64,000 nt of DNA from Methanomassiliicoccales archaeon (GCA_029907465.1 JARYLV010000006.1:1-64000); one strand, 5' to 3'; shown: positions 1 to 64,000, counted from the stretch's first letter. Numbers and translations: made by a program. The notes: generated by a model from the sequence alone, not told the origin.

Positions 1-681
1 CGCGGCATTGGCGCCGTCAATACTGATTTGGAGATATCTTACGCCAGCCTCCTTCATCTCCTTAGCTTTCTCAGGCGTGATCAATGTACCGTTCGTGGCG
101 ATTGAAACATACATTCCGTGGTCGGCTGCTCTCCGCGTCAAGTCAAAGATATCTTTTCTGACAAGCGGCTCACCGCCAGAGAAGGCAAGGATCGGTATGC
201 CCATTCTTGCGAGTTTGTCGACAACTGCAATGGCCTCATCGTGAGAAAGTTCATCTTCCTGAGCTTTTCCCGCAGTGGCATAGCAGTGCTGACATCGAAG
301 ATTGCAGGCGTAAGTCACATCCCAAACGACCTGAAACGGTGCACCTGGAACGAACGGCTTTCTCACCCCGAAGTCGGCAATCCCTCTCACAACACACGAA
401 AGTCCTTTTCGCCAGTATGGATCTCTAAATCGGGTCTTCATCTCCTCCTCAGTGACCCCAAACGATTTCGCTCCTCTCCTCAGGACAGACGCAAGCGGCT
501 TCTCCGCCGCCTTGCAGAACGCGCATGCATCATCTCGCACACCGACATAAAGTTCAAGTGCGACCTCAAGACGGTTTTTCTGGTCAGTTTCGCAGTACTT
601 ACTCATCCCCGCCAGGATCTTTCTTGTTATCGGATTGCCGATCATCGTTTTGAGGACCTGCACACCCGTACTAGTCTTCAT
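1..681 (-). CDS. Radical SAM protein (C-terminus beyond window edge)
   Basis: The first 227 codons of a radical SAM enzyme that runs off the left edge of the window. The ATG at 681 follows an AAGGAAGGA Shine-Dalgarno. An N-terminal region of about 110 residues with a CxxC (residues 53-56) precedes the radical SAM core. The core carries the cluster motif C126-x3-C130-x2-C133 and, about 40 residues on, the GGEP motif of the SAM-binding strand, followed by an ATNG segment. This layout resembles archaeal radical SAM/SPASM proteins that modify peptides or haem, but the diagnostic C-terminal cysteines are outside the window, so the substrate cannot be named. It is transcribed away from the G3E GTPase pair and nothing here ties it to them. 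Confidence 0.85.
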   Translation of the reverse strand, partial: MKTSTGVQVLKTMIGNPITRKILAGMSKYCETDQKNRLEVALELYVGVRDDACAFCKAAEKPLASVLRRGAKSFGVTEEEMKTRFRDPYWRKGLSCVVRGIADFGVRKPFVPGAPFQVVWDVTYACNLRCQHCYATAGKAQEDELSHDEAIAVVDKLARMGIPILAFSGGEPLVRKDIFDLTRRAADHGMYVSIATNGTLITPEKAKEMKEAGVRYLQISIDGANAA

Positions 682-907
682 CAGACCAATCCTTCCTTAC
701 GAGTTTGTGAAACCTCAATATTTAATCAATATTTATCACATTTCTGAATGAATTACTAATGGGGACTACCCGCTATCGCGGTATTTATTACTTTTCACAA
801 TTGCACTTCGCATTCTCGAGAAAAATAAAGAAATGACAATTCTGATTAAGAACAATGGAAAGATCGCTAATAGCTAGCTACTTTTCGAATATGTCCATGC
901 ATGACTC

Positions 908-1369
908 TCAATGGGAATCGTTGTGATTGTCCTCTGGGTGCTCGTGCCCGTGGTGTTCGTGGTCGTGTTCGTCATCACGCACGTCTATGTCTTCAACATT
1001 TGCCATGAATCCTTTTGAATTCGTCTCTTCCTCCAGTACGCGCTTAAAGATCTCCTCCACCTGCACTCTGTTCAAACCGTATAAAAGAATGTTGATCACA
1101 AGTTCCATTTTGCTGACATTGGTTCCAAGACTCCCTTTGCATCGTGCCTTACCATCGTTGTCTGTGACGCTGCAAGTAAGATAATGACCGCTGTCACTCT
1201 CAGCGATGCACTTCGCATGTCCAATGAGGCTGGCGCCAGCCTTCACACACTCAATAACAGACCTTGACATTAAATTTTCAACCACTTTTTGCATTTCCGA
1301 TCCAGTTCTCAAGTGATCCGAAGTGATCTGTACTTTGGCTGCATATGCTGAGAAATCAGGTGTCAACAT
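908..1369 (-). CDS. Partner protein of G3E GTPase with His-rich C-terminus
   Basis: A 153-residue protein that I cannot assign to a named family. Residues 1-125 look like a compact alpha/beta domain with four cysteines; the last ~25 residues are a His/Asp/Glu-rich tail with about nine histidines. Such tails occur on nickel, zinc and cobalt chaperones such as HypB, UreE and CobW. Its ATG (1369) overlaps the stop of the G3E GTPase gene (stop 1365-1363), so the two are translationally coupled. The GTPase lacks the usual C-terminal CobW domain, so this protein may supply that part in trans (inference). A role in loading metal into a corrinoid, tungsten or nickel enzyme nearby is plausible but unproven. 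Confidence 0.75.
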   Translation of the reverse strand: MLTPDFSAYAAKVQITSDHLRTGSEMQKVVENLMSRSVIECVKAGASLIGHAKCIAESDSGHYLTCSVTDNDGKARCKGSLGTNVSKMELVINILLYGLNRVQVEEIFKRVLEEETNSKGFMANVEDIDVRDDEHDHEHHGHEHPEDNHNDSH

Positions 1370-1965
1370 GCACTCACCAGATAGTCAATAACCTTGTCGA
1401 GATTTGTACCCTCCGTGGCTGAGGCTGGAATGATTGCTCCCGTCGCTCCAATCTCCCTAATCTTTGCTTCAATTTCCTCCACCGCAGCAGCTGAAACTTC
1501 ATCGATCTTGTTGATAATGACGAGTCCCGCCGCTTTCAACTGAGCCTTTAGCGGTCTCTCAAGCGCCCTGACGATCGCAGAAAACCTTACGGCATCAACG
1601 ACAACTGCAACTACCCTCCTATTGACTGGGGGTCCGCTATAGAGTTCCAGTGAGTTCAGTATCGCTTGTGGATCTGCGATACCCGTTGGCTCTACCATAA
1701 CGATGTCAGGTGAGAACTCCAGTGCCACAGTCCTTAATGTACTGATGAAATCAGAACCGAGCGTGCAGCATATGCATCCACTGGCAAGTTCCTGAACCTG
1801 CAGACCGTATTTCTGCATGACCTTTCCATCAATTCCAATTTTTCCAAAATCGTTTACAATTATCACGATTTTTTTTCCAGTCTGCTCAATGATTTTCGAA
1901 ATCGTCGAGAGAATCAGCGTAGTCTTGCCTGAGCCAAGGAAACCCGCTATGACAACAAGATCCAT
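1363..1965 (-). CDS. G3E-family (CobW/HypB-like) metallochaperone GTPase
   Basis: A 200-residue P-loop GTPase of the G3E family. It has the Walker A motif GFLGSGKTT near residue 8, the family metal-binding motif CxCC (GCICC, residues 63-67), a Walker B/switch region with VEPTG, and the guanine-specificity motif NKID near 152. G3E proteins use GTP hydrolysis to insert or deliver a metal (Co, Ni, Zn). Typical CobW proteins are about 320 residues; this one ends after the G domain, so the C-terminal domain is missing or replaced by the downstream His-rich protein. I chose the ATG at 1965, which follows AAGGTG; a GTG three codons upstream is possible. A TATA-like element lies near 2030-2037. Confidence 0.88.
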   Translation of the reverse strand: MDLVVIAGFLGSGKTTLILSTISKIIEQTGKKIVIIVNDFGKIGIDGKVMQKYGLQVQELASGCICCTLGSDFISTLRTVALEFSPDIVMVEPTGIADPQAILNSLELYSGPPVNRRVVAVVVDAVRFSAIVRALERPLKAQLKAAGLVIINKIDEVSAAAVEEIEAKIREIGATGAIIPASATEGTNLDKVIDYLVSAC

Positions 1966-2306
1966 TGGAAACACCTTTTCATCTTCACAGCCACGGCGAT
2001 TAGTTGTTTGGCATTTACATTCTCTCGCCTAAATAAACCTTACCAAAAAATAACGTAAATCATGTTGGTCCGAAGAAAAATCGGCTGAGACAGATCAGAG
2101 CTTGGAGAAAAATGTGTTTGAAAGATTATTTTGATATCAGCACTAGATTTGCTTTTGCTCAGGACTGCCGTATTCTTTTTTTTGAGTTTCTTAGCTCTCA
2201 TAAAAGCGCTAAAAATTCGATAATTCTTCGACTCGGAGCGATCCACAACAAAGTATATTTGAGAAATTGTAGATAGAGGAAAATTCTGATAGAATTGGGG
2301 GTCAGG
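1966..2306. other. Divergent intergenic region with promoters
   Basis: About 340 bases between two divergent units. On the minus strand a TTTATTTAGG element (2028-2037) could serve the G3E GTPase. On the plus strand AAGTATATTTGAG (near 2250) could serve the Lrp-RACE-AOR operon, giving a short leader. Open frames here are short and AT-rich, and I see no protein signature. Confidence 0.5.
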
Positions 2307-2768
2307 ATGAACCGCGAAAAACTTGACGAAAAAGACAAAGAGCTCTTGATCATGCTGGCAAACCATCCAGATTGGACGTACGAGAAAATCGCTGAGAAAA
2401 TGGGAATGACAAGCAGATCTGTAGGGTACAGGATTGAAAGACTCAGAGAACTCAAAATCCTTCAGAAAGCAAATCTCATTTATTACGATCGCCTCGGAGA
2501 TTTGATCTATTCGGTAGTTCTCAAATTTGACACGGGACTATCGCCACAAGATCAAGAGAAAGTTCTCAGAGAACTCAAGAGTCATCCTGCCACTATTCAG
2601 GTTTTCACCGCCATTGGTGCTTTCAGTGCGATCTTGCTTTTCCACGCGGAAACACCAAGAGAAGCTGAACGGCTGATCAGAGAACTCGTGATCAGCAACA
2701 AATGTTTTTCTGGATATGAAATAAGTCAGATCACGGAGATATACAGCATCTATCGTCATTATTACTAA
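2307..2768 (+). CDS. Lrp/AsnC family transcriptional regulator
   Basis: A 153-residue Lrp/AsnC-type regulator. The N-terminal half has a winged helix-turn-helix (tYEKIAEKMGMTSRSVGYRIERL), and the C-terminal half fits the alpha/beta ligand-binding RAM domain that forms dimers and octamers. These proteins usually sense amino acids or other small effectors. The gene lies 10 bases before the corrinoid-activating ferredoxin protein and probably starts that operon, so it likely regulates it. The ATG at 2307 follows GGGGGTCAGG; an in-frame TTG at 2295 would add four residues. It is one of two Lrp-type genes in the window. Confidence 0.9.
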   Translation: MNREKLDEKDKELLIMLANHPDWTYEKIAEKMGMTSRSVGYRIERLRELKILQKANLIYYDRLGDLIYSVVLKFDTGLSPQDQEKVLRELKSHPATIQVFTAIGAFSAILLFHAETPREAERLIRELVISNKCFSGYEISQITEIYSIYRHYY

Positions 2769-2778
2769 TCGGGTCACT

Positions 2779-4698
2779 ATGCCAAAAGTGCGCTTCGAGC
2801 CGTCAGGAAGAACCGTTGAGACAACAGATGAGAATGAAACGCTTTACGAACTTGCAGCAAGAGCCGGGATTCCGCTTGAGTCAGTATGTGGCGGCAGGGG
2901 GATCTGTGGGCGGTGCCGTGTCATCATCGCCACTGATGTTATACCAGTTACACCAGAAGACAAGAAGTGCATTTCTGAAAAAGACCTGGAGAGAGGCGTT
3001 AGGCTTGCTTGTCGTCACAAGGTCGACCGGGATTTGGTGGTCGAAGTACCCGAGGAATGTGAGAGAACAGGGCAGGTGATACTCGAGAAAACCCATGTGA
3101 GGGTCAACATTGATCCTGCCGTGAAAAGAGTGACGCTCTGCGTACCGCCACCATCCCTTGACTATCCAATGGCAGACTTTGAGCGCATCAAGCAAGTCTT
3201 GTCAATTTCCAGATACAGAGACTTAAAAATCCCTTTGGAATTACTTTCGGAACTGCCAGGATTCTTGAGAAAAGGTGAAGAAATCGAAATTGTGTTGAGA
3301 AATAACGAAATCATCAGACTCGCTGCCAATGAGGACAAACGGGTTTACGGCGTTGCCATCGACGTCGGAACGACAACGATCGTTGCATATCTGATGGACT
3401 TAATAACCGGAGAGGAAGTCGCCGTTAAGTCCGACATGAACCCTCAGATCAGATATGGTGATGATGTTATCTCAAGAATTACCTTCACAATGGAGACAAC
3501 CAATGGGCTCGATCTCCTTCGCGATCTCGTAATCAAATGCATCAACGACCTTATACATGCATGCTGCTCTTCCGTACAGATTTCAAAGGAGGAGGTTTAT
3601 GAAGTCGTTGTAGTTGGCAATACGGCGATGCACCATATGCTTTTTGGGTTGGAGATGCAGTCGCTTGTCTTCGCACCACATATCCCTGTGGTTACAGCGC
3701 CCATCGAGCAGAAAGCCTTTGATGCGGGAATAGACATTTGGAAGGAAGGATATCTTTATTCACTTCCGAACATCGCTGGCTTTGTTGGCGCGGATCATGT
3801 TGGTGTGCTCCTCGCTGTAGGTGCCGATCGGTCAGATAAGGTGCAAATGATCATCGACATCGGAACGAATGGAGAAATATCGCTTGTTACACCAGATGGA
3901 ATCGCAAGTGCTTCCTGCGCCGCCGGTCCTGCGTTTGAGGGCGGAAATCTCGCGTTCGGTATGCGGGGGGCCAAAGGTGCGATCGACCACGTTCATATTA
4001 GAGATGACTTAGAAGTAGAATATTCTGTTATCGGAAACGTCAAGCCTCGTGGTATCTGCGGTTCTGGTGTGGTTGATGCAATCGCTGAGATGATTCAATT
4101 GGGGATTGTCGATAGATCTGGAAGAATCGTCGAGGAGATTGATTCGCCTCGCATAATCGTCAAGGATGGAGAATCGCGTTTCGTCATTGCATACGAGAAT
4201 GAGACGGCTGTCAGCGAACCGATAGCGATCACTCAAAACGATGTACTCCAGGTACAGTACGCGAAAGCTGCGATGTATGCTGGAGCGGCAACTCTTATGA
4301 AAAAGATGGGATTAGGTGAAAAGGATCTTGATGCAATTCTACTTGCTGGGGCATTCGGGAACTATTTAGACCCGGCGAGTGCAAGGACAATTGGACTCTT
4401 CCCTGAAATCCCCCTCGATCGCATCATTGGTATTGGCAATGCGGCGGGTGCGGGGGCAAAATTGGCTCTTCTCAATAGAGAGCTGAGAAGGCGTGCGAAT
4501 GATATTGCGAGAAAGGTCAGGTATATTGAGCTTGCGGCGCAACCAGATTTTGAAGAAACTTTCTATTCTGCACTCTACTTCCCACATCTCGACCCTTCAC
4601 GATTTCCTTCTGTCAATTCTGAGATCATACGAAGATCGAAGGGGTGTTTCTTAAAAATGAAGAACCGCTCCACTTCAAAGAAGGAAAAGGTAATTTAG
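2779..4698 (+). CDS. Ferredoxin-ASKHA reductive activator of corrinoid proteins (RACE, RamA/AcsV-like, DUF4445)
   Basis: A 639-residue protein matching ATP-dependent reductive activators of corrinoid enzymes. Residues 1-90 are a plant-type 2Fe-2S ferredoxin with ligands C37-x5-C43-x2-C46 and C78. A linker follows, then a large ASKHA-fold ATPase (about 190-590) with the phosphate loop IDVGTTTI, a second IDIGTNGE and a GAFGNY segment. Such proteins couple ATP hydrolysis to reduction of inactive Co(II) corrinoid to Co(I). The obvious client in this window is the corrinoid protein at 10.8-11.5 kb. It is the second gene of an Lrp-RACE-AOR unit. The last ~40 residues are basic and poorly conserved. 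It could also serve corrinoid proteins encoded elsewhere. Confidence 0.9.
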   Translation: MPKVRFEPSGRTVETTDENETLYELAARAGIPLESVCGGRGICGRCRVIIATDVIPVTPEDKKCISEKDLERGVRLACRHKVDRDLVVEVPEECERTGQVILEKTHVRVNIDPAVKRVTLCVPPPSLDYPMADFERIKQVLSISRYRDLKIPLELLSELPGFLRKGEEIEIVLRNNEIIRLAANEDKRVYGVAIDVGTTTIVAYLMDLITGEEVAVKSDMNPQIRYGDDVISRITFTMETTNGLDLLRDLVIKCINDLIHACCSSVQISKEEVYEVVVVGNTAMHHMLFGLEMQSLVFAPHIPVVTAPIEQKAFDAGIDIWKEGYLYSLPNIAGFVGADHVGVLLAVGADRSDKVQMIIDIGTNGEISLVTPDGIASASCAAGPAFEGGNLAFGMRGAKGAIDHVHIRDDLEVEYSVIGNVKPRGICGSGVVDAIAEMIQLGIVDRSGRIVEEIDSPRIIVKDGESRFVIAYENETAVSEPIAITQNDVLQVQYAKAAMYAGAATLMKKMGLGEKDLDAILLAGAFGNYLDPASARTIGLFPEIPLDRIIGIGNAAGAGAKLALLNRELRRRANDIARKVRYIELAAQPDFEETFYSALYFPHLDPSRFPSVNSEIIRRSKGCFLKMKNRSTSKKEKVI

Positions 4699-4742
4699 TT
4701 CTCCTGATATAAATGGAGCAACAAACACTGGAAGGGAACTTC

Positions 4743-6503
4743 ATGAAGGGATACACTGGGCGAATTTTGAAGATCGACGTCAGCTCGAAATCGACAAAGA
4801 TAGAAAAACTTGATGAAAAGAAAGCAAAGGAATGTATTGGCGGCAAGGGTCTCGGCGCGAAAATAATTTTGGACGAAGTTCCTGCGGGCGTGGATCCCCT
4901 TTCCCCTAACAATACGCTCGTTTTCGCCGTAGGTCCTTTGACTGGCACGCGTGCCCCAACATCAAACCGATACGGTGCTTTTTTCAAGTCCCCCCTCACA
5001 GGCATCTGGGGGGAATCGTATTCAGGCGGGCATCTTGGTCCCCAGATCAAGAAAGCGGGCTATGATGCCGTCGTCATTAAAAACGCCTCCCCGTCTCCGA
5101 TTTACATCAGCATTATTGATGACGATGTTCGATTTCACGACGCGAGTGCGATCTGGGGAAAAACAACCGCGGAGACCGAAGACGCGGTGAAAAAGGACAT
5201 CGGTGAGAGTAAGGCTAAAGTTATGACGATTGGACCTGCTGGTGAGAACCTCGTTAAATTCGCATGTATTTGCAATGATTACTACAGACAGCTTGGAAGA
5301 GCTGGAGCAGGCGCGGTCATGGGATCAAAGAAGATCAAAGCCATCGCGTTCATGGGCACGAAGGAAGTCGAACTCGAGAACGAGGAGAAATTCAATGCTG
5401 TCGTCAAAGAAGTCCTGAACCGCATTCCGAAGGACGGCCCAATGACGAAGTACGGGACGCCGGTAATGGTCAATAATCAGAATGCACTGGGTGCTTTTCC
5501 AACACATTACTGGCAAAAGGGATTCTTTGACTCGCACATCAAGATTAACGCCCCGACGATGGAAAAGGAGATTCTCGACAAGAATAAGGCATGCTGGAAC
5601 TGCCCAGTCGCGTGCGGAAAGATGTCCTCCGTAAAGGAAGGAAAGTACAAGGGGACTGTAGTTGAGGGGCCTGAATACGAAACAATTTTCGCATTTGGGG
5701 GACTGTGTGAAATCGCCGATATCAAGGCGATTGCAAAGATCAACGAGGTCTGCGATAGCCTCGGCTTAGACACAATCACATCTGGCAATGTCATTGGATT
5801 TGCAATGCGCGCCTACGAACTCGGTCGCCTTAATTCAGAGTTCCCTATAAGATTTGGAGACGATGACATTGTGCTCAAGTTACTCGACATGATTGCGAGC
5901 AGGAATGGATTGGGGAACGTACTGGCGGAAGGTGTCAAGAGTGCTTCTAAAACCCTCGGTCTCGAAGATATCGCTGTGCATGTTAAAGGACTCGAGCCCC
6001 CGGGTTATGATCCCAGAGGATATAACGGAATGGCGCTATCCTATGCCATCGGCGTCAGAGGAGCTGATCACCTGAGGTCGACTGCGTACGCATATGAGAT
6101 GAGAGGCGTAGTTGACAGGTTCGCTGTCACTGGCAAGGGAACGTTCATTAAGAATCTCGAAGACAAACTCGCCGTCATCGATTCAATGGTTCTCTGCTGC
6201 TTTGTGCGGGACGCCTACGAATGGGAGGATCTTGCGAATTTGTACACGTATGCAACTGGAATCAACATGTCTGCAACGGAACTCAAGAATGCTGGTGCGA
6301 GAGCTGTTGATAATGCGCGACGCTTCAGCGTGCGGGAAGGTATCAGCAGAAAAGACGATTCGTTGCCGAAAATTTTCCACGAGGTGCCGTTTTCTGACGG
6401 ATCATCGCGAATGCATGTCGTCGTCAAGGAAGATATGGAAAGAATGCTCGATGAATACTACGACGCACGTGGATGGAGTAGAGATGGAATTCCGCCAGTT
6501 TAG
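4743..6503 (+). CDS. Tungsten-dependent aldehyde:ferredoxin oxidoreductase family protein
   Basis: A 586-residue AOR family enzyme that oxidises an aldehyde to the acid while reducing ferredoxin, using a bis-tungstopterin centre and one 4Fe-4S cluster. Visible features are the N-terminal GYTGRIL start, a GGKGLGAK segment, the cluster motif CxxCxxxC (CWNCPVAC, near residue 283) and a distal cysteine in the MVLCC segment near 484, spaced as in Pyrococcus AOR. I chose the ATG at 4743 because family members begin at GYTG; the upstream ATG at 4713 would add ten unlikely residues. It lies 44 bases after the RACE gene. The substrate is unknown; removal of aldehydes from amino-acid degradation is the default. 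Confidence 0.92.
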   Translation: MKGYTGRILKIDVSSKSTKIEKLDEKKAKECIGGKGLGAKIILDEVPAGVDPLSPNNTLVFAVGPLTGTRAPTSNRYGAFFKSPLTGIWGESYSGGHLGPQIKKAGYDAVVIKNASPSPIYISIIDDDVRFHDASAIWGKTTAETEDAVKKDIGESKAKVMTIGPAGENLVKFACICNDYYRQLGRAGAGAVMGSKKIKAIAFMGTKEVELENEEKFNAVVKEVLNRIPKDGPMTKYGTPVMVNNQNALGAFPTHYWQKGFFDSHIKINAPTMEKEILDKNKACWNCPVACGKMSSVKEGKYKGTVVEGPEYETIFAFGGLCEIADIKAIAKINEVCDSLGLDTITSGNVIGFAMRAYELGRLNSEFPIRFGDDDIVLKLLDMIASRNGLGNVLAEGVKSASKTLGLEDIAVHVKGLEPPGYDPRGYNGMALSYAIGVRGADHLRSTAYAYEMRGVVDRFAVTGKGTFIKNLEDKLAVIDSMVLCCFVRDAYEWEDLANLYTYATGINMSATELKNAGARAVDNARRFSVREGISRKDDSLPKIFHEVPFSDGSSRMHVVVKEDMERMLDEYYDARGWSRDGIPPV

Positions 6504-6580
6504 AAAATGAATTTGAGATCATAGACTGGCATTGATCATCATTCTTTATCGTGAATTAGTGAGAGAGCTCCAGGACTGTC

Positions 6581-6588
6581 AAAAAAAA
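6581..6588 (-). terminator. T-run terminator after class III aminotransferase
   Basis: Eight consecutive T on the minus strand, about 20 bases past the aminotransferase stop codon. This is typical of archaeal intrinsic termination, and it also lies at the convergent junction with the AOR gene. Confidence 0.45.
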
Positions 6589-6605
6589 GGAAGAGGGAAG
6601 AGAGG

Positions 6606-7949
6606 TTAGTGAGCATCATTTTCCCTGAGCAGCTGCTCGAGGATTTCCATCGCCGTGTCTATTTGTTCCCTCGTAACATTGAGGGCTGGAATGATACGAA
6701 TGCTGCTCGGTCCGCAGAATAGAATGAGTAGACCTCTTTTCATTGCGTCGAGGCATATCTTATTCCGTTCATCTGGCGCTGGTGTTCTCGATTTCTTGTC
6801 TTTCACGATCTCGATCGCCGTCATCAAACCGATACCGCGCACGTCCCCCAGAATCTCGTATTTATCCTTCATTTCGTTCAAACGCGCGATCATGTAGGCC
6901 CCCTGTTTCGCCGCGTTTTCCAGCATTCTCTCTTCTTCAATAGCCTCGATCGTGGCTAGCGCTGCGGCACAGGTGACTAGGTTCCCACCGAATGTAGTAG
7001 CATGTGCGCCGGGTTGCTTGATGTCAAATTTCTCATTGAAAATGCATGCGCTCATCGGCAATCCGGAAGCGATCCCCTTTGCGACGACCATGATGTCTGG
7101 GACCACGTCAAAATGCTCAATCGCAAACCATTTACCCGTCCTTCCAAATCCCGATTGAACCTCATCAGCGACGAAGAGAATGCCGTACTTCTCACAGATT
7201 TTCTTGATCTCCTTCATCCACGGCTTCGGTGGGACAATATACCCGCCTTCGCCCTGTATCGGCTCGACAAAAATGGCCGCCACTTCCTCGGGTGGAATGA
7301 ACTTCTGAAGATAGAGCTCATCGATGATCTTAGCGCAGTAAAGATCGCAGCTGGGATAAGTCATCTTGTAGGGGCACCGATAACAGTAGGCGTATGGCAC
7401 ATGAAGAACACCTGGCATCTCCGGGAAGAAACCTTTCCTGTACGCAGTCCTGCTCGCCGTCAGGCTCATCGAGCCTATGGACTTTCCGTGGAATGCCCCG
7501 ATAAATGCAATATTCCGCGGCCTCCCAGTTGCCCATCTAGCTACTTTTATCGCAGAGTCGATCGCGCCCGCGCCACTGCACATAAAATAAACTTTTTTCA
7601 CGAAATCGCCAGGTGTGATTTCATTGAGCTTCTTCGCCACCTCGCCTTCAATATTCTGAGAAAGAAGAATGCCCGGGAAGTGAATGAGTTCAGCAACCTG
7701 TTTTCTCACGGCCTCGACGACCTTTGGATGGCAATGACCAGTATTGTTGACGGCAATCCCAGACTGAAAGTCTAGGTAGACATTGCCATCGACATCCTCA
7801 ACATAAAGACCTTGTCCTCTTTTGGCAACAACTGGCATGACCTTATTCGTTGTAGCGAGATACTTCTTATCCCTCTCAAGGATTTCACGTGCCTTCGGAC
7901 CAGGCGGCTCAACGACGATCGATATCCTGTCAAGTTTATTCTCAGACAT
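6606..7949 (-). CDS. Class III PLP aminotransferase or amino-acid racemase with Cys-rich insert
   Basis: A 447-residue fold-type I PLP enzyme of the 4-aminobutyrate/ornithine aminotransferase class. The internal aldimine lysine is in VVAKGIASG, the DEVQSGFGRTG motif supplies the cofactor-binding Asp, and TTFGGN is present. A short insert with four cysteines (YRCPYK...SCDLYC, near residue 200) is found in archaeal members, some of which are omega-aminotransferases and some broad amino-acid racemases, so the reaction is not settled. A paralogue with the same insert is at 60610-61953. The gene lies 138 bases downstream of the amidohydrolase on the same strand and may be the last gene of the methyltransferase operon, or separate. 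Confidence 0.87.
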   Translation of the reverse strand: MSENKLDRISIVVEPPGPKAREILERDKKYLATTNKVMPVVAKRGQGLYVEDVDGNVYLDFQSGIAVNNTGHCHPKVVEAVRKQVAELIHFPGILLSQNIEGEVAKKLNEITPGDFVKKVYFMCSGAGAIDSAIKVARWATGRPRNIAFIGAFHGKSIGSMSLTASRTAYRKGFFPEMPGVLHVPYAYCYRCPYKMTYPSCDLYCAKIIDELYLQKFIPPEEVAAIFVEPIQGEGGYIVPPKPWMKEIKKICEKYGILFVADEVQSGFGRTGKWFAIEHFDVVPDIMVVAKGIASGLPMSACIFNEKFDIKQPGAHATTFGGNLVTCAAALATIEAIEEERMLENAAKQGAYMIARLNEMKDKYEILGDVRGIGLMTAIEIVKDKKSRTPAPDERNKICLDAMKRGLLILFCGPSSIRIIPALNVTREQIDTAMEILEQLLRENDAH

Positions 7950-8087
7950 CCAATATCCTCCAGCTCTGTTCAGCTATCCCTATTTCCCCCTTATAACTTT
8001 GCTTCACAAGGCAGGTCAGACAACGGCATTCAATGAAGCATCCGGCGGGAAAAATGAAATGGGGGATTTTCACGGAAACCACACGTC

Positions 8088-9776
8088 CTATTCCATTTTA
8101 GAGTGGACAACTTCTCCCCCGACCATCGTGAGGAGCACTCGTATGTCCTTGATCTTGTCAGGCTCCACTCCCAGCGGATCGTCGCTTAAAATGACAATAT
8201 CTGCATACTTGCCTACTTCTATTGACCCTTTGACATGCTCTTCTCCAGTCGCGTAAGCGCCTTCAATCGTCACCATCTTCAACGCGTGTTCCACTGGAAT
8301 GCGCTGCTCGGGATGCCATCCTCCCTTAGGAACTCCCTGTGCGTCTTTCCTCACTGAAGCTGCATAGATATTCATGATCGGATTCATCGTTTCGATTGGC
8401 GCGTCAGTCCCAGAGCACATATGGATGCCGGCTTCCATCATAGACCTATACGGATGTGCGTACTTTTCTCTCTGCGGCCCGACAAGTCGAGGGATCCAGT
8501 GTTGTCCCTTCATGATGAACACCGGCTGCACGTTTGCGATGACGTTCATTTCCTTGAATTGCTCGATAAGATCCGGGGCGTGTATGATGCAATGACTGAT
8601 CTTGAATCTTGGATCTTTAACATTATACTTATTGAGCGTTTCTCTAAAAATCTTAAGGACTGTTTCAATTGCTCCATCACCTAATGCGTGAATATCGACC
8701 CTAATTCCGTTCTTCGTTGCGTTTTCCACGAACGCTCTGATTTCCTCGTACGTGAGACGCATCACCCCTCTGTTGTCTGGCATATCAGCATAGGGTTCGC
8801 GGAGCGCAGCGGTATGACTGCTGAGTGAGCCGTCCACGATCATCTTTGCGCCAGCTAATCTTACCTTACTGGATCCAAAACCGCTTTTTATACCGAGTTT
8901 GATCAAGTAATCGAGATACTGGAAACCCAAATAGAAATTGACCCTCACCGGCAACTTCCCTTCGGCCTCAAGCTCCTGATAGGCCTTCACCTGAGCGTCT
9001 CCTGCGAGTATATCGACGATCGAAGTGAGTCCCCATTCCGCCGCCCTGTCTACACAATACTTCAGTGCGGCCTTGCTCTGCTCATAGCTGAACAGGCCCG
9101 CACCCGTTTCGAGGAACCCTGGCGCGATGAGATCGATCGCGTTCTCAAGAAGGACACCGGTCGGCTCGCCCTTGTCGTCCTTCACAATCGTGCCACCTGG
9201 AGGGTCCGGCGTATCCTTCGTGATCCCCTTCTGGTTCATTAACATCGTGTTGATCAGATAGATATGGGCGTTCCAGTGAATGAGGAAGACCGGATGATCC
9301 GGTGCGACTGTATCGACTTCCCACCTTGTCGGGTAGCGCTTTTCCGCCATGCGCTCCTGGTTCCAACCGAACCCGAGAATCATTTCTCCCTTTGGCGTCT
9401 CTTTGACCTTTTGTTTAATCCTTTCAAGCATCTCAGGGATATCCTTTACGTCTGTCAGGTATACACCCCTTGCAAAATGCCCGACGAGCAATGGGTGCAT
9501 GTGCGAGTCATGAAATCCTGGGACAACGGTTTTTCCTTTCGCATCGATCACTTTCGTCTTGCTACCGATCATTGATTCAATTTCTTTGTTACTGCCAACG
9601 GCTACTATTACACCGTTCAGAATGCCTACGGCCTCCGCTCTTGACATATTCTTGTCAACAGTGATCACATTCGCATTGATGATCGCTGCATCAAGAGGAA
9701 TCCCCTTTTCCTTTTTCACACCACTTTTTCCAACTCTACTTCCACTTTTCTTCTTACCACTATCCACATCCTTCAT
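8088..9776 (-). CDS. YtcJ-like amidohydrolase (Amidohydrolase_3)
   Basis: A 562-residue metal-dependent hydrolase. The beta1 metal motif is DSHMHP (H92, H94), HALGD supplies a later ligand, and SGTDAP holds the catalytic aspartate near the end of the barrel. YtcJ-type enzymes hydrolyse N-acyl or cyclic amide bonds; substrates vary and cannot be read here. The first ~25 residues are a Lys/Ser/Gly-rich extension without a signal peptide, so the protein is cytosolic. Its ATG directly follows the TAG of the methyltransferase upstream (TAG at 9779-9777, ATG at 9776), so the two are co-transcribed. This suggests that it releases or prepares the methylated substrate of the corrinoid system (inference). 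Confidence 0.88.
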
Positions 9777-10838
9777 CTATCGCCCCCCTTTCCCATAGAG
9801 TTCAGCTGCCTTCACCATCGCCTTTACATTCTCTAATGGCGTATTCGGCGAGATCTCACAACCTGGCGAAAGGATCATTCCCTTGCGATCAAGGAACCCC
9901 TTTTCGATCGCATCCTTCGCTTCCCGTTCAACCGCCTCAGCACCCTCAAGAATGAGTGTTGTCGTCTGATCGATCCCGCCCACGAGGCAGACCTTACCTC
10001 CGTACCTCGCTTTCGCTTCTTCAAGACTCAAATTGCTACCGCGATCCCACCAATTGATCCCATTTGCGTTCGTGTAGCCGGCGAGAATCTCGAAATGTGG
10101 TTCGACACCACAGACATGCAGTATATTTGCCCCGTCTTGTTTTCTTAGTGATGAAAGCACGAGCCGATCATACTTCACACCGAACTCCCTATATTGTTCT
10201 TCAGTTGTGATCTCACCAGATGCACGAGTTGTCGCAAAGAGGACGCCATCAGCACCAGCATCCATGATCGCCTCAATATACGCGATGATTGTTTCAGTCA
10301 TCGTTTTCAGGCCTATGTGAAGCGCGTCGGGATTGAGCAAAATATCCATCATGACCTGTTCCATGTTGCACACGTGCGTCGCCGAGGTCAGCGGGGTAGG
10401 AACATATGGCATGAGAGCCGTCCTATCTCCAAGATGATCCCTAATTTTTTTCACAGCTCGGATAGTCACGTGCATTCTTCCGTCAACGAGAGGATCGAGA
10501 ACCTGCAGTTTTTCCCAATCACTTGGCTCCTTAACAGCGAATTCACCGAGCATCGGCGTCAGATCAGCCTCGTATCGCATCTTTACCCCCCAACCCTCCG
10601 CGAGCTGCCCCATATCTGAAGTAGGGTTAAGGATGTCAACGCCAGTTTTTTCCCAAAAGGCGATCTGCCCCTTCGCCATTGTTTCGCCATCTTGCGCATA
10701 TTCTTTCGTCGAAAAGCCGCCAGCGACCGCGCCGATCGTCCACCCCATACCGCAGACGGGGATCCGATCGACAGAGTCATGCATCAGTGCAGCATACACC
10801 CTATCCCTTGAGCTCATTGATCGACTCATGCTGACCAC
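9777..10838 (-). CDS. MtaA/UroD-like corrinoid methyltransferase (copy 1)
   Basis: A 353-residue protein of the uroporphyrinogen decarboxylase/MtaA superfamily. It keeps the zinc-thiol site of methylcobamide methyltransferases, H241-x-C243 (HVC) and C327 (PGCE), which true URO-D enzymes lack, so methyl transfer is far more likely than haem synthesis. It would move a methyl group between a substrate or thiol acceptor and the adjacent corrinoid protein. Ten bases separate it from the corrinoid gene upstream, and it abuts the amidohydrolase downstream. The paralogue at 11638-12690 has the same zinc ligands. One copy may demethylate the substrate and the other pass the methyl to an acceptor; which does which cannot be told. 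Confidence 0.88.
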   Translation of the reverse strand: MVSMSRSMSSRDRVYAALMHDSVDRIPVCGMGWTIGAVAGGFSTKEYAQDGETMAKGQIAFWEKTGVDILNPTSDMGQLAEGWGVKMRYEADLTPMLGEFAVKEPSDWEKLQVLDPLVDGRMHVTIRAVKKIRDHLGDRTALMPYVPTPLTSATHVCNMEQVMMDILLNPDALHIGLKTMTETIIAYIEAIMDAGADGVLFATTRASGEITTEEQYREFGVKYDRLVLSSLRKQDGANILHVCGVEPHFEILAGYTNANGINWWDRGSNLSLEEAKARYGGKVCLVGGIDQTTTLILEGAEAVEREAKDAIEKGFLDRKGMILSPGCEISPNTPLENVKAMVKAAELYGKGGR

Positions 10839-10848
10839 TACCCCAAAT

Positions 10849-11514
10849 TCAGGCCTTTTCTTGTCGCGCAGCCAGATAGCACTGATTCCCTTTCATCAGT
10901 TCCGCGACCATCTCAACAGCAAGAACAGCGTCTGCAGCGTAGCCGTCTGCCCCAATCCTTTTGGCAAAGGTTGTCGTGATGGGCGCGCCACCGACCATGT
11001 ATTTGACTTTGTCCTTCAATCCTGCGTCCTTCAACTTATTAAGAATTGTCTCTAATTCTGGCATTGTGGCAGTGAGCAATGTTCCAGCGCCAACGATATT
11101 GGCGTTTTGCTGTTTAGCCGCCTCGACAAACTTGTCGAGCGGCACATCCTTTCCCAGATCATGAACTTTGTAGCCGTAGACCTGCAACATACCGACGACG
11201 AGATTCTTTCCGATGTCGTGGATGTCATTCTGCACGACACCCATGACAACTGTCCCAGCCTCGCCTTTCGTGTCCATCACATACGGTAAAAGCATCTTCT
11301 TGAACGAATGCGTTGCGAGAATCAGTTGTGGCAGCGCGATCTCTCGTTCCCGATACTTATGTCCAACGACGTTCATCGCGTCTATGAGAACCTTTCCAAC
11401 GTCCTTGCTGTCAACACCTGCAGCTTTCAACATTTCACCGATTTTCTGCGCTTCTCCAACTTTTCCGTTGACCACGCATTCGTACGCCATTTTGTATTGT
11501 TCCTCATTCATCAT
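10849..11514 (-). CDS. Corrinoid (B12-binding) methyl-carrier protein, MtaC/MttC-like
   Basis: A 221-residue methyl carrier of the methyltransferase family. An N-terminal helical cap domain (about 1-85) precedes a Rossmann-like B12 domain with the base-off/His-on motif D97-x-H99-x2-G102 (NDIHDIG), where H99 is the lower cobalt ligand. The GTLLTAT and GGAPIT segments cradle the cobalamin tail. It sits between the two MtaA-like methyltransferases in one transcription unit and should carry the methyl group between them. Reactivation would be done by the RACE protein at 2779-4698. The start is ATGATG after GGAGTGGT; the second ATG (11511) is equally possible. A TATTTATT element about 80 bases upstream may give it an extra promoter. 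Confidence 0.93.
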   Translation of the reverse strand: MMNEEQYKMAYECVVNGKVGEAQKIGEMLKAAGVDSKDVGKVLIDAMNVVGHKYREREIALPQLILATHSFKKMLLPYVMDTKGEAGTVVMGVVQNDIHDIGKNLVVGMLQVYGYKVHDLGKDVPLDKFVEAAKQQNANIVGAGTLLTATMPELETILNKLKDAGLKDKVKYMVGGAPITTTFAKRIGADGYAADAVLAVEMVAELMKGNQCYLAARQEKA

Positions 11515-11637
11515 ACCACTCCGCTTATCCGTTATTCATCAATTAACAGTAGATCCAGAGATGAGAAGACCCAATCAATATGTCTCCTTGACCAGCAAAT
11601 AAATAAGAAAGGAAGTGAAAGGGTTTCCACACCATTT

Positions 11638-12690
11638 TCAGTACTTCCCGTATCGTCTCGCGGCGTTAATCGCTGCGCGCATGTTCGCCCACGGTGTTTT
11701 CGGTGAAACTTCACAACCTGGTGCTAAAACGAACCCGCTTCCCTCTTTTGCAGTTTCACAAGCATTCTTTATTTCGGCGGCGACGTCATCTGGTGTTCCA
11801 GAAACAAGTGTATTCGTATGATCAATGCCTGCCATTAGAGCGAGGTTCCTTCCATATGTCGCTTTCGCTTCAGCAAGGTTTGGTTTCGCACCCCTGTCCC
11901 ACCATGAAATCGCCTTAACGTTCTTGAATTTCTTTCTATAATCGTCGATGATTTCGAACATCGGTTCGACACCGCAGATGTGTGGGACATGGACCATCGC
12001 GGGCGTTCTCCTAAAGATCTCCTCATCATATGGTGCGCCAAATTCACGGTACTGTTCAACAGTTGTGATCTCCTTGCTCGCCCTTGTCGTGAGGTAACCC
12101 GCAAAGTAAGCGCCATTGTCAACGCAAGCGTTGATGAAATCCGCGATCGTATCTGTGATGACCTTCAACCCTTTCTTTAGCGCGTCGGGATCGGTAATCA
12201 TGTGCATGAGTGTATCTTCCATCGAACAGACATGGGTTGTCGTCGTCAACGGGCTTGGCATCGACACGCCAATTGGAACTCTATCACCATACTTTTCGCT
12301 ACATATAGCGCATGCATCGAGGTACAGCCTCATTCTACCGTCAACACGTGGATCAAGCACCTCTAGCTTTTCCCAGTCACCAGGCTCTTTCACCGGGAAC
12401 TTCCCCAGCGCCATGTGGATATCTGGCTCAGTCGGAAGTTTCATCCTCACTCCCCAACCCTGCACAATCAGCCCCATGTCCGATAGGCAGTAGATATTGT
12501 CTCCGCCAACATGCTCGTAAAAAGCAATGTGAGCTTTCGCCATGTTGGCTCCACTTGTGCCGTACTTGATCACATCCATACCCGGCACAAAATGTACCTC
12601 AAATATCCCGCCGAAAAGCGACACTGGGACGTAGTCAGGCGTCTCAAAATTCAAGGCCGCCTCAAACCGCTGCATCGGTGTCATTTCCAT
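11638..12690 (-). CDS. MtaA/UroD-like corrinoid methyltransferase (copy 2)
   Basis: A 350-residue MtaA/UroD superfamily protein, first gene of the methyl-transfer operon. Zinc ligands H237-x-C239 (HIC) and C326 (PGCE) are in place. It is clearly homologous to copy 1 at 9777, sharing the WWDRG segment, the TTRAS-EITT-EQYREFG block and the GCE-SP-TP ending, but it has diverged elsewhere, as expected for a division of labour. Translation starts at the ATG at 12690, 7 bases after AAGGGGGG. A strong TATA box and an inverted repeat lie just upstream (12713-12745). The methyl donor is unknown; methoxylated, methylthio or methylamine-type compounds are all conceivable. Confidence 0.88.
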   Translation of the reverse strand: MEMTPMQRFEAALNFETPDYVPVSLFGGIFEVHFVPGMDVIKYGTSGANMAKAHIAFYEHVGGDNIYCLSDMGLIVQGWGVRMKLPTEPDIHMALGKFPVKEPGDWEKLEVLDPRVDGRMRLYLDACAICSEKYGDRVPIGVSMPSPLTTTTHVCSMEDTLMHMITDPDALKKGLKVITDTIADFINACVDNGAYFAGYLTTRASKEITTVEQYREFGAPYDEEIFRRTPAMVHVPHICGVEPMFEIIDDYRKKFKNVKAISWWDRGAKPNLAEAKATYGRNLALMAGIDHTNTLVSGTPDDVAAEIKNACETAKEGSGFVLAPGCEVSPKTPWANMRAAINAARRYGKY

Positions 12691-12712
12691 CTTTTAATCA
12701 ACCCCCCTTGCG

Positions 12713-12745
12713 AAAAATTAGCGCACAACTAATTTATATATGCTT
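12713..12745 (-). promoter_or_regulatory. Promoter and operator-like repeat of the methyl-transfer operon
   Basis: Reading the minus strand, CATATATAAATT (12742-12731) is a strong archaeal TATA box about 45 bases before the ATG at 12690. Immediately downstream, between TATA and the expected start site, is a perfect 7-base inverted repeat AAATTAG-7-CTAATTT (12715-12735), well placed for a repressor. Confidence 0.6.
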
Positions 12746-12778
12746 GCTTCACAAAACACACCGATTTCAGTCATTTAG

Positions 12779-12812
12779 GAAAAAAAGGAACACAAAAAAA
12801 TCGAAAGAAGAT
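12779..12812 (-). terminator. Double T-tract terminator after the acyl-CoA synthetase operon
   Basis: About 20 bases past the stop of the beta-subunit gene, the minus strand has two T tracts (seven and six T) separated by a short GC-containing spacer, typical of archaeal termination. It separates this operon from the downstream methyl-transfer operon promoter. Confidence 0.5.
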
Positions 12813-12827
12813 CGAAACACGTTAAGA

Positions 12828-13547
12828 TCAAACGTGAGTTAGAAAGATCCTCGCATCAGCAACTTTTACGCCTTTCGCATTGCCAAAAACAGGATTGAGA
12901 TCCATCTCTTCGATCTCATCAAAATCGCAAAGCAACCGTGAGACGGCAAGCAAAGTGGATACAACGATGTTTGTGTCGACCCTCTCACTCCCCCGATATC
13001 CTTCAATAAGTTTTTTCCCCTTCAACTCAGAAATCATTTCGAGTGCGTCGATCTCCTCAATAGGAACAAGCCTGTATGAAACGTCCCTAAAGACCTCGAC
13101 ATTGATCCCACCGATCCCGAACATGATCATTTGGCCAAACTGTGCATCCCTCGTAGAGCCGATGATCATCTCATGTCCACGTACCATCTCGGACACGAGG
13201 ACACCGCGGAAATCGAAATCGCCCAGTCTCTTTCGTGCGCTCGAGAACATTTCATCAAATGCTGACTTAACATCTTCATCGTTTGCGATATTTAGCCGGA
13301 CGCCACCGAATTCGGTCTTGTGAACAATCTGGGGCGAGACGATCTTCATCGCAACGGGATAGCCGATTCTTCTGGCAGCATGAACGGCTTCATCAGGAGT
13401 CCTGCAAAACATATCTTGCGTGACCGAGATTCCATATGATCTCAAAACAGCTTTTGCTTCATGTTCTAGCATGAAATTTCTACCTTCATCCCGGGCCATT
13501 TTGATCAAATTGGCAGCTTCCCCTGTCATGTAATTACCTTCCCTCAA
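12828..13547 (-). CDS. ADP-forming acyl-CoA synthetase, beta subunit (ATP-grasp)
   Basis: A 239-residue ATP-grasp subunit. It includes YPVAMKIVSPQIVHKTEFGGV, where the lysines and the HK motif bind nucleotide, and the C-terminal EMDLNPVFG metal-binding strand. With the alpha subunit upstream it would make acid + CoA + ATP from acyl-CoA, ADP and phosphate, the energy-conserving step of archaeal peptide and acid fermentation. Its ATG lies inside the alpha-subunit gene (14-base overlap), so the two are coupled. Archaea often encode several such pairs with different acyl preferences; the substrate here is probably the product of the CoA-transferase-like pair that starts the operon. Confidence 0.92.
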   Translation of the reverse strand: MREGNYMTGEAANLIKMARDEGRNFMLEHEAKAVLRSYGISVTQDMFCRTPDEAVHAARRIGYPVAMKIVSPQIVHKTEFGGVRLNIANDEDVKSAFDEMFSSARKRLGDFDFRGVLVSEMVRGHEMIIGSTRDAQFGQMIMFGIGGINVEVFRDVSYRLVPIEEIDALEMISELKGKKLIEGYRGSERVDTNIVVSTLLAVSRLLCDFDEIEEMDLNPVFGNAKGVKVADARIFLTHV

Positions 13548-14955
13548 AACTGATCGCTCTTCGCTTCAAAAATTCAACATATCCATATATTGCACCGACA
13601 GCTCTCGCTGTCCGCTCTGGCCAGTCAAAGCATGGCACACGGTTTTTCTGCAAAATGTCCATATTTCCCAGGGCGCTCCTTACTGACACCCAGCAAACGT
13701 ATGTCGGTTTCTTGTAACCCCACGCGAGACACTTATTCACGGTGTCAGCGACTGCCTGGCACACCTCAGGCATCATCGCCGCCCGCTGCAAGATAATTGG
13801 TACGATAATATCGATCTCATCACATTCATAAAGGATTTCAATGATCTTTGAATAAAGCTCAACGAACTTTGGCCAAACGGGTGTCATGTCGACAGGGTTC
13901 CTCGCGCTCGCATACGGTGGGATCAATTCCTTAATTTTCTCCTGAGTCTCTGCGGACAGTTCTGGAACAACGAGTCCGGCTTCCTCACACAGATCGGCAA
14001 GTTCAACCCCAGTGCCGCCCGAATTCGTCACGATGCCGACTCTTGGCCCTCTTGGAAGTGGCTGCCAGTCAAGACCTTTTGCGATGTTGATGAGGTCCAT
14101 TCCATTCCTCGCGAAGATGATGCCTGATTGTTTGAATGCGGCTTCATAAGCCGTAAAAGAGCCGGCCAGCGCAGCCGTATGGGAGGCCGCCGCCCTTGCT
14201 GCACCAGCCGTTCTTCCAGTTTTTGTCGCGACAATAGGCTTCTTAGGAGTGATCTTCTTCGCCTCCTCAAAAAATTCCCTGCCTTTGTTAACAGATTCGA
14301 GGAACAGGCAGATGACTTTCGTTTCGTCGTCTTCTCCCAAGTATCTCAGAATTTCATAGTCCTCTATACCAGCTTTGTTTCCGTGCGCCATGATCTTTGC
14401 GAATTTCATGTGGTGATCAAGCGCACAGGCAAATATCGCCATACCGTAGGCACCTGACTGTGTCACGAATGAAATATCACCGCCCCTTGGTGGCGTACCG
14501 ACACCTAGAGAGGCATTTAGACCGATATTGCAATTGTAAATCCCAAAACAATTTGGACCAACTACTTTGATTTTCCCCTTATTTGCCGCTACCATCATTT
14601 CCTCTTCGAGCTTTTTCCCCTCAGGCCCCGCTTCGCTGAACCCGGCTGTAATAACAACTGCTGCCTTTGTTCCCTTTTCTGCCAGTTCTTCCATTACCTT
14701 CGGAACGGCCTTAGCAGGGATGACGATAACTGCTAGGTCAATCGAATCAGGAATCGACTTCACATTTGGATAACATGTTAATCCGAAAACCTGCTGCTCC
14801 GACGGATTGACCATATAAACCTTACCACGGTAACCATCGATTATGTTCTTCGCAAAAACATAACCCATTTTTCCTTCCTTATTCGAGGCACCGATCAACG
14901 CGACTGACTTCGGATTAAAAATCGCATCAATTCTTTCGTCTTTCACAACCCCCAC
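13534..14955 (-). CDS. ADP-forming acyl-CoA synthetase, alpha subunit
   Basis: A 473-residue subunit with an N-terminal CoA-binding Rossmann domain (FNPKSVALIGAS), a first succinyl-CoA-ligase-like domain holding the phosphorylated histidine in the AASHTAALAG motif (near residue 260), and a second ligase-like domain with GIVTNSGG. This is the standard order for archaeal ACD alpha subunits, and the length is normal. The phosphohistidine swings to the ATP-grasp beta subunit encoded next. It starts 15 bases after the IpdB-like gene, forming a four-gene operon (16744 to 12828). Confidence 0.93.
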   Translation of the reverse strand: MGVVKDERIDAIFNPKSVALIGASNKEGKMGYVFAKNIIDGYRGKVYMVNPSEQQVFGLTCYPNVKSIPDSIDLAVIVIPAKAVPKVMEELAEKGTKAAVVITAGFSEAGPEGKKLEEEMMVAANKGKIKVVGPNCFGIYNCNIGLNASLGVGTPPRGGDISFVTQSGAYGMAIFACALDHHMKFAKIMAHGNKAGIEDYEILRYLGEDDETKVICLFLESVNKGREFFEEAKKITPKKPIVATKTGRTAGAARAAASHTAALAGSFTAYEAAFKQSGIIFARNGMDLINIAKGLDWQPLPRGPRVGIVTNSGGTGVELADLCEEAGLVVPELSAETQEKIKELIPPYASARNPVDMTPVWPKFVELYSKIIEILYECDEIDIIVPIILQRAAMMPEVCQAVADTVNKCLAWGYKKPTYVCWVSVRSALGNMDILQKNRVPCFDWPERTARAVGAIYGYVEFLKRRAISFEGR

Positions 14956-14970
14956 CTTCTCGAGGTTATT

Positions 14971-15813
14971 TCATATGTAGAACTTCCTTTTCAACTCTTC
15001 TGGCTGAAACTCCAACTGTCTTACCTTCAGCGGGTCGATCTGACGGATCAGTTCAACTTCCTCTCTCGTAGGCATATCCATAATCCTTACTTCTGGATGT
15101 ATGACTGGCCGGAACTCGGTGTTTTCTAGGATCGTCTCGACAGTCGTATCTGGGTAGAGATAGCGCAATCGCATTATTTTCGTTTCTGGATCAAAATCGA
15201 AAACACCGAGTTCAGTTACCACCCAGTCAGGACCGTTGCCGACCAGATCGAGATCACGGCGGTTTCCATAGGGCGTCACATGTCCAATGTTTGTTATGAA
15301 GTCGCATTTCTCGACAAGTGCATAAATAACCCTATCCTTCTTTCTCTGGACTCGATGTCTTGTCGTCCAGATCGTGTAATTAACGCAATCGGCTGAGAGG
15401 TTACAGCCCCCTGCTCCACCAGGGAACTTTATCTTGCATTTCTCTGGTGTCCCTATCAAGCTGACATTTTGATTACCATACTTGTCGATCTGTGCACCAC
15501 TGAAGAAAGATCGATCGAGTTCTCCCCTTTGTGCGAGATCGAAGATCTTATCAACAGTCACCATCGCAGTTCTTCCCTGAATCATAACCCAATCGTTTGT
15601 CGTGTAAGGGAGAAACGGTGGGTTTGGATCAACCGCACTCGAAACTCCCCCAAAATAGACCATGTCCTTCGCGTGCGTTAGCTTGGCAAAATACATGGCG
15701 ACCATTGGTATCGGAGATGAAACCCCATGAAAGACTGTACTCCTATCCTTGATCGTGCGCGCGACGTTTACAACGAAAAGTTCGTCAATCCCGACTTCAA
15801 ACCCGTCATTCAT
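14971..15813 (-). CDS. CoA-transferase family I subunit B-like (IpdB-like)
   Basis: A 280-residue protein of the glutaconate CoA-transferase beta family. The ATG at 15813 (MNDGFEVG) is the natural start and overlaps the subunit A gene by 8 bases; a longer frame to 15909 is out of family. By memory it resembles mycobacterial IpdB more than GctB: DKYGNQN, the WVVTELGVFDF block and a C-terminal PTREEVELIRQIDP match in order. At the place where classical CoA-transferases carry the catalytic glutamate, here the sequence reads VYFGGVSSA with no Glu. IpdAB acts as a CoA-ester ring hydrolase instead of a transferase, so hydrolysis of a cyclic dione-CoA is a serious alternative to CoA transfer. Confidence 0.8.
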   Translation of the reverse strand: MNDGFEVGIDELFVVNVARTIKDRSTVFHGVSSPIPMVAMYFAKLTHAKDMVYFGGVSSAVDPNPPFLPYTTNDWVMIQGRTAMVTVDKIFDLAQRGELDRSFFSGAQIDKYGNQNVSLIGTPEKCKIKFPGGAGGCNLSADCVNYTIWTTRHRVQRKKDRVIYALVEKCDFITNIGHVTPYGNRRDLDLVGNGPDWVVTELGVFDFDPETKIMRLRYLYPDTTVETILENTEFRPVIHPEVRIMDMPTREEVELIRQIDPLKVRQLEFQPEELKRKFYI

Positions 15814-16744
15814 AGGTGAACAACTCCATCCATTTCTCGCGGCTTTCCTTCCATGATGCCAGCAATCGCATTTTTTCTTCCCCACCAATTCTCTCAATGT
15901 ACTCAGCATGCGATTTTACGCCAAAGACATACTTGTCAAGGTAATTCCTTTTGAAGGCTTCAGGTCCAGCCAAAGCCGCCCGCATGTATTCTGCGATATG
16001 CGCCCTATCATATGCATAGTAAGGATAACAGCTCGTTGGGTGCGCTCCAAACGGAGCGTGAACGACCGCTGTGATCTCGTAATAAGGTATTGTTGGTCCT
16101 ATCTTCTTCATTTCCTCTTCTGGCAGAATTTCTTCGGCGGTAACAATGACTTTCTTGGATGCCCTCATAAAGAGAACATCGGCGACATAGGGAGGCTCGA
16201 TTTTCACGTTACCATGTATGTCAGCCTTATTAACATGAATAATGGCAACATCAGGTTCGAGGGCAGGTACGAGGATGACTTTTTTGCCCGTGAATGGATC
16301 GGTGAATTCCTTGTATTCAGGATGGAATCTGATCTCGTCACTTCCCTTGATACTCCTCATCGGCACGAAAGGCATTCCAAATTCAGCGGCACGGAGCTGG
16401 TTGATAATCGTATTACAGCAGCTCTCCTTGATTTTGACAGCCCCGCTTTCGCAAGCACGTCTGTAGTTCGGCGCGAGCCCGAAATCCTGTTCAAAGCTCA
16501 CATGGGTCTCCTCAACAGTCCCAACGATACCGCCACCACATGCAAGGTCGACGTCGAATCCATGCGCTGTGCCGACGATGTGAAGATTGCGCCGCCCCTG
16601 TCGAATAAGTTCGCGCAGCATGGCGATTGGTTCCCTAAGACATAGACCGCCGCCAATCGCAACAATGTCCCCGTCCTTGACCATACGTGCAGCGTCTTCG
16701 AGTGTTGTCAGCTTATTCCTTTCAACAAAAATGCCCATTGCCAA
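15806..16744 (-). CDS. CoA-transferase family I subunit A-like (IpdA-like)
   Basis: A 312-residue alpha-type subunit of family I CoA-transferases. It has an N-terminal GDIVAIGGGL loop, a central HVNKADIHGNV segment and a C-terminal VVHAPFGAHPTSC motif followed by a Tyr-rich stretch, which I recall as similar to the GGAH block of IpdA. It is first in a four-gene operon with the B subunit and both subunits of an ADP-forming acyl-CoA synthetase. The complex either transfers CoA between acids or hydrolyses a cyclic CoA ester; the B subunit favours the second reading. A TTTATAACC box (16796-16788) lies about 45 bases upstream. Confidence 0.8.
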   Translation of the reverse strand: MAMGIFVERNKLTTLEDAARMVKDGDIVAIGGGLCLREPIAMLRELIRQGRRNLHIVGTAHGFDVDLACGGGIVGTVEETHVSFEQDFGLAPNYRRACESGAVKIKESCCNTIINQLRAAEFGMPFVPMRSIKGSDEIRFHPEYKEFTDPFTGKKVILVPALEPDVAIIHVNKADIHGNVKIEPPYVADVLFMRASKKVIVTAEEILPEEEMKKIGPTIPYYEITAVVHAPFGAHPTSCYPYYAYDRAHIAEYMRAALAGPEAFKRNYLDKYVFGVKSHAEYIERIGGEEKMRLLASWKESREKWMELFTYE

Positions 16745-16785
16745 TCGCTCCGATCGATATCGTTAACTGTCGAAAGCACTCGAGT

Positions 16786-16798
16786 TTGGTTATAAAGA
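16786..16798 (-). promoter_or_regulatory. TATA box of the CoA-transferase/acyl-CoA synthetase operon
   Basis: TCTTTATAACC on the minus strand, about 45 bases before the ATG at 16744. This is the right distance for a short-leader transcript of the four-gene operon. Confidence 0.45.
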
Positions 16799-16863
16799 TT
16801 TGCTTCAAAGAATACATGAAAAATAGGGAATTTTGAAAGATTCGCTCGAGAATACAACAACCA

Positions 16864-17241
16864 TCACCAATGCTCCTCGTCAGGATTTGTGAAATGTGCC
16901 TGTAATGCTTCGAGTTCTCTTGCTATTCGCTGGTTCCTACAAGCCGTGCATTCTATTTCTTTTCCGAGCTTGTGTTTTAATCGTACAACGGTTGAATCGA
17001 TATCAGCAATTGCGCCGCATTCGCACAGAATCTTCTTACTCGAAAAAGGTCCGAACATAACCTCCCCCAGATTGCGTGAGTTCTCAAAAGAATAATCATT
17101 TATTGCAACGGTGTTTGAAACCAGAGGATTGGTCTCTCGTGTGCTCAAATCATTTGTCGGTTTCAACGATCCGATCGACTCGAGCCGCGGTTTAGAGCCA
17201 ATCGTGTCGAGAGCCTGGGCTATCCTATCGTTCAACACCAT
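16864..17241 (-). CDS. Hypothetical protein with C-terminal zinc ribbon
   Basis: A 125-residue protein I do not recognise. Residues 1-70 look disordered (Ser, Asn and Thr rich). The C-terminal third has CxC and CxxC pairs (CECG ... CTAC) about 26 residues apart, as in a small zinc ribbon. The ATG at 17241 follows GGGGGGACGGAT; an upstream TTG (17262) is possible. It stands alone between the CoA-transferase operon and an Lrp regulator, on the same strand. A regulatory or scaffold role is possible, but nothing specific can be said. Confidence 0.6.
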   Translation of the reverse strand: MVLNDRIAQALDTIGSKPRLESIGSLKPTNDLSTRETNPLVSNTVAINDYSFENSRNLGEVMFGPFSSKKILCECGAIADIDSTVVRLKHKLGKEIECTACRNQRIARELEALQAHFTNPDEEHW

Positions 17242-17492
17242 TACATCCGTCCCCCCACGCAAAGCACCTAGCTGATTCCCAATACACTTCCGTGCAAAGG
17301 AATCGGCAAAATAGGGCTCCGCCCCAAATGATTACTAAAAACCATATCGGACATAAAGACTTAAACATTTCCTTAACGCATTAAATTTTGGAAAAGCCAG
17401 CATTGTCCAGAAATTCCCAATCAAGTGCCAAAAGCGCTAACTTGTGTGCTGAATCATTCAAGAAAATCTCTGCAGACACAGGACGCAAGGAA

Positions 17493-17936
17493 TCACAATT
17501 CTTCCTTAACAGTCGCAAAAGATGCGCATGTGATCGTCCTCCCAACTCCCTCAATCTGTCTAAGTCTATCAATCACAAGGGATCCAATTTCTTCCATCGA
17601 TTTTCCCCTTACCTTCAGTAATATGTCGTACTCACCTGAGATAAGGTGGACCTCCATTACTCCCGCTAATTCCGCAATTTGTTGGGCGAGTTCCCTTTGT
17701 GATATATTCGGGTTTGGCAGGAAGCTGACCAGGATGAAAACCAGAATCGGCTCTCCCAAGTTCGCATAGTCGGGAAGGATGGTGAACTTGCGGATCAGTC
17801 CCTTTTCACACATCTTCCGGATTCTTTCACGAACCGTCGCCCTTGGCATGTTTACTACCTTCGCAATGGACTTTGTGGTCCTTCTTGAGTCCTTTTTCAA
17901 TTCATCAAGAATTGCCCGATCTTTCTCGTCAACCAT
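17493..17936 (-). CDS. Lrp/AsnC family transcriptional regulator
   Basis: A 147-residue regulator starting MVDEKDRAIL, with a winged helix-turn-helix (TTKSIAKVVNMPRATVRERI) and a C-terminal RAM domain containing GEYDILLKV, a typical effector-pocket segment. It lies upstream of, and on the same strand as, the zinc-ribbon gene and the CoA-transferase/acyl-CoA synthetase operon, about 1.2 kb away, so it could control amino-acid or acid catabolism there (inference). It differs clearly from the Lrp gene at 2307. Confidence 0.9.
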   Translation of the reverse strand: MVDEKDRAILDELKKDSRRTTKSIAKVVNMPRATVRERIRKMCEKGLIRKFTILPDYANLGEPILVFILVSFLPNPNISQRELAQQIAELAGVMEVHLISGEYDILLKVRGKSMEEIGSLVIDRLRQIEGVGRTITCASFATVKEEL

Positions 17937-18066
17937 ACAATCATAAATTGATAAGGGACGGATTAATCATTTTGGAGGAGGCGGAACACGTTAGCCATTG
18001 GGAGTTCTTTCACTTTCAAAAAAAAGAATTATCTCCTGCGACAATTATTTTCAACCTGGGAAACAG

Positions 18067-18528
18067 ATGTGCGGCTTTCGATCGGACAGACGTGAATGGC
18101 TGCACGCAAAACTAGAAAGACTTATGGAAAAAATCGAAAATGATGAGCTCCCGATGCATATCAAGGAAGTGTATCTTTTTGGTAGCTTCCTTAAGGGTAA
18201 GAAAGACCCCCGTGATATTGACATTCTCCTCATATATGACTCAGATAAAACGGCAAAAAAATATGAATATATTGATAAAAAAGGTCGCGCGCGATGGAAG
18301 ATGACAGCTCTAAGAAGATCTCCTTCCAAATTGAGGGCACATCTCAAGAAAAATGCAGAACGAAGCCTTGACCTCTCAATATGCCCCTCGCTCGAGGAAT
18401 TCAAGAAAGACCTAACAAAAGAACTCGACTGTTGCCTCAGGATTTGGAGCGAAACAGATAGAGACTGGAAAGGAAAACTCAATGAGCATTTCCTTCGTGA
18501 TCTAAGAGAGGATCGATATGAACCTTAA
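18067..18528 (+). CDS. Nucleotidyltransferase-fold (MNT-like) domain protein
   Basis: A 153-residue protein with the minimal nucleotidyltransferase signature: VYLFGSFLKGKKDPRDIDIL contains the GS pair and the DxD metal-binding aspartates at the usual spacing. The C-terminal half is basic and not recognised. MNT proteins often pair with HEPN toxins, but no HEPN gene is adjacent: the downstream neighbour is a convergent OsmC gene (50-base overlap) and the upstream neighbour is a divergent Lrp regulator. I chose the ATG at 18067 because residues encoded upstream of it (from 17998) look non-conserved. It may adenylylate a protein or act as an orphan antitoxin; function not established. Confidence 0.65.
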   Translation: MCGFRSDRREWLHAKLERLMEKIENDELPMHIKEVYLFGSFLKGKKDPRDIDILLIYDSDKTAKKYEYIDKKGRARWKMTALRRSPSKLRAHLKKNAERSLDLSICPSLEEFKKDLTKELDCCLRIWSETDRDWKGKLNEHFLRDLREDRYEP

Positions 18529-18928
18529 TTGGGATGCCGTTTCTGACACTTTGAGAAACAATGCAGAAGTCTTCGAAGATCTCGGCGCAGCGACGGAGCT
18601 TTGGTTCACTGTCGACCTCGGGGGTAATCTTAACATCGATTTCGGTGAGACGTAGTCTTCCCTTCTCGTTACGCTTCACCGTTGTGCGAACCTCCGCCGC
18701 CATCGATTTCAATTCGGCCCTTGACTTTCTCAAGCAAAATGCCAAGCTTGCGCAGAGACAGCTCCCTACGGCAGCAGCGAGCAATTTTCCAGCATTTGGA
18801 TAATGACCACTCCCCAGTGGTTCAGGCTCATCGACAATGACGTCTGCGATCTTCTCAGATCCAAACCGAACACGGAACTTATAGTTTTCAATAAGCTCAA
18901 TACTCAATGCGAATTCAGTTTCCTGCAT
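18479..18928 (-). CDS. OsmC-family protein
   Basis: A 149-residue OsmC/Ohr-type protein. The central helix holds the cysteines of the VGSCLCASLAFC segment and a second conserved segment is FCIVSQSVRNGIPIKV. Members reduce organic hydroperoxides with thiol cofactors, or are of unknown function when only one active cysteine is kept. The ATG at 18928 (MQETEF) gives family length; the longer frame to 19030 lies inside the neighbouring phosphoribosyltransferase gene. It is downstream of the NAD salvage pair on the same strand, with a short gap, so co-transcription is possible. Confidence 0.82.
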   Translation of the reverse strand: MQETEFALSIELIENYKFRVRFGSEKIADVIVDEPEPLGSGHYPNAGKLLAAAVGSCLCASLAFCLRKSRAELKSMAAEVRTTVKRNEKGRLRLTEIDVKITPEVDSEPKLRRCAEIFEDFCIVSQSVRNGIPIKVHIDPLLDHEGNAH

Positions 18929-18959
18929 GCTGATCACCGATGATACAGTGCAAAGATGT

Positions 18960-20150
18960 CTATTCGAGCTCGACCCTTTCGAGTTGCTTGAGCACGTAAG
19001 ACCTGATCTCCTTCGGCGACCTTTCCTCATAAACCCTTTTACCGCCGACCAAGATTGGAATTTCCGCTAGTCGCATCTCACCCTGACACTTTGCGCATCT
19101 TGGAACTTCCTCTTTTGATGCCGTGACCTCGTATTCAAGACACTGGTCGCATCTGAACAGGTACTTTCTTCCGCCGAATTTTCCGCGCTTCGCCACTGGC
19201 CGACCGTCTTTTTCAACAATATCCATAGCGAAATCGATCGTCCTAGCATTGCTTATACTCGTTCCTACGCCGAATCCATCTGCACCAGCTGCCACGAGCG
19301 AAGGGATGACCTTATCGTCAATTCCTCCTGAAACGATGATCTTGACATGTTTGTATCCTCTGATGTCCATCTCCCATCGCACTTCCCTGATCAACTCTGG
19401 AAACGATCCTTTCCTCGACCCAGGCGTATCAAGACGAACTGCCCACAATTTCTTTACCGACTCACACGCCATGATTGCTTCTTCCTTCTCGTCTGAGTAA
19501 GTATCGATGAGAGCGACGCGTGGAATTCTTACATCAACAACCTCATCAAAAGCTTTGAAAGCTTCTCTCTGGTCGCCGAACATGATGATCAATGCATGGG
19601 GCATTGTCCCTCGCGGTTCTTCACCAATGGCCTCCGCCCCGAGAAGCGATGAAACTGCATCGCACCCACCAATGTAGGCTGCTCTATCGATAGCAGGGCA
19701 TACCGCGGGATGCATCCGCCTGATGCCAAAGGATATGACAAGGCGATTTCCAGCTGCTTTTTTGCAGCGCGCTGCCATCGTAGCTATCCCGCTTGAGTGG
19801 CACATTAGACCAAGCATTGGTGTCTCATATACGCAATACTCGGAGTATGGACCATTGATCGTGAGGATAGGTACCCTGACACCTCTCGTTGTGCGCGCTC
19901 TGAAAACTGTTCCCTCTGGGACACCCCACAAGTCGATTCTTTTGCCTTCCATTAATCTGACGATTTCCTCTAGCCCGCAGAAAACCCCCCATTTCCAGTT
20001 GTTAGGAAGGTCACCTACCGTGAATTCGGAGAGAGCGTGCTGAGCCAGCATCCCCTTGGCTTTGAGAACTTCCATCGTTCTCGTGAAGTATACATCAGTG
20101 GTCTTGCCTTCCAGAATTTCCTCATCAGAAGCTGAAAAGAACTTCTTCAG
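18960..20150 (-). CDS. pncB: Nicotinate phosphoribosyltransferase, apparent CTG start
   Basis: Converts nicotinate and PRPP (with ATP) to nicotinate mononucleotide in NAD salvage. Recognisable segments are FGIRRMHPA, TMPHALIIMFGD, the RLDTPGSR strand, VSGGID and VGTSISNA, then a C-terminal zinc ribbon (CDQC ... CAKC) as in Thermoplasma. The first ATG (20075) would cut off residues that match the family start (SASDEEI, DVYFTRT). Upstream in frame the only candidate before a stop is CTG at 20150-20148, which overlaps the TGA of the nicotinamidase gene and follows GGGTGAT. With CTG the protein is 396 residues and its start lines up with the Thermoplasma enzyme as I recall it. Coupled translation is likely. 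Confidence 0.9.
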   Translation of the reverse strand: MKKFFSASDEEILEGKTTDVYFTRTMEVLKAKGMLAQHALSEFTVGDLPNNWKWGVFCGLEEIVRLMEGKRIDLWGVPEGTVFRARTTRGVRVPILTINGPYSEYCVYETPMLGLMCHSSGIATMAARCKKAAGNRLVISFGIRRMHPAVCPAIDRAAYIGGCDAVSSLLGAEAIGEEPRGTMPHALIIMFGDQREAFKAFDEVVDVRIPRVALIDTYSDEKEEAIMACESVKKLWAVRLDTPGSRKGSFPELIREVRWEMDIRGYKHVKIIVSGGIDDKVIPSLVAAGADGFGVGTSISNARTIDFAMDIVEKDGRPVAKRGKFGGRKYLFRCDQCLEYEVTASKEEVPRCAKCQGEMRLAEIPILVGGKRVYEERSPKEIRSYVLKQLERVELE

Positions 20151-20692
20151 GAAATCACCCGGTCAAGATCCCAAATTTCCGCCCGATATAATCTCTTCAT
20201 TTCATCAAGAGCTCTTTCCTGGACCTCGTCTGAAATCGTCTGGACGCATTCTTTCGGAATGATGATTTTATAGCCTCTGAAGAAGGCATCAGCTGCTGTG
20301 TGGCGAACGCAGATATCTGTTGTCACGCCGACGATGATGACTTCATCAACATTGTGCCTCCTGAGGACGCTGTCTAGTTCTGTATTGTAAAAGGAACTGT
20401 ACGTTGTTTTTTCAATGACATGGTCACCCTTGTGGATCTTTAGGTCCTGAATGACTTCAGAGCCCGATGTTCCTTTCATCGCATGCTCGCCCCATATTTT
20501 CATTTCAGGATCTTTACTTTCATGGGCATCTCTCGTGAATATGACTAGATAGCCTTTCGCGCGAGCAGTCTCAAGAAGTCTTGATATAGCCGGTATGATT
20601 CCCCTCGCCCGCTCACTCCCAAATTTGCCATATACAAAATCATTGATCATATCAACAACAATAACAGCTCTTCTCAAGGCAATCACCGACAT
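20147..20692 (-). CDS. pncA: Nicotinamidase (isochorismatase family)
   Basis: A 181-residue isochorismatase-fold hydrolase that deamidates nicotinamide to nicotinate. The catalytic triad is visible: Asp in VVDMINDF, Lys in IEKTTYSSF and Cys in TTDICVRHT. The metal ligands of nicotinamidases are present as DAH (FTRDAHES) and a later His (GEHAMKG), which distinguishes it from plain isochorismatases. The stop overlaps the start of nicotinate phosphoribosyltransferase, the next enzyme in the pathway, which strongly supports the assignment. Confidence 0.9.
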   Translation of the reverse strand: MSVIALRRAVIVVDMINDFVYGKFGSERARGIIPAISRLLETARAKGYLVIFTRDAHESKDPEMKIWGEHAMKGTSGSEVIQDLKIHKGDHVIEKTTYSSFYNTELDSVLRRHNVDEVIIVGVTTDICVRHTAADAFFRGYKIIIPKECVQTISDEVQERALDEMKRLYRAEIWDLDRVIS

Positions 20693-20735
20693 GATTAATC
20701 AACGACAATCGTTAATATTCTTTTCGCAGTTCGTT

Positions 20736-22022
20736 CTAAGCACCCCTCAGCCTTTTGATAGCGTCGATACCAAGAAATCTTGACCTGGAACCGAGCAACT
20801 CTTCAATCAGCAGCAAACGGTTATACTTTGCCGTCCGCTCCCCTCTTGCAGGGGCCCCCGTTTTTATCTGGCCACACCCGAGTGCAACAGCTATATCCGC
20901 AATCGATGTGTCTTCCGTCTCACCGGATCTGTGGCTGACGACGACATTGTAACCCGATCTGAAAGCGAGGTTTGCTGCCTCAAAAGACTCGGTGATAGTA
21001 CCGATTTGATTAACCTTGAGGAGCAGGGCGTTTCCAGCTCCTTCAGCTATGCCCCGTTTGAGACGTTCGACATTTGTAACAAAAATGTCGTCGCCCACGA
21101 CCTGTATAGATTCTCCAATCTCCCGCGTAAGCCTCGCCATCGTCCCGAATGAGTTCTCCTCTACAGGGTCTTCTAAGCTTATGATGGGGTAATGTGAGAC
21201 GAGATCCTTGTAGAACTCTATAATCTCGTCTTCATTAAATCTCCTACCATCAAATTCATAGAAACCATCAGAGAAGAATTCACTGGCCGCTGAATCGACC
21301 GCAAGAAAAACGTCTTTTCCTGGTAAATATCCCGCAGATTCAATGGCATTGATGAGTACGTCGAGCGCTTCATCCGTTGCGTTGAGTGGCGGCGCGAACC
21401 CACCCTCATCGCCAACATTGATTGCCCCGCTACCGTATTTCTTTCTCAGCAGGGAACGGAGGGAACTGTAAACTTCCGCACCTGCCCTTAGCGCCTCTGA
21501 AAAGCTTTTCATACCAGCTGGCACAATCATGAATTCCTGGATTCGCAGGTTTCCACCAGCATGTTTCCCTCCGTTGATGATATTCATTAACGGCACTGGC
21601 AAGATATTGCTTCCCTTTTCCAGATATTCATGGAATTCAACACCTGTGACCACGGCACCAGTTTTTGCGCACGCCAGAGAAACAGCTGTGATGGCGTTGC
21701 CTCCGAGCCGGGATTTATTTGGGGTACCATCGAGATCGATTAAAAGGCGATCAATATCACGCTGGCAGGTCACGTCCATACCTTCGAGGCGAGGCGCTAT
21801 GATCTTATTGACAGACTCAACGGCCTTCAGAACACCCTTACCACCGTACCGATGACCGCCGTCGCGTAGTTCAACGGCCTCGTGAGTCCCGGTTGAAGCA
21901 CCTGATGGCGCAGCTGCCCTTGCAGCACCGCTTTTCGTCCTTACTTCAACCTCAACCGTTGGATTGCCGCGAGAATCAAGTATTTCTCGCGCTGACACCC
22001 TGATAATTCTTGAATCAGTCAT
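20736..22022 (-). CDS. eno: Enolase
   Basis: A 428-residue phosphopyruvate hydratase, interconverting 2-phosphoglycerate and phosphoenolpyruvate. It has the N-terminal LDSRGNPTVEVE, the PSGASTGTHEA loop, metal-binding aspartate/glutamate segments DEGGFAP and SLEDPVEE, the catalytic lysine in LLKVNQIGT, and SHRSGETEDT near the end. Length and order are canonical. It sits 43 bases upstream of the nicotinamidase gene on the same strand. Confidence 0.98.
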   Translation of the reverse strand: MTDSRIIRVSAREILDSRGNPTVEVEVRTKSGAARAAAPSGASTGTHEAVELRDGGHRYGGKGVLKAVESVNKIIAPRLEGMDVTCQRDIDRLLIDLDGTPNKSRLGGNAITAVSLACAKTGAVVTGVEFHEYLEKGSNILPVPLMNIINGGKHAGGNLRIQEFMIVPAGMKSFSEALRAGAEVYSSLRSLLRKKYGSGAINVGDEGGFAPPLNATDEALDVLINAIESAGYLPGKDVFLAVDSAASEFFSDGFYEFDGRRFNEDEIIEFYKDLVSHYPIISLEDPVEENSFGTMARLTREIGESIQVVGDDIFVTNVERLKRGIAEGAGNALLLKVNQIGTITESFEAANLAFRSGYNVVVSHRSGETEDTSIADIAVALGCGQIKTGAPARGERTAKYNRLLLIEELLGSRSRFLGIDAIKRLRGA

Positions 22023-22084
22023 TCAGAGACCCTCCATAGCGGCACAACCCCTAAGCAAAATCATTCACTTAATAGGTTTCGAGA

Positions 22085-23041
22085 CTATTCTTCCATCGCA
22101 TCGATAATCTCCATGTTCCGTTCTAGCAGCGCAAGTTCCCGTGCGTCGAAAGCTCGTGGGTCGATTGAGATGAGCAACCTTGATTTATATTCCATAACAG
22201 CCTCCGTAACATGATGGATCATCCGTAAAGTCTTGTTGAAGTCATTGGAGACAACGAGGAACTCTATCCCATCAATGAGGACGATACTTTCGCCGCTTTT
22301 CTCAATGAACCGAATGATTGTATCGCTCAAAATACTGATATTTGTAGGATTGATGTAAACTCTTCCCACCTGATTGCTCAGCCAGATAATCGGCGTCTTT
22401 TCTAAACCCCATGTCTTTCTTATGATCTCGGGATGCTGCCTTGAAATACATAGTCCCTGTATGTTATGTTTGACTTGATCGACAAAGATCTCAAACGATT
22501 TCTTCGGCTTCTTTTCCTTGACCAGATAACTGAAGCCCTTCTTAATCTCGTAGCGCATTGCGGAATTCGTTGGCTTCTCCATTCCGCTCGGGATCTGTCG
22601 TGCGCCACGCAGCTTCCCGAAAAGGCCCATTTTCTTCTTTGGTTCTTTCTCTGATTCCTGGGTAGGGACTTCTGGTGCCTCTTCAAAAATAGCCCTCAAC
22701 CTATCCGTGAGCTCCTTGTTATTAAAGGGTTTTCTAATATATCCAGTCACAACGTCCTGCAAGCCGAAAATGTCCGTGCTGACATCGGTTGCCGCTGTGA
22801 GCATAACGACCTTCGTCTGGTTCGTAATTCCCTTTTGCTTCAGTTCCCTAAGAACACTCCAACCATCTAGATCAGGCATAGTAATATCCAGTAGAATGAG
22901 GTCTGGCCTTTCCGATTCCGCCTTAGTGAGGCACTCCTTTCCTCCTGCTACTGTTATCGGTTGATATCCAGCAGAAGATACCAATTCCGAAACTACTTCA
23001 AGTACCGCTGGATTATCGTCCGCAATGAGAATTTTCTTAAT
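22085..23041 (-). CDS. Response regulator receiver-DUF835 fusion, apparent ATT start
   Basis: A 318-residue signalling protein. The receiver domain (1-120) has the acidic pair in ILIADD, the phosphorylated Asp in LILLDITMPDLDG, Thr/Ala in LTAAT and the conserved Lys in YIRKPF. A Lys/Pro-rich linker leads to a DUF835 domain (about 150-318), an archaeal domain of uncertain role. The first conventional start (TTG at 22984) is inside the receiver and would remove the essential ADD. In frame upstream there is no ATG, GTG or TTG before a stop; ATT at 23041-23039 follows a strong GAGGAGG eight bases earlier and gives a normal receiver N-terminus (IKKILIADD). No histidine kinase is nearby. Confidence 0.85.
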   Translation of the reverse strand: MKKILIADDNPAVLEVVSELVSSAGYQPITVAGGKECLTKAESERPDLILLDITMPDLDGWSVLRELKQKGITNQTKVVMLTAATDVSTDIFGLQDVVTGYIRKPFNNKELTDRLRAIFEEAPEVPTQESEKEPKKKMGLFGKLRGARQIPSGMEKPTNSAMRYEIKKGFSYLVKEKKPKKSFEIFVDQVKHNIQGLCISRQHPEIIRKTWGLEKTPIIWLSNQVGRVYINPTNISILSDTIIRFIEKSGESIVLIDGIEFLVVSNDFNKTLRMIHHVTEAVMEYKSRLLISIDPRAFDARELALLERNMEIIDAMEE

Positions 23042-23226
23042 CCAAACCGCCTCCTCGATAACAGGGCCCGCACCTATGAAGCCAATTCATTTTAGAAATT
23101 AATAACTGTCGTTAAAAAATTTATCTTCACCGACCGAAATGATTCACTGAGGCCCCAAAGTTCGCAAAGACATCCCAAAATCTTTCGAAAATGAATAAAG
23201 GTGTCAAGATTTTGCTCTAAGCAGAC

Positions 23227-23379
23227 TCAAGCCTTTTTCTTGCTTTCTTTAGACTTGACGCGGAGGCCACTATATCCACATCGTCTGCACCTGGTCGCCC
23301 TTAATGCATTCCGTGCGTAGCATTTCATGCAAATCTTTTTGTTAAGGAGCCTTTCCTCAGCTTCTTTGAATCGCGCCAT
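23227..23379 (-). CDS. rpl40e: 50S ribosomal protein L40e
   Basis: A 50-residue zinc-ribbon ribosomal protein. It has the family start MARFKEAE, the zinc ligands CMKC and CRRC, and a Lys-rich tail. L40e is part of the archaeal and eukaryotic large subunit (fused to ubiquitin in eukaryotes). A TATA box ACTATAAAT/ATTTATAG lies about 33 bases upstream (23407-23416), giving a very short leader. Confidence 0.95.
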
Positions 23380-23404
23380 AATGGTCTCGGACGATGAACA
23401 TAAA

Positions 23405-23418
23405 GGGACTATAAATAG
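23405..23418 (-). promoter_or_regulatory. TATA box of rpl40e
   Basis: GCTATTTATAGTCC on the minus strand, centred about 33 bases before the L40e ATG, expected to direct a transcript with a leader of under 10 bases. Confidence 0.55.
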
Positions 23419-23675
23419 CTTCTGAGCTCCTTCCTTTAGAGATCATATCAATGCGAGAGATGCATCTTGACGAGAGTTAAAATAAATAAGATCTATTCAG
23501 GTGGCACTGACTTCCGAAGAATTCTCGATTTTTAGACAAAACCATTAGGTTCAAGAGAGACAAATTTCATCTAGAGTTTATAAAAACTCCAAACCACTCA
23601 CATTATTCGCGTTCATTGCTACGAGATTTGATCACCCAACTAATTTCTTGAGGGCATGTTCAATTTTGAGACATA

Positions 23676-24644
23676 TCATTTGTCATTTGATCCGATTTTT
23701 CCAACTAGAACAAGATGTGCGAGGAGGGATTCGAGTTGTATCCTTTCATTGCTGCCCTCAACTATCCTGAATTCAATTTCCCCCGTCTTGTCGATCAGTC
23801 GAACTTTCTCAATCTCGGGTATCTGCAGATCAAAAAAAGTTCTATGGATCTGCTTTATAATGTCTTCCCCAGACAAACCATATTGAACCATGAGCTCGTC
23901 TAGGAGATTCCTCGCCTCCATAAAGTCGCCAGCTAGGGCGGTCTCGAGCAGAAGCTTGACTTCTTCGGGCCTCGCCATTCCGGCTGTCTGATAAATGATA
24001 TCCACCGTCACATCCTTGCTGATCGAGGCCGCCACCTGCAGAGAGTTGATCGCTTTTCTCATATCGCCTTGCGCGATGTGGGCTATTGCATCGAGAGCGT
24101 CGTCCGTGATTTTAAGCGCTTCATTCTTCGCGATGATCTTCAAATACTTTCTTACATCCTCGACCTTGAGCGGGCGAAATCTGAAGACTGCGCATCTCGA
24201 CTGTATTGGTTCAATGATTTTGGAGGAGTAATTGCAGGAAAGGATGAAACGGCATGTCTTACTATATCGTTCCATTGTCCTTCTCAGGGCGGCCTGTGCC
24301 TCAGGCGTCAGTGCATCCGCCTCATCGAGAAATATTATTTTGAAGCTCGCTTCGCCGATCGGTGCAGTTCTGGCAAATTCTTTGATCTTCCCTCGGACGA
24401 CCTCGATTCCTCTCTCATCAGAAGCATTGAGTTCGACAAAATTCTCTCGCCAAGCATCACCAAAGAGCTCTTTTGCAAGGGCGATCGCACACGTTGTTTT
24501 TCCTGTGCCAGCTGGGCCAGCGAACAGCAAATGCGGTATATTGCCAGATTCAGAATAAGACTGCAATCGCTCGACGATTTCCTGTTGGCCAATGACTTCC
24601 TTCAGCGACCTCGGCCTGTACTTCTCGATCCAAATTTCTTTCAT
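23676..24644 (-). CDS. rfcS: Replication factor C small subunit
   Basis: A 322-residue clamp-loader AAA+ ATPase that opens and loads PCNA. Motifs run in order: WIEKYRPRSL, Walker A GPAGTGKTT, Walker B FLDEADAL, the SRC arginine-finger motif in IQSRCAVFRF, and a C-terminal helical collar. The ATG at 24644 (MKEIWIEKY) follows GTAGGGGC and fits the family; a longer frame to 24701 does not. The large subunit is not in the window. Confidence 0.96.
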   Translation of the reverse strand: MKEIWIEKYRPRSLKEVIGQQEIVERLQSYSESGNIPHLLFAGPAGTGKTTCAIALAKELFGDAWRENFVELNASDERGIEVVRGKIKEFARTAPIGEASFKIIFLDEADALTPEAQAALRRTMERYSKTCRFILSCNYSSKIIEPIQSRCAVFRFRPLKVEDVRKYLKIIAKNEALKITDDALDAIAHIAQGDMRKAINSLQVAASISKDVTVDIIYQTAGMARPEEVKLLLETALAGDFMEARNLLDELMVQYGLSGEDIIKQIHRTFFDLQIPEIEKVRLIDKTGEIEFRIVEGSNERIQLESLLAHLVLVGKIGSNDK

Positions 24645-25101
24645 CTTCGCCCCTACCCAATCAAAAATATCTACGATAACTAATACTTTTGCTAGAGTCA
24701 TCCAAAACTTAAAGAAATGGTTGGAGCAGACGGATTATTACAGTGAAAGCGAAAATCAGGCAATCTTCATTGCCATCTCAGATAACTGATGATCCTGTTG
24801 GATTTGTTCTTACCTATATTCCTTTGGAATGGTCATCCGTTTATGAAATGCATCGTTGAGTTTTAGATGAGTCTCCGATCAACCTGAGTATTGCTTCACT
24901 TTTGGAAAGACGACGGGCCATTCGTTTGATTTCTTGCGACAGAAAATTCTTACTGATCCTTGAAAAGTATCTGAGATAACCTAATAAATGAGATATTTGA
25001 AAAATCTGTAAGCTATTGAAAAACAATTTTATGGGGTTTCACCAAAGTCGCTTAATATTTTGCATGAGAAGATTTTTAAATGGGTGTTTTCTTGACAAAC
25101 T
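24645..25101. other. Divergent intergenic region, no clear gene
   Basis: About 457 AT-rich bases between rfcS and the tRNA thiolase gene. A TTTTTAAAT box at 25072-25081 lies 26 bases before the thiolase GTG. A TATTAGTTATC stretch near 24680 may serve rfcS. Short minus-strand frames (for example 24841-25026) have no recognisable family signature. Confidence 0.4.
25072..25081 (+). promoter_or_regulatory. TATA box for the TtuA/NcsA gene
   Basis: TTTTTAAATG centred about 26 bases upstream of the GTG start at 25102, the spacing expected for a leaderless transcript; no Shine-Dalgarno is visible before the GTG. Confidence 0.5.
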
Positions 25102-26022
25102 GTGGCTCGATGTTCAAAGTGCAATAAAAAAGCGATAACATTTATCCGATACAATGGCACGCACCTCTGCAGGGATCATTTCATTGAATTTGTTGAGAAG
25201 AGAGTTAAAGCTGAACTAAGAAAACAGATTGATTTGGATCGCGTCAAGCACTTGTCAGTTGCTCTCTCCGGTGGTAAGGATAGCACCGTTGCATTATCAA
25301 CATTGAAAGATATACTTCATGTTAGAAGGGATATCACATTGAGTGCGATTACAGTTGATGAGGGAATCGCTGGATATAGACCGCTCACGCTTTCAAGGGC
25401 CAAAGAATTGACAAAACAACTTGGAGTGCCTCATTTCATCGTTTCTTTTAGAGAAGAATTCGACATCGACATGGACGAGATTGCGAGATCAGTAAAAAAG
25501 AGGACACCTTGTTCATATTGTGGCGTGCTGAGAAGGAGGTGCATAAATAGGGTCGCAAAGCAAGAGCGTGTCGATGCCATTGCCACAGGCCTTAATCTGG
25601 ATGACACGGCTCAATCGATCCTTATGAATTTCACACGGGGAGATATCGAGCGACTTGCGAGACTAGGTCCCCATGTCAAAATCCAGCCCGGTCTCGTTCC
25701 GCGAATCCAACCACTGAGATCTATACCAGAAAAAGAAAATTATCTCTACGCGCTGCTTAAAGAATTGCCATTTTCAGATGATGAATGTCCCTACGCGGAG
25801 AGAGCTCTGAGAAATGAATATAGAGAGATTATTAACAAATTAGAGGACAGAAGTCCAGGAACGAGACACGCGATTCTTTCAAGCTACGACGCAATCCTAC
25901 CAGCACTTCGAGATCTCTTTCCACCCGCTTCGATGCAGGAGTGTAAATGCGGTGAGCCGACAATCAACGGAAAGTGCATGACGTGCGAACTACTCGAAGA
26001 GATTAGGAAGAAAATGACCTAG
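25102..26022 (+). CDS. tRNA 2-thiolation enzyme (TtuA/NcsA-like)
   Basis: A 306-residue adenylyltransferase/sulfurtransferase that thiolates U54 (TtuA) or U34 (NcsA) of tRNA. N-terminal zinc finger CxxC ... CxxH (residues 4-24), PP-loop SGGKDS (near 55), a catalytic iron-sulfur cysteine pair in PCSYCG, a third cysteine in the DDECPYAE segment, and a C-terminal zinc ribbon CKCG ... CMTC. All these are characteristic of the TtuA/NcsA group as opposed to bacterial TtcA. The start is GTG, probably leaderless. It converges with glyA with a 4-base overlap. Confidence 0.9.
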   Translation: MARCSKCNKKAITFIRYNGTHLCRDHFIEFVEKRVKAELRKQIDLDRVKHLSVALSGGKDSTVALSTLKDILHVRRDITLSAITVDEGIAGYRPLTLSRAKELTKQLGVPHFIVSFREEFDIDMDEIARSVKKRTPCSYCGVLRRRCINRVAKQERVDAIATGLNLDDTAQSILMNFTRGDIERLARLGPHVKIQPGLVPRIQPLRSIPEKENYLYALLKELPFSDDECPYAERALRNEYREIINKLEDRSPGTRHAILSSYDAILPALRDLFPPASMQECKCGEPTINGKCMTCELLEEIRKKMT

Positions 26023-27296
26023 AAAAGCTCTCTGTACGCGTAAGCCTCCTCGCCTTCGCCAAAACAGTAACGGATTTTGGTGAAACTTTTCTTCAATTCT
26101 TTAACCTCCTCCTTAACGGATTCTGGCTTGGCCTCTCTCGCGGCGACTTTCCAGATCAATTCTGCAATCTCCTTCATTTCGCTCTCACGCATGCCTACTC
26201 TCGTCAATTCCTGTGTGCCGAGCCTGATCCCGCTAGGCCTGAGCGGACTCTCGTCGCCAGGCAGTAAGTTCTTGTTGGTGATGATGTTCGCCAACTCTAA
26301 ATCTCTAGCGACCCGCTCACCTCCACCAAATTTCGAAACATCAACGGCTAGAGTATGGGATTCAGTGAACCCCAAATGAGGACAGAGTACCTCCATGCCC
26401 AGTTCATATAGTGCCTCGCCAAGTGCCTTTGCGTTCCTTATGGTCTGCTTTGCATATTCTACACCAAAGATCTCTTCCTCGGCGAGTGTCACGCCCAGCG
26501 CCGCCATCGCGTGTAAGTGATGACTGCTTGTTACGCCCGGGAACACTGCCCTCCGGATCTTCTTCTCCACCTCCTCTGTGATTCCTTCTGCAAGAATGAT
26601 CCCGTGATTCGGCCCTGGGAAAGTTTTGTGAGTACTCGCCGTGATAATATGAGCACCCTCACGCAAAGGATCCTGAAATTTCCCACCTGCAATAAGACCA
26701 AGAACATGAGCCCCATCATACCAGACGATACACCCAATCTCCTCGAAGACATCATTCAGTTCTTTTAGTGGCGCGGGGAAAAGAAAGAGAGACAGTCCGA
26801 ATTGGGCAACGACTGGTCTGGTCTCCAAAAGCAATTTCCTCGTTCCGTCGATATCAATATTCATATCTTTTGCGTTCCAAGGGTATTCAACTGTTCTCAA
26901 CCCCCGCAATCCAACGGCACCAAAAGGCGCCATCGAAATATGAGCACCATTTGCAAGGGCACATGATGATATGAGGTCCCCTGGTTTCGTCAACGCATAG
27001 ATAATGGCTAGATTAGCAACGGTTCCTGAAATTGGGCGAACATCGACGAAGGAACATTTGAAGAGCCTCTTAGCAATTTCCATCGATTTGAGTTCAACAC
27101 GGTCGACATATTCGTTGCCTTGATAAAACCTCTTTCCAGGCATACCTTCAGCATACCGGCCGTGAAAGTCTGAGATCATCATCTCCTGAGCGAGGGGACT
27201 CATGATATTTTCTGATGCGATCATAGGAAGGGATTCCTCGAACCATTTACAATGTGCTTTCACTTGTTCGCGTATCCAGAATGCGTCTTCTTTCAT
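26019..27296 (-). CDS. glyA: Serine hydroxymethyltransferase
   Basis: A 425-residue PLP enzyme of the archaeal SHMT group, interconverting serine and glycine with a pterin one-carbon carrier. It has the N-terminal SENIMSPLAQEMM, the YAEGMPGKRFYQG loop, and the PLP lysine in ASTHKTFPGPNHG. It is somewhat distant from bacterial GlyA, as archaeal tetrahydromethanopterin-linked or divergent SHMTs are. It is a source of one-carbon units in a window rich in methyl-transfer genes. Confidence 0.92.
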   Translation of the reverse strand: MKEDAFWIREQVKAHCKWFEESLPMIASENIMSPLAQEMMISDFHGRYAEGMPGKRFYQGNEYVDRVELKSMEIAKRLFKCSFVDVRPISGTVANLAIIYALTKPGDLISSCALANGAHISMAPFGAVGLRGLRTVEYPWNAKDMNIDIDGTRKLLLETRPVVAQFGLSLFLFPAPLKELNDVFEEIGCIVWYDGAHVLGLIAGGKFQDPLREGAHIITASTHKTFPGPNHGIILAEGITEEVEKKIRRAVFPGVTSSHHLHAMAALGVTLAEEEIFGVEYAKQTIRNAKALGEALYELGMEVLCPHLGFTESHTLAVDVSKFGGGERVARDLELANIITNKNLLPGDESPLRPSGIRLGTQELTRVGMRESEMKEIAELIWKVAAREAKPESVKEEVKELKKSFTKIRYCFGEGEEAYAYRELF

Positions 27297-27396
27297 AGGG
27301 TCACGACACGAGATAATAAATCTCTATAAAAAACATATTGGTAAATGTTAGCATGAAACTTTCAAAGATAAACGCAATTCCGCGTTTAACTCTTAG

Positions 27397-28479
27397 CTAT
27401 TTGTCCCTCATCATGGCACTCAATAAGTCACTCTTCAACCCACTGATCGAATTAACAGGAGTCGGGTCAATGCCTTTCAACATCGCCAAGTAATAACTAA
27501 CAAAGTCGCCCAATACGATACCACGCAGGATACAGTCTAATGCATCTTTCCCCGGGATATCAACGGTCACAGCATTTAGATTCTTCCGTTCAAACATTCT
27601 GGCAGTGACATCAGTTATATTGGCTAAGACTGAGTCTGTCGGAAAACCCCGAAGGAAAACAGGGAGGCACTCAGTTACATATTGACCTTCTAGCCATCCA
27701 ACAATCTGATTGTGATTCATCTCTGGGATTTCACCGCAAAAAGACAACATCTTCGCATTTTCATTGATCTGACTTTGCCATCGGGCGGCAACCGCGCGGA
27801 GATTCCTAGGAGCATAGATTACCGGAACGCGTCCATACAACCGTTTGGCGAGCTTCTTCGCTTCATTTGAGCTCAGGGGAATTTCAGGCGAGCAGGCCTT
27901 CACATACGACTCTAGCACTGCCGATTTAGCCCTCAATTCAGATACCAGAGGCGCGATTCCTTCGCGATCAAGGATGATCGCTATTGCTCCGAGGATATAC
28001 CCGAGCGCAGCCCTCGGCATGATGTTTTTTGGCAAACTCAAATGCTGGATATCAAGGGATAAACATCTCTCCATTAATTTTCCATTAGATGTGATGCAGA
28101 CGACTCTGCATCCTCTGCGGACCGCTTCTTCAAACAATGATAAGGTCTCGATTGTATCACCAGAATAGCTCACGACGACGACGAGCGTATCCTCTCTTGC
28201 CCATTTTGGAGGACGGGTCGATCGTATGATGAAAACTGGTGATGTCGAGACATCTGAAAGATATTCACATAGAATGTCACCAGCAATCGCGGATCCGCCA
28301 ACGCCACAGATGCAGACGCCCTCAACACCAAATGGCTTGTAACGGCAAGATGAGTCGAGGATCGTTCGTAATTGAGTTGGGAAATCAAGTATATATTTGA
28401 TCATTTTTGACTGGTCAATAAGGGTCATCCGCTGGATATTGTCAAGCTCTTCGTGCATCACTCGTATAATCGCTGTCAT
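27397..28479 (-). CDS. Bifunctional phosphoglucose/phosphomannose isomerase
   Basis: A 360-residue double SIS-domain protein of the archaeal PGI/PMI family, interconverting fructose-6-phosphate with glucose-6-phosphate and mannose-6-phosphate. First SIS: CGVGGSAIAGD and VVSYSGDTIETL. The glutamate and histidine of the active site fit in NENAKML and EMNHNQIVGW. The N-terminus MTAIIRV is slightly long; an internal ATG (28458) could be the start. It lies just downstream of the divergent riboflavin operon. Confidence 0.9.
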   Translation of the reverse strand: MTAIIRVMHEELDNIQRMTLIDQSKMIKYILDFPTQLRTILDSSCRYKPFGVEGVCICGVGGSAIAGDILCEYLSDVSTSPVFIIRSTRPPKWAREDTLVVVVSYSGDTIETLSLFEEAVRRGCRVVCITSNGKLMERCLSLDIQHLSLPKNIMPRAALGYILGAIAIILDREGIAPLVSELRAKSAVLESYVKACSPEIPLSSNEAKKLAKRLYGRVPVIYAPRNLRAVAARWQSQINENAKMLSFCGEIPEMNHNQIVGWLEGQYVTECLPVFLRGFPTDSVLANITDVTARMFERKNLNAVTVDIPGKDALDCILRGIVLGDFVSYYLAMLKGIDPTPVNSISGLKSDLLSAMMRDK

Positions 28480-28694
28480 AATAAATTAGATGCGCGCAGA
28501 ACGCTCATTTTCTGTTTATCGTGCCTTTAGGAATTTGACAGCGGGAGAAATACATTTAGGGGGAGCAGAGAAAAATTCATCTTTTCGAAATGGAAGGTAG
28601 AAACGACTGGCAATTATGATTTCCAGATCAATTGATGCTACTAATAGTTTGGTAACTACAAAAGGAATAATATTAGTGCCAATTATCAGCTTGG

Positions 28695-29410
28695 ATGCGA
28701 TCCACCATGTTCGAAAATGTGACTAGAGCTCTCCACGACTTACGTAGTGGAAAAATCATTCTAATCTATGATGCAGACAATAGAGAACGAGAGACGGACA
28801 TGGTCATCGCTTCGGAAAAAGTCACGCCAGAGGTCATCAGGACGATGAGAAAGGACGCAGGCGGACTGATTTGCACTACCGTGCACAATGACATCCGAGA
28901 ACTCATCGGGATTCCATACCTGGCTGACGTTTTCAGCAACATTTCAGATCGCTATCCGATCTTTTCACGGCTCAGCCCAAATGACATCCCATACGACACC
29001 AAATCAGCGTTTTCAATTACAATCAATCACCGGAACACTTTTACTGGGGTAACGGATAAAGACAGGGCACTCACGATTTCTGAATTCGCAAAGTTCGCAG
29101 GGCGTGCATTGAAAACAGAAAACGGATGGGCAAAGGAGGAATTCGGACGGCTTTTTAGAGCCCCAGGTCACGTGTACCTCCTCAATGCTCGAAAAGATTT
29201 GCTCGTCTCAAGGTTCGGCCATACTGAGCTAGCAACTGCAATGACCGTCATGGCTGGCGTCATACCGACCGCAACAATATGCGAAATGATGGGTGATGAC
29301 GGGAATGCTCTTCCAAAGGAACTAGCAAAAGCGTATGCGAGAGAGCATGGACTGGTATTTCTTGAAGGGAGAGAGATCATCGAAGCATGGCGATCTGGTG
29401 CGTGGTTGCG

Positions 29411-29414
<4 letters not shown>
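28695..29414 (+). CDS. ribB: 3,4-dihydroxy-2-butanone 4-phosphate synthase
   Basis: A 239-residue DHBP synthase producing the four-carbon unit for lumazine from ribulose 5-phosphate. Signature segments: the acidic loop DADNRERETDM, GGLICTT, TGVTDKDRALTI (the TDR motif), PGHVYLL and HTELATAMTVMAG. First gene of an overlapping four-gene riboflavin operon. The ATG at 28695 has a TATA-like AATAATATT about 25 bases upstream and no Shine-Dalgarno, so it may be leaderless; an internal ATG (28707) is possible. A 7-base inverted repeat brackets the promoter. Confidence 0.93.
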
Positions 29415-30329
<915 letters not shown>

Positions 30330-30335
30330 TGAATA

Positions 30336-30746
30336 ATGAGGAAATTCAACATAGGGATAGTTGTCTCTGAGTATAATTTCGACATCACATCGATGATGCT
30401 GGAAAGGGCGAAGGAACACGCGAAATTTCTGGACGTCAACATCGCAAAAATTGTGACAGTTCCTGGTGTTTTTGACATGCCACTCGCGATCAAGAAGATG
30501 ATCCAGGAGAAGGACATCGATGGAATCGTGACGATCGGCGCCGTCATTGAAGGCGAGACCGAGCACGACGAGGTAATTATGCAGCATGCTGCCAGAAAAA
30601 TCGCCGATCTTGCGCTTGAATACGATAAACCAGTAACGCTCGGCATCAGTGGTCCAGGAATGACGAGGCTCCAGGCTGAGGAGCGCATTGAAAAAGCGAG
30701 AGAGGCCGTAGAGGCGTGCGTCAAATTACTCAAAGCCCTTTCCTGA
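30336..30746 (+). CDS. ribH: 6,7-dimethyl-8-ribityllumazine synthase
   Basis: A 136-residue lumazine synthase subunit that condenses the ribB product with 5-amino-6-ribitylaminouracil. It has VVSEYNFDIT at the substrate site, VPGVFDMPLA, TIGAVIEGETEHDE and a C-terminal helix; length is normal for archaeal capsid-forming subunits. It starts 6 bases after ribC, ending the operon; T-rich tracts follow (30747-30770). Confidence 0.95.
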   Translation: MRKFNIGIVVSEYNFDITSMMLERAKEHAKFLDVNIAKIVTVPGVFDMPLAIKKMIQEKDIDGIVTIGAVIEGETEHDEVIMQHAARKIADLALEYDKPVTLGISGPGMTRLQAEERIEKAREAVEACVKLLKALS

Positions 30747-30770
30747 TTTTTTCCTCTCTTACAATTTTTT
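30744..30770 (+). terminator. T-rich terminator after ribH
   Basis: Two plus-strand runs of six T separated by a CT-rich spacer begin at the ribH stop codon, typical of archaeal termination before the promoter of the HdrA operon. Confidence 0.45.
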
Positions 30771-30841
30771 GCGAAATTTCGGAGAACAACAAATAAACTT
30801 CGTAAGAAAAATTCGCTAATGGCGCCGGACGCATGAATCTT

Positions 30842-30853
30842 GTTTATATAATT
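30842..30853 (+). promoter_or_regulatory. TATA box of the HdrA-FrhB-GltS operon
   Basis: GTTTATATAATT about 130 bases before the HdrA ATG. The transcript would start near 30870 and carry an untranslated leader of about 100 bases, unusually long beside the near-leaderless genes in this window. Confidence 0.5.
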
Positions 30854-30933
30854 TTCTCAGGCTTTTTCTCCGTGATAATTATTGTCTGGGTTGTCCGAAA
30901 GAATCTTATATCGAGAGAAGAAATGCGAACTTC

Positions 30934-30959
30934 GGAGGCAGTGCGCCGGCAGTGCCTCC
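30934..30959 (+). promoter_or_regulatory. Leader hairpin with nested direct repeat upstream of hdrA
   Basis: GGAGGCA (30934-30940) and TGCCTCC (30953-30959) form a perfect 7-bp GC-rich stem with a 12-nt loop, ending 15 bases before the ATG and touching the probable ribosome site AGGATGG (30961-30967). GGCAGTGC also occurs twice within it as a direct repeat. The placement suggests control of translation (inference). Confidence 0.4.
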
Positions 30960-30974
30960 TAGGATGGCAATACT

Positions 30975-33900
30975 ATGAAGGAGGAGACCACCAAGGTCCT
31001 AGTCATCGGCGGGGGGATAGCGGGTATTTCTTCCGCGCTCGAACTCGCCAATCATGGCCACGAGGTTTTTCTCGTCGAACGCAGACCGTCGATCGGCGGT
31101 AGGATGTCACAACTGGACAAGACTTTTCCTACATTAGACTGTGCAATTTGTATCCTCGCCCCAAAGATGGTTGAGGTGTCAAGGAACCCGCGCATTCATT
31201 TGATGACGTATTCTGAAATCGAGGATGTTAAAGGTCACGAAGACGGTTTCGACGTGAAAATCAAAGTGAAAAAAAGGTATGTTGACGTCACAAAATGCAC
31301 GGGTTGCGGTATTTGCGCCGATCACTGTCCTCAAAAGCATCTCATCGACGAATTCAATGAAGGACTGGGAGAGAGATCAGCAGTTTTCATCCCTTTCCCC
31401 CAGGCCGTTCCGCGGGTTGCAACGATTGATGAGAACCACTGCCTCAAATTGACGAAAGGCGTGTGTGGGGTTTGTGAAAAGAAATGTCCGGCTGGGGCCA
31501 TAAAATTCGATGATGAGGAGACATTTGTCGACATCAATGTCAAATCGATCATTGTTGCAACTGGATTTGATGTTTTTGATGGGAACTATCTCGGTCGATA
31601 CGGGTACGGGCGTTTCAAGAATGTTATTACGGCTTTGCAATACGAAAGAATGCTTAACGCATCAGGACCAACCAAGGGCATCATTGCGAGGCCTTCCGAC
31701 GGCAGAATACCCACACGCATCGGCATCGTCCAATGTGCAGGATCAAGGGATGAAGGGTGTAAGAGCTACTGCTCGAAAATCTGCTGCATCTATTCAGCGA
31801 AAGAAGCGATCCTTACCAAGGAGCATTTACCTGAATCAGAGATTCTTGTTTTTCACAATGACCTTCGAACGATTGGAAAGGGACATGAAGAGTTCATTAG
31901 AAGATCGAGGCAAGAAACCGGAATCCAGTACATTCCCTCCTTAATAGGGGACGTCGAGGAGGATGAGGAGGGGTGTATCAGGGTCAGATACCACGATCGG
32001 CAAACTGATAGAATACTTACAACTACCGTTGATCTCCTCATTCTCTGCCCCCCTATCGTTCCAAGTAATGGGACTGCGGAGCTTGCAAGAATGCTCAGCA
32101 TAGATCTTGATGAAAACGGATTTATCAAGACCCTCGACTCAAACCCAGTTGCAACAACAAGGGATGGCATTCTTGTTTGCGGTTGTGCGAGAGGGCCTGA
32201 AGACATTTCCAATACAGTCACGGACGCGATGACCGCAGCCTGCGTCGTTACTCAAAGGAGCGGTGTGGGAGTTGTCAAACTGGAGGATGATGAGGAGTTT
32301 ATTTCAGAAACGGCGCTAAAGGAGCCAAGAATTGGTGTTTTTGTATGCAGTTGCGGGATGAATATTGGCGCTGTCGTCGATGTGGACGAGGTCGTGCACT
32401 ATGCCTCGATGTTGCCCGGAGTGGCCTACGCAGAAAAATGCATGTACGCGTGCTCCCAAGACAACCAGAACGCCATTCAAAAGGCGATCAAAGAATTAGG
32501 ACTAAACAGGATACTCGTAGCTGCGTGTAGCCCGAGAAGCCATCTTCAATTGTTCCAGGATACATGCAGACGCGCGGGACTGAACAGGAACCTCGTTGGT
32601 TTTGTCAGCATAAGGGAATTGGACAGTTGGGTTCACCAGCACGATAGAGAAAAAGCGACAGAAAAAGCCAAAATACTGGTGAGAATGGGAATTGCCAATA
32701 TCGCCCTTGCGAGACCGATGAAACAGATTCGGAGTGAGGTCGTTCGATCAGCAATCGTCATTGGCGGCGGAATCGCTGGCATGACAGCTGCTCTTTCTAT
32801 CGCGTCTAAGGGCTTCCCAGTGTATCTCGTTGAGAAATCGGATGTTCTTGGTGGCCGTGTAAAAGACAATCATTTGAAAGACCTCGATGCCGAACTACCG
32901 CAAAAGTTGTCCAACCAGATGATCGATGCTATCAGATCCTGCAAGAACATAGAGGTGTTGACATCAACATCGATCGCAGCAGTCAGCGGTTCTGTAGGGC
33001 ACTTTGTTGTCAAACTCAGGAAAGGAGGTCTGGTGGAAACAGGTCCATTTATTGGGGACAGGATCATCGAGGCTGGCGTAATCGTTCTTGCAACTGGTGC
33101 TGAGTTACTTCGGCCCGATGGCATCTATGATTATGGATTGGATGAACGCGTTATCACCCAGCTTGAATTCGAGAGAATGCTGGAAGATGGGACTGCAAAG
33201 GGATCCGACATCGTGGAGATTCTCTGTGCTGGCTCGCGAGAAAATGAGGGCAGGACATATTGCTCTCAGATATGTTGCGAGGTTGCCCTCAGGGATCTTC
33301 TTGAACTGAAGCGGATGAGCCCTCAATCGAATATCTACGTCTTATATAGAGATATTCGAATTAATGGGCTTTTAGAAAAATATTACAGGGAGGCATGTGA
33401 GGTCGGAATCAGATTCATCAGATTCGGTGAAGAAGATCCGCCAAGAATTGACCGATTGGACGGGCTGAATGTAAAAATAAAGGATGTGGTCAGTGACGAT
33501 GAGCTTGTGATCAGGCCTGATCTCGTCGTCCTTGCTGTCCCACTCATACCGGGAGAAGACAATAAGATCCTTTCAGAAATGCTCAAGGTACCCCTTTCAG
33601 AAGACGGTTTCTTTCTCGAAGCCCACCCAAAGCTACGTCCGGTGGATTTTTCTGTTGATGGCATCTTCATTGCTGGTACAGCCCAGTATCCAAAAGGGAT
33701 AGTTGAATCAATGAAACAAGGCTTGGCCGCAGCGTCGCGCGCACTCGGGATCCTTATGAACGCACAAATAGTCCGTGACCCAACGGTTGCAGTCGTCGAC
33801 CAAGAACTATGCACAGGATGTGCAAGGTGCATTGAGGCCTGTCCATACAGCGCGATCGAGATTAGAATACAGAATGAGATGCTTGTAGCTGAGATAAACA

Positions 33901-34469
33901 GTCTACTATGCAAGGGATGCGGGGCATGTGCTGCAGCGTGTCCGTGCAGAGCGATTACCCTACACAACTTCACAAATGACCAGATCATCGCACAGATAGA
34001 CGCAGCCTTGGAGGACACAAAAGAAGATGAGATCAGGAGTGTCGCATTCTTATGCCATTGGTGCGCGTATGCCGGAGCTGATAATGCGGGAGTCAGTAGG
34101 TATCAGTACCCGCCGAATGTCCTCCCGATCAGAATTATGTGCAGCGGAAGAATCGATCCATTTCACGTCCTCTATGCGCTTCTCAAGGGATCGGACGGCG
34201 TCTTTATCGGCGCATGCCACCCTGGTGACTGCCATTATATGATCGGGAACCAGCTCATGAAGAGAAAAATCGACAATCTGAGAGAGATGATTAGGGACTA
34301 TGGTTTTGAGCCCGAACGGGTCAGAGTCGAGTGGATATCCGCTTCTGAGGGCAGGAGGTTTGCAGAAGTTGTGAAGGAATTCGTGGCAGATTTGAGGCGC
34401 CTCGGACCAAATCCCCTCAAGAAATCAATTGCCACCGAGCAGCGCGTCCGCGAAAAGGGGGTGGCGTGA
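30975..34469 (+). CDS. hdrA: HdrA-HdrA-MvhD fusion, electron-bifurcation-type flavoprotein
   Basis: A 1164-residue iron-sulfur flavoprotein. Residues 1-430: an HdrA-type FAD unit (VIGGGIAGISSALELA, LDCAICILAPKM) with an inserted ferredoxin motif CTGCGICADHC and the CSKICC cysteines. Residues ~450-590: an HdrA N-terminal cluster domain (VCSCGMNIG, ACSPRSHL). Residues ~590-960: a second FAD unit (VIGGGIAGMTAALSIA, AGSRENEG, CSQICC). Residues ~965-1025: two 4Fe-4S motifs (CTGCARCIEACP, CKGCGACAAACP). Residues ~1045-1150: an MvhD-like 2Fe-2S domain (CHWCAYAGAD, GACHPGDCHY). HdrA is the bifurcating flavin subunit of heterodisulfide reductase; MvhD normally links it to a hydrogenase or dehydrogenase. 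No HdrBC or hydrogenase genes are here; the partners are FrhB-like and glutamate synthase subunits. Confidence 0.95.
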   Translation: MKEETTKVLVIGGGIAGISSALELANHGHEVFLVERRPSIGGRMSQLDKTFPTLDCAICILAPKMVEVSRNPRIHLMTYSEIEDVKGHEDGFDVKIKVKKRYVDVTKCTGCGICADHCPQKHLIDEFNEGLGERSAVFIPFPQAVPRVATIDENHCLKLTKGVCGVCEKKCPAGAIKFDDEETFVDINVKSIIVATGFDVFDGNYLGRYGYGRFKNVITALQYERMLNASGPTKGIIARPSDGRIPTRIGIVQCAGSRDEGCKSYCSKICCIYSAKEAILTKEHLPESEILVFHNDLRTIGKGHEEFIRRSRQETGIQYIPSLIGDVEEDEEGCIRVRYHDRQTDRILTTTVDLLILCPPIVPSNGTAELARMLSIDLDENGFIKTLDSNPVATTRDGILVCGCARGPEDISNTVTDAMTAACVVTQRSGVGVVKLEDDEEFISETALKEPRIGVFVCSCGMNIGAVVDVDEVVHYASMLPGVAYAEKCMYACSQDNQNAIQKAIKELGLNRILVAACSPRSHLQLFQDTCRRAGLNRNLVGFVSIRELDSWVHQHDREKATEKAKILVRMGIANIALARPMKQIRSEVVRSAIVIGGGIAGMTAALSIASKGFPVYLVEKSDVLGGRVKDNHLKDLDAELPQKLSNQMIDAIRSCKNIEVLTSTSIAAVSGSVGHFVVKLRKGGLVETGPFIGDRIIEAGVIVLATGAELLRPDGIYDYGLDERVITQLEFERMLEDGTAKGSDIVEILCAGSRENEGRTYCSQICCEVALRDLLELKRMSPQSNIYVLYRDIRINGLLEKYYREACEVGIRFIRFGEEDPPRIDRLDGLNVKIKDVVSDDELVIRPDLVVLAVPLIPGEDNKILSEMLKVPLSEDGFFLEAHPKLRPVDFSVDGIFIAGTAQYPKGIVESMKQGLAAASRALGILMNAQIVRDPTVAVVDQELCTGCARCIEACPYSAIEIRIQNEMLVAEINSLLCKGCGACAAACPCRAITLHNFTNDQIIAQIDAALEDTKEDEIRSVAFLCHWCAYAGADNAGVSRYQYPPNVLPIRIMCSGRIDPFHVLYALLKGSDGVFIGACHPGDCHYMIGNQLMKRKIDNLREMIRDYGFEPERVRVEWISASEGRRFAEVVKEFVADLRRLGPNPLKKSIATEQRVREKGVA

Positions 34470-35602
34470 TGTCAAAAGAGCTCGAAACCTATGTGTGGAG
34501 TCTCGGTAAGTGTACGGGTTGCGGCGCCTGCGTGGCATGTTGCTCAAGAGGAGTCCTTTATTTCCCAGATGGAAAACAAAACCCAGACCACCGGAAATTG
34601 ACAAAACGTTTTGGCCTTTCCACGTACGCTATCGATCCTTGTTTCGGCTGCGAGGCCTTCTGTGTCGAAGTATGTCCGCGACTGAGGGAGTGGGGGGAGG
34701 GGAAGATGGTTTCTGTCGTCTCAGCGAGGTCTTGTCTAACCGCTCTGAGAAGTAGGCATGGAGATCTTCTCAGTGATGTCCTAAACCAGTTGCTTGTGAG
34801 CGCGCTCGAAAGCGGCTTCATAGATGGTGCCATTGTCACCGATGTCGATAGATGGACTTGGCAGCCTTTTTCAAGGGTTGTGACCACCGAAAGCGAAATA
34901 TACGATTGTGCTGGACACCAGTTCATCTGGTCTCCGACACTGTCGAGTCTTAATGAGGCTGTGCATGACAAGTCGCTGAGAAAAATCGCCCTCGTTGGCG
35001 CCCCGTGTGTGATCGACGCTGCGAGGATGATTCAGAAGTCGAAAATGAAGGGACTCGAAATCTACGGAAAATCACTGAGGATACTCATCGGGAGATTTTG
35101 CGCCGGAGTTTGCATGCACGATCTCGTCTCCGAGGTCATTGAGAAAGAGATGGGGATCTCACCGAGGAATATTGCAATGATGGACCGTTCCACCGCTGAA
35201 AAGCTTCTCACAGTGACGCTGCGTGACGGTACAGTCAGAGAAATCTCACTGGCAAACACACAGAAATACCTCCGGATGGGTTGCGCTAGATGTACTGATT
35301 ACCTCGCAGAGTCGGCTGACCTTTCAATAGGCTACACTGGCTCGCGATACGGCTACTGCACGATCATCACAAGGAACGCTGCCGGAGAAAGTTTGCTAAC
35401 GAGAGCTGTCCAGACAGGCCATCTTGAGATCACAAAGAGTGTTGATACGAATCAACTTTATATTGCAAAGCGGAACAAACAGAAGAGGAAAAGGTCCCAA
35501 CTCTACGATGAAGAGTTGCTCCTAATGCTGGAGGGGCTCACTGATCCAGAAAAAAGGCTGGAGGCTTTGAAACGCTACTCCCAGCTCTCAGTGAGGCGGT
35601 GA
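34469..35602 (+). CDS. FrhB-like flavin/F420-binding oxidoreductase subunit
   Basis: A 377-residue member of the F420-reducing hydrogenase beta (FrhB/FdhB/FpoF) family. Two N-terminal 4Fe-4S ferredoxin motifs (CTGCGACVACC; CFGCEAFCVEVCP) precede the catalytic domain, which carries FrhB features ALVGAPCVIDAAR, GRFCAGVCMHD and MGCARCTDYLAE. In relatives this subunit binds FAD and exchanges electrons with F420, though some act on ferredoxin, NAD(P)H or glutamate synthase. The ATG lies in the TGATG overlap with hdrA. It probably passes electrons between HdrA and the glutamate synthase subunits encoded next (inference). Confidence 0.9.
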   Translation: MSKELETYVWSLGKCTGCGACVACCSRGVLYFPDGKQNPDHRKLTKRFGLSTYAIDPCFGCEAFCVEVCPRLREWGEGKMVSVVSARSCLTALRSRHGDLLSDVLNQLLVSALESGFIDGAIVTDVDRWTWQPFSRVVTTESEIYDCAGHQFIWSPTLSSLNEAVHDKSLRKIALVGAPCVIDAARMIQKSKMKGLEIYGKSLRILIGRFCAGVCMHDLVSEVIEKEMGISPRNIAMMDRSTAEKLLTVTLRDGTVREISLANTQKYLRMGCARCTDYLAESADLSIGYTGSRYGYCTIITRNAAGESLLTRAVQTGHLEITKSVDTNQLYIAKRNKQKRKRSQLYDEELLLMLEGLTDPEKRLEALKRYSQLSVRR

Positions 35603-35604
35603 AA

Positions 35605-36297
35605 ATGGCTGCTTCTATCGATTGTACCGACCTGGACATGCGGATTTGTAATGAGAGGATAAGAGAACTGATCGGAACAACTGACCGCATCGAGATCTTT
35701 AACGCTTCACATATCGACGGCCTCTGCGGAGGACTGCGCTCGGGGAAAGCTCTCATCCACGGTGATGTCGGTGATTATTTCGGGATACTAAATGCCGGTG
35801 CTGAACTCGTTGTTACGGGGTCTTCAGGCAGATTTCTTGGTGATGGCATGACAGCTGGACGAATAGAAGTCGGCTCGGACGTCGGAGATGGTGCTGCCGT
35901 TTATTGTTATGGCGGGGTCATTAGGATCAGGGGATCTGCTGGTGACTTTCTTGGAACGATGAACAAGGGTGCAACGATCATTGTGGAAGGCGATATCGGA
36001 AATAACGCAGGAACTTACATGGTGGGGGGCGACATCGTCGTTCTAGGGGACGCAGGAAAGGCGTTGGGAGATTACATGATCCGAGGCGCGATTTACATTG
36101 CTGGCTCCTACAGCGATCTCGGGAACAATGCTAAATTGGAAAAACTTCGATCTTCTGACCTTGATAAACTCGATACGATCTTGGCGGTTGAAGGGTTGAA
36201 TATCAGTCCCCGTGCCTTTCAAAAGATTATCCCAGCAACATTTAGGCCTTTTTATAGCGAAAAGACGCAGATGCAAGAAGGTGGAGGGGTGCGATGA
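35605..36297 (+). CDS. Glutamate synthase GXGXG (GltB3-like) domain protein
   Basis: A 230-residue stand-alone GXGXG-repeat protein, the C-terminal beta-helix domain of glutamate synthase large subunit, also found in FwdC and MgsB. Successive turns read GDVGD, GSSGR, GSDVGD, GSAGD, GDIGN and GDAGK. In full-length GltB this domain is structural and helps shape the ammonia tunnel. The ATG at 35605 follows GGTGA; a GTG six bases upstream overlaps the FrhB stop. The gene overlaps the FMN subunit gene by 4 bases, so both belong to one complex. In archaea the three GltB parts are often separate genes. Confidence 0.9.
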   Translation: MAASIDCTDLDMRICNERIRELIGTTDRIEIFNASHIDGLCGGLRSGKALIHGDVGDYFGILNAGAELVVTGSSGRFLGDGMTAGRIEVGSDVGDGAAVYCYGGVIRIRGSAGDFLGTMNKGATIIVEGDIGNNAGTYMVGGDIVVLGDAGKALGDYMIRGAIYIAGSYSDLGNNAKLEKLRSSDLDKLDTILAVEGLNISPRAFQKIIPATFRPFYSEKTQMQEGGGVR

Positions 36298-37850
36298 CAC
36301 TTGCAGGGCACTACTGGGTGACCATCGAAAGAGATAGATGCAGGAGTTGGCAACAACCGTGGAAATGCGGAGCATGCATAGACACTTGCGAACAGGGGGT
36401 TTTCGCGAGAGATGAGATGGGAAGAGTATACGTTGCGAATGAAATCGCATGCGTGGGATGCAAAATATGTATGGAACAGGGGTGTCCTAACAGTTGTATC
36501 TATATTAGACCCGCAACTCCAGAATCATTTTCGAGAGGGATTTGGACAACTCAGACAATTGAGGAGATCCATAGGAAGGCACAGACGGGAGAATATGAGA
36601 TCAGAGGTTACGGTACAATGGGGAACATACCGCACTTTGACGGTCTCGTCGTGGTGCCTTCGCAACTCGCATCAAGGCCTCCAAAGGACAAGTACAGGGA
36701 GAAATTCAGGATGGAAGTTACGATTGGAGAGGGGAAGTGCGCAAATCCGATCAGACTCAACTATCCGTTTGTCTTTGCCGCTATGTCTTATGGAGCCATA
36801 TCAAGAGAGGGGAAAATGGCACTTGCCGTTGCAGCCGCAAAATTGGGCATACTTGCTAACACTGGTGAGGGAGGCATGTTTCCAGGTGAGGCGACCCTTG
36901 CACACGGCTACGAGAACGAGGAATCGCGAAGAAAAGGTGTGAAGAAATGGAGTCCTGGTGGTTATCTTGCAGTGCAGTATTCGACAGGGAGATGGGGCGT
37001 TTCAGTAGACTACCTTCAGGCAGGAGATGCTATCGAGATTAAGATTGGCCAGGGGGCTAAGCCCGGAATGGGAGGTCACCTGCTTGGGAAAAAGGTAACA
37101 GAAGATATCGCGATGATCAGGGGATTGCCACCTGGAACAGATGCTTTGTCACCGTGCAGACATTACGACATCAGTGATCAAAAGGATCTCAAGAAAAAGG
37201 TCGAAATTCTCCGCGATTTAACAAATTACGAAAAGCCTATCATGATCAAAATGGGTCCGAGCCTTCCTTACGAAGACACATATATCGCTGCAGAGGCTGG
37301 CGTTGATGCGATCTCTATCGATGGGATGGTAGGTGGAACCGGTGCTTCACCTGAAGTTGTCACACAGAATGCCGGGATTCCAACAATTGCGTGCATTCGA
37401 CAAGCTTCGAAGGCGCTGAAGGACATGGGCCTGAAGGGTAAGGTGAAGTTGATCGCTCTTGGAGGTATCAGAGACGGTGCAGATGCGTTCAAGGCCATAG
37501 CCCTCGGAGCTGATGCTGTGGGTTTTGGCGCCGCGGCGGAAATCGCTCTCGGCTGCCGGGGATGTATGTCGTGTCATAGGGGCGCTTGCCATTACGGACT
37601 TGCAACCCAGGAAGCGCGGTTTAGAGCTTGTATTGATGTAGAAACAGCTTCACAGCGGCTCGTCAATTTCGTCCACGCATGTGCTGAGGAATTGAAGATT
37701 CTGGCCATGCTATCTGGCCATGACAGACTCGATACAATTTCAGCTGACGATCTTAGGGCAATCGATCTCAATACAGCGGCTATGACAGGTATCAAGCTCG
37801 CTGGCCTCGAAAAGGTCTTCCCTCAATCATGGGAAGGATTCGATGATTGA
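36294..37850 (+). CDS. Ferredoxin-fused glutamate synthase FMN subunit (GltB2-like)
   Basis: A 518-residue protein. Residues 1-80 hold two ferredoxin-type cysteine motifs (CGACIDTC; CVGCKICMEQGCP). Residues ~120-500 are the glutamate synthase FMN/2-oxoglutarate barrel: AMSYGAISREGKMALA, NTGEGG, KPGMGGHLLG, the SIDGMVGGTGASP strand and the 3Fe-4S site with cysteines in CRGCMSCHRGACHYGLATQ. It would reductively aminate 2-oxoglutarate to glutamate with electrons from the N-terminal clusters. The class II glutaminase part (GltB1) is absent, so ammonia must come from elsewhere or from a distant gene. A related three-part enzyme makes N-methylglutamate (MgsABC), so an amine other than ammonia is conceivable. 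Confidence 0.92.
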   Translation: MTLAGHYWVTIERDRCRSWQQPWKCGACIDTCEQGVFARDEMGRVYVANEIACVGCKICMEQGCPNSCIYIRPATPESFSRGIWTTQTIEEIHRKAQTGEYEIRGYGTMGNIPHFDGLVVVPSQLASRPPKDKYREKFRMEVTIGEGKCANPIRLNYPFVFAAMSYGAISREGKMALAVAAAKLGILANTGEGGMFPGEATLAHGYENEESRRKGVKKWSPGGYLAVQYSTGRWGVSVDYLQAGDAIEIKIGQGAKPGMGGHLLGKKVTEDIAMIRGLPPGTDALSPCRHYDISDQKDLKKKVEILRDLTNYEKPIMIKMGPSLPYEDTYIAAEAGVDAISIDGMVGGTGASPEVVTQNAGIPTIACIRQASKALKDMGLKGKVKLIALGGIRDGADAFKAIALGADAVGFGAAAEIALGCRGCMSCHRGACHYGLATQEARFRACIDVETASQRLVNFVHACAEELKILAMLSGHDRLDTISADDLRAIDLNTAAMTGIKLAGLEKVFPQSWEGFDD

Positions 37851-37857
37851 AGAAATC

Positions 37858-38091
37858 TCACCAATGGCCGACGATCGAGCGTCGAATCGGACACTGTTTA
37901 AGTGCCATGCTGTACCTGCCGCATTTCAAACGGTCCTCGCACTGAAGGCAGGTCTCAAATCCTTTTGATTCAAAACACTGAAAGAGTCTGCATAGAGATG
38001 TCTGCTTGTTTTCCGGCGAACAACCCAGGCATCGGCCATTTTTTCTAATCGCACATATTTCACAGGCATAGCCGCAGCCGCTAATCCACAT
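37858..38091 (-). CDS. Small Cys-rich protein (DUF3795-like)
   Basis: A 77-residue protein with twelve cysteines in CxxxCxxC and CxxC-type clusters (CGYACEIC, CLGC, CLQCEDRLKC), resembling DUF3795, a small family of presumed metal- or cluster-binding proteins common in anaerobes. It is convergent with the glutamate synthase FMN gene (7-base gap) and not part of that operon. An overlapping frame (37926-38114) has no cysteine pattern and is a shadow. Function unknown. Confidence 0.65.
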   Translation of the reverse strand: MWISGCGYACEICAIRKNGRCLGCSPENKQTSLCRLFQCFESKGFETCLQCEDRLKCGRYSMALKQCPIRRSIVGHW

Positions 38092-38154
38092 CGTATGAGT
38101 TCTTGTGCTTCCATCCTTATTATTCTTTCTGAAGAAGAAGAGAATTAAATGCGA

Positions 38155-39345
38155 TCACTTGCTTTTCAAGAAGTCCTCCAATCTATCAAACGCTTCGGCC
38201 AATATATCAATGCTCGGCAGAAAAACTGACCGGAAGTGCCCAGTCCCATACGTCTTGCAAAATCCTGATCCCGGTGCGAAAAGAATGTGGGCATTGAGTA
38301 GAACATCCAGGATGAAATCTCTGTCGCTCTTCCACTTGTTCGATTCAATTTTTGGAAAGATGTAGAAAGCCCCCTTTGGTTTCGTCGTGCTCAGACCTTC
38401 AATTTCATTGAATCTCTTGTAAGCAAAGACCGCTCTTTCCCGTAACTTCCGATTCGTTTCCTCCATGTACTCTTTTGGACCTTTTAACGCTTGCAACATT
38501 GCAATCTGACACGGGTGATTTGCTGAAAGTCTGACCCTCAACTGACGCATGACTCCTGACTTTATTTCTTCAAGCTGGCCACCAGCGTCTCGGAAAGCGA
38601 TGTAACCAAGCCTCCAGCCCGGCAGGAGATTGACCTTCGAAAACCCGTTGAAAATGATTATCGGCACATCTGGCGCGAGTGTTGACGGAGAATAGTGTGT
38701 TCCATCGAAGGTCATGAGATCATAAATTTCATCAGTGATCAAGAACAACCCATATTCGGCAGCAAGATCCGCGATGGCTTTGAGCGTTTTCGGTGAATAT
38801 ACTGCCCCAGTAGGATTGTTAGGATTGATCACAACGATCCCCTTCGTTTTCTTCGTGATCTTTTTTCTCATATCATCTAAGTCTGGCTGCCAGTCATTTG
38901 ATTCGTCTTTCTTATAAGGAACTGGCACACCATCAAAAAACGAAACATACTCAGAGTATGTTGGGTAACCAGGACCGGGCAGCAACAATTCATCACCTGG
39001 CTCGACCGAGGCTGCAATCACGGCCTGAATCGCTTCGGTGACCCCCGTTGTGATTACGACGTCCCCTACATCAAGATCGATACCGTTCTTTTCTCTTTCC
39101 CTTTCCACAATCGCGCGTCTCAGCTCAACTATACCTTCAGCATCAGCATATCCATTATCGCATTCCTCGACGGCACGGCATAGAGCTTCCCTGATATGCC
39201 TCGGCGTCTCGAAGTCAAACTTATTGGGGTCTCCTATGTTGAGTTTGAGGACTCTAATACCCTTTTCTTCGAGCTGTCTCGCGTAGACAAGGAAATCCCT
39301 TATCGGTGAGCTCAAACCCATTGTTCGTCGCGTTCCCTTGATCAC
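38155..39345 (-). CDS. Alanine aminotransferase (class I, AlaAT-like)
   Basis: A 396-residue class I PLP aminotransferase. The sequence follows Pyrococcus alanine aminotransferase closely as I recall it: LNIGDPNKFDFETP, the NPNNPTGAVY loop, TDEIYDLMTF, the PLP lysine in NGFSKVNLLPGWR, and KPKGAFYIFPKIE and GHFRSVFLP near the end. It would interconvert alanine and pyruvate with glutamate/2-oxoglutarate. Start: GTG at 39345 (VIKGTRRT), which aligns with the Pyrococcus N-terminus and lies 25 bases from a TATA element, so it is probably leaderless. TTG at 39384 and ATG at 39321 fit less well. Confidence 0.9.
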   Translation of the reverse strand: MIKGTRRTMGLSSPIRDFLVYARQLEEKGIRVLKLNIGDPNKFDFETPRHIREALCRAVEECDNGYADAEGIVELRRAIVEREREKNGIDLDVGDVVITTGVTEAIQAVIAASVEPGDELLLPGPGYPTYSEYVSFFDGVPVPYKKDESNDWQPDLDDMRKKITKKTKGIVVINPNNPTGAVYSPKTLKAIADLAAEYGLFLITDEIYDLMTFDGTHYSPSTLAPDVPIIIFNGFSKVNLLPGWRLGYIAFRDAGGQLEEIKSGVMRQLRVRLSANHPCQIAMLQALKGPKEYMEETNRKLRERAVFAYKRFNEIEGLSTTKPKGAFYIFPKIESNKWKSDRDFILDVLLNAHILFAPGSGFCKTYGTGHFRSVFLPSIDILAEAFDRLEDFLKSK

Positions 39346-39363
39346 AATACCGCGAAATCCTTT

Positions 39364-39377
39364 CAAGTATAATTTAC
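39364..39377. promoter_or_regulatory. Shared TATA element between divergent genes
   Basis: AAGTATAATTTACC (plus) and GGTAAATTATACTT (minus) are the same A/T core. It lies about 25 bases before the GTG at 39345 on the minus strand and about 25 bases before the GTG at 39396 on the plus strand, so one element could serve both divergent genes with leaderless transcripts. Confidence 0.4.
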
Positions 39378-39395
39378 CTTTCAATACTGGGCACG

Positions 39396-41393
39396 GTGTC
39401 TCGAAGGATCGGGATAGATTTTAATACGAAATCTGTGACTCGCTATGGTGTGGGCGTCGTACACCTTGGAAAAATGCATCTTCGTTGGTGCCGAAACTGC
39501 AACCTCCCGATACTCGAGGAAAGGAGATGTGGGACCTGTGGAAATGAAACTTACGTCGTAGATATTACACCACCGGGCGATGTTCGCCCCGCATTTCCGT
39601 ATGATATTAAGAAAATCATTGAAATCGTTGACAAACAGTTCGGTCTACGCTGTGGGGAAAGAGTCATACCTGAAGGAACGGTCGTTCTGCTAAATAAAGT
39701 TCCCGCGCTGGACCGTATGGACGAGGTTATTGTCAATGGAGAAGTAGCCGGTGCCCTAAGGTATGATATTGGGATGGGTTGGAGGTTTTTGCTCCGCATG
39801 CCAGCTGCTAGAGCCATCAGTGACATTGCGGAACGAGGATTTGTGATCGCAGATGATGGCACAATTGAACCGATTGTCGAACGTCATACAAACCTCATGG
39901 CTCCAGGAGTTCTCGAAACGGCGGAGGAATTGAAAGTTGGAGATGAAGTCGTTATCTTAACAAAGGATCGTTTCGCATTTGCGACAGGCACGGCTCGTAT
40001 GCCTGGGAAGGATATGATGGAGAGAAAAAGAGGGGTAGCGGTCAAAGTGAGATGGGCTGAAAGGCCAATGAAACACTCTTTACAGGTCAAGAAACCGAAT
40101 TGGTCAGACGTTTTGAAAGCCAACGAGACGGTCATTTCGAGAAGGGTAAATGATGCAATAAGATTCATAAGAGAAACTGTCGAAAGGTGCCAGCTTCCCT
40201 GTGCTGTGTCCTTTTCTGGTGGAAAAGATAGCCTCGCCTGCCTGCTGCTCACAATCGACGCAGGCTTTAGATTCCCAATACTTTTTATTGACACCGGTCT
40301 TGAGTTCGAAGAGACTGTTCAATATGTACTGGAAATAGCCAAAAAATACGAGCTCGAAGTCATCGTCGAAAAGGCCAGTGAAAATGCGTTCTACGGGCAC
40401 CTCGATGTCTTTGGACCGCCAGGAAGAGACTACCGATGGTGCTGTAAGACAAATAAACTCGGCCCGACAGTAAAGGCAATCACAAAGAACTTTCCAGGAG
40501 GGCTCCTTTCATTCATCGGCCAGAGGAGATATGAGTCGGAGAGCAGGGCGGAAAAGAATCGTGTATGGAAAAACCCGTGGACACCTGGTCAAATTGGGGC
40601 GTCACCGATCCAAGACTGGACAGCTTTGCATGTTTGGCTTTATATCTTTTCAAAGGGTGAAAAAGCCAATCCGTGGTATGAAAAGGGGCTCGATCGAATC
40701 GGGTGCTACCTCTGCCCTGCCTCAGATTTGTCCGAATTGGAAATCGTTGAAATGAATTGTGCACCGTACAACAAATGGAAAGATTACCTTTATGATTACG
40801 CCTCGAGGAAGGGGTTCAGTGCCGACTGGGTTAATTTCGGGCTATGGCGATGGAAAACGGTACCACAATCGATAGTCGATGAACTCAAACGCCTAGGGAA
40901 GGACGATGCGCTGCGGCATCGCCACGAGTTCGATGAAATCGATCGAGTAAGAGCACCGCAGAGGGGTTTAACATTGATCATGCAAGAGGGTTTCTCCCCA
41001 TGCATCAAGGGATACAGTGCCGAGGGTGTCTTTAACAAACCCCTTAATTTCATGGAGGTCTGCAACCTCCTCAATATCGTGGGGGAGGTAGAGGTCGACT
41101 CAGGGGGAAACTTCTGTCGAGTTAATGATGTGATCGTCACGAAAGAAGGGGCGATCATTGCCAAGGGACATAGCCCTGATGTGATAAAAGAAAATGTAGA
41201 AAAGGTGCGCCAAGCAGTAGTCAAGGCCATGGAGTGCGTCGGGTGCGGAGTGTGCATCGCAAGATGCACCAAGGGTGCACTCATGCTAGAGCAGGATCAC
41301 ATTCGGATTCTCCCCCACAGGTGCGTTCACTGCGGGAAATGCATCGAACCATGTCCTGCACTCAGCTTTGGCGACTCCGCTTTTGATTTCTAG
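39396..41393 (+). CDS. Zinc finger-PUA-PAPS reductase-ferredoxin fusion protein
   Basis: A 665-residue archaeal PAPS-reductase family protein. An N-terminal zinc finger WCRNC ... CGTC (residues ~30-50), a PUA-like RNA-binding domain (~70-210), the PP-loop PAPS-reductase domain with SFSGGKDSLACLL (~268) and a C-terminal double 4Fe-4S ferredoxin (CVGCGVCIARC; CVHCGKCIEPCP). The enzyme core adenylates or reduces sulfur or selenium compounds; the PUA domain suggests that the target is RNA, as in tRNA thiolation, not free sulfate. The usual CxxC of assimilatory PAPS reductases is not evident. Start uncertain: GTG 39396, GTG 39444 or ATG 39474. Confidence 0.88.
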   Translation: MSRRIGIDFNTKSVTRYGVGVVHLGKMHLRWCRNCNLPILEERRCGTCGNETYVVDITPPGDVRPAFPYDIKKIIEIVDKQFGLRCGERVIPEGTVVLLNKVPALDRMDEVIVNGEVAGALRYDIGMGWRFLLRMPAARAISDIAERGFVIADDGTIEPIVERHTNLMAPGVLETAEELKVGDEVVILTKDRFAFATGTARMPGKDMMERKRGVAVKVRWAERPMKHSLQVKKPNWSDVLKANETVISRRVNDAIRFIRETVERCQLPCAVSFSGGKDSLACLLLTIDAGFRFPILFIDTGLEFEETVQYVLEIAKKYELEVIVEKASENAFYGHLDVFGPPGRDYRWCCKTNKLGPTVKAITKNFPGGLLSFIGQRRYESESRAEKNRVWKNPWTPGQIGASPIQDWTALHVWLYIFSKGEKANPWYEKGLDRIGCYLCPASDLSELEIVEMNCAPYNKWKDYLYDYASRKGFSADWVNFGLWRWKTVPQSIVDELKRLGKDDALRHRHEFDEIDRVRAPQRGLTLIMQEGFSPCIKGYSAEGVFNKPLNFMEVCNLLNIVGEVEVDSGGNFCRVNDVIVTKEGAIIAKGHSPDVIKENVEKVRQAVVKAMECVGCGVCIARCTKGALMLEQDHIRILPHRCVHCGKCIEPCPALSFGDSAFDF

Positions 41394-41452
41394 GTCTCGA
41401 ACACGGCTATATTGAGATCCTCAGCCAACGCGAAACCAGTTTGCCTCCACGC

Positions 41453-42649
41453 TCAACGCACAAAATCGATTCCGTCATCGCTTGCTGAGCCGTATCCCCT
41501 TGCACTCCTCTGGGGAGCAAAATTGCTAGCCAGCTTGTCCTCATAATCATAGTCGCTTCGCCCCAGCATGTATTTCGATTTTGCTCCTGTGACAATAAGG
41601 AGCACCTTAATGGTTCCCTTCAGTTCCTGTTCGATCGAGCATCCCCAGATGATTCGTGCCCTCTCGTTTACGCTGTTTGTTACGATCTCTGCCGCTTTCT
41701 GCGCTTCCGCAATTGTCATGTCAGGACCGCCAACTACCCTGATAAGGGCACCTTTGGCATCCTTCAGATCAATTTCACCGAGGAGCGGCGATGTAAGCGC
41801 TTCCTTTACGGCGGCTTCAACCCGGTTGTCCTCGTCATCGGATTCGCCGATACCAACGAATGAAATCCCTCCTTCCCTCATCACTGTTTGGATATCGCTG
41901 TAATCGAGGTTCACAAGTCCCGGTTTGGTTATGATCTCAGTGAGACCTTTCATCGTCTGCATCAAGACCTCGTCGGCCACCTTGAACGCTGCATCGATCG
42001 GGAGTTTCGGAACGAGCTCCAGTAGCTTGTCATTTGGAATGACGATCGTTGTATCGCACACCCGCCTCAACTTATCGAGACCTGCGAGGGCATTTTCCAT
42101 TCTTACGGTTCCTTCAGCCTTAAACGGCAATGTGACGACTCCGATTGTCAAGGCTTGGAGCGATTCCTTAGCGATTCTTGCAACAAAATGCGCCGATCCA
42201 GTCCCCGTACCGCCGCCCAATCCAGCAGTGACGAAAACGATGTGCGCCCCCCTCAGATACTCTCTGATTTCGAGCTCATTCTCTCTCGCTGCTTGTTCAC
42301 CCACCTCGGGTATCGCACCCGCACCGAGTCCCCTCGTTGCAGTTCTTCCTATGAGAATTTTCTTTGGTGCACGAATTGTCAACAGATGCTTTGCATCAGT
42401 ATTGATTGCACAGAGCTGTGCTCCACTGATGCCAGCGTCGACGCATCGATTGATAGTATTCGACCCACCTCCACCGCAACCGATGATCTTGATACAGACA
42501 TCCATTTGAGCCGCGATCTTACGCAGCTCTTCATCTATATCAGAAGATCCATCTACGGCCCCTTGACCAATCTGCTGGTCGCCATTTACAGTCTTAGATG
42601 CTGCTAAAGCATGCTTCACTAACGAATTCACCATGAGTGCATCCCTCAT
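41453..42649 (-). CDS. ftsZ: Cell division GTPase FtsZ
   Basis: A 398-residue tubulin-family GTPase that forms the division ring. It has the nucleotide loop GCGGGGSNTINR, the NTDAKHL loop, the tubulin signature GLGGGTGTGSA, and the T7 loop NLDYSDIQTVM with catalytic aspartates. About 50 residues of N-terminal extension precede the core, and the C-terminal tail ends in GIDFVR, likely the peptide that binds ring partners such as SepF. An ATG at 42634 is an alternative start. Only one ftsZ is in this window. Confidence 0.97.
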   Translation of the reverse strand: MRDALMVNSLVKHALAASKTVNGDQQIGQGAVDGSSDIDEELRKIAAQMDVCIKIIGCGGGGSNTINRCVDAGISGAQLCAINTDAKHLLTIRAPKKILIGRTATRGLGAGAIPEVGEQAARENELEIREYLRGAHIVFVTAGLGGGTGTGSAHFVARIAKESLQALTIGVVTLPFKAEGTVRMENALAGLDKLRRVCDTTIVIPNDKLLELVPKLPIDAAFKVADEVLMQTMKGLTEIITKPGLVNLDYSDIQTVMREGGISFVGIGESDDEDNRVEAAVKEALTSPLLGEIDLKDAKGALIRVVGGPDMTIAEAQKAAEIVTNSVNERARIIWGCSIEQELKGTIKVLLIVTGAKSKYMLGRSDYDYEDKLASNFAPQRSARGYGSASDDGIDFVR

Positions 42650-42803
42650 TTGACGATAAGTTGCAACTGGAATATAAATATTGCGTAAGACCAGCTTGAT
42701 GACTACTTTTGCAAACGCCGTGTGGCCGTAAATGTCCCTCTATCCTGTTTTTGTCTAAACTCTCAGTACAATGTTAAATCCCATGAAGGAAAGAATATGG
42801 TTC

Positions 42804-43958
42804 TCAACCGATGATGTGCATAACAATTTCGGGCCACATAACTAGATGAATGCTCGGTTCCCCTTCAAGATGTCTATAATACTTCTGATAGATTTCCTCA
42901 GCTGATGTTGGCATATGGGCCGACGCCAACTTCAGGCAGACTATGCCTATGGTATATACCGTGAAGAGAGCAGATGGTTCTCTTTCTTCCACGCGTTTCT
43001 TACAACTCTCCTCAAAGAATTCAAGGAATTCATCCTCAAGAAATGATCGCAACATCTCTATGGCACCCATTTTGTTGCCAGAAACTGTTGCTGATGTAAC
43101 GGAGTCGATTAACTCATGCAACCTTGAAATCACCCACACATCAGTACCTGCAAGTTCTGAAGGTTTCATCTCTGGCCTTTCCTTTATAGCGCTGCTGACA
43201 GTTCTCCCAATCTTCAGAAGTTCATTCCTTACCGTGGCCTCCTTCATTCTTTCCTCGATAATCTCTCTTGTCTCGTCGTAAGTTCTCGATCTACTTGCTC
43301 TCACTGCCTTTTTAAGAGGTTCTTCAATAGAGCTGCTGAAAACGCCCATCCGAGAGAGATCAGGTGCTAATCTGAGAATGTCAACAACGTAGGCCCGAAG
43401 CTGCTCGGCACTTCGATACCTATGTTTCACAAAATCAAGACATGCAGCGATGTCCTTGACAGCTTCAATCACTTCGCCATCAAGAAAGGTCGACTTTGAA
43501 ACCCCCACAAGCGCTTCAATATCATCAACTGGTATTTCCCGATTCCTCGCCATTGCAATAAGTAACATCGTCTGCTCGTAAAATGACGCATATGTAATCG
43601 CGTGAAACCCGACATGCTCTCCGAGAAATGACAGAACTGCTCTCCGAACGTCTCTACTTGGATGAATGATATTATTTAAGACAGCGTCCATGCCGACGCG
43701 GGACTTGGCGATTTCTGACAAACAGTGCCTCACGCTCGACCGAACTCTCTGGTCAGGATTGTGATAGAACTTCAACAGAATTGCGACCATCTCATATGGA
43801 TCCTTGGTCCCATGGCTTATAATTCGCTTTTCCATGCGCCTCCTCTCAGCCGCCAATGGAGACTTAAGGGATCGTACGAGGATTCTCTCAATTCTCATCC
43901 CTTCGCTCACTCGTTTATAAGGTGGCACGAATAGTCGACGGAGAGAAAAGCGCGCCAT
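42804..43958 (-). CDS. HEAT-repeat-like conserved hypothetical protein
   Basis: A 384-residue, mostly helical protein with no transmembrane segment. Residues ~40-120 read like HEAT or armadillo repeats (DQRVRSSVRHCLSEIA; SRDVRRAVLSFLGE), a scaffold for protein binding. The remainder is predicted helical without known catalytic motifs. It starts upstream of ftsZ on the same strand (154-base gap) and diverges from a roadblock-domain gene. A role in division or signalling is suggested by position only. Confidence 0.7.
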   Translation of the reverse strand: MARFSLRRLFVPPYKRVSEGMRIERILVRSLKSPLAAERRRMEKRIISHGTKDPYEMVAILLKFYHNPDQRVRSSVRHCLSEIAKSRVGMDAVLNNIIHPSRDVRRAVLSFLGEHVGFHAITYASFYEQTMLLIAMARNREIPVDDIEALVGVSKSTFLDGEVIEAVKDIAACLDFVKHRYRSAEQLRAYVVDILRLAPDLSRMGVFSSSIEEPLKKAVRASRSRTYDETREIIEERMKEATVRNELLKIGRTVSSAIKERPEMKPSELAGTDVWVISRLHELIDSVTSATVSGNKMGAIEMLRSFLEDEFLEFFEESCKKRVEEREPSALFTVYTIGIVCLKLASAHMPTSAEEIYQKYYRHLEGEPSIHLVMWPEIVMHIIG

Positions 43959-44092
43959 GTTGTCAGATTAGTAACATATATGAAAATACTAGAAACTTTC
44001 TAGGGTTTGGTTCGCACAGAACCGGGATGCATCATTATGTTTGCAACAATGAATGGGTCTTTTTCTCCCGCGCTTCAAAACACTCTTTTTTG

Positions 44093-44104
44093 ACCCACCT
44101 GGGT
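44093..44104. repeat. Inverted repeat in divergent promoter region
   Basis: ACCCA-CC-TGGGT, a perfect 5-bp inverted repeat with 2-base centre, in the 238-base region between the HEAT-like and roadblock genes. It could be an operator, but it is short. Confidence 0.3.
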
Positions 44105-44196
44105 TATTATGGATTTTGAAAATTGTATAGAAAAAGCTTTTATGGTGTCTCTTCGATTATACTCTTGGTAGGCGCTCGTGGAGAGTGTGGGTTAAG

Positions 44197-44556
44197 ATGG
44201 GTGAATTATCACAGATACGCAGTGTTTTGGATGACATTAAGAATCTCGATCACGTATTGGACGTTTCTCTCATCTCAAGAGGTGGAATGTATATCACAGG
44301 CGATCCCCCAAGGGGCGTTCACCAGGAAACTTTTGCAGCGATGTCTGCGATTATTATTGGCGCAGCAGAAACGACCTCTGCGGAACTAAAAGATACATTG
44401 AACAAAGTTGTACTGCAGCTCGCTAATAGAAATCTGATCCTCACTGGTGCTGGCCCTCGATATTTACTAGTGGTCGCGACTGATGCGACAGCAGATGTGA
44501 ACAAGATCGCAAACGATGCTAAGGAGAGAATTTCGAAAATTGAGTTGACTCTCTGA
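44197..44556 (+). CDS. Roadblock/LC7 domain protein
   Basis: A 119-residue single-domain roadblock/LC7 protein. The alternating helix and strand pattern ends with the typical GAGPRYLLVVATDATADVNKI. Roadblock proteins dimerise and regulate small GTPases (MglB-like) in archaea and bacteria. No Ras-like GTPase is adjacent; the nearest GTPase is FtsZ, 1.5 kb away. The ATG at 44197 follows GAGTGTGGG; a GTG twelve bases upstream is possible. Confidence 0.85.
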   Translation: MGELSQIRSVLDDIKNLDHVLDVSLISRGGMYITGDPPRGVHQETFAAMSAIIIGAAETTSAELKDTLNKVVLQLANRNLILTGAGPRYLLVVATDATADVNKIANDAKERISKIELTL

Positions 44557-45219
44557 CTACAATCTCTTCATACCCCTCGCGAGCCACTCGGAAATGCATT
44601 TTGCCCCGTAACTGAGAGAATCTGAAAACTTTCTCGACACGCCCCCAGCTTTCGTTCTCTTATTAAGAATTTCCTTGACGAGGTCATCGGCATTTTCACA
44701 GTGATCTGGAAAAATCGTATATCCTTTACCAATATGAGATAGCGAATGCGCATCGCTTCCACCAATCTCACCACAATTGACAATTTCAAGGAGCTTCTTC
44801 GCTTTGAGATTTGATCTAGATGACGACCGTGCATTAATCGTCTCGATCACGTCGAATTTCTTGCCAATAATCTCTTTTCTTCCAAGTCCGGACCACAACC
44901 GATAAGGATGGGGCGCGGCAGCGATCCCCCCGTGGTCATGAATCAAATCGATTGTCTCTTCGACACTTTTGCCGCGTGGAATGATCTCTTCGATGTTATA
45001 AGCAATCACATGTCCCCCATTGCTCGTAATCTCGATGCCTGGCAGGACAATAACATCGTCTTGCTTGATCGCGAGTGCACGCATTGTGCCTTCGAGAGAA
45101 TTATGATCGACGATCGAAACAACACGAATGGAGAGAGACTTGCATTTTTCAAGGATCGCTTCGACTTTTAGATCGCAATCGCCAGAATAGGTCGAATGAA
45201 CATGAAGGTCCGCCATCAT
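44557..45219 (-). CDS. PHP-domain metal-dependent phosphoesterase
   Basis: A 220-residue PHP (polymerase and histidinol phosphatase) protein. Metal ligands are visible in order: DLHVHSTYSGDC, VDHNSLEG, GIEITSNGGHV, PHPYR and GGSDAHSLSHIG. Members cleave phosphoesters such as RNA 5' ends or nucleotides. Its ATG overlaps the stop of metG (ATGA), so it is translated with methionyl-tRNA synthetase. A larger relative is at 52220. Confidence 0.87.
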   Translation of the reverse strand: MMADLHVHSTYSGDCDLKVEAILEKCKSLSIRVVSIVDHNSLEGTMRALAIKQDDVIVLPGIEITSNGGHVIAYNIEEIIPRGKSVEETIDLIHDHGGIAAAPHPYRLWSGLGRKEIIGKKFDVIETINARSSSRSNLKAKKLLEIVNCGEIGGSDAHSLSHIGKGYTIFPDHCENADDLVKEILNKRTKAGGVSRKFSDSLSYGAKCISEWLARGMKRL

Positions 45220-47432
45220 CTAATTAATGCTCCGTTCTCAATCTCTCCGTCTACAGTGATCGGAATGCCATTATCTGTTAAAAGCGGTAAGCCGACAGAG
45301 GCGTCCTGGGAAGGCAGGAAGACCGCGATCTTGCTACCCTTCTTGAGCACTGCGTTCCTCACTTCGATCTTCACAGATCTACCGATATCTATCGTCCTCG
45401 AGTCGATGACTTCACCAACCAAGAGCCTCAATTTTTGAAAATCGGGGAACGACAAAACTCGATCAGACTGATTCATGCCCGAATTAACTGGTGTACCCAC
45501 TGGAACGTCCTCTGCAGGCGTAAGAAGAATAACCTTGCTGGAATGTTCTGCCGCCAATAACATTCCCTGAGATTCAACTCCTCTTAGTTTGGCGGGTTGC
45601 AAGTTTGTTACAACAACGATTTTCTTTCCAACAAGCTCTTTTTTGTCATAGTAACCTCTCAAACCGGCAACAAGTCTTATTCTTTTCCCGATGTCGACCT
45701 CGAGAACATATAATTTGTCGGCATTTGGATGATCTGCGGCACTGATGATCTGACCAACTTTCAAATTCAATTTTTCAAACTCTTTGAACATTGCTGTTTC
45801 CTCCGTAATCTCGATTTTTGAAAAGAGTGGGCGAGGCTCCTTCAACCTCTGACCTGGAACAACGGGGATAAAGATCCAGTTCCATCCTTTACTCAAAAGG
45901 CTCTCCTCATAACCCAACAAAGACCAAAGATCAAAGGCTGAGCGGGGCAAGAACGGGTAAGAAAGAACAGCGAGTGCTTTGACGATCTCAAGGTTCAAAT
46001 TGAGAACGGATCCACATCGATCCTTGTCTTGTTTCAACAGAGCCCAGGGCGCAACGCCATCAAAAAACTTGTTCCCGAATTGAGCTAGATCCATTACCGC
46101 TTTTAGCGCTTTTTTGAACTGACAGGTTGAAAGATACTGGTCAACCTCCTCTGCCGCGGAAGAAATCGCAGCGGTGACTCTCCTTTTCTCCTCATCCATG
46201 CCATTACACGAAGGGATCGATCCAAAGTTGCGGTAAGTAAAGCTCAGAACCCTGTGATAATAGTTACCAAGCGTAGCCACGAGCTCGTTATTTATTTTGG
46301 CTTCAAAATCATCCCAATCGAATTCACTATCCCTATTTTCCGGCATATTTGCTGTTAAGTAATATCTGATAATATCTGGGTCAAAACGTGAAAGCATGTT
46401 GGGAATATCGATGCTTACCCCCCTGCTCTTCGAGAATTTCTCTCCCTTAAAAGTGAGATATTCATTTGCAGGAACGTCGTATGGAAGGTTAAGACCACCA
46501 TATCCCATCAATATAGCCGGCCAGATAATCGTATGGAACGGAATGTTGTCTTTTCCAAGGAAATAATAGTGCTTGGAATCTGGATCCATCCAAAAATCTT
46601 TCCACTTCTCCGGATTTCCCGTCATTTTAGCCCACTCGATCGATGCAGAGAGATACCCAATGACGGCCTCGAACCATACATAAATGACTTTGTTTTCCCA
46701 GCCAGGTAACGGGACAGGTACTCCCCAAGTCATATCACGGGTGATTGGCCTGTCATTCAATCCTGCCTCAAGCCAATTCCTTGTAAATGTCTGAACATTG
46801 GGCTTCCAATAGGGCTTGTTGCTGACATAGTCCAAAAGAGATTCGTTGAACGCGCTAAGTTTGAAAAAATAGTGTTCCGTTTCTTTAAGCACTGGCCGCG
46901 AGGAGCAAATCGTACAAACCGCATCATTCAGCTCACCGGGGAGGAATGTAGTCCCACACTTGTCACACTGGTCACCTCTGGCCTTTTCGTACCCACAGTT
47001 CCCGCACCGACCTTCCACATACCTATCTGGAAGGAATCTCCCGCATTTTTCGCAGTAATACTGCAGTGTCTCTTTCTTGTAAAGATGTCCTTTTTCAAGA
47101 AGCTTGAGAAAAACGTCGTGTACGACGGCAAAATGATTTTCCGTATGGGTTTTCGTGAAGAGATCAAAAGTGATCGACATACCTCTGATCGCTTCAGAAT
47201 TTATCCGGTGGTATCTCTCCGCAATTTCCTCTGGAGAAACACCTTCCTTTTCAGCTTTGACTGTAACTGGAGTCCCATGCTGATCTGATCCCGAGACCAT
47301 TAAGACCTCATTCCCTTTAAGCCTGTGATACTTAGCAAAAATGTCACCTGGCAGTAGCGAGCCCGCAACGTGTCCTAGATGTATCGGACTGTTTGAATAA
47401 GGCCACGCAGTGCAAACCAGGACCCTAGCCAT
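45216..47432 (-). CDS. metG: Methionyl-tRNA synthetase with duplicated C-terminal OB domain
   Basis: A 738-residue class I aminoacyl-tRNA synthetase that charges tRNA-Met. It has HLGH (HIGH motif) in PIHLGHVAG, two zinc knuckles (CEKCG ... CGNCG; CDKCG ... CTICS), and KFSKS as the KMSKS loop. The helical anticodon domain is followed by an EMAP/Trbp111-type tRNA-binding OB domain (FEKLNLKVGQI ... HPNADKL). About 85 further residues begin with FQKLRLLVGEVIDS, which looks like a second, degenerate copy of that OB domain. The ATG at 47432 (MARVLVCTAWPYSN) is the family start; a TATA element lies at 47461-47471. Confidence 0.95.
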   Translation of the reverse strand: MARVLVCTAWPYSNSPIHLGHVAGSLLPGDIFAKYHRLKGNEVLMVSGSDQHGTPVTVKAEKEGVSPEEIAERYHRINSEAIRGMSITFDLFTKTHTENHFAVVHDVFLKLLEKGHLYKKETLQYYCEKCGRFLPDRYVEGRCGNCGYEKARGDQCDKCGTTFLPGELNDAVCTICSSRPVLKETEHYFFKLSAFNESLLDYVSNKPYWKPNVQTFTRNWLEAGLNDRPITRDMTWGVPVPLPGWENKVIYVWFEAVIGYLSASIEWAKMTGNPEKWKDFWMDPDSKHYYFLGKDNIPFHTIIWPAILMGYGGLNLPYDVPANEYLTFKGEKFSKSRGVSIDIPNMLSRFDPDIIRYYLTANMPENRDSEFDWDDFEAKINNELVATLGNYYHRVLSFTYRNFGSIPSCNGMDEEKRRVTAAISSAAEEVDQYLSTCQFKKALKAVMDLAQFGNKFFDGVAPWALLKQDKDRCGSVLNLNLEIVKALAVLSYPFLPRSAFDLWSLLGYEESLLSKGWNWIFIPVVPGQRLKEPRPLFSKIEITEETAMFKEFEKLNLKVGQIISAADHPNADKLYVLEVDIGKRIRLVAGLRGYYDKKELVGKKIVVVTNLQPAKLRGVESQGMLLAAEHSSKVILLTPAEDVPVGTPVNSGMNQSDRVLSFPDFQKLRLLVGEVIDSRTIDIGRSVKIEVRNAVLKKGSKIAVFLPSQDASVGLPLLTDNGIPITVDGEIENGALIR

Positions 47433-48143
47433 ATGGAACGAGGGTGAATGAATCACATAGGATTTAAGTTTGACCATTTACACCACAAACAGTGAACAAA
47501 AGATCCAGAAACGGCGATCTAAGTTTGAAGAAAAAAGACGATGCCCACTTTTGACAGTTTACGGTCGAAAGAACTAAAAGACTCAGCAAATCCCAAAAAA
47601 AAGACCACAACCCTCGAAAACAATATTGGCAGATCTTCGAGTTCCTGCATAGCGCCCTAAGAAGTTTCATGATGACATTGGAATAATATAAAGGATAGAG
47701 AATATAAGGGATAAAGAAACGGGTTTTCGAATCGCCATGCATATCCATATTATATGCCGTTCATCTATAGAATAGAATGGCCTGTGTCGTATTTTTCTTT
47801 ATAGCATAATCAAATGAGATCAAACAATAAATAAGAGCATTTAATGTTTGAATAGCAGAAATTAAACCGTTGGTCCAATCTATGAATACTATTTTCGCCT
47901 TATTTTTCAGCATTTCGATAGATTCCTATCATACCACGTAAAGACCATGCTAGTGGAAATCTTTTGATTACTCGGTCAAACGGATCGTGTCCGAACCGAA
48001 TTCCATAGATTTCCTGAGTCACTCTGTTCGCATGCCGTTTAGAAGAATCGCAGCCAGACATAAGGCTTTGATGCTCAGGTATTGAGCGACATAAGATCAT
48101 GCGATTAGGAACTTTTTTTAATAGCATCATTATTGCTGAGAAT
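47433..48143. other. Long AT-rich divergent intergenic region
   Basis: About 710 bases between metG and the ABCE1 gene. It contains the metG TATA (47461-47471, minus) and the ABCE1 TATA (48113-48123, plus). Minus frames at 47464-47748 and 47900-48166 are not recognisable; the second has a somewhat protein-like C-terminal half in a more GC-balanced patch (47930-48090) and could be a gene remnant or an RNA gene. Confidence 0.4.
48113..48123 (+). promoter_or_regulatory. TATA box of the ABCE1 gene
   Basis: TTTTTTAATAG centred about 26 bases before the GTG at 48144, consistent with a leaderless transcript and supporting that start over the upstream ATG at 48099. Confidence 0.5.
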
Positions 48144-49913
48144 GTGCGGATTGCGACATTGCTCAAAGATCGTTGTCAGCCAAAGAAGTGCAATTTGGAG
48201 TGCATCAAGTACTGCCCGAAAGTCAGAACTGGTGTCGAAACCATCGTAATTGGAGAGAGAGGAAAACCTGTCATTTCCGAAGAACTCTGCGTGGGATGTG
48301 GTATTTGTGTTCATAAGTGTCCCTTTGAGGCGATAAAGATTATTGGTCTACCAGAAGAGCTGGAAAAGGATCTGGTACATCAGTATGGTCGGAATGCCTT
48401 CAGGTTATACAGGCTTCCTGTACCTAAAGAAGGGATGGTCACAGGTATACTTGGACCAAACGGGATTGGTAAAACGACAGCACTCAAGCTCCTATCAGGT
48501 GAAGAAGTGCCGAACCTTGGCAATTACGAAAATCCTCCTTCGAAAACAGAGGTTCTCGAGCACTTCGCTGGATCGGAACTCCATGATTATTTAGAAAAAC
48601 TATACTCGGGCGACATCAAAGTTTCATTTAAGCCGCAATATGTCGATAAGATTCCAACAGCCTACAAAGGTCGCACACGGGATCTTCTCTCACGAGTGGC
48701 CGAACGCATGTCTATCCATGAGGTTGCAGAAAGACTCGATATAACAGACACACTTGATCGAGATCTAGGGGAGCTTTCTGGCGGGGAATTGCAGAGGGTT
48801 GCAATTGCCGCGGCACTGCTGAAGGATGCTGACATTTACTTCTTCGATGAACCCTCATCATATCTCGACATCAGCCAAAGACTCAAAGTCGCGCGGATCA
48901 TTCAATCATTAAGTCAAGGGAGACATGTAGTCGTCATAGAACATGACCTCGCAATCCTTGATTTCCTCGCAGATAACGTATATCTTGTCTATGGTTCGGA
49001 GGGCGCTTACGGCGTCTTCGCTCAGCCCAGGCAAGTGCGCGTAGCGATTAATGTATATCTTCAAGGTTATCTCGCTGAAGAGAACATCCGGTTCCGAGAA
49101 CGAATGATTGAATTCGAGGTCAGACCCCCTAAAGAGACCTGGCAAAGTGCCGTGCTTCTTGAATTCGGACCACTGGGATACCAGTACCCTGGGTTCAGCC
49201 TGAAGGTCGAGCGCGGGTCGATCAGAGTGGGTGAAACCGTCGGTGTCGTCGGACCGAACGCAATCGGAAAAACAACATTTGTTAAAATGCTCGCAGGTGT
49301 TCTGAAACCAACAATGGGATCGATTGATCGAAACGTCAAGGTGAGCTACAAACCTCAATACATAACTCCAGATTTCGAGGGAACGGTGAAAGAGCTCTTC
49401 CATACGCTCGTCAAAGACTTTTTTGAATCAGGTTTTTTCAAAAGCGAGATCGCAGAACCACTTGGCCTCACTCACCTATATGAAAAACAGGTCTCAACGC
49501 TTGCGGGAGGCGAACTGCAACGAGTCGCAATTGCTCTCTGTCTTTCAAGAGAGGCGGACATCTACCTTCTTGACGAGCCGTCTGCATATCTTGACTCGAA
49601 TCAAAGAATGGAGGCTGCAAAGACATTAAGAAGGGTGATGGAGAAGCAGGGAAAAAGCGCGCTCGTCGTCGATCACGACATATATTTCCTTGACATGGTC
49701 TCCGACTCTATTATGGTCTTTTCAGGTGTGCCGGGAAAGGAAGGACTCGGAAAAGGACCCTTCGACATGCGCACAGGGATGAACCTCTTTCTCAAGGATG
49801 TCGGTGTGACATTTCGACGAGACAATGAAACCAACAGACCCAGGATCAACAAGCTAGATTCAAGACTTGATAGGGAACAGAAAGAAAGGGGAGAATATTA
49901 TTATTCCTCCTGA
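48144..49913 (+). CDS. Ribosome-recycling ATPase ABCE1 (Rli1)
   Basis: A 589-residue twin-ATPase that splits ribosomes after termination. Two N-terminal 4Fe-4S clusters (CQPKKCNLECIKYCP; CVGCGICVHKCP) precede two ABC modules with Walker A GPNGIGKTT and GPNAIGKTT, signatures LSGGELQRVAIAAAL and LAGGELQRVAIALCL, and Walker B/D-loops FFDEPSSYLD and LLDEPSAYLD. The hinge and C-terminal lobe are complete. The family start VRIATLLKDRCQPKKC fixes the GTG at 48144. The end overlaps the convergent DedA gene by 13 bases. Confidence 0.97.
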   Translation: MRIATLLKDRCQPKKCNLECIKYCPKVRTGVETIVIGERGKPVISEELCVGCGICVHKCPFEAIKIIGLPEELEKDLVHQYGRNAFRLYRLPVPKEGMVTGILGPNGIGKTTALKLLSGEEVPNLGNYENPPSKTEVLEHFAGSELHDYLEKLYSGDIKVSFKPQYVDKIPTAYKGRTRDLLSRVAERMSIHEVAERLDITDTLDRDLGELSGGELQRVAIAAALLKDADIYFFDEPSSYLDISQRLKVARIIQSLSQGRHVVVIEHDLAILDFLADNVYLVYGSEGAYGVFAQPRQVRVAINVYLQGYLAEENIRFRERMIEFEVRPPKETWQSAVLLEFGPLGYQYPGFSLKVERGSIRVGETVGVVGPNAIGKTTFVKMLAGVLKPTMGSIDRNVKVSYKPQYITPDFEGTVKELFHTLVKDFFESGFFKSEIAEPLGLTHLYEKQVSTLAGGELQRVAIALCLSREADIYLLDEPSAYLDSNQRMEAAKTLRRVMEKQGKSALVVDHDIYFLDMVSDSIMVFSGVPGKEGLGKGPFDMRTGMNLFLKDVGVTFRRDNETNRPRINKLDSRLDREQKERGEYYYSS

Positions 49914-50533
49914 TGAATTAATTGCTTCTTCATTTTGTTCTTTCTTCTGAGAAGAAACCATATCAGTACCACGAGGACTATGACAACAATGATCAAGTCA
50001 AATCCACGGAAAATTTCCAAGATTGTTTCCCATGAGGGTCCGAGCGCGAACCCTACATAGACCAAAATGAAACACCACGGTAGAGAGCCGAAAAAACTCA
50101 GAATCACGAAACGCGAAAAATTCATTTTAGCCATTCCAGCGGGTAAAGAAATGAACGTCCGGATAATTGGCAACAATCGACTTAAGAAAACAATCGCATC
50201 ACCGTACTTAGAGAATAAACGTTCAGCTGCCACGAGCGCTCTTTCATCGAACAAAACATATCTTCCATAGCGCACGACGAATGCTCGTCCGCCATAAAGT
50301 CCTATGATATAGGAAATTATTGACCCTAATGTGCAACCTATAGCACCAGCTAATGAAGCCGCAACAATATCCATCTTTCCTTCGTAGACAAGCCAACCCG
50401 AAAAGGGCAGTATGATTTCGCTTGGAAGTGGCACATTAGCGCTTTCTAAAGCCATTAACAAAACGATGCCGGGATAACCAAGATCGAGTATGAGGTTCTT
50501 GACGAAGATTATCACTGATTCGATGATACCCAT
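49901..50533 (-). CDS. DedA-family membrane protein
   Basis: A 210-residue integral membrane protein of the DedA/VTT family, with four to five hydrophobic segments. It has the characteristic ESANVPLPSEIILPFSG (the acidic E near the re-entrant loop) and FLSRLLPIIRTFISLPAGMAKM with the conserved arginines. DedA proteins are linked to lipid-carrier recycling and proton-dependent membrane homeostasis. A basic tail (RRKNKMKK) is on the cytosolic side. Convergent with ABCE1. Confidence 0.9.
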   Translation of the reverse strand: MGIIESVIIFVKNLILDLGYPGIVLLMALESANVPLPSEIILPFSGWLVYEGKMDIVAASLAGAIGCTLGSIISYIIGLYGGRAFVVRYGRYVLFDERALVAAERLFSKYGDAIVFLSRLLPIIRTFISLPAGMAKMNFSRFVILSFFGSLPWCFILVYVGFALGPSWETILEIFRGFDLIIVVIVLVVLIWFLLRRKNKMKKQLIHQEE

Positions 50534-50680
50534 TATAAAGAGGAATCATGTACCTTTATTAAAATATTGACAATGAAACAGCAGAGTCATTTTCGTACAA
50601 GTGGCTACTTGAGGTCCGAGATGAACATGATCCAGAAAGTTTAGATATTTGTTCCTCTACTTTTTTTATGTGGCGATCTC

Positions 50681-51865
50681 ATGAAGGGTGTGAAAATAGC
50701 AGAGGACGTTTTTTGGGTCGGAGCAATCGATTGGAATGTGAGGAATTTTCATGGTTATAAAACTCCGAGGGGTACAACCTATAATGCATATCTGATAACT
50801 GGTGAAAAAAATGTTCTCATTGATACGGTGAAAAGACCATTCTTTGACCAAATGATCGAACGGATAAGATCAATCACCAATCCAAAAGACATAAGTTTGA
50901 TCATTTCCAACCATGTGGAAATGGATCACTCAGGAAGTCTGCCTCTTGCTCAACAATTAACAGGCGCAAAGATCTTGGCTTCGAAGAGGGGGGTCGAAGG
51001 ATTATCGCTTCATTATGATAATCTCGATGTCCAAGAAGTCCATGACGGACAGGAACTGAAAATTGGGAATTTGACATTGAAGTTCATTGAGACGCCTATG
51101 CTCCATTGGCCCGACTCGATGTTCACGTTTCTCGTCGAAAGAGGAATTCTCTTCACCATGGATGGTTTCGGACAGCATCTTGCAACATTGAAAAGATTCG
51201 ATGACGAAGTTGATCCATCTGTCCTTGACTATGAATCGGCGAAATACTATGCTAATATTTTGATGCCATTTGGCTCACAAGTTCTCAAAACATTCGAAAA
51301 GGTGAAAGATCTTCCAATAAAAATATTGGCGACTTCTCATGGAATTATCTGGCGGAAGGATCCTAACAAGATCATCAGTCGTTACCTGTCTTGGGCAAAG
51401 GGAGAAACGAAGGAAAAAGCAGTGGTCGTATATGATACAATGTGGGGGAGTACCCAAGTGATGGCAGAATTGATTGCTGAAGGCATCGCATCTGAAGGGG
51501 TTGAAACAAGAGTGTTCAGGATATCAGACAGCGATAGAAGTGAGATTATGACCGAAGTTCTTGATGCGCGTGCTGTGGTAATTGGATCACCAACGCTCAA
51601 TAATGGTCCATTTCCCACTGTTGCAGATTTTGTCGTTTACCTCAAGGGACTCAGACCGAGAGGTAAAATTGGAGCATTTTTCGGTTCATATGGTTGGGGT
51701 GGTGGTGCGGTCAAAGCTTTGCGAGAACAAGCGGAAAAGGCCGGAATGATCATGCTTGAGGATCTGGAAATCCAGTATGTTCCCAGAGGTGAGAAAATAG
51801 CAAAATGCATGGAATACGGGAAGATGATCAGTGAAAAGATCAAGTCGAGTGAAATGAAAATTTAG
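50681..51865 (+). CDS. fprA: A-type flavoprotein (flavodiiron oxidase, FprA-like)
   Basis: A 394-residue flavodiiron protein that reduces O2 (or NO) to water, protecting anaerobes. The metallo-beta-lactamase diiron site is intact: NHVEMDHSG (HxExDH), LHWPDSM, MDGFGQH and TSHGIIWR. A C-terminal flavodoxin domain (about 255-390) has the FMN phosphate loop YDTMWGST and GSPTLNNGPFPT. In methanogens the donor is F420H2; here a desulforedoxin gene follows 33 bases downstream and could be the donor or a companion defence protein. Confidence 0.94.
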   Translation: MKGVKIAEDVFWVGAIDWNVRNFHGYKTPRGTTYNAYLITGEKNVLIDTVKRPFFDQMIERIRSITNPKDISLIISNHVEMDHSGSLPLAQQLTGAKILASKRGVEGLSLHYDNLDVQEVHDGQELKIGNLTLKFIETPMLHWPDSMFTFLVERGILFTMDGFGQHLATLKRFDDEVDPSVLDYESAKYYANILMPFGSQVLKTFEKVKDLPIKILATSHGIIWRKDPNKIISRYLSWAKGETKEKAVVVYDTMWGSTQVMAELIAEGIASEGVETRVFRISDSDRSEIMTEVLDARAVVIGSPTLNNGPFPTVADFVVYLKGLRPRGKIGAFFGSYGWGGGAVKALREQAEKAGMIMLEDLEIQYVPRGEKIAKCMEYGKMISEKIKSSEMKI

Positions 51866-51898
51866 AATTTAAGAGCTAGATCAAATGGAGGAAGAGAA

Positions 51899-52012
51899 AT
51901 GACGAACATTGGGGAAACATACCTTTGCGAAATCTGTGGCAATAAGGTCAAAGTGTTGGAGGCCGGAAGAGGGAAGCTGGTTTGCTGTGGCCAAGAGATG
52001 AGACGCTTGTAG
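51899..52012 (+). CDS. Desulforedoxin-type one-iron protein (37 residues)
   Basis: A complete 37-residue protein with the desulforedoxin fold: CEIC near the start and the adjacent pair VCCGQEM near the end, four Cys for one Fe(SCys)4 centre. It corresponds to free-standing desulforedoxin or to the N-terminal domain of 2Fe-superoxide reductase without its catalytic domain. The ATG at 51899 follows GGAGGAAGAG. It lies 33 bases after fprA, almost surely co-transcribed, and may be an electron carrier for FprA. Confidence 0.87.
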   Translation: MTNIGETYLCEICGNKVKVLEAGRGKLVCCGQEMRRL

Positions 52013-52185
52013 AATCTCATTAGTTTTTCATTTTTAGGACTTTACCACAGAGGATTCAGGAAATCGATCGTGTCAGTAAGAGTGAATTTCGGCTTTCAGA
52101 ATGTATGGTCAAATCCACAATTCCTAAGCATTCAGACCAATCAGTGAAAAGTACATAAAGGGTTTTTTGACTCAAAATGCCCGAA

Positions 52186-52197
52186 TGGTATATATCA
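52186..52197 (+). promoter_or_regulatory. TATA box of second PHP gene
   Basis: GGTATATATCAT about 28 bases before the ATG at 52220; the transcript is expected to be leaderless or nearly so. Confidence 0.5.
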
Positions 52198-52219
52198 TTG
52201 AATATGATATCATGTCCGG

Positions 52220-53119
52220 ATGGAGAGTCGAGCTGACATTCATGTTCATACAAAGTACTCAGGAATCGCAAGGCTCGGTTTTTTGAGATTCCCTGAATCT
52301 GTCGTCGAACCTCGAGATGCGGTGAGAAAGGCGAGATCAGTGGGCCTCAAAGTTCTGTGCATCACTGATCACAACACGATTTTCGGTGCGTGCAAAGCAC
52401 AAGAATTCGCTAAGGAAAACGACATTGATGTCGTCATCGGAGAAGAAATCAGCACGCTGGAAGGCGAAATCATAGGCCTTTATCTAAATGAAGAGGTTCC
52501 GCCTCATTTGACCGTAGAAGAGACGATCGACAGAATCAGGTCTCAGGACGGCATTGTCATCGCACCTCATCCTTTCAGTCTTCACTGCCCTAGTCTCGGC
52601 GAGAGAATCGAGAGTCTTGACGTTGACGCGATCGAGACGATCAACGCAGGGCACATTGATGGATATGCAAACAACTTGGCGGCCGAGCGAAGTAAGTCTG
52701 GAAAATGGGCAATTGTTGGCGGAAGCGATTCACACGCACTTAGTACGATTGCTTATGCGTATACGACCTTCGATGGTGAGAATGCAGAGGATCTCAGGGG
52801 AGCAATTCTCAAAAAAAAGACAGATGCGAGTGGTGTAAGAATGCCACTCCAGAAGGCAATCTCCTGGAGTGTCGGCGTGGTTTTCGCATCCGACGTGATG
52901 ATCTTGAGATCGATTTTCGGGATGATCAAACAAGTTGACCTACACGATCCCGTAATTAAGAAAATCAGTCTCATGAGCACTGGGAAAAAAATGCTCGCTC
53001 TATTTGGATCGATCATTTATTTGACACCACCAATTCCATATCTTTGTGCTATTACTGGCGAGCGCTTTCTGAAGAGATTAGCCAAGAGACACGAAACTGA
53101 AAACGGCGGCAAGCCTTAG
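52220..53119 (+). CDS. PHP-domain phosphoesterase with C-terminal extension
   Basis: A 299-residue PHP protein. Metal ligands are in DIHVHTKYSG, TDHNTIFG, GEEISTLEGEI, APHPFSLH and GGSDSHALSTI. It is homologous to the protein at 44557 but carries about 80 more C-terminal residues including a moderately hydrophobic stretch (ALFGSIIYLTPPIPYL), which might associate with the membrane. No neighbouring gene points to a substrate. Confidence 0.85.
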   Translation: MESRADIHVHTKYSGIARLGFLRFPESVVEPRDAVRKARSVGLKVLCITDHNTIFGACKAQEFAKENDIDVVIGEEISTLEGEIIGLYLNEEVPPHLTVEETIDRIRSQDGIVIAPHPFSLHCPSLGERIESLDVDAIETINAGHIDGYANNLAAERSKSGKWAIVGGSDSHALSTIAYAYTTFDGENAEDLRGAILKKKTDASGVRMPLQKAISWSVGVVFASDVMILRSIFGMIKQVDLHDPVIKKISLMSTGKKMLALFGSIIYLTPPIPYLCAITGERFLKRLAKRHETENGGKP

Positions 53120-53327
53120 TATGCGAAGGGAGTTCAAATGACCGTATGATCTATGTGAAAATGCTCATACGGCTTCTGAACTGAAAAGAACATTGATGGT
53201 AATGGATTGTGACCTTGTCATTACTGAGTTAATAATCCTCTCCCCCGATTTTGACTGGTCATTAATCCTCGACACCCTAATCCCTTTCATAAGCATGCCG
53301 AGCTCAATCATAGTCCACACGGTACTA

Positions 53328-54725
53328 TCATTGATGCGATTGGTCATGTCCACGAGGGTGCAACCTTGCAAAGGCCCCGACGACGGCTTCGCTGAGCGCT
53401 GGATGAATTGTCTGGCTCCGTGCTATCGGAAGGTACGATTGATCGCCGGCATTCATGAGATAGACAAGTGACTGGAGGAGTATTGCGGCCTCCGATCCGA
53501 CAATACTTGCACCAAGGATCTTTCTTGTTGCCGACTCGACAATCACTTTTACAAAACCATTTTCTTCAGCCATGGCGTAACCTTTTGCACAGCTTGAATA
53601 CATGTTGATTCCAACGAGGATATCATAACCCCGTTTCACCGCTTCGGCTTCGGTCAAACCAACGCTTGCGACTTGTGGATAACAGAAAACGGCGTGAGGA
53701 ACGGCATGCTCATCCACCGGGACTTTTATTGTCCCGAAAGCGTTATTCCACGCGATCTCGCTCTCATAATTTGCCGTGTGACGGTACATATTCCTTCCAA
53801 TAACATCGCCAAACGCCCACACACCGGGAACGTTTGTTTCGAGAAACTGGTTGACAACAATGTACCCATTATTGTCGAGTGCTATGCCACCAGCCTCAGC
53901 ACGGACTAGATCAGCGTTGCTTCTCACTCCCGTCGCAACAAGGATTTTCTCTGCCTCCACCTCATTCTTTGCACCGGTCTCACGATTCTTGAAAATAATC
54001 GTATGCCGTTTCCTTCCTTTGTTGATCTCGATAACTTCCTGATTAACCCGGATATCTATGAAGCGTGACATCTCTTTAAGAACAAGCGCACTTACCTCAG
54101 GCTCTTCTTTTGGTAAGAGACGGGGGTTTCGACCAATGATCGTCACAGTTGTTCCGAAAGCAGAGAAAAAGTGAGCAAATTCGCATGCCTTATAGCCTCC
54201 TCCAAGAATAACAAGACTTTTCGGCAAGCGATCGATGTCAAAGACCGTTTCTGAGGTGAGATAACCAGCATCTTCAAGACCCGGAATCTCCGGGACGCGT
54301 GTTCTCGCACCACACGCGATCATAATCTTCTCAGCGCGGATTTTTTCATCACCGACCTGTATCATTTTTCGATCAATGAAATAGCCAGTCATATGATAAA
54401 AATCAAGTTCCTCATCCGCCTGAACTGCCCTTTCCATCTGTTGGCGATCATGAAGGATAAGATTCCACATTCTCTTTCTTACGATTTCGTAATCGGTACG
54501 AATTACTTCAGCCGTTACTCCTACCTTATGTGAATCTCCTATTAATCGAATGACATCTGCGGGATAAGTCCATATCTTACTGGGAATGCAACCCCGATTA
54601 AGACATGTACCGCCGAGAGGCCCGTTTTCAATGAGAGCGACGCGCAAACCCGCTCGACGAGCACGATCAACGACGTTCATACCAGCGCCAGAGCCGATGA
54701 CGATGAGATCATATTCCTTGACCAT
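53328..54725 (-). CDS. Pyridine nucleotide-disulfide oxidoreductase (dihydrolipoamide dehydrogenase-like)
   Basis: A 465-residue class I flavin disulfide reductase. It has N-terminal FAD loop VIGSGAGMNVVDRA, redox disulfide GGTCLNRGCIPSK (CxxxxC), the NAD(P) site VILGGGYKACEFAHFF, ATGVRSNADL, and a C-terminal dimer domain with HPALSEAV, where His is the active-site base. Lipoamide dehydrogenase, mercuric reductase-like and mycothione reductase-like enzymes share this layout. No 2-oxoacid dehydrogenase or lipoyl genes are nearby, so a different disulfide or a metal could be the substrate. Confidence 0.88.
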   Translation of the reverse strand: MVKEYDLIVIGSGAGMNVVDRARRAGLRVALIENGPLGGTCLNRGCIPSKIWTYPADVIRLIGDSHKVGVTAEVIRTDYEIVRKRMWNLILHDRQQMERAVQADEELDFYHMTGYFIDRKMIQVGDEKIRAEKIMIACGARTRVPEIPGLEDAGYLTSETVFDIDRLPKSLVILGGGYKACEFAHFFSAFGTTVTIIGRNPRLLPKEEPEVSALVLKEMSRFIDIRVNQEVIEINKGRKRHTIIFKNRETGAKNEVEAEKILVATGVRSNADLVRAEAGGIALDNNGYIVVNQFLETNVPGVWAFGDVIGRNMYRHTANYESEIAWNNAFGTIKVPVDEHAVPHAVFCYPQVASVGLTEAEAVKRGYDILVGINMYSSCAKGYAMAEENGFVKVIVESATRKILGASIVGSEAAILLQSLVYLMNAGDQSYLPIARSQTIHPALSEAVVGAFARLHPRGHDQSHQ

Positions 54726-54810
54726 GTCGATTAAAAAATTATGAAACGCATGCGTTATAATTCTTTCCTGTTGAAGGATTCTACGTTGAACAATTTTTAT
54801 GATTAGCTCT

Positions 54811-55182
54811 TCATTTCCTATATTTCTCTCTCAGCGCAAGTACGAGTATCATCACAGCAAACCAGATGAGAAAGATAGCAATGAGTGCAGGAACATTTCC
54901 TGGAATCCATGTGTTTGCCAACCATAATATTCCCAAGATTAACGCAAGACAACCCCAGAAAGCAAAGTATGACGTGATCGAGTCTGTCCTCTTATGCTCG
55001 GTTTTCAGAGCAAATAAGATCCCGAGTACAATTATTACCACGCCGCATTCAACTAGAAGTATCGGAATCAAAAGAAGCCAATCCTCAAGGTACCATGCAA
55101 TAAGTTCTGCAATTGCAAGGGCGATCAAAAAGAAGACGAATAACATCGTACCCCAAGCGATTCTTCGAGAATTTACAACCAT
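54811..55182 (-). CDS. Small four-helix membrane protein
   Basis: A 123-residue hydrophobic protein with four predicted transmembrane helices (about residues 10-30, 35-60, 70-88 and 95-115) and basic ends (NSRR; REKYRK). I do not recognise the family. It stands alone between the disulfide reductase and a histidine phosphatase gene, with a TATA-like AACTTAAATAGTT near 55283. Confidence 0.6.
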   Translation of the reverse strand: MVVNSRRIAWGTMLFVFFLIALAIAELIAWYLEDWLLLIPILLVECGVVIIVLGILFALKTEHKRTDSITSYFAFWGCLALILGILWLANTWIPGNVPALIAIFLIWFAVMILVLALREKYRK

Positions 55183-55689
55183 CTATAATACCTCGTCCTC
55201 CTTTGATACATGAAAAATACCACCCTATGCCCCACAGGGAAGTATTTTCGCTCTCCCGCCCATGATGGATTCTGATGTACAACTATTTAAGTTTCTCCCA
55301 GAAAATTCTTCTGCGGGGTTTATTGCAATGATTTACGTCGAAAATGCGATTTGGTCGAATTTTGAGAAGGGATTGATTCGCTGATTGAATTGTGAATTGA
55401 TTGCACGCGAGTTAATTATGGCAAATTCGTCAATCAAAATAGAGGGGATGGAAACTCCAACCTGGCCTTCCAGAGGGGAGATCAATGACGCTAATTTCTC
55501 TGGATCCTCTAATTACCATCCAGAAAATGATGATTTCATCTCGAGGACACCTGGTCTCTTCATTAGCTATTCTCAAAGACAATCGCAATTGGGTTCCTCT
55601 TCTTTCCTAGGAGACTATTGGCTAACCAAAAAGGTAGGAGAAAAGATAGGTTACGCTATCGCCCAGTACCTGTGCTCACTAACATCGTT
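55183..55689. other. Intergenic region, no confident gene
   Basis: About 500 bases containing a possible promoter for the small membrane protein and a plus-strand frame (55418-55708) with no recognisable domain, low hydrophobic patterning and a 19-base convergent overlap with the phosphatase. I see no RNA gene. Confidence 0.35.
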
Positions 55690-56322
55690 TCAAAAATCCT
55701 TCATATGACCTGCGCCAAGGTGCGTAAGGTGTCGGGTATCATTGAGTAATGACCCCCGGACACATCCATTTTCGATCAGGAATGTCGATATCGCACATGT
55801 ATCATGTTTGATCGCATTCATTTCTGCCAGATCCACGCCCAGGAGGGCTAATGAGATAAGTTTAATGGGAATCCTGTGGGAAACGACCAGCACCGTCTCC
55901 CTTTCCGCTAATGCGAAAATGCGACCCAAGAAATCCTGTATCCGATTCCATACATCCGCGATACCCTCCCCGCCGGGAAATCTTACTTTTTCAGGATGCG
56001 AGTTCCATTCTTCGATCAACTCTGGATAGCGCATTCTTGCTTCGTCCTCAGATAAGCCCTGAAGAAGACCATAGTCGATGTCGATGAGGTCTTCATCAGC
56101 GATGACAGCAAGTGAATGTGGTCTCGCAATGATTTCAGCGGTCTTCATCGCACGAAGAAGTGGACTGCTATAGACAAAAGAAATCGCGCGATTCTTTAGC
56201 ACTTCTGCCGTCGCCGCTGCCTGGGCCAATCCAGTTTCGTTAAGCGGAACGTCGATGCGCCCTCTGAACACGAGATTCCTATTCCAGTCCGTCTCGCCGT
56301 GTCTGACAAGGATGAGATCCAT
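55690..56322 (-). CDS. Histidine phosphatase family protein (phosphoglycerate mutase-like)
   Basis: A 210-residue branch-1 histidine phosphatase. The catalytic RHGETDWN is at residues 7-14, the second arginine in SSPLLRAMKTAE, the catalytic acid in DIDYGLLQGL, and the second histidine in VVSHRIPIK (VSHR in place of VSHG). Such enzymes include cofactor-dependent phosphoglycerate mutases, cobalamin-pathway CobC and general phosphatases. Given corrinoid use in this genome, alpha-ribazole phosphatase is possible but not shown. Confidence 0.87.
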   Translation of the reverse strand: MDLILVRHGETDWNRNLVFRGRIDVPLNETGLAQAAATAEVLKNRAISFVYSSPLLRAMKTAEIIARPHSLAVIADEDLIDIDYGLLQGLSEDEARMRYPELIEEWNSHPEKVRFPGGEGIADVWNRIQDFLGRIFALAERETVLVVSHRIPIKLISLALLGVDLAEMNAIKHDTCAISTFLIENGCVRGSLLNDTRHLTHLGAGHMKDF

Positions 56323-56464
56323 ATGAATCCTAATTACCTATATAGCCGTCTTCCTATTTCACTTTCAGGCATCGTCATAGCGGCCCCAGTGGTAATTAGC
56401 CAAAGAGATTTTTCCATATTGTTCGCCAAAGAGACTCCTGCCTGCAGATCCAAAAAATGCCATG

Positions 56465-56539
56465 CGGGCGTGAGGGGATTTGAACCCCTGACTTGCAGCT
56501 TAGGAGGCTGCTGCCATATCCATGCTAGGCCACACGCCC
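56465..56539 (-). tRNA. tRNA-Arg (anticodon CCU)
   Basis: On the minus strand the gene folds as a 7-bp acceptor GGGCGTG/CACGCCC, D-arm GCC/GGC, anticodon stem GCAGC/GCTGC with loop CTCCTAA, 5-base variable region and T-arm AGGGG-TTCAAAT-CCCCT. The anticodon CCU reads AGG (Arg). CCA is not encoded; the discriminator base is G. Confidence 0.93.
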
Positions 56540-56609
56540 GTTATTGCATAAAAAATATTGTAATAAAAAGATTACTTGCTGGGACTGACGTGATTGTCAG
56601 CCGCACTGA

Positions 56610-57401
56610 TTATTGAGAGGCCTCGGACTTCTCAAGAGCTTGGAGAGGTTCATTTCCCTTTTCCTCACCCTTCTTTTCCTCGACTTTCGACTCCTCCTCT
56701 TTCTTTACGTACTCTTCAACGAATTGCACTATATTGAAGCCCAAAGCGTCTCTTAAATCGGAGACGACCCTGTACTTCGATATGAGCCATTTTTGATCAT
56801 ACTTGCAGACGTCTGGAAGGAAGATGATTGCTTTCTTGTCCTCAAGAGTAACTCTGAACCCGTCGCTCGTGCCATAATCCATCTCAAGAATCGCCTTAAC
56901 TTTTTCCTCAGGATCTTCGATTTTCGAAACGACTTTAAATCTATACTTCAGCGTCTTGCCAGCTAATCTCTTGTTAAAATCTATCCTGACCCTGCCAGTT
57001 GTGACAGAGATGATCGTTCCGACACGATTCTTCATGCTGATTTCCATACCGACCTTTGGTTCGATATTCTGCTTCAAAAATTCCCTTATTGGATGTATTT
57101 CCACGAGCTTTGGATCTCTATGCCCCGCAGCCTTCTCAGGAGGAATAACGACTTCCCTTTCAACACCGACTTCCGCATCAATGATGGCCTCTTCGAGCCC
57201 CTCAAATATTCTGCCATTTCCAAGCAAGATTGGGATAGGAGCGTAAGTGAGATTCTCATTGAAAATCCCAGCTTCCTTGGCTCTTCCCGCGTCCGTCGTG
57301 TCGAAAAGCTCGCCGCTCTCCACAATCCAGCCGTCGAATTCGAGCCTGATAATGTCACCTTTTGAGACCTTGACACTTGCGTTTGCTTTCTCTGTCGACA
57401 T
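56610..57401 (-). CDS. FKBP-type peptidyl-prolyl isomerase, long archaeal form
   Basis: A 263-residue FKBP with insert-in-flap (SlyD-like) architecture. The FKBP core has VSKGDIIRLEFDGWI, LLGNGRIFEGLEEAI and the flap (IF) domain with PEKAAGHRDPKLVEI, then RVRIDFNKRLAGKTLKYRFKV. A C-terminal domain of about 100 residues and a charged Lys/Glu tail follow, as in archaeal long FKBPs. It assists folding by proline isomerisation in the cytosol. The ATG at 57401 follows GGTGAG. Confidence 0.93.
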   Translation of the reverse strand: MSTEKANASVKVSKGDIIRLEFDGWIVESGELFDTTDAGRAKEAGIFNENLTYAPIPILLGNGRIFEGLEEAIIDAEVGVEREVVIPPEKAAGHRDPKLVEIHPIREFLKQNIEPKVGMEISMKNRVGTIISVTTGRVRIDFNKRLAGKTLKYRFKVVSKIEDPEEKVKAILEMDYGTSDGFRVTLEDKKAIIFLPDVCKYDQKWLISKYRVVSDLRDALGFNIVQFVEEYVKKEEESKVEEKKGEEKGNEPLQALEKSEASQ

Positions 57402-57491
57402 TGAACTCACCAATGAACACCGTCAGTAACGATAAGCGGTGTCATCCTTTGACTATTCTTATAATTTTTGGTCGAGGATACCCTAATCCCC

Positions 57492-58610
57492 TTATATGAG
57501 CGTCAGTGAATCGACCTTTGATTTATCAAGAACCTTGACCATCTCCACGACGAACTTTATGCAATGATCGACATCCCCCAGGTCCAAAATGCCGACATGT
57601 GAGTGAATATGCCGCGTAGGCGGCCCAACAACGATGCTTGGACAACCAATGTTGCTGATGTGGACTGCACCCGCGTCAGTACCTCCCATCGTTGTCGTAG
57701 CCAGTTGATAAGGTATTCGGTTCTTTTCGCACACGCTGATTGCTAATTCTTTTAGGGGCTGATTAGGAATCATTGACGCATCATACGTCGTGATCGCGAT
57801 GCCTTCTCCCAGTTTTGCTTGTGCTTGTCTTGGTTCTACACCAGGAACATCCCCCGAAATTTCTACATCGAGGACTATCGCGACGTCAGGTTTCACAAGG
57901 TTTGCAACGGTCTTTGCACCTCTTAAGCCGACTTCTTCCTGAACCGTTGCAGCGCCGACGACTCTATTTGGATGATCGATTTCCTTCTCTTTCAATGTTC
58001 TTACAACCTGAGCAGCGATGAAAGCTCCGACCCGATCGTCAAATCCTTTTCCAAATGCCAGCGTCTTTATTCCAATGAATTTTCCTTCCTTAAAAGCCCT
58101 CTTCTTTATTGTGAAAAATGTCGAATCGGGAACGATCGCATCACCAACCCGAACTCCCATTTCCTCCGCTTCATCTTTGTTCGAACATCCAATATCGATG
58201 AACATTTTGTCCTTTGTAATGACCTTCTTCCTTTCTTCTTCATCCAGAAGATGGGGAGGTTTGATTGCGATGACCCCCCTCAGCTTCCCTTTTCTCGTCA
58301 TCACAATTACTTTCTGACCTAGAAGACCCTGGTCAAACCATCCCCCGAGCTGGTGAAATGTCAAAAAGCCCTGATCCGTAATGCTTGTAACGATGAATCC
58401 AATTTCGTCGATATGGCCCGGTATAAGAATCGTAGGGGCCTCTGAGCTACCTTTTTTTTCGAAAACAAGACTTCCCATCCTATCAGCGTAAACGTTATCT
58501 GCCCACTTCTGAACATAACTCTTCATTAATTGTGTCGTTTCCCTCTCAAACCCTGCCGGACCTGGACTGTTACAGAGTTCTTCAAAAAATTTCAATGATT
58601 CTTTGTCCAT
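57492..58610 (-). CDS. M42-family metallo-aminopeptidase
   Basis: A 372-residue dinuclear-metal aminopeptidase of the M42 (tetrahedral TET/endoglucanase M) family, digesting peptides from the proteasome or medium. It has GHIDEIGFIV (metal His/Asp), KGFDDRVGAF (bridging Asp), TVQEEVGLRGA (catalytic Glu pair) and a final His in RHIHSHVGIL. It fits a peptide-degrading lifestyle together with the aminotransferases and acyl-CoA synthetase. Confidence 0.93.
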   Translation of the reverse strand: MDKESLKFFEELCNSPGPAGFERETTQLMKSYVQKWADNVYADRMGSLVFEKKGSSEAPTILIPGHIDEIGFIVTSITDQGFLTFHQLGGWFDQGLLGQKVIVMTRKGKLRGVIAIKPPHLLDEEERKKVITKDKMFIDIGCSNKDEAEEMGVRVGDAIVPDSTFFTIKKRAFKEGKFIGIKTLAFGKGFDDRVGAFIAAQVVRTLKEKEIDHPNRVVGAATVQEEVGLRGAKTVANLVKPDVAIVLDVEISGDVPGVEPRQAQAKLGEGIAITTYDASMIPNQPLKELAISVCEKNRIPYQLATTTMGGTDAGAVHISNIGCPSIVVGPPTRHIHSHVGILDLGDVDHCIKFVVEMVKVLDKSKVDSLTLI

Positions 58611-58775
58611 GACGATACCTCATGATTAGGATCCGCGAACCCGATCCTTTTTAAAAGATGAAGACAAAGCAAATAATAAAACTTCTTCCAAAACCTGCAA
58701 GCATTTGTTGTAATAAGCGATATTATCTTATGCAAGTAAATGTGATGGAAGGGTATAACGATCAGAAAAGTGGTG

Positions 58776-59996
58776 ATGATGCACTGGCCTGTTTCGATTC
58801 TCAGATGCCACCGTATTGACGCAGCACATATCGCACAAAAGCTAAAGGATCTCCTTCAACCCCTTGGCGTCGAGAAGGAATTGGACGGAGTTTCATCCGT
58901 GGTTATTAAACCGAATGTCTGCTGGGGCGAAGACTGGAAATCAGGCAGTACAACTTGCCCACTACTTGTCAGGGAAGTCGTCAAGTGGCTTAGGGAAAGA
59001 GGAGTTGAGGAGATTACGATCGCAGAGGGGTCAATGGTAGGCCATAATACATTTGAGTGTTTCGAAAAGACAGGTTTCATGCAACTCGCTAGAGAACTTG
59101 ATTTGAAAGTCGTTGATCTGAACAAAGACCCAATCGTCGAGCTCCGCGTTGAAAAGCCAAATGTTTTCGAGACTATTGGAGTCGCACGGACAATAGCTGA
59201 ATGCGAATTTTTGATCAACATGCCAGTTATGAAGACGCACATCAACACAACGGTGACTCTCTCCATGAAAAATTTAAAGGGCGTCATTCCTCACCAATGG
59301 AAGAGAAGATTTCATTTTATGGGTCTCGACGGAAGCATTGCGGATTTAGCTACGATTGTCTCTTCTAACCTCGTCATTATGGACGGTATCATTGGACAGC
59401 AGGGACAGGGGCCACTGACTGGTACGCCCGCAAACGCTGGTCTCCTTATCGCTGGTAGGGATCAATTCGACGTGGACATCATTGCAAGCAAGATCATGGG
59501 GTTCGATCCCAGAGAGGTTAGGCATTTGGCATTTTTTGCAGAAACGAAGGGTATTGATCTTGATAGTTACAAACCTCGGACAGCCGGAGAACAATTGTCT
59601 GACCTGAATATCAGGTTTGAAAGGCCCATATATTCGTTGAAGGGTTTGTATAAAGGGGTTGAGATCCTTTGGGGCGACCCGTGTAGTGGTTGCGCTGGCG
59701 CTCTCAGCGTTGCCCTTGAGCGCATGGAAAGATCTGGAGAACTCGAGGTAATTAGGCGCAACGGAGGAATAGTTGTCGCGCTTGGCAAAGGAATTGAACC
59801 TGCCAAATGTGACAAACTCGTTCTTCTTGGCAAATGCCAGTACCGTAACAGGGATAAAGGAATGTTCATTCCAGGATGCCCGCCACCGGGCATGATAGTG
59901 CGGGAGATGCTCTCGAAATTTGCAAAAGGTGAAACGAGATACGGAAGCGACATCTTTGTAAAAGAGGCAGAGGAATTATATAAAGAGGAAAAATGA
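58776..59996 (+). CDS. DUF362 family protein
   Basis: A 406-residue DUF362 protein. The family core is visible in VVIKPNVCWGEDW, the GSMVGHNTFECFEKTGF segment, LINMPVMKTHINTTVTLSMKNLKG and the DGIIGQQGQGPLTG loop. The C-terminal ~110 residues add six or seven cysteines (CSGCAG, GKC, PGCPPPG) and may bind a metal or cluster. DUF362 proteins are common in anaerobes; their biochemical role is mostly unknown. Several starts are possible (GTG 58770 to ATG 58779). Confidence 0.85.
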   Translation: MMHWPVSILRCHRIDAAHIAQKLKDLLQPLGVEKELDGVSSVVIKPNVCWGEDWKSGSTTCPLLVREVVKWLRERGVEEITIAEGSMVGHNTFECFEKTGFMQLARELDLKVVDLNKDPIVELRVEKPNVFETIGVARTIAECEFLINMPVMKTHINTTVTLSMKNLKGVIPHQWKRRFHFMGLDGSIADLATIVSSNLVIMDGIIGQQGQGPLTGTPANAGLLIAGRDQFDVDIIASKIMGFDPREVRHLAFFAETKGIDLDSYKPRTAGEQLSDLNIRFERPIYSLKGLYKGVEILWGDPCSGCAGALSVALERMERSGELEVIRRNGGIVVALGKGIEPAKCDKLVLLGKCQYRNRDKGMFIPGCPPPGMIVREMLSKFAKGETRYGSDIFVKEAEELYKEEK

Positions 59997-60122
59997 TCCA
60001 AGAACGGGCGGTCCCAACTCCAAAGGGCCACCAATACATTCAGTAAACATATTCGGCGGCGACATTGATAGGCATTGTTATGAAAAAATGATAAATGCTA
60101 GTTGTGAAATACGAGGAGCGAT

Positions 60123-60198
60123 GCCACCATAGCTCAGCTGGAAGAGCGGCTGACTTGTAATCAGCAGGTCGGGAGTTCAAATCTCCCTGGTGGCTCCA
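60123..60198 (+). tRNA. tRNA-Thr (anticodon UGU)
   Basis: Acceptor GCCACCA/TGGTGGC, D-arm GCTC...GAGC, anticodon stem GCTGA/TCAGC with loop CTTGTAA (anticodon TGT, reads ACA), T-arm GGGAG-TTCAAAT-CTCCC, followed by T and an encoded CCA (60196-60198). In this window CCA is encoded here but not in the Arg tRNA. Confidence 0.95.
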
Positions 60199-60609
60199 TT
60201 TTCAATCAACATAAACTAAAACAGATAATTCGCATACATTTCTCTCGATTCACTGAGCTAATACAAATCTCCATGAGTATCCAATCAATATGACACAATG
60301 GGATATGCCTATTTTCGAGAACTTAGAGGGTTCATGATATTGCCAAAACCGTAAAAAGCACTGATCCGCACGGAAAAGAACATTGATCGGTAAGGAGGTG
60401 GTTCATTTTATTAAAGATGGAAGAGGAGCCTCATCGGACCAGTAACTATGATACGAACACATCTCTTCGTTCACACAGGACACGACCTATAGCAAGGTAT
60501 GCATCTCACCAATAACACGCCCGTTAAATAATATTCCATTTCTGTGCGTTTTTCCGTTCTATTTGGAGAGGGGCGATACTCCGTGTCTGGAGTATCCATT
60601 TCCTTAGCT
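60199..60609. other. Intergenic region with hairpin, no confident gene
   Basis: About 410 bases. It contains a strong Shine-Dalgarno-like AAGGAGGTGG (60392-60401) before a 32-codon frame (ATG 60417 to stop 60515) of low similarity to anything I know, and a perfect 8-bp hairpin at 60575-60596. No tRNA-like or box C/D structure was evident to me. Confidence 0.4.
60575..60596 (-). terminator. Perfect hairpin past the second class III aminotransferase
   Basis: GATACTCC-GTGTCT-GGAGTATC, an 8-bp perfect stem and 6-nt loop, begins 14 bases past the stop of the minus-strand aminotransferase. It resembles a 3'-end stabiliser or terminator, though no T-run follows directly. Confidence 0.45.
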
Positions 60610-61953
60610 CTATTTTTTCATCTTCTCAACAGTCGCGATTGATTGTTCCAGTATCTCAATTCCGGTATCAATTTCTTCAATTGTCGTCGTCAAAGGGGGA
60701 ATATAACGGATAGAAGACTTGCCACAACCTAAAAGTATAAGACCATTTTTAAATGCGATTTCGATGATTCTGTCCCTCTCAGCTGATGCAGGTTCCTTTG
60801 TTTCTCTATTCCGCACAAACTCTGTTGCCTGCATCATGCCGATCCCCCTAACATCGCCGATGATCTCGTACTTCTCCTTGAGTTCTTCCAGCCTTTTACG
60901 AAGATATTGTCCGTTTTTCCGCGCCTTCTCGACGAGATTCTCTTTATCGATAACTTCAAGGGTTGCGAGGGCCGCCGCACATGCGATAGGATTTCCACCA
61001 AATGTGTTGGAGTGCGCACCCTTTTCGCTAAAATCGAGCTTTTCATCAAATATCGTCGCCCCAATCGGAATGCCTGATCCGAGCGCCTTTGAAGAACAAA
61101 CGATATCAGGCACAACACCATGATGCTCGATTCCCCACATTTTTCCTGTCCGCGCCATACCCGCCTGCACCTCATCGTCGACGAAGAGAATACCGTACTT
61201 TCTCGATATTCCGTGAATGATCTTGACAAATTCTGAGGGGGGGACGATGTATCCTCCTTCGCCTTGAATTGGCTCCATAAAAATCGCAGCGACCTCATTC
61301 GAAGGAATGAATGATTCAAAATAGACTTCTTCGAGACCCCGCGCACACCAGATGTCGCATGAAGGGTATTCAAGACGATAAGGGCAACGGTAACAGTAAG
61401 CGTACGGAATGTGAATGACGCCGGGAACTACGGGGAAATACCTTGCACGCTGCACGGGTTTGCTTGCAGTTAATGATAATGATCCCATTGTTCTCCCATG
61501 AAATGCACCGATGAACGCAATGAACTGACTCTTGTGCATTGACCATTTGGCGATTTTCATAGCCGCCTCGATTGACTCTGTTCCGCTGTTGCTGAAAAAG
61601 ACCTTTTTATCAAAACCACCCGGCGTGAGCTCGGTCAATTTCTTCGCTAACCTTGACTGTACTTCATAGTAGAAGTCAGTCCCAGCGAAGTGAATAAACT
61701 TGTCGACTTGCTCCTTTATCGCCTTCACGACGGCGGGGTGACGGTGCCCGAGGTTAAGAACGGCGACCCCACTCGTGAAATCAAGAAACTTGTTCCCATC
61801 AACGTCAATTACAGTACTCCCATATCCGGCCTCAATTGCGAGAGGCAACGCCTTCGTGGAAGTCGCCAGATACTTCTCATCATTTTCAATAATTAGCTTT
61901 GCCTTAGGTCCTGGCAACTCAGTATTGATGACTGGAATTTTAGTCATCGTCAT
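60610..61953 (-). CDS. Class III PLP aminotransferase or racemase with Cys-rich insert (paralogue)
   Basis: A 447-residue PLP enzyme of the same length and type as the one at 6606. It has GTESIEAAMKIAKW, FHGRTMGSLSLTASK, the four-Cys insert YRCPYR...SCDIWC, VDDEVQAGMARTG, the aldimine lysine in CSSKALGSG and NTFGGNP. The PPGPKA/LPGPKA N-terminal motif is shared by both copies. Candidate activities are 4-aminobutyrate, ornithine or other omega-amino acid transamination, or amino-acid racemisation as in some Thermococcales homologues. It stands alone on the minus strand, and the nearest related gene is argD, 0.8 kb upstream. Confidence 0.88.
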   Translation of the reverse strand: MTMTKIPVINTELPGPKAKLIIENDEKYLATSTKALPLAIEAGYGSTVIDVDGNKFLDFTSGVAVLNLGHRHPAVVKAIKEQVDKFIHFAGTDFYYEVQSRLAKKLTELTPGGFDKKVFFSNSGTESIEAAMKIAKWSMHKSQFIAFIGAFHGRTMGSLSLTASKPVQRARYFPVVPGVIHIPYAYCYRCPYRLEYPSCDIWCARGLEEVYFESFIPSNEVAAIFMEPIQGEGGYIVPPSEFVKIIHGISRKYGILFVDDEVQAGMARTGKMWGIEHHGVVPDIVCSSKALGSGIPIGATIFDEKLDFSEKGAHSNTFGGNPIACAAALATLEVIDKENLVEKARKNGQYLRKRLEELKEKYEIIGDVRGIGMMQATEFVRNRETKEPASAERDRIIEIAFKNGLILLGCGKSSIRYIPPLTTTIEEIDTGIEILEQSIATVEKMKK

Positions 61954-62040
61954 GTCTCCGATCTGATTTATTACTCACCCACTATTTTATTGTTTGCTGG
62001 CATTGATTAATATTGTCGAAAAAACAAAAAACAAAGATTG

Positions 62041-62751
62041 CTAAAGTCCCTCCCCTTCTTCCTCTTCTTCTGGTGCAGATCCAACCTCTTCTGCTCTCTC
62101 AATGCATTTCGACAGAATCGAATATGCCCGGATCATGTCCGCCTCTGCGACAATGAAGATCGTATCTGTGTAGCAGCTCACGGTCTCGACGATATTTAGA
62201 CCGCCCTCTGCGAGGCTGGAGACAAGATACGCAAAAACACCACTAGTCTCTGTGATCACCTCAGGCGACTTAACAGAGATCTCGACGAGGTTCTGCCGCA
62301 CCTTCAAAACATTCTCCTTGCCCACCGCTGCAACAACCTCGCCCTTAAGCTTCTCATCGGCAATGATAGTGATTGCCTGAGTACCTTGGATTACCTGCAT
62401 GATTGCCTTCTCATTGATGAGCTTTCTGAAAACGGATTCGAGACGTTGAAGAACCGTCCAGTCGTTTTTCGCTGTCACGATACATATCTTCGTTTTCACT
62501 TCCACCCTGCTATTTCCTATGACTGATAAAATTTCCTTTTCGTGATCGTGTTTCCCGAGCGTCAAAGCATATCTGCGGCAGGCGATCATGACGGCTTCTT
62601 CATTTTTTATCCCTTCTTCCTTCATGATCAATCTAGCCAGAGAAGAGAAATTAATAAGGTCTTTGGAGATACAATCTTTAATACTTGGATGAGAATCAAT
62701 GTAAGCGCGCGTCCGTTCAGCGACGCTTTCCTTATGCTTCGTTTTTTTCAT
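62041..62751 (-). CDS. ACT-domain protein
   Basis: A 236-residue soluble protein. Residues 1-75 are a helical, basic region (CISKDLINFSSLARLIM) that may bind a partner. Residues ~85-220 contain two ACT-like beta-alpha-beta units, the second clear in SGVFAYLVSSLAEGGLNIVETVSCYTDTIFIV. The C-terminus is a Glu-rich tail. ACT domains bind amino acids and control metabolic enzymes. It lies 39 bases downstream of argD on the same strand, so a role in sensing amino acids of the arginine or lysine pathway is reasonable. Confidence 0.8.
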   Translation of the reverse strand: MKKTKHKESVAERTRAYIDSHPSIKDCISKDLINFSSLARLIMKEEGIKNEEAVMIACRRYALTLGKHDHEKEILSVIGNSRVEVKTKICIVTAKNDWTVLQRLESVFRKLINEKAIMQVIQGTQAITIIADEKLKGEVVAAVGKENVLKVRQNLVEISVKSPEVITETSGVFAYLVSSLAEGGLNIVETVSCYTDTIFIVAEADMIRAYSILSKCIERAEEVGSAPEEEEEGEGL

Positions 62752-62790
62752 AAGATTTGGAGGATTGCATATCTGAGTATTAAAAATTAA

Positions 62791-63996
62791 TTATAATTCT
62801 GAGATCGATGATCCCGCGCTAGCACGCAAATCAATATACGATCGAAGTACCTGGTCAAATCTCGATATCGAGTCTTCAGAGATTATCAACGCAGGCACCA
62901 TTCTGACGACTTTCCCGGCGCACACGTTAACGAGAATTCTATGCTTGAAGCAGAATTTCTGAAATTGTTTTGCTTCCTCGCCCATTTCCAATCCGATCAT
63001 TAGCCCTTTGCCTCTTACGACAAAGGGAAAGTCATTACAGAGAGATTTTATGCGTGAGATCCATGCGTCCCCGATTTCCATAGCACGGCTATCCAGTTTT
63101 TCATTTTTTAGGGTTTCAATAACTGTTGTAGCAACACGACAGACAAAAGGGTTCCCTCCAAAAGTTGAACCATGAGATCCAGGCTGGAATGCGTTCGCAA
63201 CTTCCTCTGATGAGATAATCGCCCCTATGGGAAAACCACCTCCTAGTCCTTTGGCGAGCGTCACGATATCTGGAACGATATTGAAATGTTCAAAGGCAAA
63301 CATTTTTCCCGTCCTTCCGAGTCCAGTTTGTACCTCGTCGAGAATCAATAAGGTATCCCTCTCTGTGCACAAATCCCTCGCAGTTTTCATGAACTCAGCT
63401 GGAGGAACTACGATCCCTCCCTCCCCCTGCATTGGTTCGAGTATAACGGCTGCCGTATCCGACGTGATTGCCGTCTTAAGCGCTTCAACGTCGCCATAGT
63501 TGATGAAATCAAAGGAGTTCGACAATAGCGGCTCGAAACCCTCGTGGTATTTCCTCTGCCCGGTCGCAGAAAGCGCACCGATTGTTCTCCCGTGAAATGA
63601 ATTATAGGTCGCGACGAAACGTCTTCTCTTTGTCTTTTTCGCGGCCAATTTGAGTGCCGCCTCATTGGCCTCCGCACCGCTGTTGACAAACATGGAACGA
63701 TTCAAGGGCTCGGGCATAATCGTTGCCAAAGTCTGAGCCAGCTGCGCTTGTTCCTTGATATAATATAGATTTGAAACGTGCACAAGTCTATCGACCTGTT
63801 CCTTCACAGCCTTCGTGATTGCTGGATGGCAATGTCCCAGAATATTTACAGCGATCCCGGCGACGAGATCCAGATATTCATTTCCATCCAAATCGTAAAG
63901 GAATTCGCCATGACCCCTTTCAAAGCAAACTTCCTCCCTCGAATAATTCGAGAATAAATAGGTATTGCTAAGTTTCTTGATTTCTTCGAATTTCAT
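62791..63996 (-). CDS. argD: Acetylornithine aminotransferase (ArgD/LysJ type)
   Basis: A 401-residue class III aminotransferase of the biosynthetic branch. It has LVAGIAVNILGHCHP, FVNSGAEANEAALKLA, SFHGRTIGALSATGQ, LDEVQTGLGRTGKM, the PLP lysine in TLAKGLGGG and STFGGNP. It lacks the Cys-rich insert of the two other class III paralogues. It converts N-acetylglutamate semialdehyde to N-acetylornithine (or acts on LysW-bound intermediates). Other arg genes, if clustered, lie beyond the right edge; the ATG is at 63996, four bases from the window end. Confidence 0.92.
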   Translation of the reverse strand: MKFEEIKKLSNTYLFSNYSREEVCFERGHGEFLYDLDGNEYLDLVAGIAVNILGHCHPAITKAVKEQVDRLVHVSNLYYIKEQAQLAQTLATIMPEPLNRSMFVNSGAEANEAALKLAAKKTKRRRFVATYNSFHGRTIGALSATGQRKYHEGFEPLLSNSFDFINYGDVEALKTAITSDTAAVILEPMQGEGGIVVPPAEFMKTARDLCTERDTLLILDEVQTGLGRTGKMFAFEHFNIVPDIVTLAKGLGGGFPIGAIISSEEVANAFQPGSHGSTFGGNPFVCRVATTVIETLKNEKLDSRAMEIGDAWISRIKSLCNDFPFVVRGKGLMIGLEMGEEAKQFQKFCFKHRILVNVCAGKVVRMVPALIISEDSISRFDQVLRSYIDLRASAGSSISEL

Positions 63997-64000
63997 CGCT

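Follow-up and report, generated by a model that had tools for sequence, protein, structure and literature searches.

A CoA-transferase-fold protein pair lacking the catalytic glutamate within a corrinoid methyltransferase gene block of a Methanomassiliicoccales archaeon

Little is known of the substrates of environmental Methanomassiliicoccales, which are common in sediments and wetlands. The protein pair reported here, A/B, has as its closest described relatives AibA/AibB, the 3-methylglutaconyl-CoA decarboxylase of Myxococcus xanthus (5mzw), IpdAB, the COCHEA-CoA hydrolase of mycobacteria and Rhodococcus (6co6), and GctAB, the glutaconate CoA-transferase (1poi). IpdAB of RHA1 carries Gly57 at the site of the GctB catalytic glutamate and shows no CoA-transferase activity with the short acids tested (PMC5380842). 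AibAB variants in which Cys56 is replaced by Ala, Ser, Asn, or Val still decarboxylate (PMC7756340); therefore, this site need not carry an acid.

The genes around the pair resemble several described corrinoid systems. The methyl-sulfide:CoM methyltransferases MtpCA and MtsAB of methanogens combine a CoM methyltransferase with a corrinoid protein (PMC7374477), and MtoABCD, which serves methoxyaromatic demethylation in Methermicoccus, unites methyltransferases, a corrinoid protein, and an activator in one cluster. Type 1 mlp clusters encode UroD-family S/Se-methyltransferases, a corrinoid protein, and an activator, in some cases with methionine aminotransferases (PMC10418091). A His-Cys-Cys zinc site is reported to mark the S-methyltransferases of the UroD family, whereas the O-methyltransferases lose one or both cysteines (PMC10418091).

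The locus lies in a 64,000-nucleotide stretch (the window; GCA_029907465.1, JARYLV010000006.1:1-64000) of a 1.72 Mb draft genome that is 96% complete and from which genes could be missing. The order on the minus strand is A, B, and the alpha and beta subunits of an ADP-forming acyl-CoA synthetase (ACD) (12828-16744; Table 1). A is read from ATG 16738; a longer ORF opens at TTG 16744, from which the residues of A are numbered. B starts at ATG 15813 and overlaps the end of A by 8 bases; an ORF start at 15909 was rejected as a mechanical over-extension. The gap from B to ACD alpha is 15 bases, the two ACD genes overlap, and both the alpha and beta domains, with their catalytic His motifs, are present. 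Because A, B, ACD, UroD, and the corrinoid proteins all score under the curated cut-offs of the NCBIfam equivalogs, no ready NCBIfam name applies. Upstream of A, at 16864-17262, a 132-aa protein with a CxC...CxxC pattern is conserved yet fast-evolving and has no Pfam match.

Table 1. Coordinates of the features in the window and the evidence for each assignment.
Feature	Position	Strand	Evidence or remark
A subunit, CoA-transferase fold	15806..16738	-	PF01144; model pTM 0.71 matching 1poi, 5mzw, 6coj
A Cys109-Cys110 codons	16415..16420	-	Cys110 aligned with IpdA catalytic Glu105
B subunit, CoA-transferase fold without catalytic glutamate	14971..15813	-	PF01144; best solved relative AibB
B Gly56 codon	15646..15648	-	Site of GctB Glu54 / AibB Cys56 / IpdB Gly57
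ACD alpha; SHTAALAGS motif, Ser258-His259	13534..14955	-	TIGR02717, 462 bits
ACD beta; ATP-grasp, VHKT motif	12828..13547	-	PF13549
UroD1, corrinoid methyltransferase; His-Cys-Cys zinc site (H237, C239, distal Cys in APGCEV)	11638..12690	-	PF01208; alignment to MtaA 4ay7 and orthologues
Methyltransferase corrinoid protein, MtbC/MtgC-like; D97-I-H-D-I-G	10849..11514	-	Profile match and motif
UroD2, UroD-family methyltransferase; His-Cys-Cys, 46% identical to UroD1	9777..10838	-	Profile match, alignment
Amidohydrolase (Amidohydro_3)	8088..9776	-	Profile match, synteny
Class III aminotransferase, archaeal ornithine/amino-acid type	6606..7949	-	Profile match, synteny
Aldehyde:ferredoxin oxidoreductase (AOR), convergent to operon, closest to 1aor	4713..6503	+	Synteny
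RACo-type corrinoid reductive activator	2779..4698	+	Synteny
AsnC-type HTH protein, first gene of RACo-AOR pair	2295..2768	+	Synteny
CobW-type GTPase, next to block in G002 too	1363..1974	-	Synteny
Lrp/AsnC regulator, upstream of A/B operon	17493..17936	-	Synteny

The A and B subunits compared with AibAB, IpdAB, and GctAB

Both subunits match Pfam CoA_trans (E=3.8e-22 for A and 1.7e-11 for B), as expected from the fold named in the initial annotation, and they are the sole CoA_trans proteins of their genome. Structure prediction confirms the fold alone, and for A only (Table 1); the AlphaFold model of B has a pLDDT of 48 and was left unused. Ranked by match, the solved relatives of B are AibB (E about 1e-25), GctB, and IpdB (4e-10), and those of A are GctA, AibA, and IpdA.

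In all ten orthologues of B, Gly56, part of a GG pair within YFGGVSS or YVGGVTS, stands at the site of catalytic Glu54 in GctB and Cys56 in AibB. The possibility that a glutamate is hidden by misalignment was rejected, as both the pairwise and multiple alignments align the Glu site with the GG pair, and B has no other Glu in the vicinity. The glutamate is kept in the Glu-type paralogues L022, L091, L094, and L096, where in the multiple alignment it falls one column off at a gap and in an ungapped pairwise reading occupies the same site. One related genome, G008, holds both a Glu pair (L022) and a Glu-less pair, and G108 likewise holds L091 with Glu and L090 without it. Relative to a 93%-identical orthologue, the differences in B at codon positions 1, 2, and 3 number 22, 7, and 159, which indicates purifying selection on the genes. 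Given this selection and the presence of Gly56 in every orthologue, the loss of the glutamate is not an effect of chance or misalignment, and the observation made in the initial annotation is confirmed.

Glu-less CoA-transferase-like pairs of archaea are also found at L090:3760-5328 (G108), in another context, and at L095:8231-9867 (G409), with an ADP-forming synthetase and an AOR nearby; these pairs have Cys-Val and Cys-Gly at the glutamate site. At L096:5532-7346, and in other f34 genomes, Glu-type A and B are fused into one protein of ~600 aa, and the fusion gene at L096 lies near thiolase-like and acyl-CoA dehydrogenase-like genes.

The A subunit differs from IpdA in that Cys110 occupies the position of catalytic Glu105, which was identified as the single difference between 6co6 and 6coj ('IpdAB E105A'). 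Cys109-Cys110 is invariant in the nine orthologues that cover the site (9/9). Residues C35, C69, C98, C109, and C110 of A are all invariant among the orthologues; in the sample, 35, 98, and 109 are unique to this group and 69 and 110 are not, and a sixth cysteine, 239, is common to other families. In the predicted structure, the Cys35 loop and Cys109-110 appear to follow strand ends, where the active sites of this fold lie. Additionally, Cys137 and Cys143 of B are invariant.

The presence of invariant cysteines in predicted active-site loops, together with an intact fold and intact family-wide conserved segments, would be compatible with a true CoA-transferase in which a cysteine (as a thioester) or another residue takes the place of the glutamate, and Glu-type pairs are the nearest well-studied family. 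To our knowledge, no type I transferase works without the carboxylate, which counts against this reading, as does the lack of CoA transfer to short acids in IpdAB with the same Gly; we regard it as improbable.

In the concatenated A+B tree, a branch with 100% support separates the Glu-type from the Glu-less pairs. IpdAB joins the archaeal pair L095 at 92%, with the window pair outside, and the window group is placed with AibAB at 69%. The blocks DKYGNQN and LGVFDF, by which the initial annotation likened B to IpdB, are indeed found in B and also in Rhodococcus IpdB; the DKYGNQN segment includes several residues that nearly the whole family shares, and the closest solved relative is AibB rather than IpdB. 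These blocks, the shared Gly, and the fold match to 6coj are what would be predicted for an IpdAB-like hydrolase that opens rings in the archaeal metabolism of cyclic or aromatic acids. Membership in IpdAB was nevertheless rejected on the replacement of Glu105 by Cys110 and on the tree position. Furthermore, the neighbours are methyltransferase genes; the block lacks crotonase, thiolase, and acyl-CoA dehydrogenase genes as well as steroid genes, and none of the profile matches within the operon points to ring degradation or beta-oxidation. Ring opening is thus very unlikely, and the initial interpretation as a whole is partly supported.

Greater weight is due to an AibAB-like decarboxylase acting on an ester of the glutaconyl-CoA type, with the methyltransferases working on the same substrate at another step. 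Among solved structures AibB is closest to B, the A133-G134 loop of AibB is kept in PGGAGG, and the grouping in the tree, although weak, is with AibAB, in which Cys56 is dispensable for activity. However, both Cys56 and Glu72 of AibB are lacking, with Gly56 and Asn73 in their places, and the identity is low (about 30%). The cysteine-rich A subunit and the methyltransferase operon also set the pair apart, the gene context being different from that of the isovalerate pathway, and this decarboxylase reading is possible but rather unlikely. A/B represents a known fold in a Glu-less variant and is encoded within a methyltransferase block.

The corrinoid methyltransferase block

The initial annotation placed the pair in one operon with both ACD subunits, which holds, but its four-gene extent is incomplete, as the operon runs on through the genes for UroD1, the corrinoid protein, UroD2, the amidohydrolase, and the class III aminotransferase. 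The opposite strand carries, convergent with the operon, the HTH, RACo-type activator, and AOR genes, and a CobW GTPase gene lies beyond them. All parts of a corrinoid system are therein present: the corrinoid protein with its DxHxxG motif, UroD-type methyltransferases, and the RACo-type activator. UroD1 and UroD2 each contain His-x-Cys and a distant Cys that align with those of MtaA (4ay7) across seven loci. Because His-Cys-Cys is kept in both, S-methyl transfer is read for UroD1 and UroD2, and the block probably strips methyl groups from sulfur.

The same genes could also be assigned to O-demethylation of methoxylated aromatics, with the AOR acting on aromatic aldehydes, UroD1 as the O-demethylase, and ACD forming an aroyl-CoA. 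Methermicoccus uses corrinoid methyltransferase systems on methoxyaromatics (PMC8630106), and UroD1 has a weak match to Acetobacterium CdmB. In contrast to the O-demethylases, in which one or both Cys are reportedly replaced, both UroD proteins retain His-Cys-Cys; moreover, they are 350-353 aa long as against 47-48 kDa for MtoB, and the block has no gene for the MtrH-like MtoA. There is accordingly little probability in this assignment.

Compared with MtpCA and MtsAB, as these are described, the block contains two UroD genes in addition to ACD, A/B, the aminotransferase, and the AOR. An mlp cluster has three Mlps, and the description of these clusters mentions neither CoA-transferase-like pairs nor ACD, the term CoA being absent from its text (PMC10418091). 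At the level of abstracts, no description of the block was found in the Methanomassiliicoccales and Thermoplasmata literature on CoA-transferase, UroD, or AOR.

Conservation of the block and methyl routes of its carriers

Orthologues of B are present in 10 of 101 related genomes, a minority of Methanomassiliicoccales, and A, B, and ACD alpha are kept together in all ten carriers. ACD beta, UroD1, the corrinoid protein, and UroD2 are kept in every contig that reaches that far, and so is the aminotransferase in all contigs reaching it; the amidohydrolase is missing from its place in G045 and G060. The AOR, RACo, HTH, and aminotransferase genes are in place in G002 and G008, and the GTPase gene in G002. 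Across 390 genomes of the phylum, UroD2 of the same block is the only protein, apart from UroD1 itself, that exceeds 31% identity to UroD1. Corrinoid and UroD genes also occur without A/B or ACD in neighbourhoods of G044 and G079; at L143:4428-8851 (G044), a corrinoid protein gene, two UroD genes, and a RACo-like gene lie in a row.

McrA is present in the genome of the window and in 7 of the 10 carriers overall, which agrees with the initial view of an anaerobic archaeon and identifies it as a methanogen; G001, G004, and G051, in which McrA has no match, are all fragmented drafts. MtmB and MtbB were found in none of the ten carriers, and MtaB and MttB in none of the carriers among the 21 genomes searched for them (G000, G001, G002, G004, G005, and G008; the other four carriers are G045, G051, G060, and G066). 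The genome of the window has no match for any of these four families. As far as such family searches in draft genomes extend, the carriers are methanogens without a detected substrate methyltransferase (MT1) of the families searched.

Only three corrinoid proteins of the methyltransferase type are encoded in the genome of the window. The first belongs to this block, the second adjoins an MtaA-like UroD that is apparently split (C12/C32), and the third stands alone (C3). In light of the latter two, another methyl route may exist, and the principal one may be that of the UroD and corrinoid proteins on C12/C32. The UroD gene concerned is apparently split between the two contigs, and on C32 of G000 (L086:387-3105) a 660-aa ASKHA protein resembling caprolactamase and acetophenone carboxylase adjoins the corrinoid protein. 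The lone corrinoid protein on C3 of G000 (L085:8108-10525) has as its neighbour a radical SAM protein of AmmeMemoRadiSam-like type, and no gene for a methyltransferase adjoins it.

A proposed methanogenesis-feeding module

The reading to which we give the most weight, at close to an even chance, is that the block feeds methanogenesis from an S-methyl compound that can be activated with CoA, and that A/B acts as an acyl-CoA lyase or decarboxylase rather than as a transferase. UroD1, UroD2, and the corrinoid protein would transfer the methyl group of the S-methyl compound to coenzyme M, RACo would keep the corrinoid protein active, and McrA would reduce methyl-CoM to methane. The aminotransferase and the AOR may convert an amino compound through its aldehyde or oxo form to an acid, yielding reduced ferredoxin, and ACD would then interconvert the acid and its CoA ester with one ATP spent or gained; the coupling of A/B to ATP formation raised in the initial annotation is possible. 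By analogy with AibAB (decarboxylation) and IpdAB (hydrolytic C-C cleavage), A/B may bind the CoA ester and break a bond via an enolate, with no glutamyl-CoA intermediate, in a pocket where Gly and invariant cysteines would stand in for the usual acidic residues.

Methylthio acids such as 3-methylthiopropionate, possibly from methionine, would be the likeliest substrates. The aminotransferase, AOR, and ACD together resemble the amino-acid fermentation of Thermococcales. Methylthiopropionate derived from methionine would fit these three enzymes, and other methylthio acids would fit equally. A point against the proposed module is that the aminotransferase is no closer to methionine aminotransferase than to omega-aminotransferases and racemases. 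In addition, no single scheme places every gene, and it is unexplained why a simple demethylation would need a CoA-ester lyase.

In its most specific form, which we offer tentatively as a possibility on the unlikely side, the proposal is methanogenesis from methylthio compounds, either amino acids or acids, that are processed as CoA esters, in carriers without the MT1 families searched: transamination and the AOR would precede ACD, a Glu-less, cysteine-rich lyase would cleave the acyl chain, and paired UroD proteins would deliver the methyl group to CoM. The block would then join corrinoid methyl transfer to CoA-ester chemistry and to ferredoxin and ATP metabolism. If the proposed module is right, A/B would represent a third non-transferase branch of the CoA-transferase fold, beside AibAB and IpdAB, with a cysteine-rich pocket. 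The carriers would be methanogens that live on methylated acids by a route not yet described, and the range of known methanogenesis substrates would be wider.
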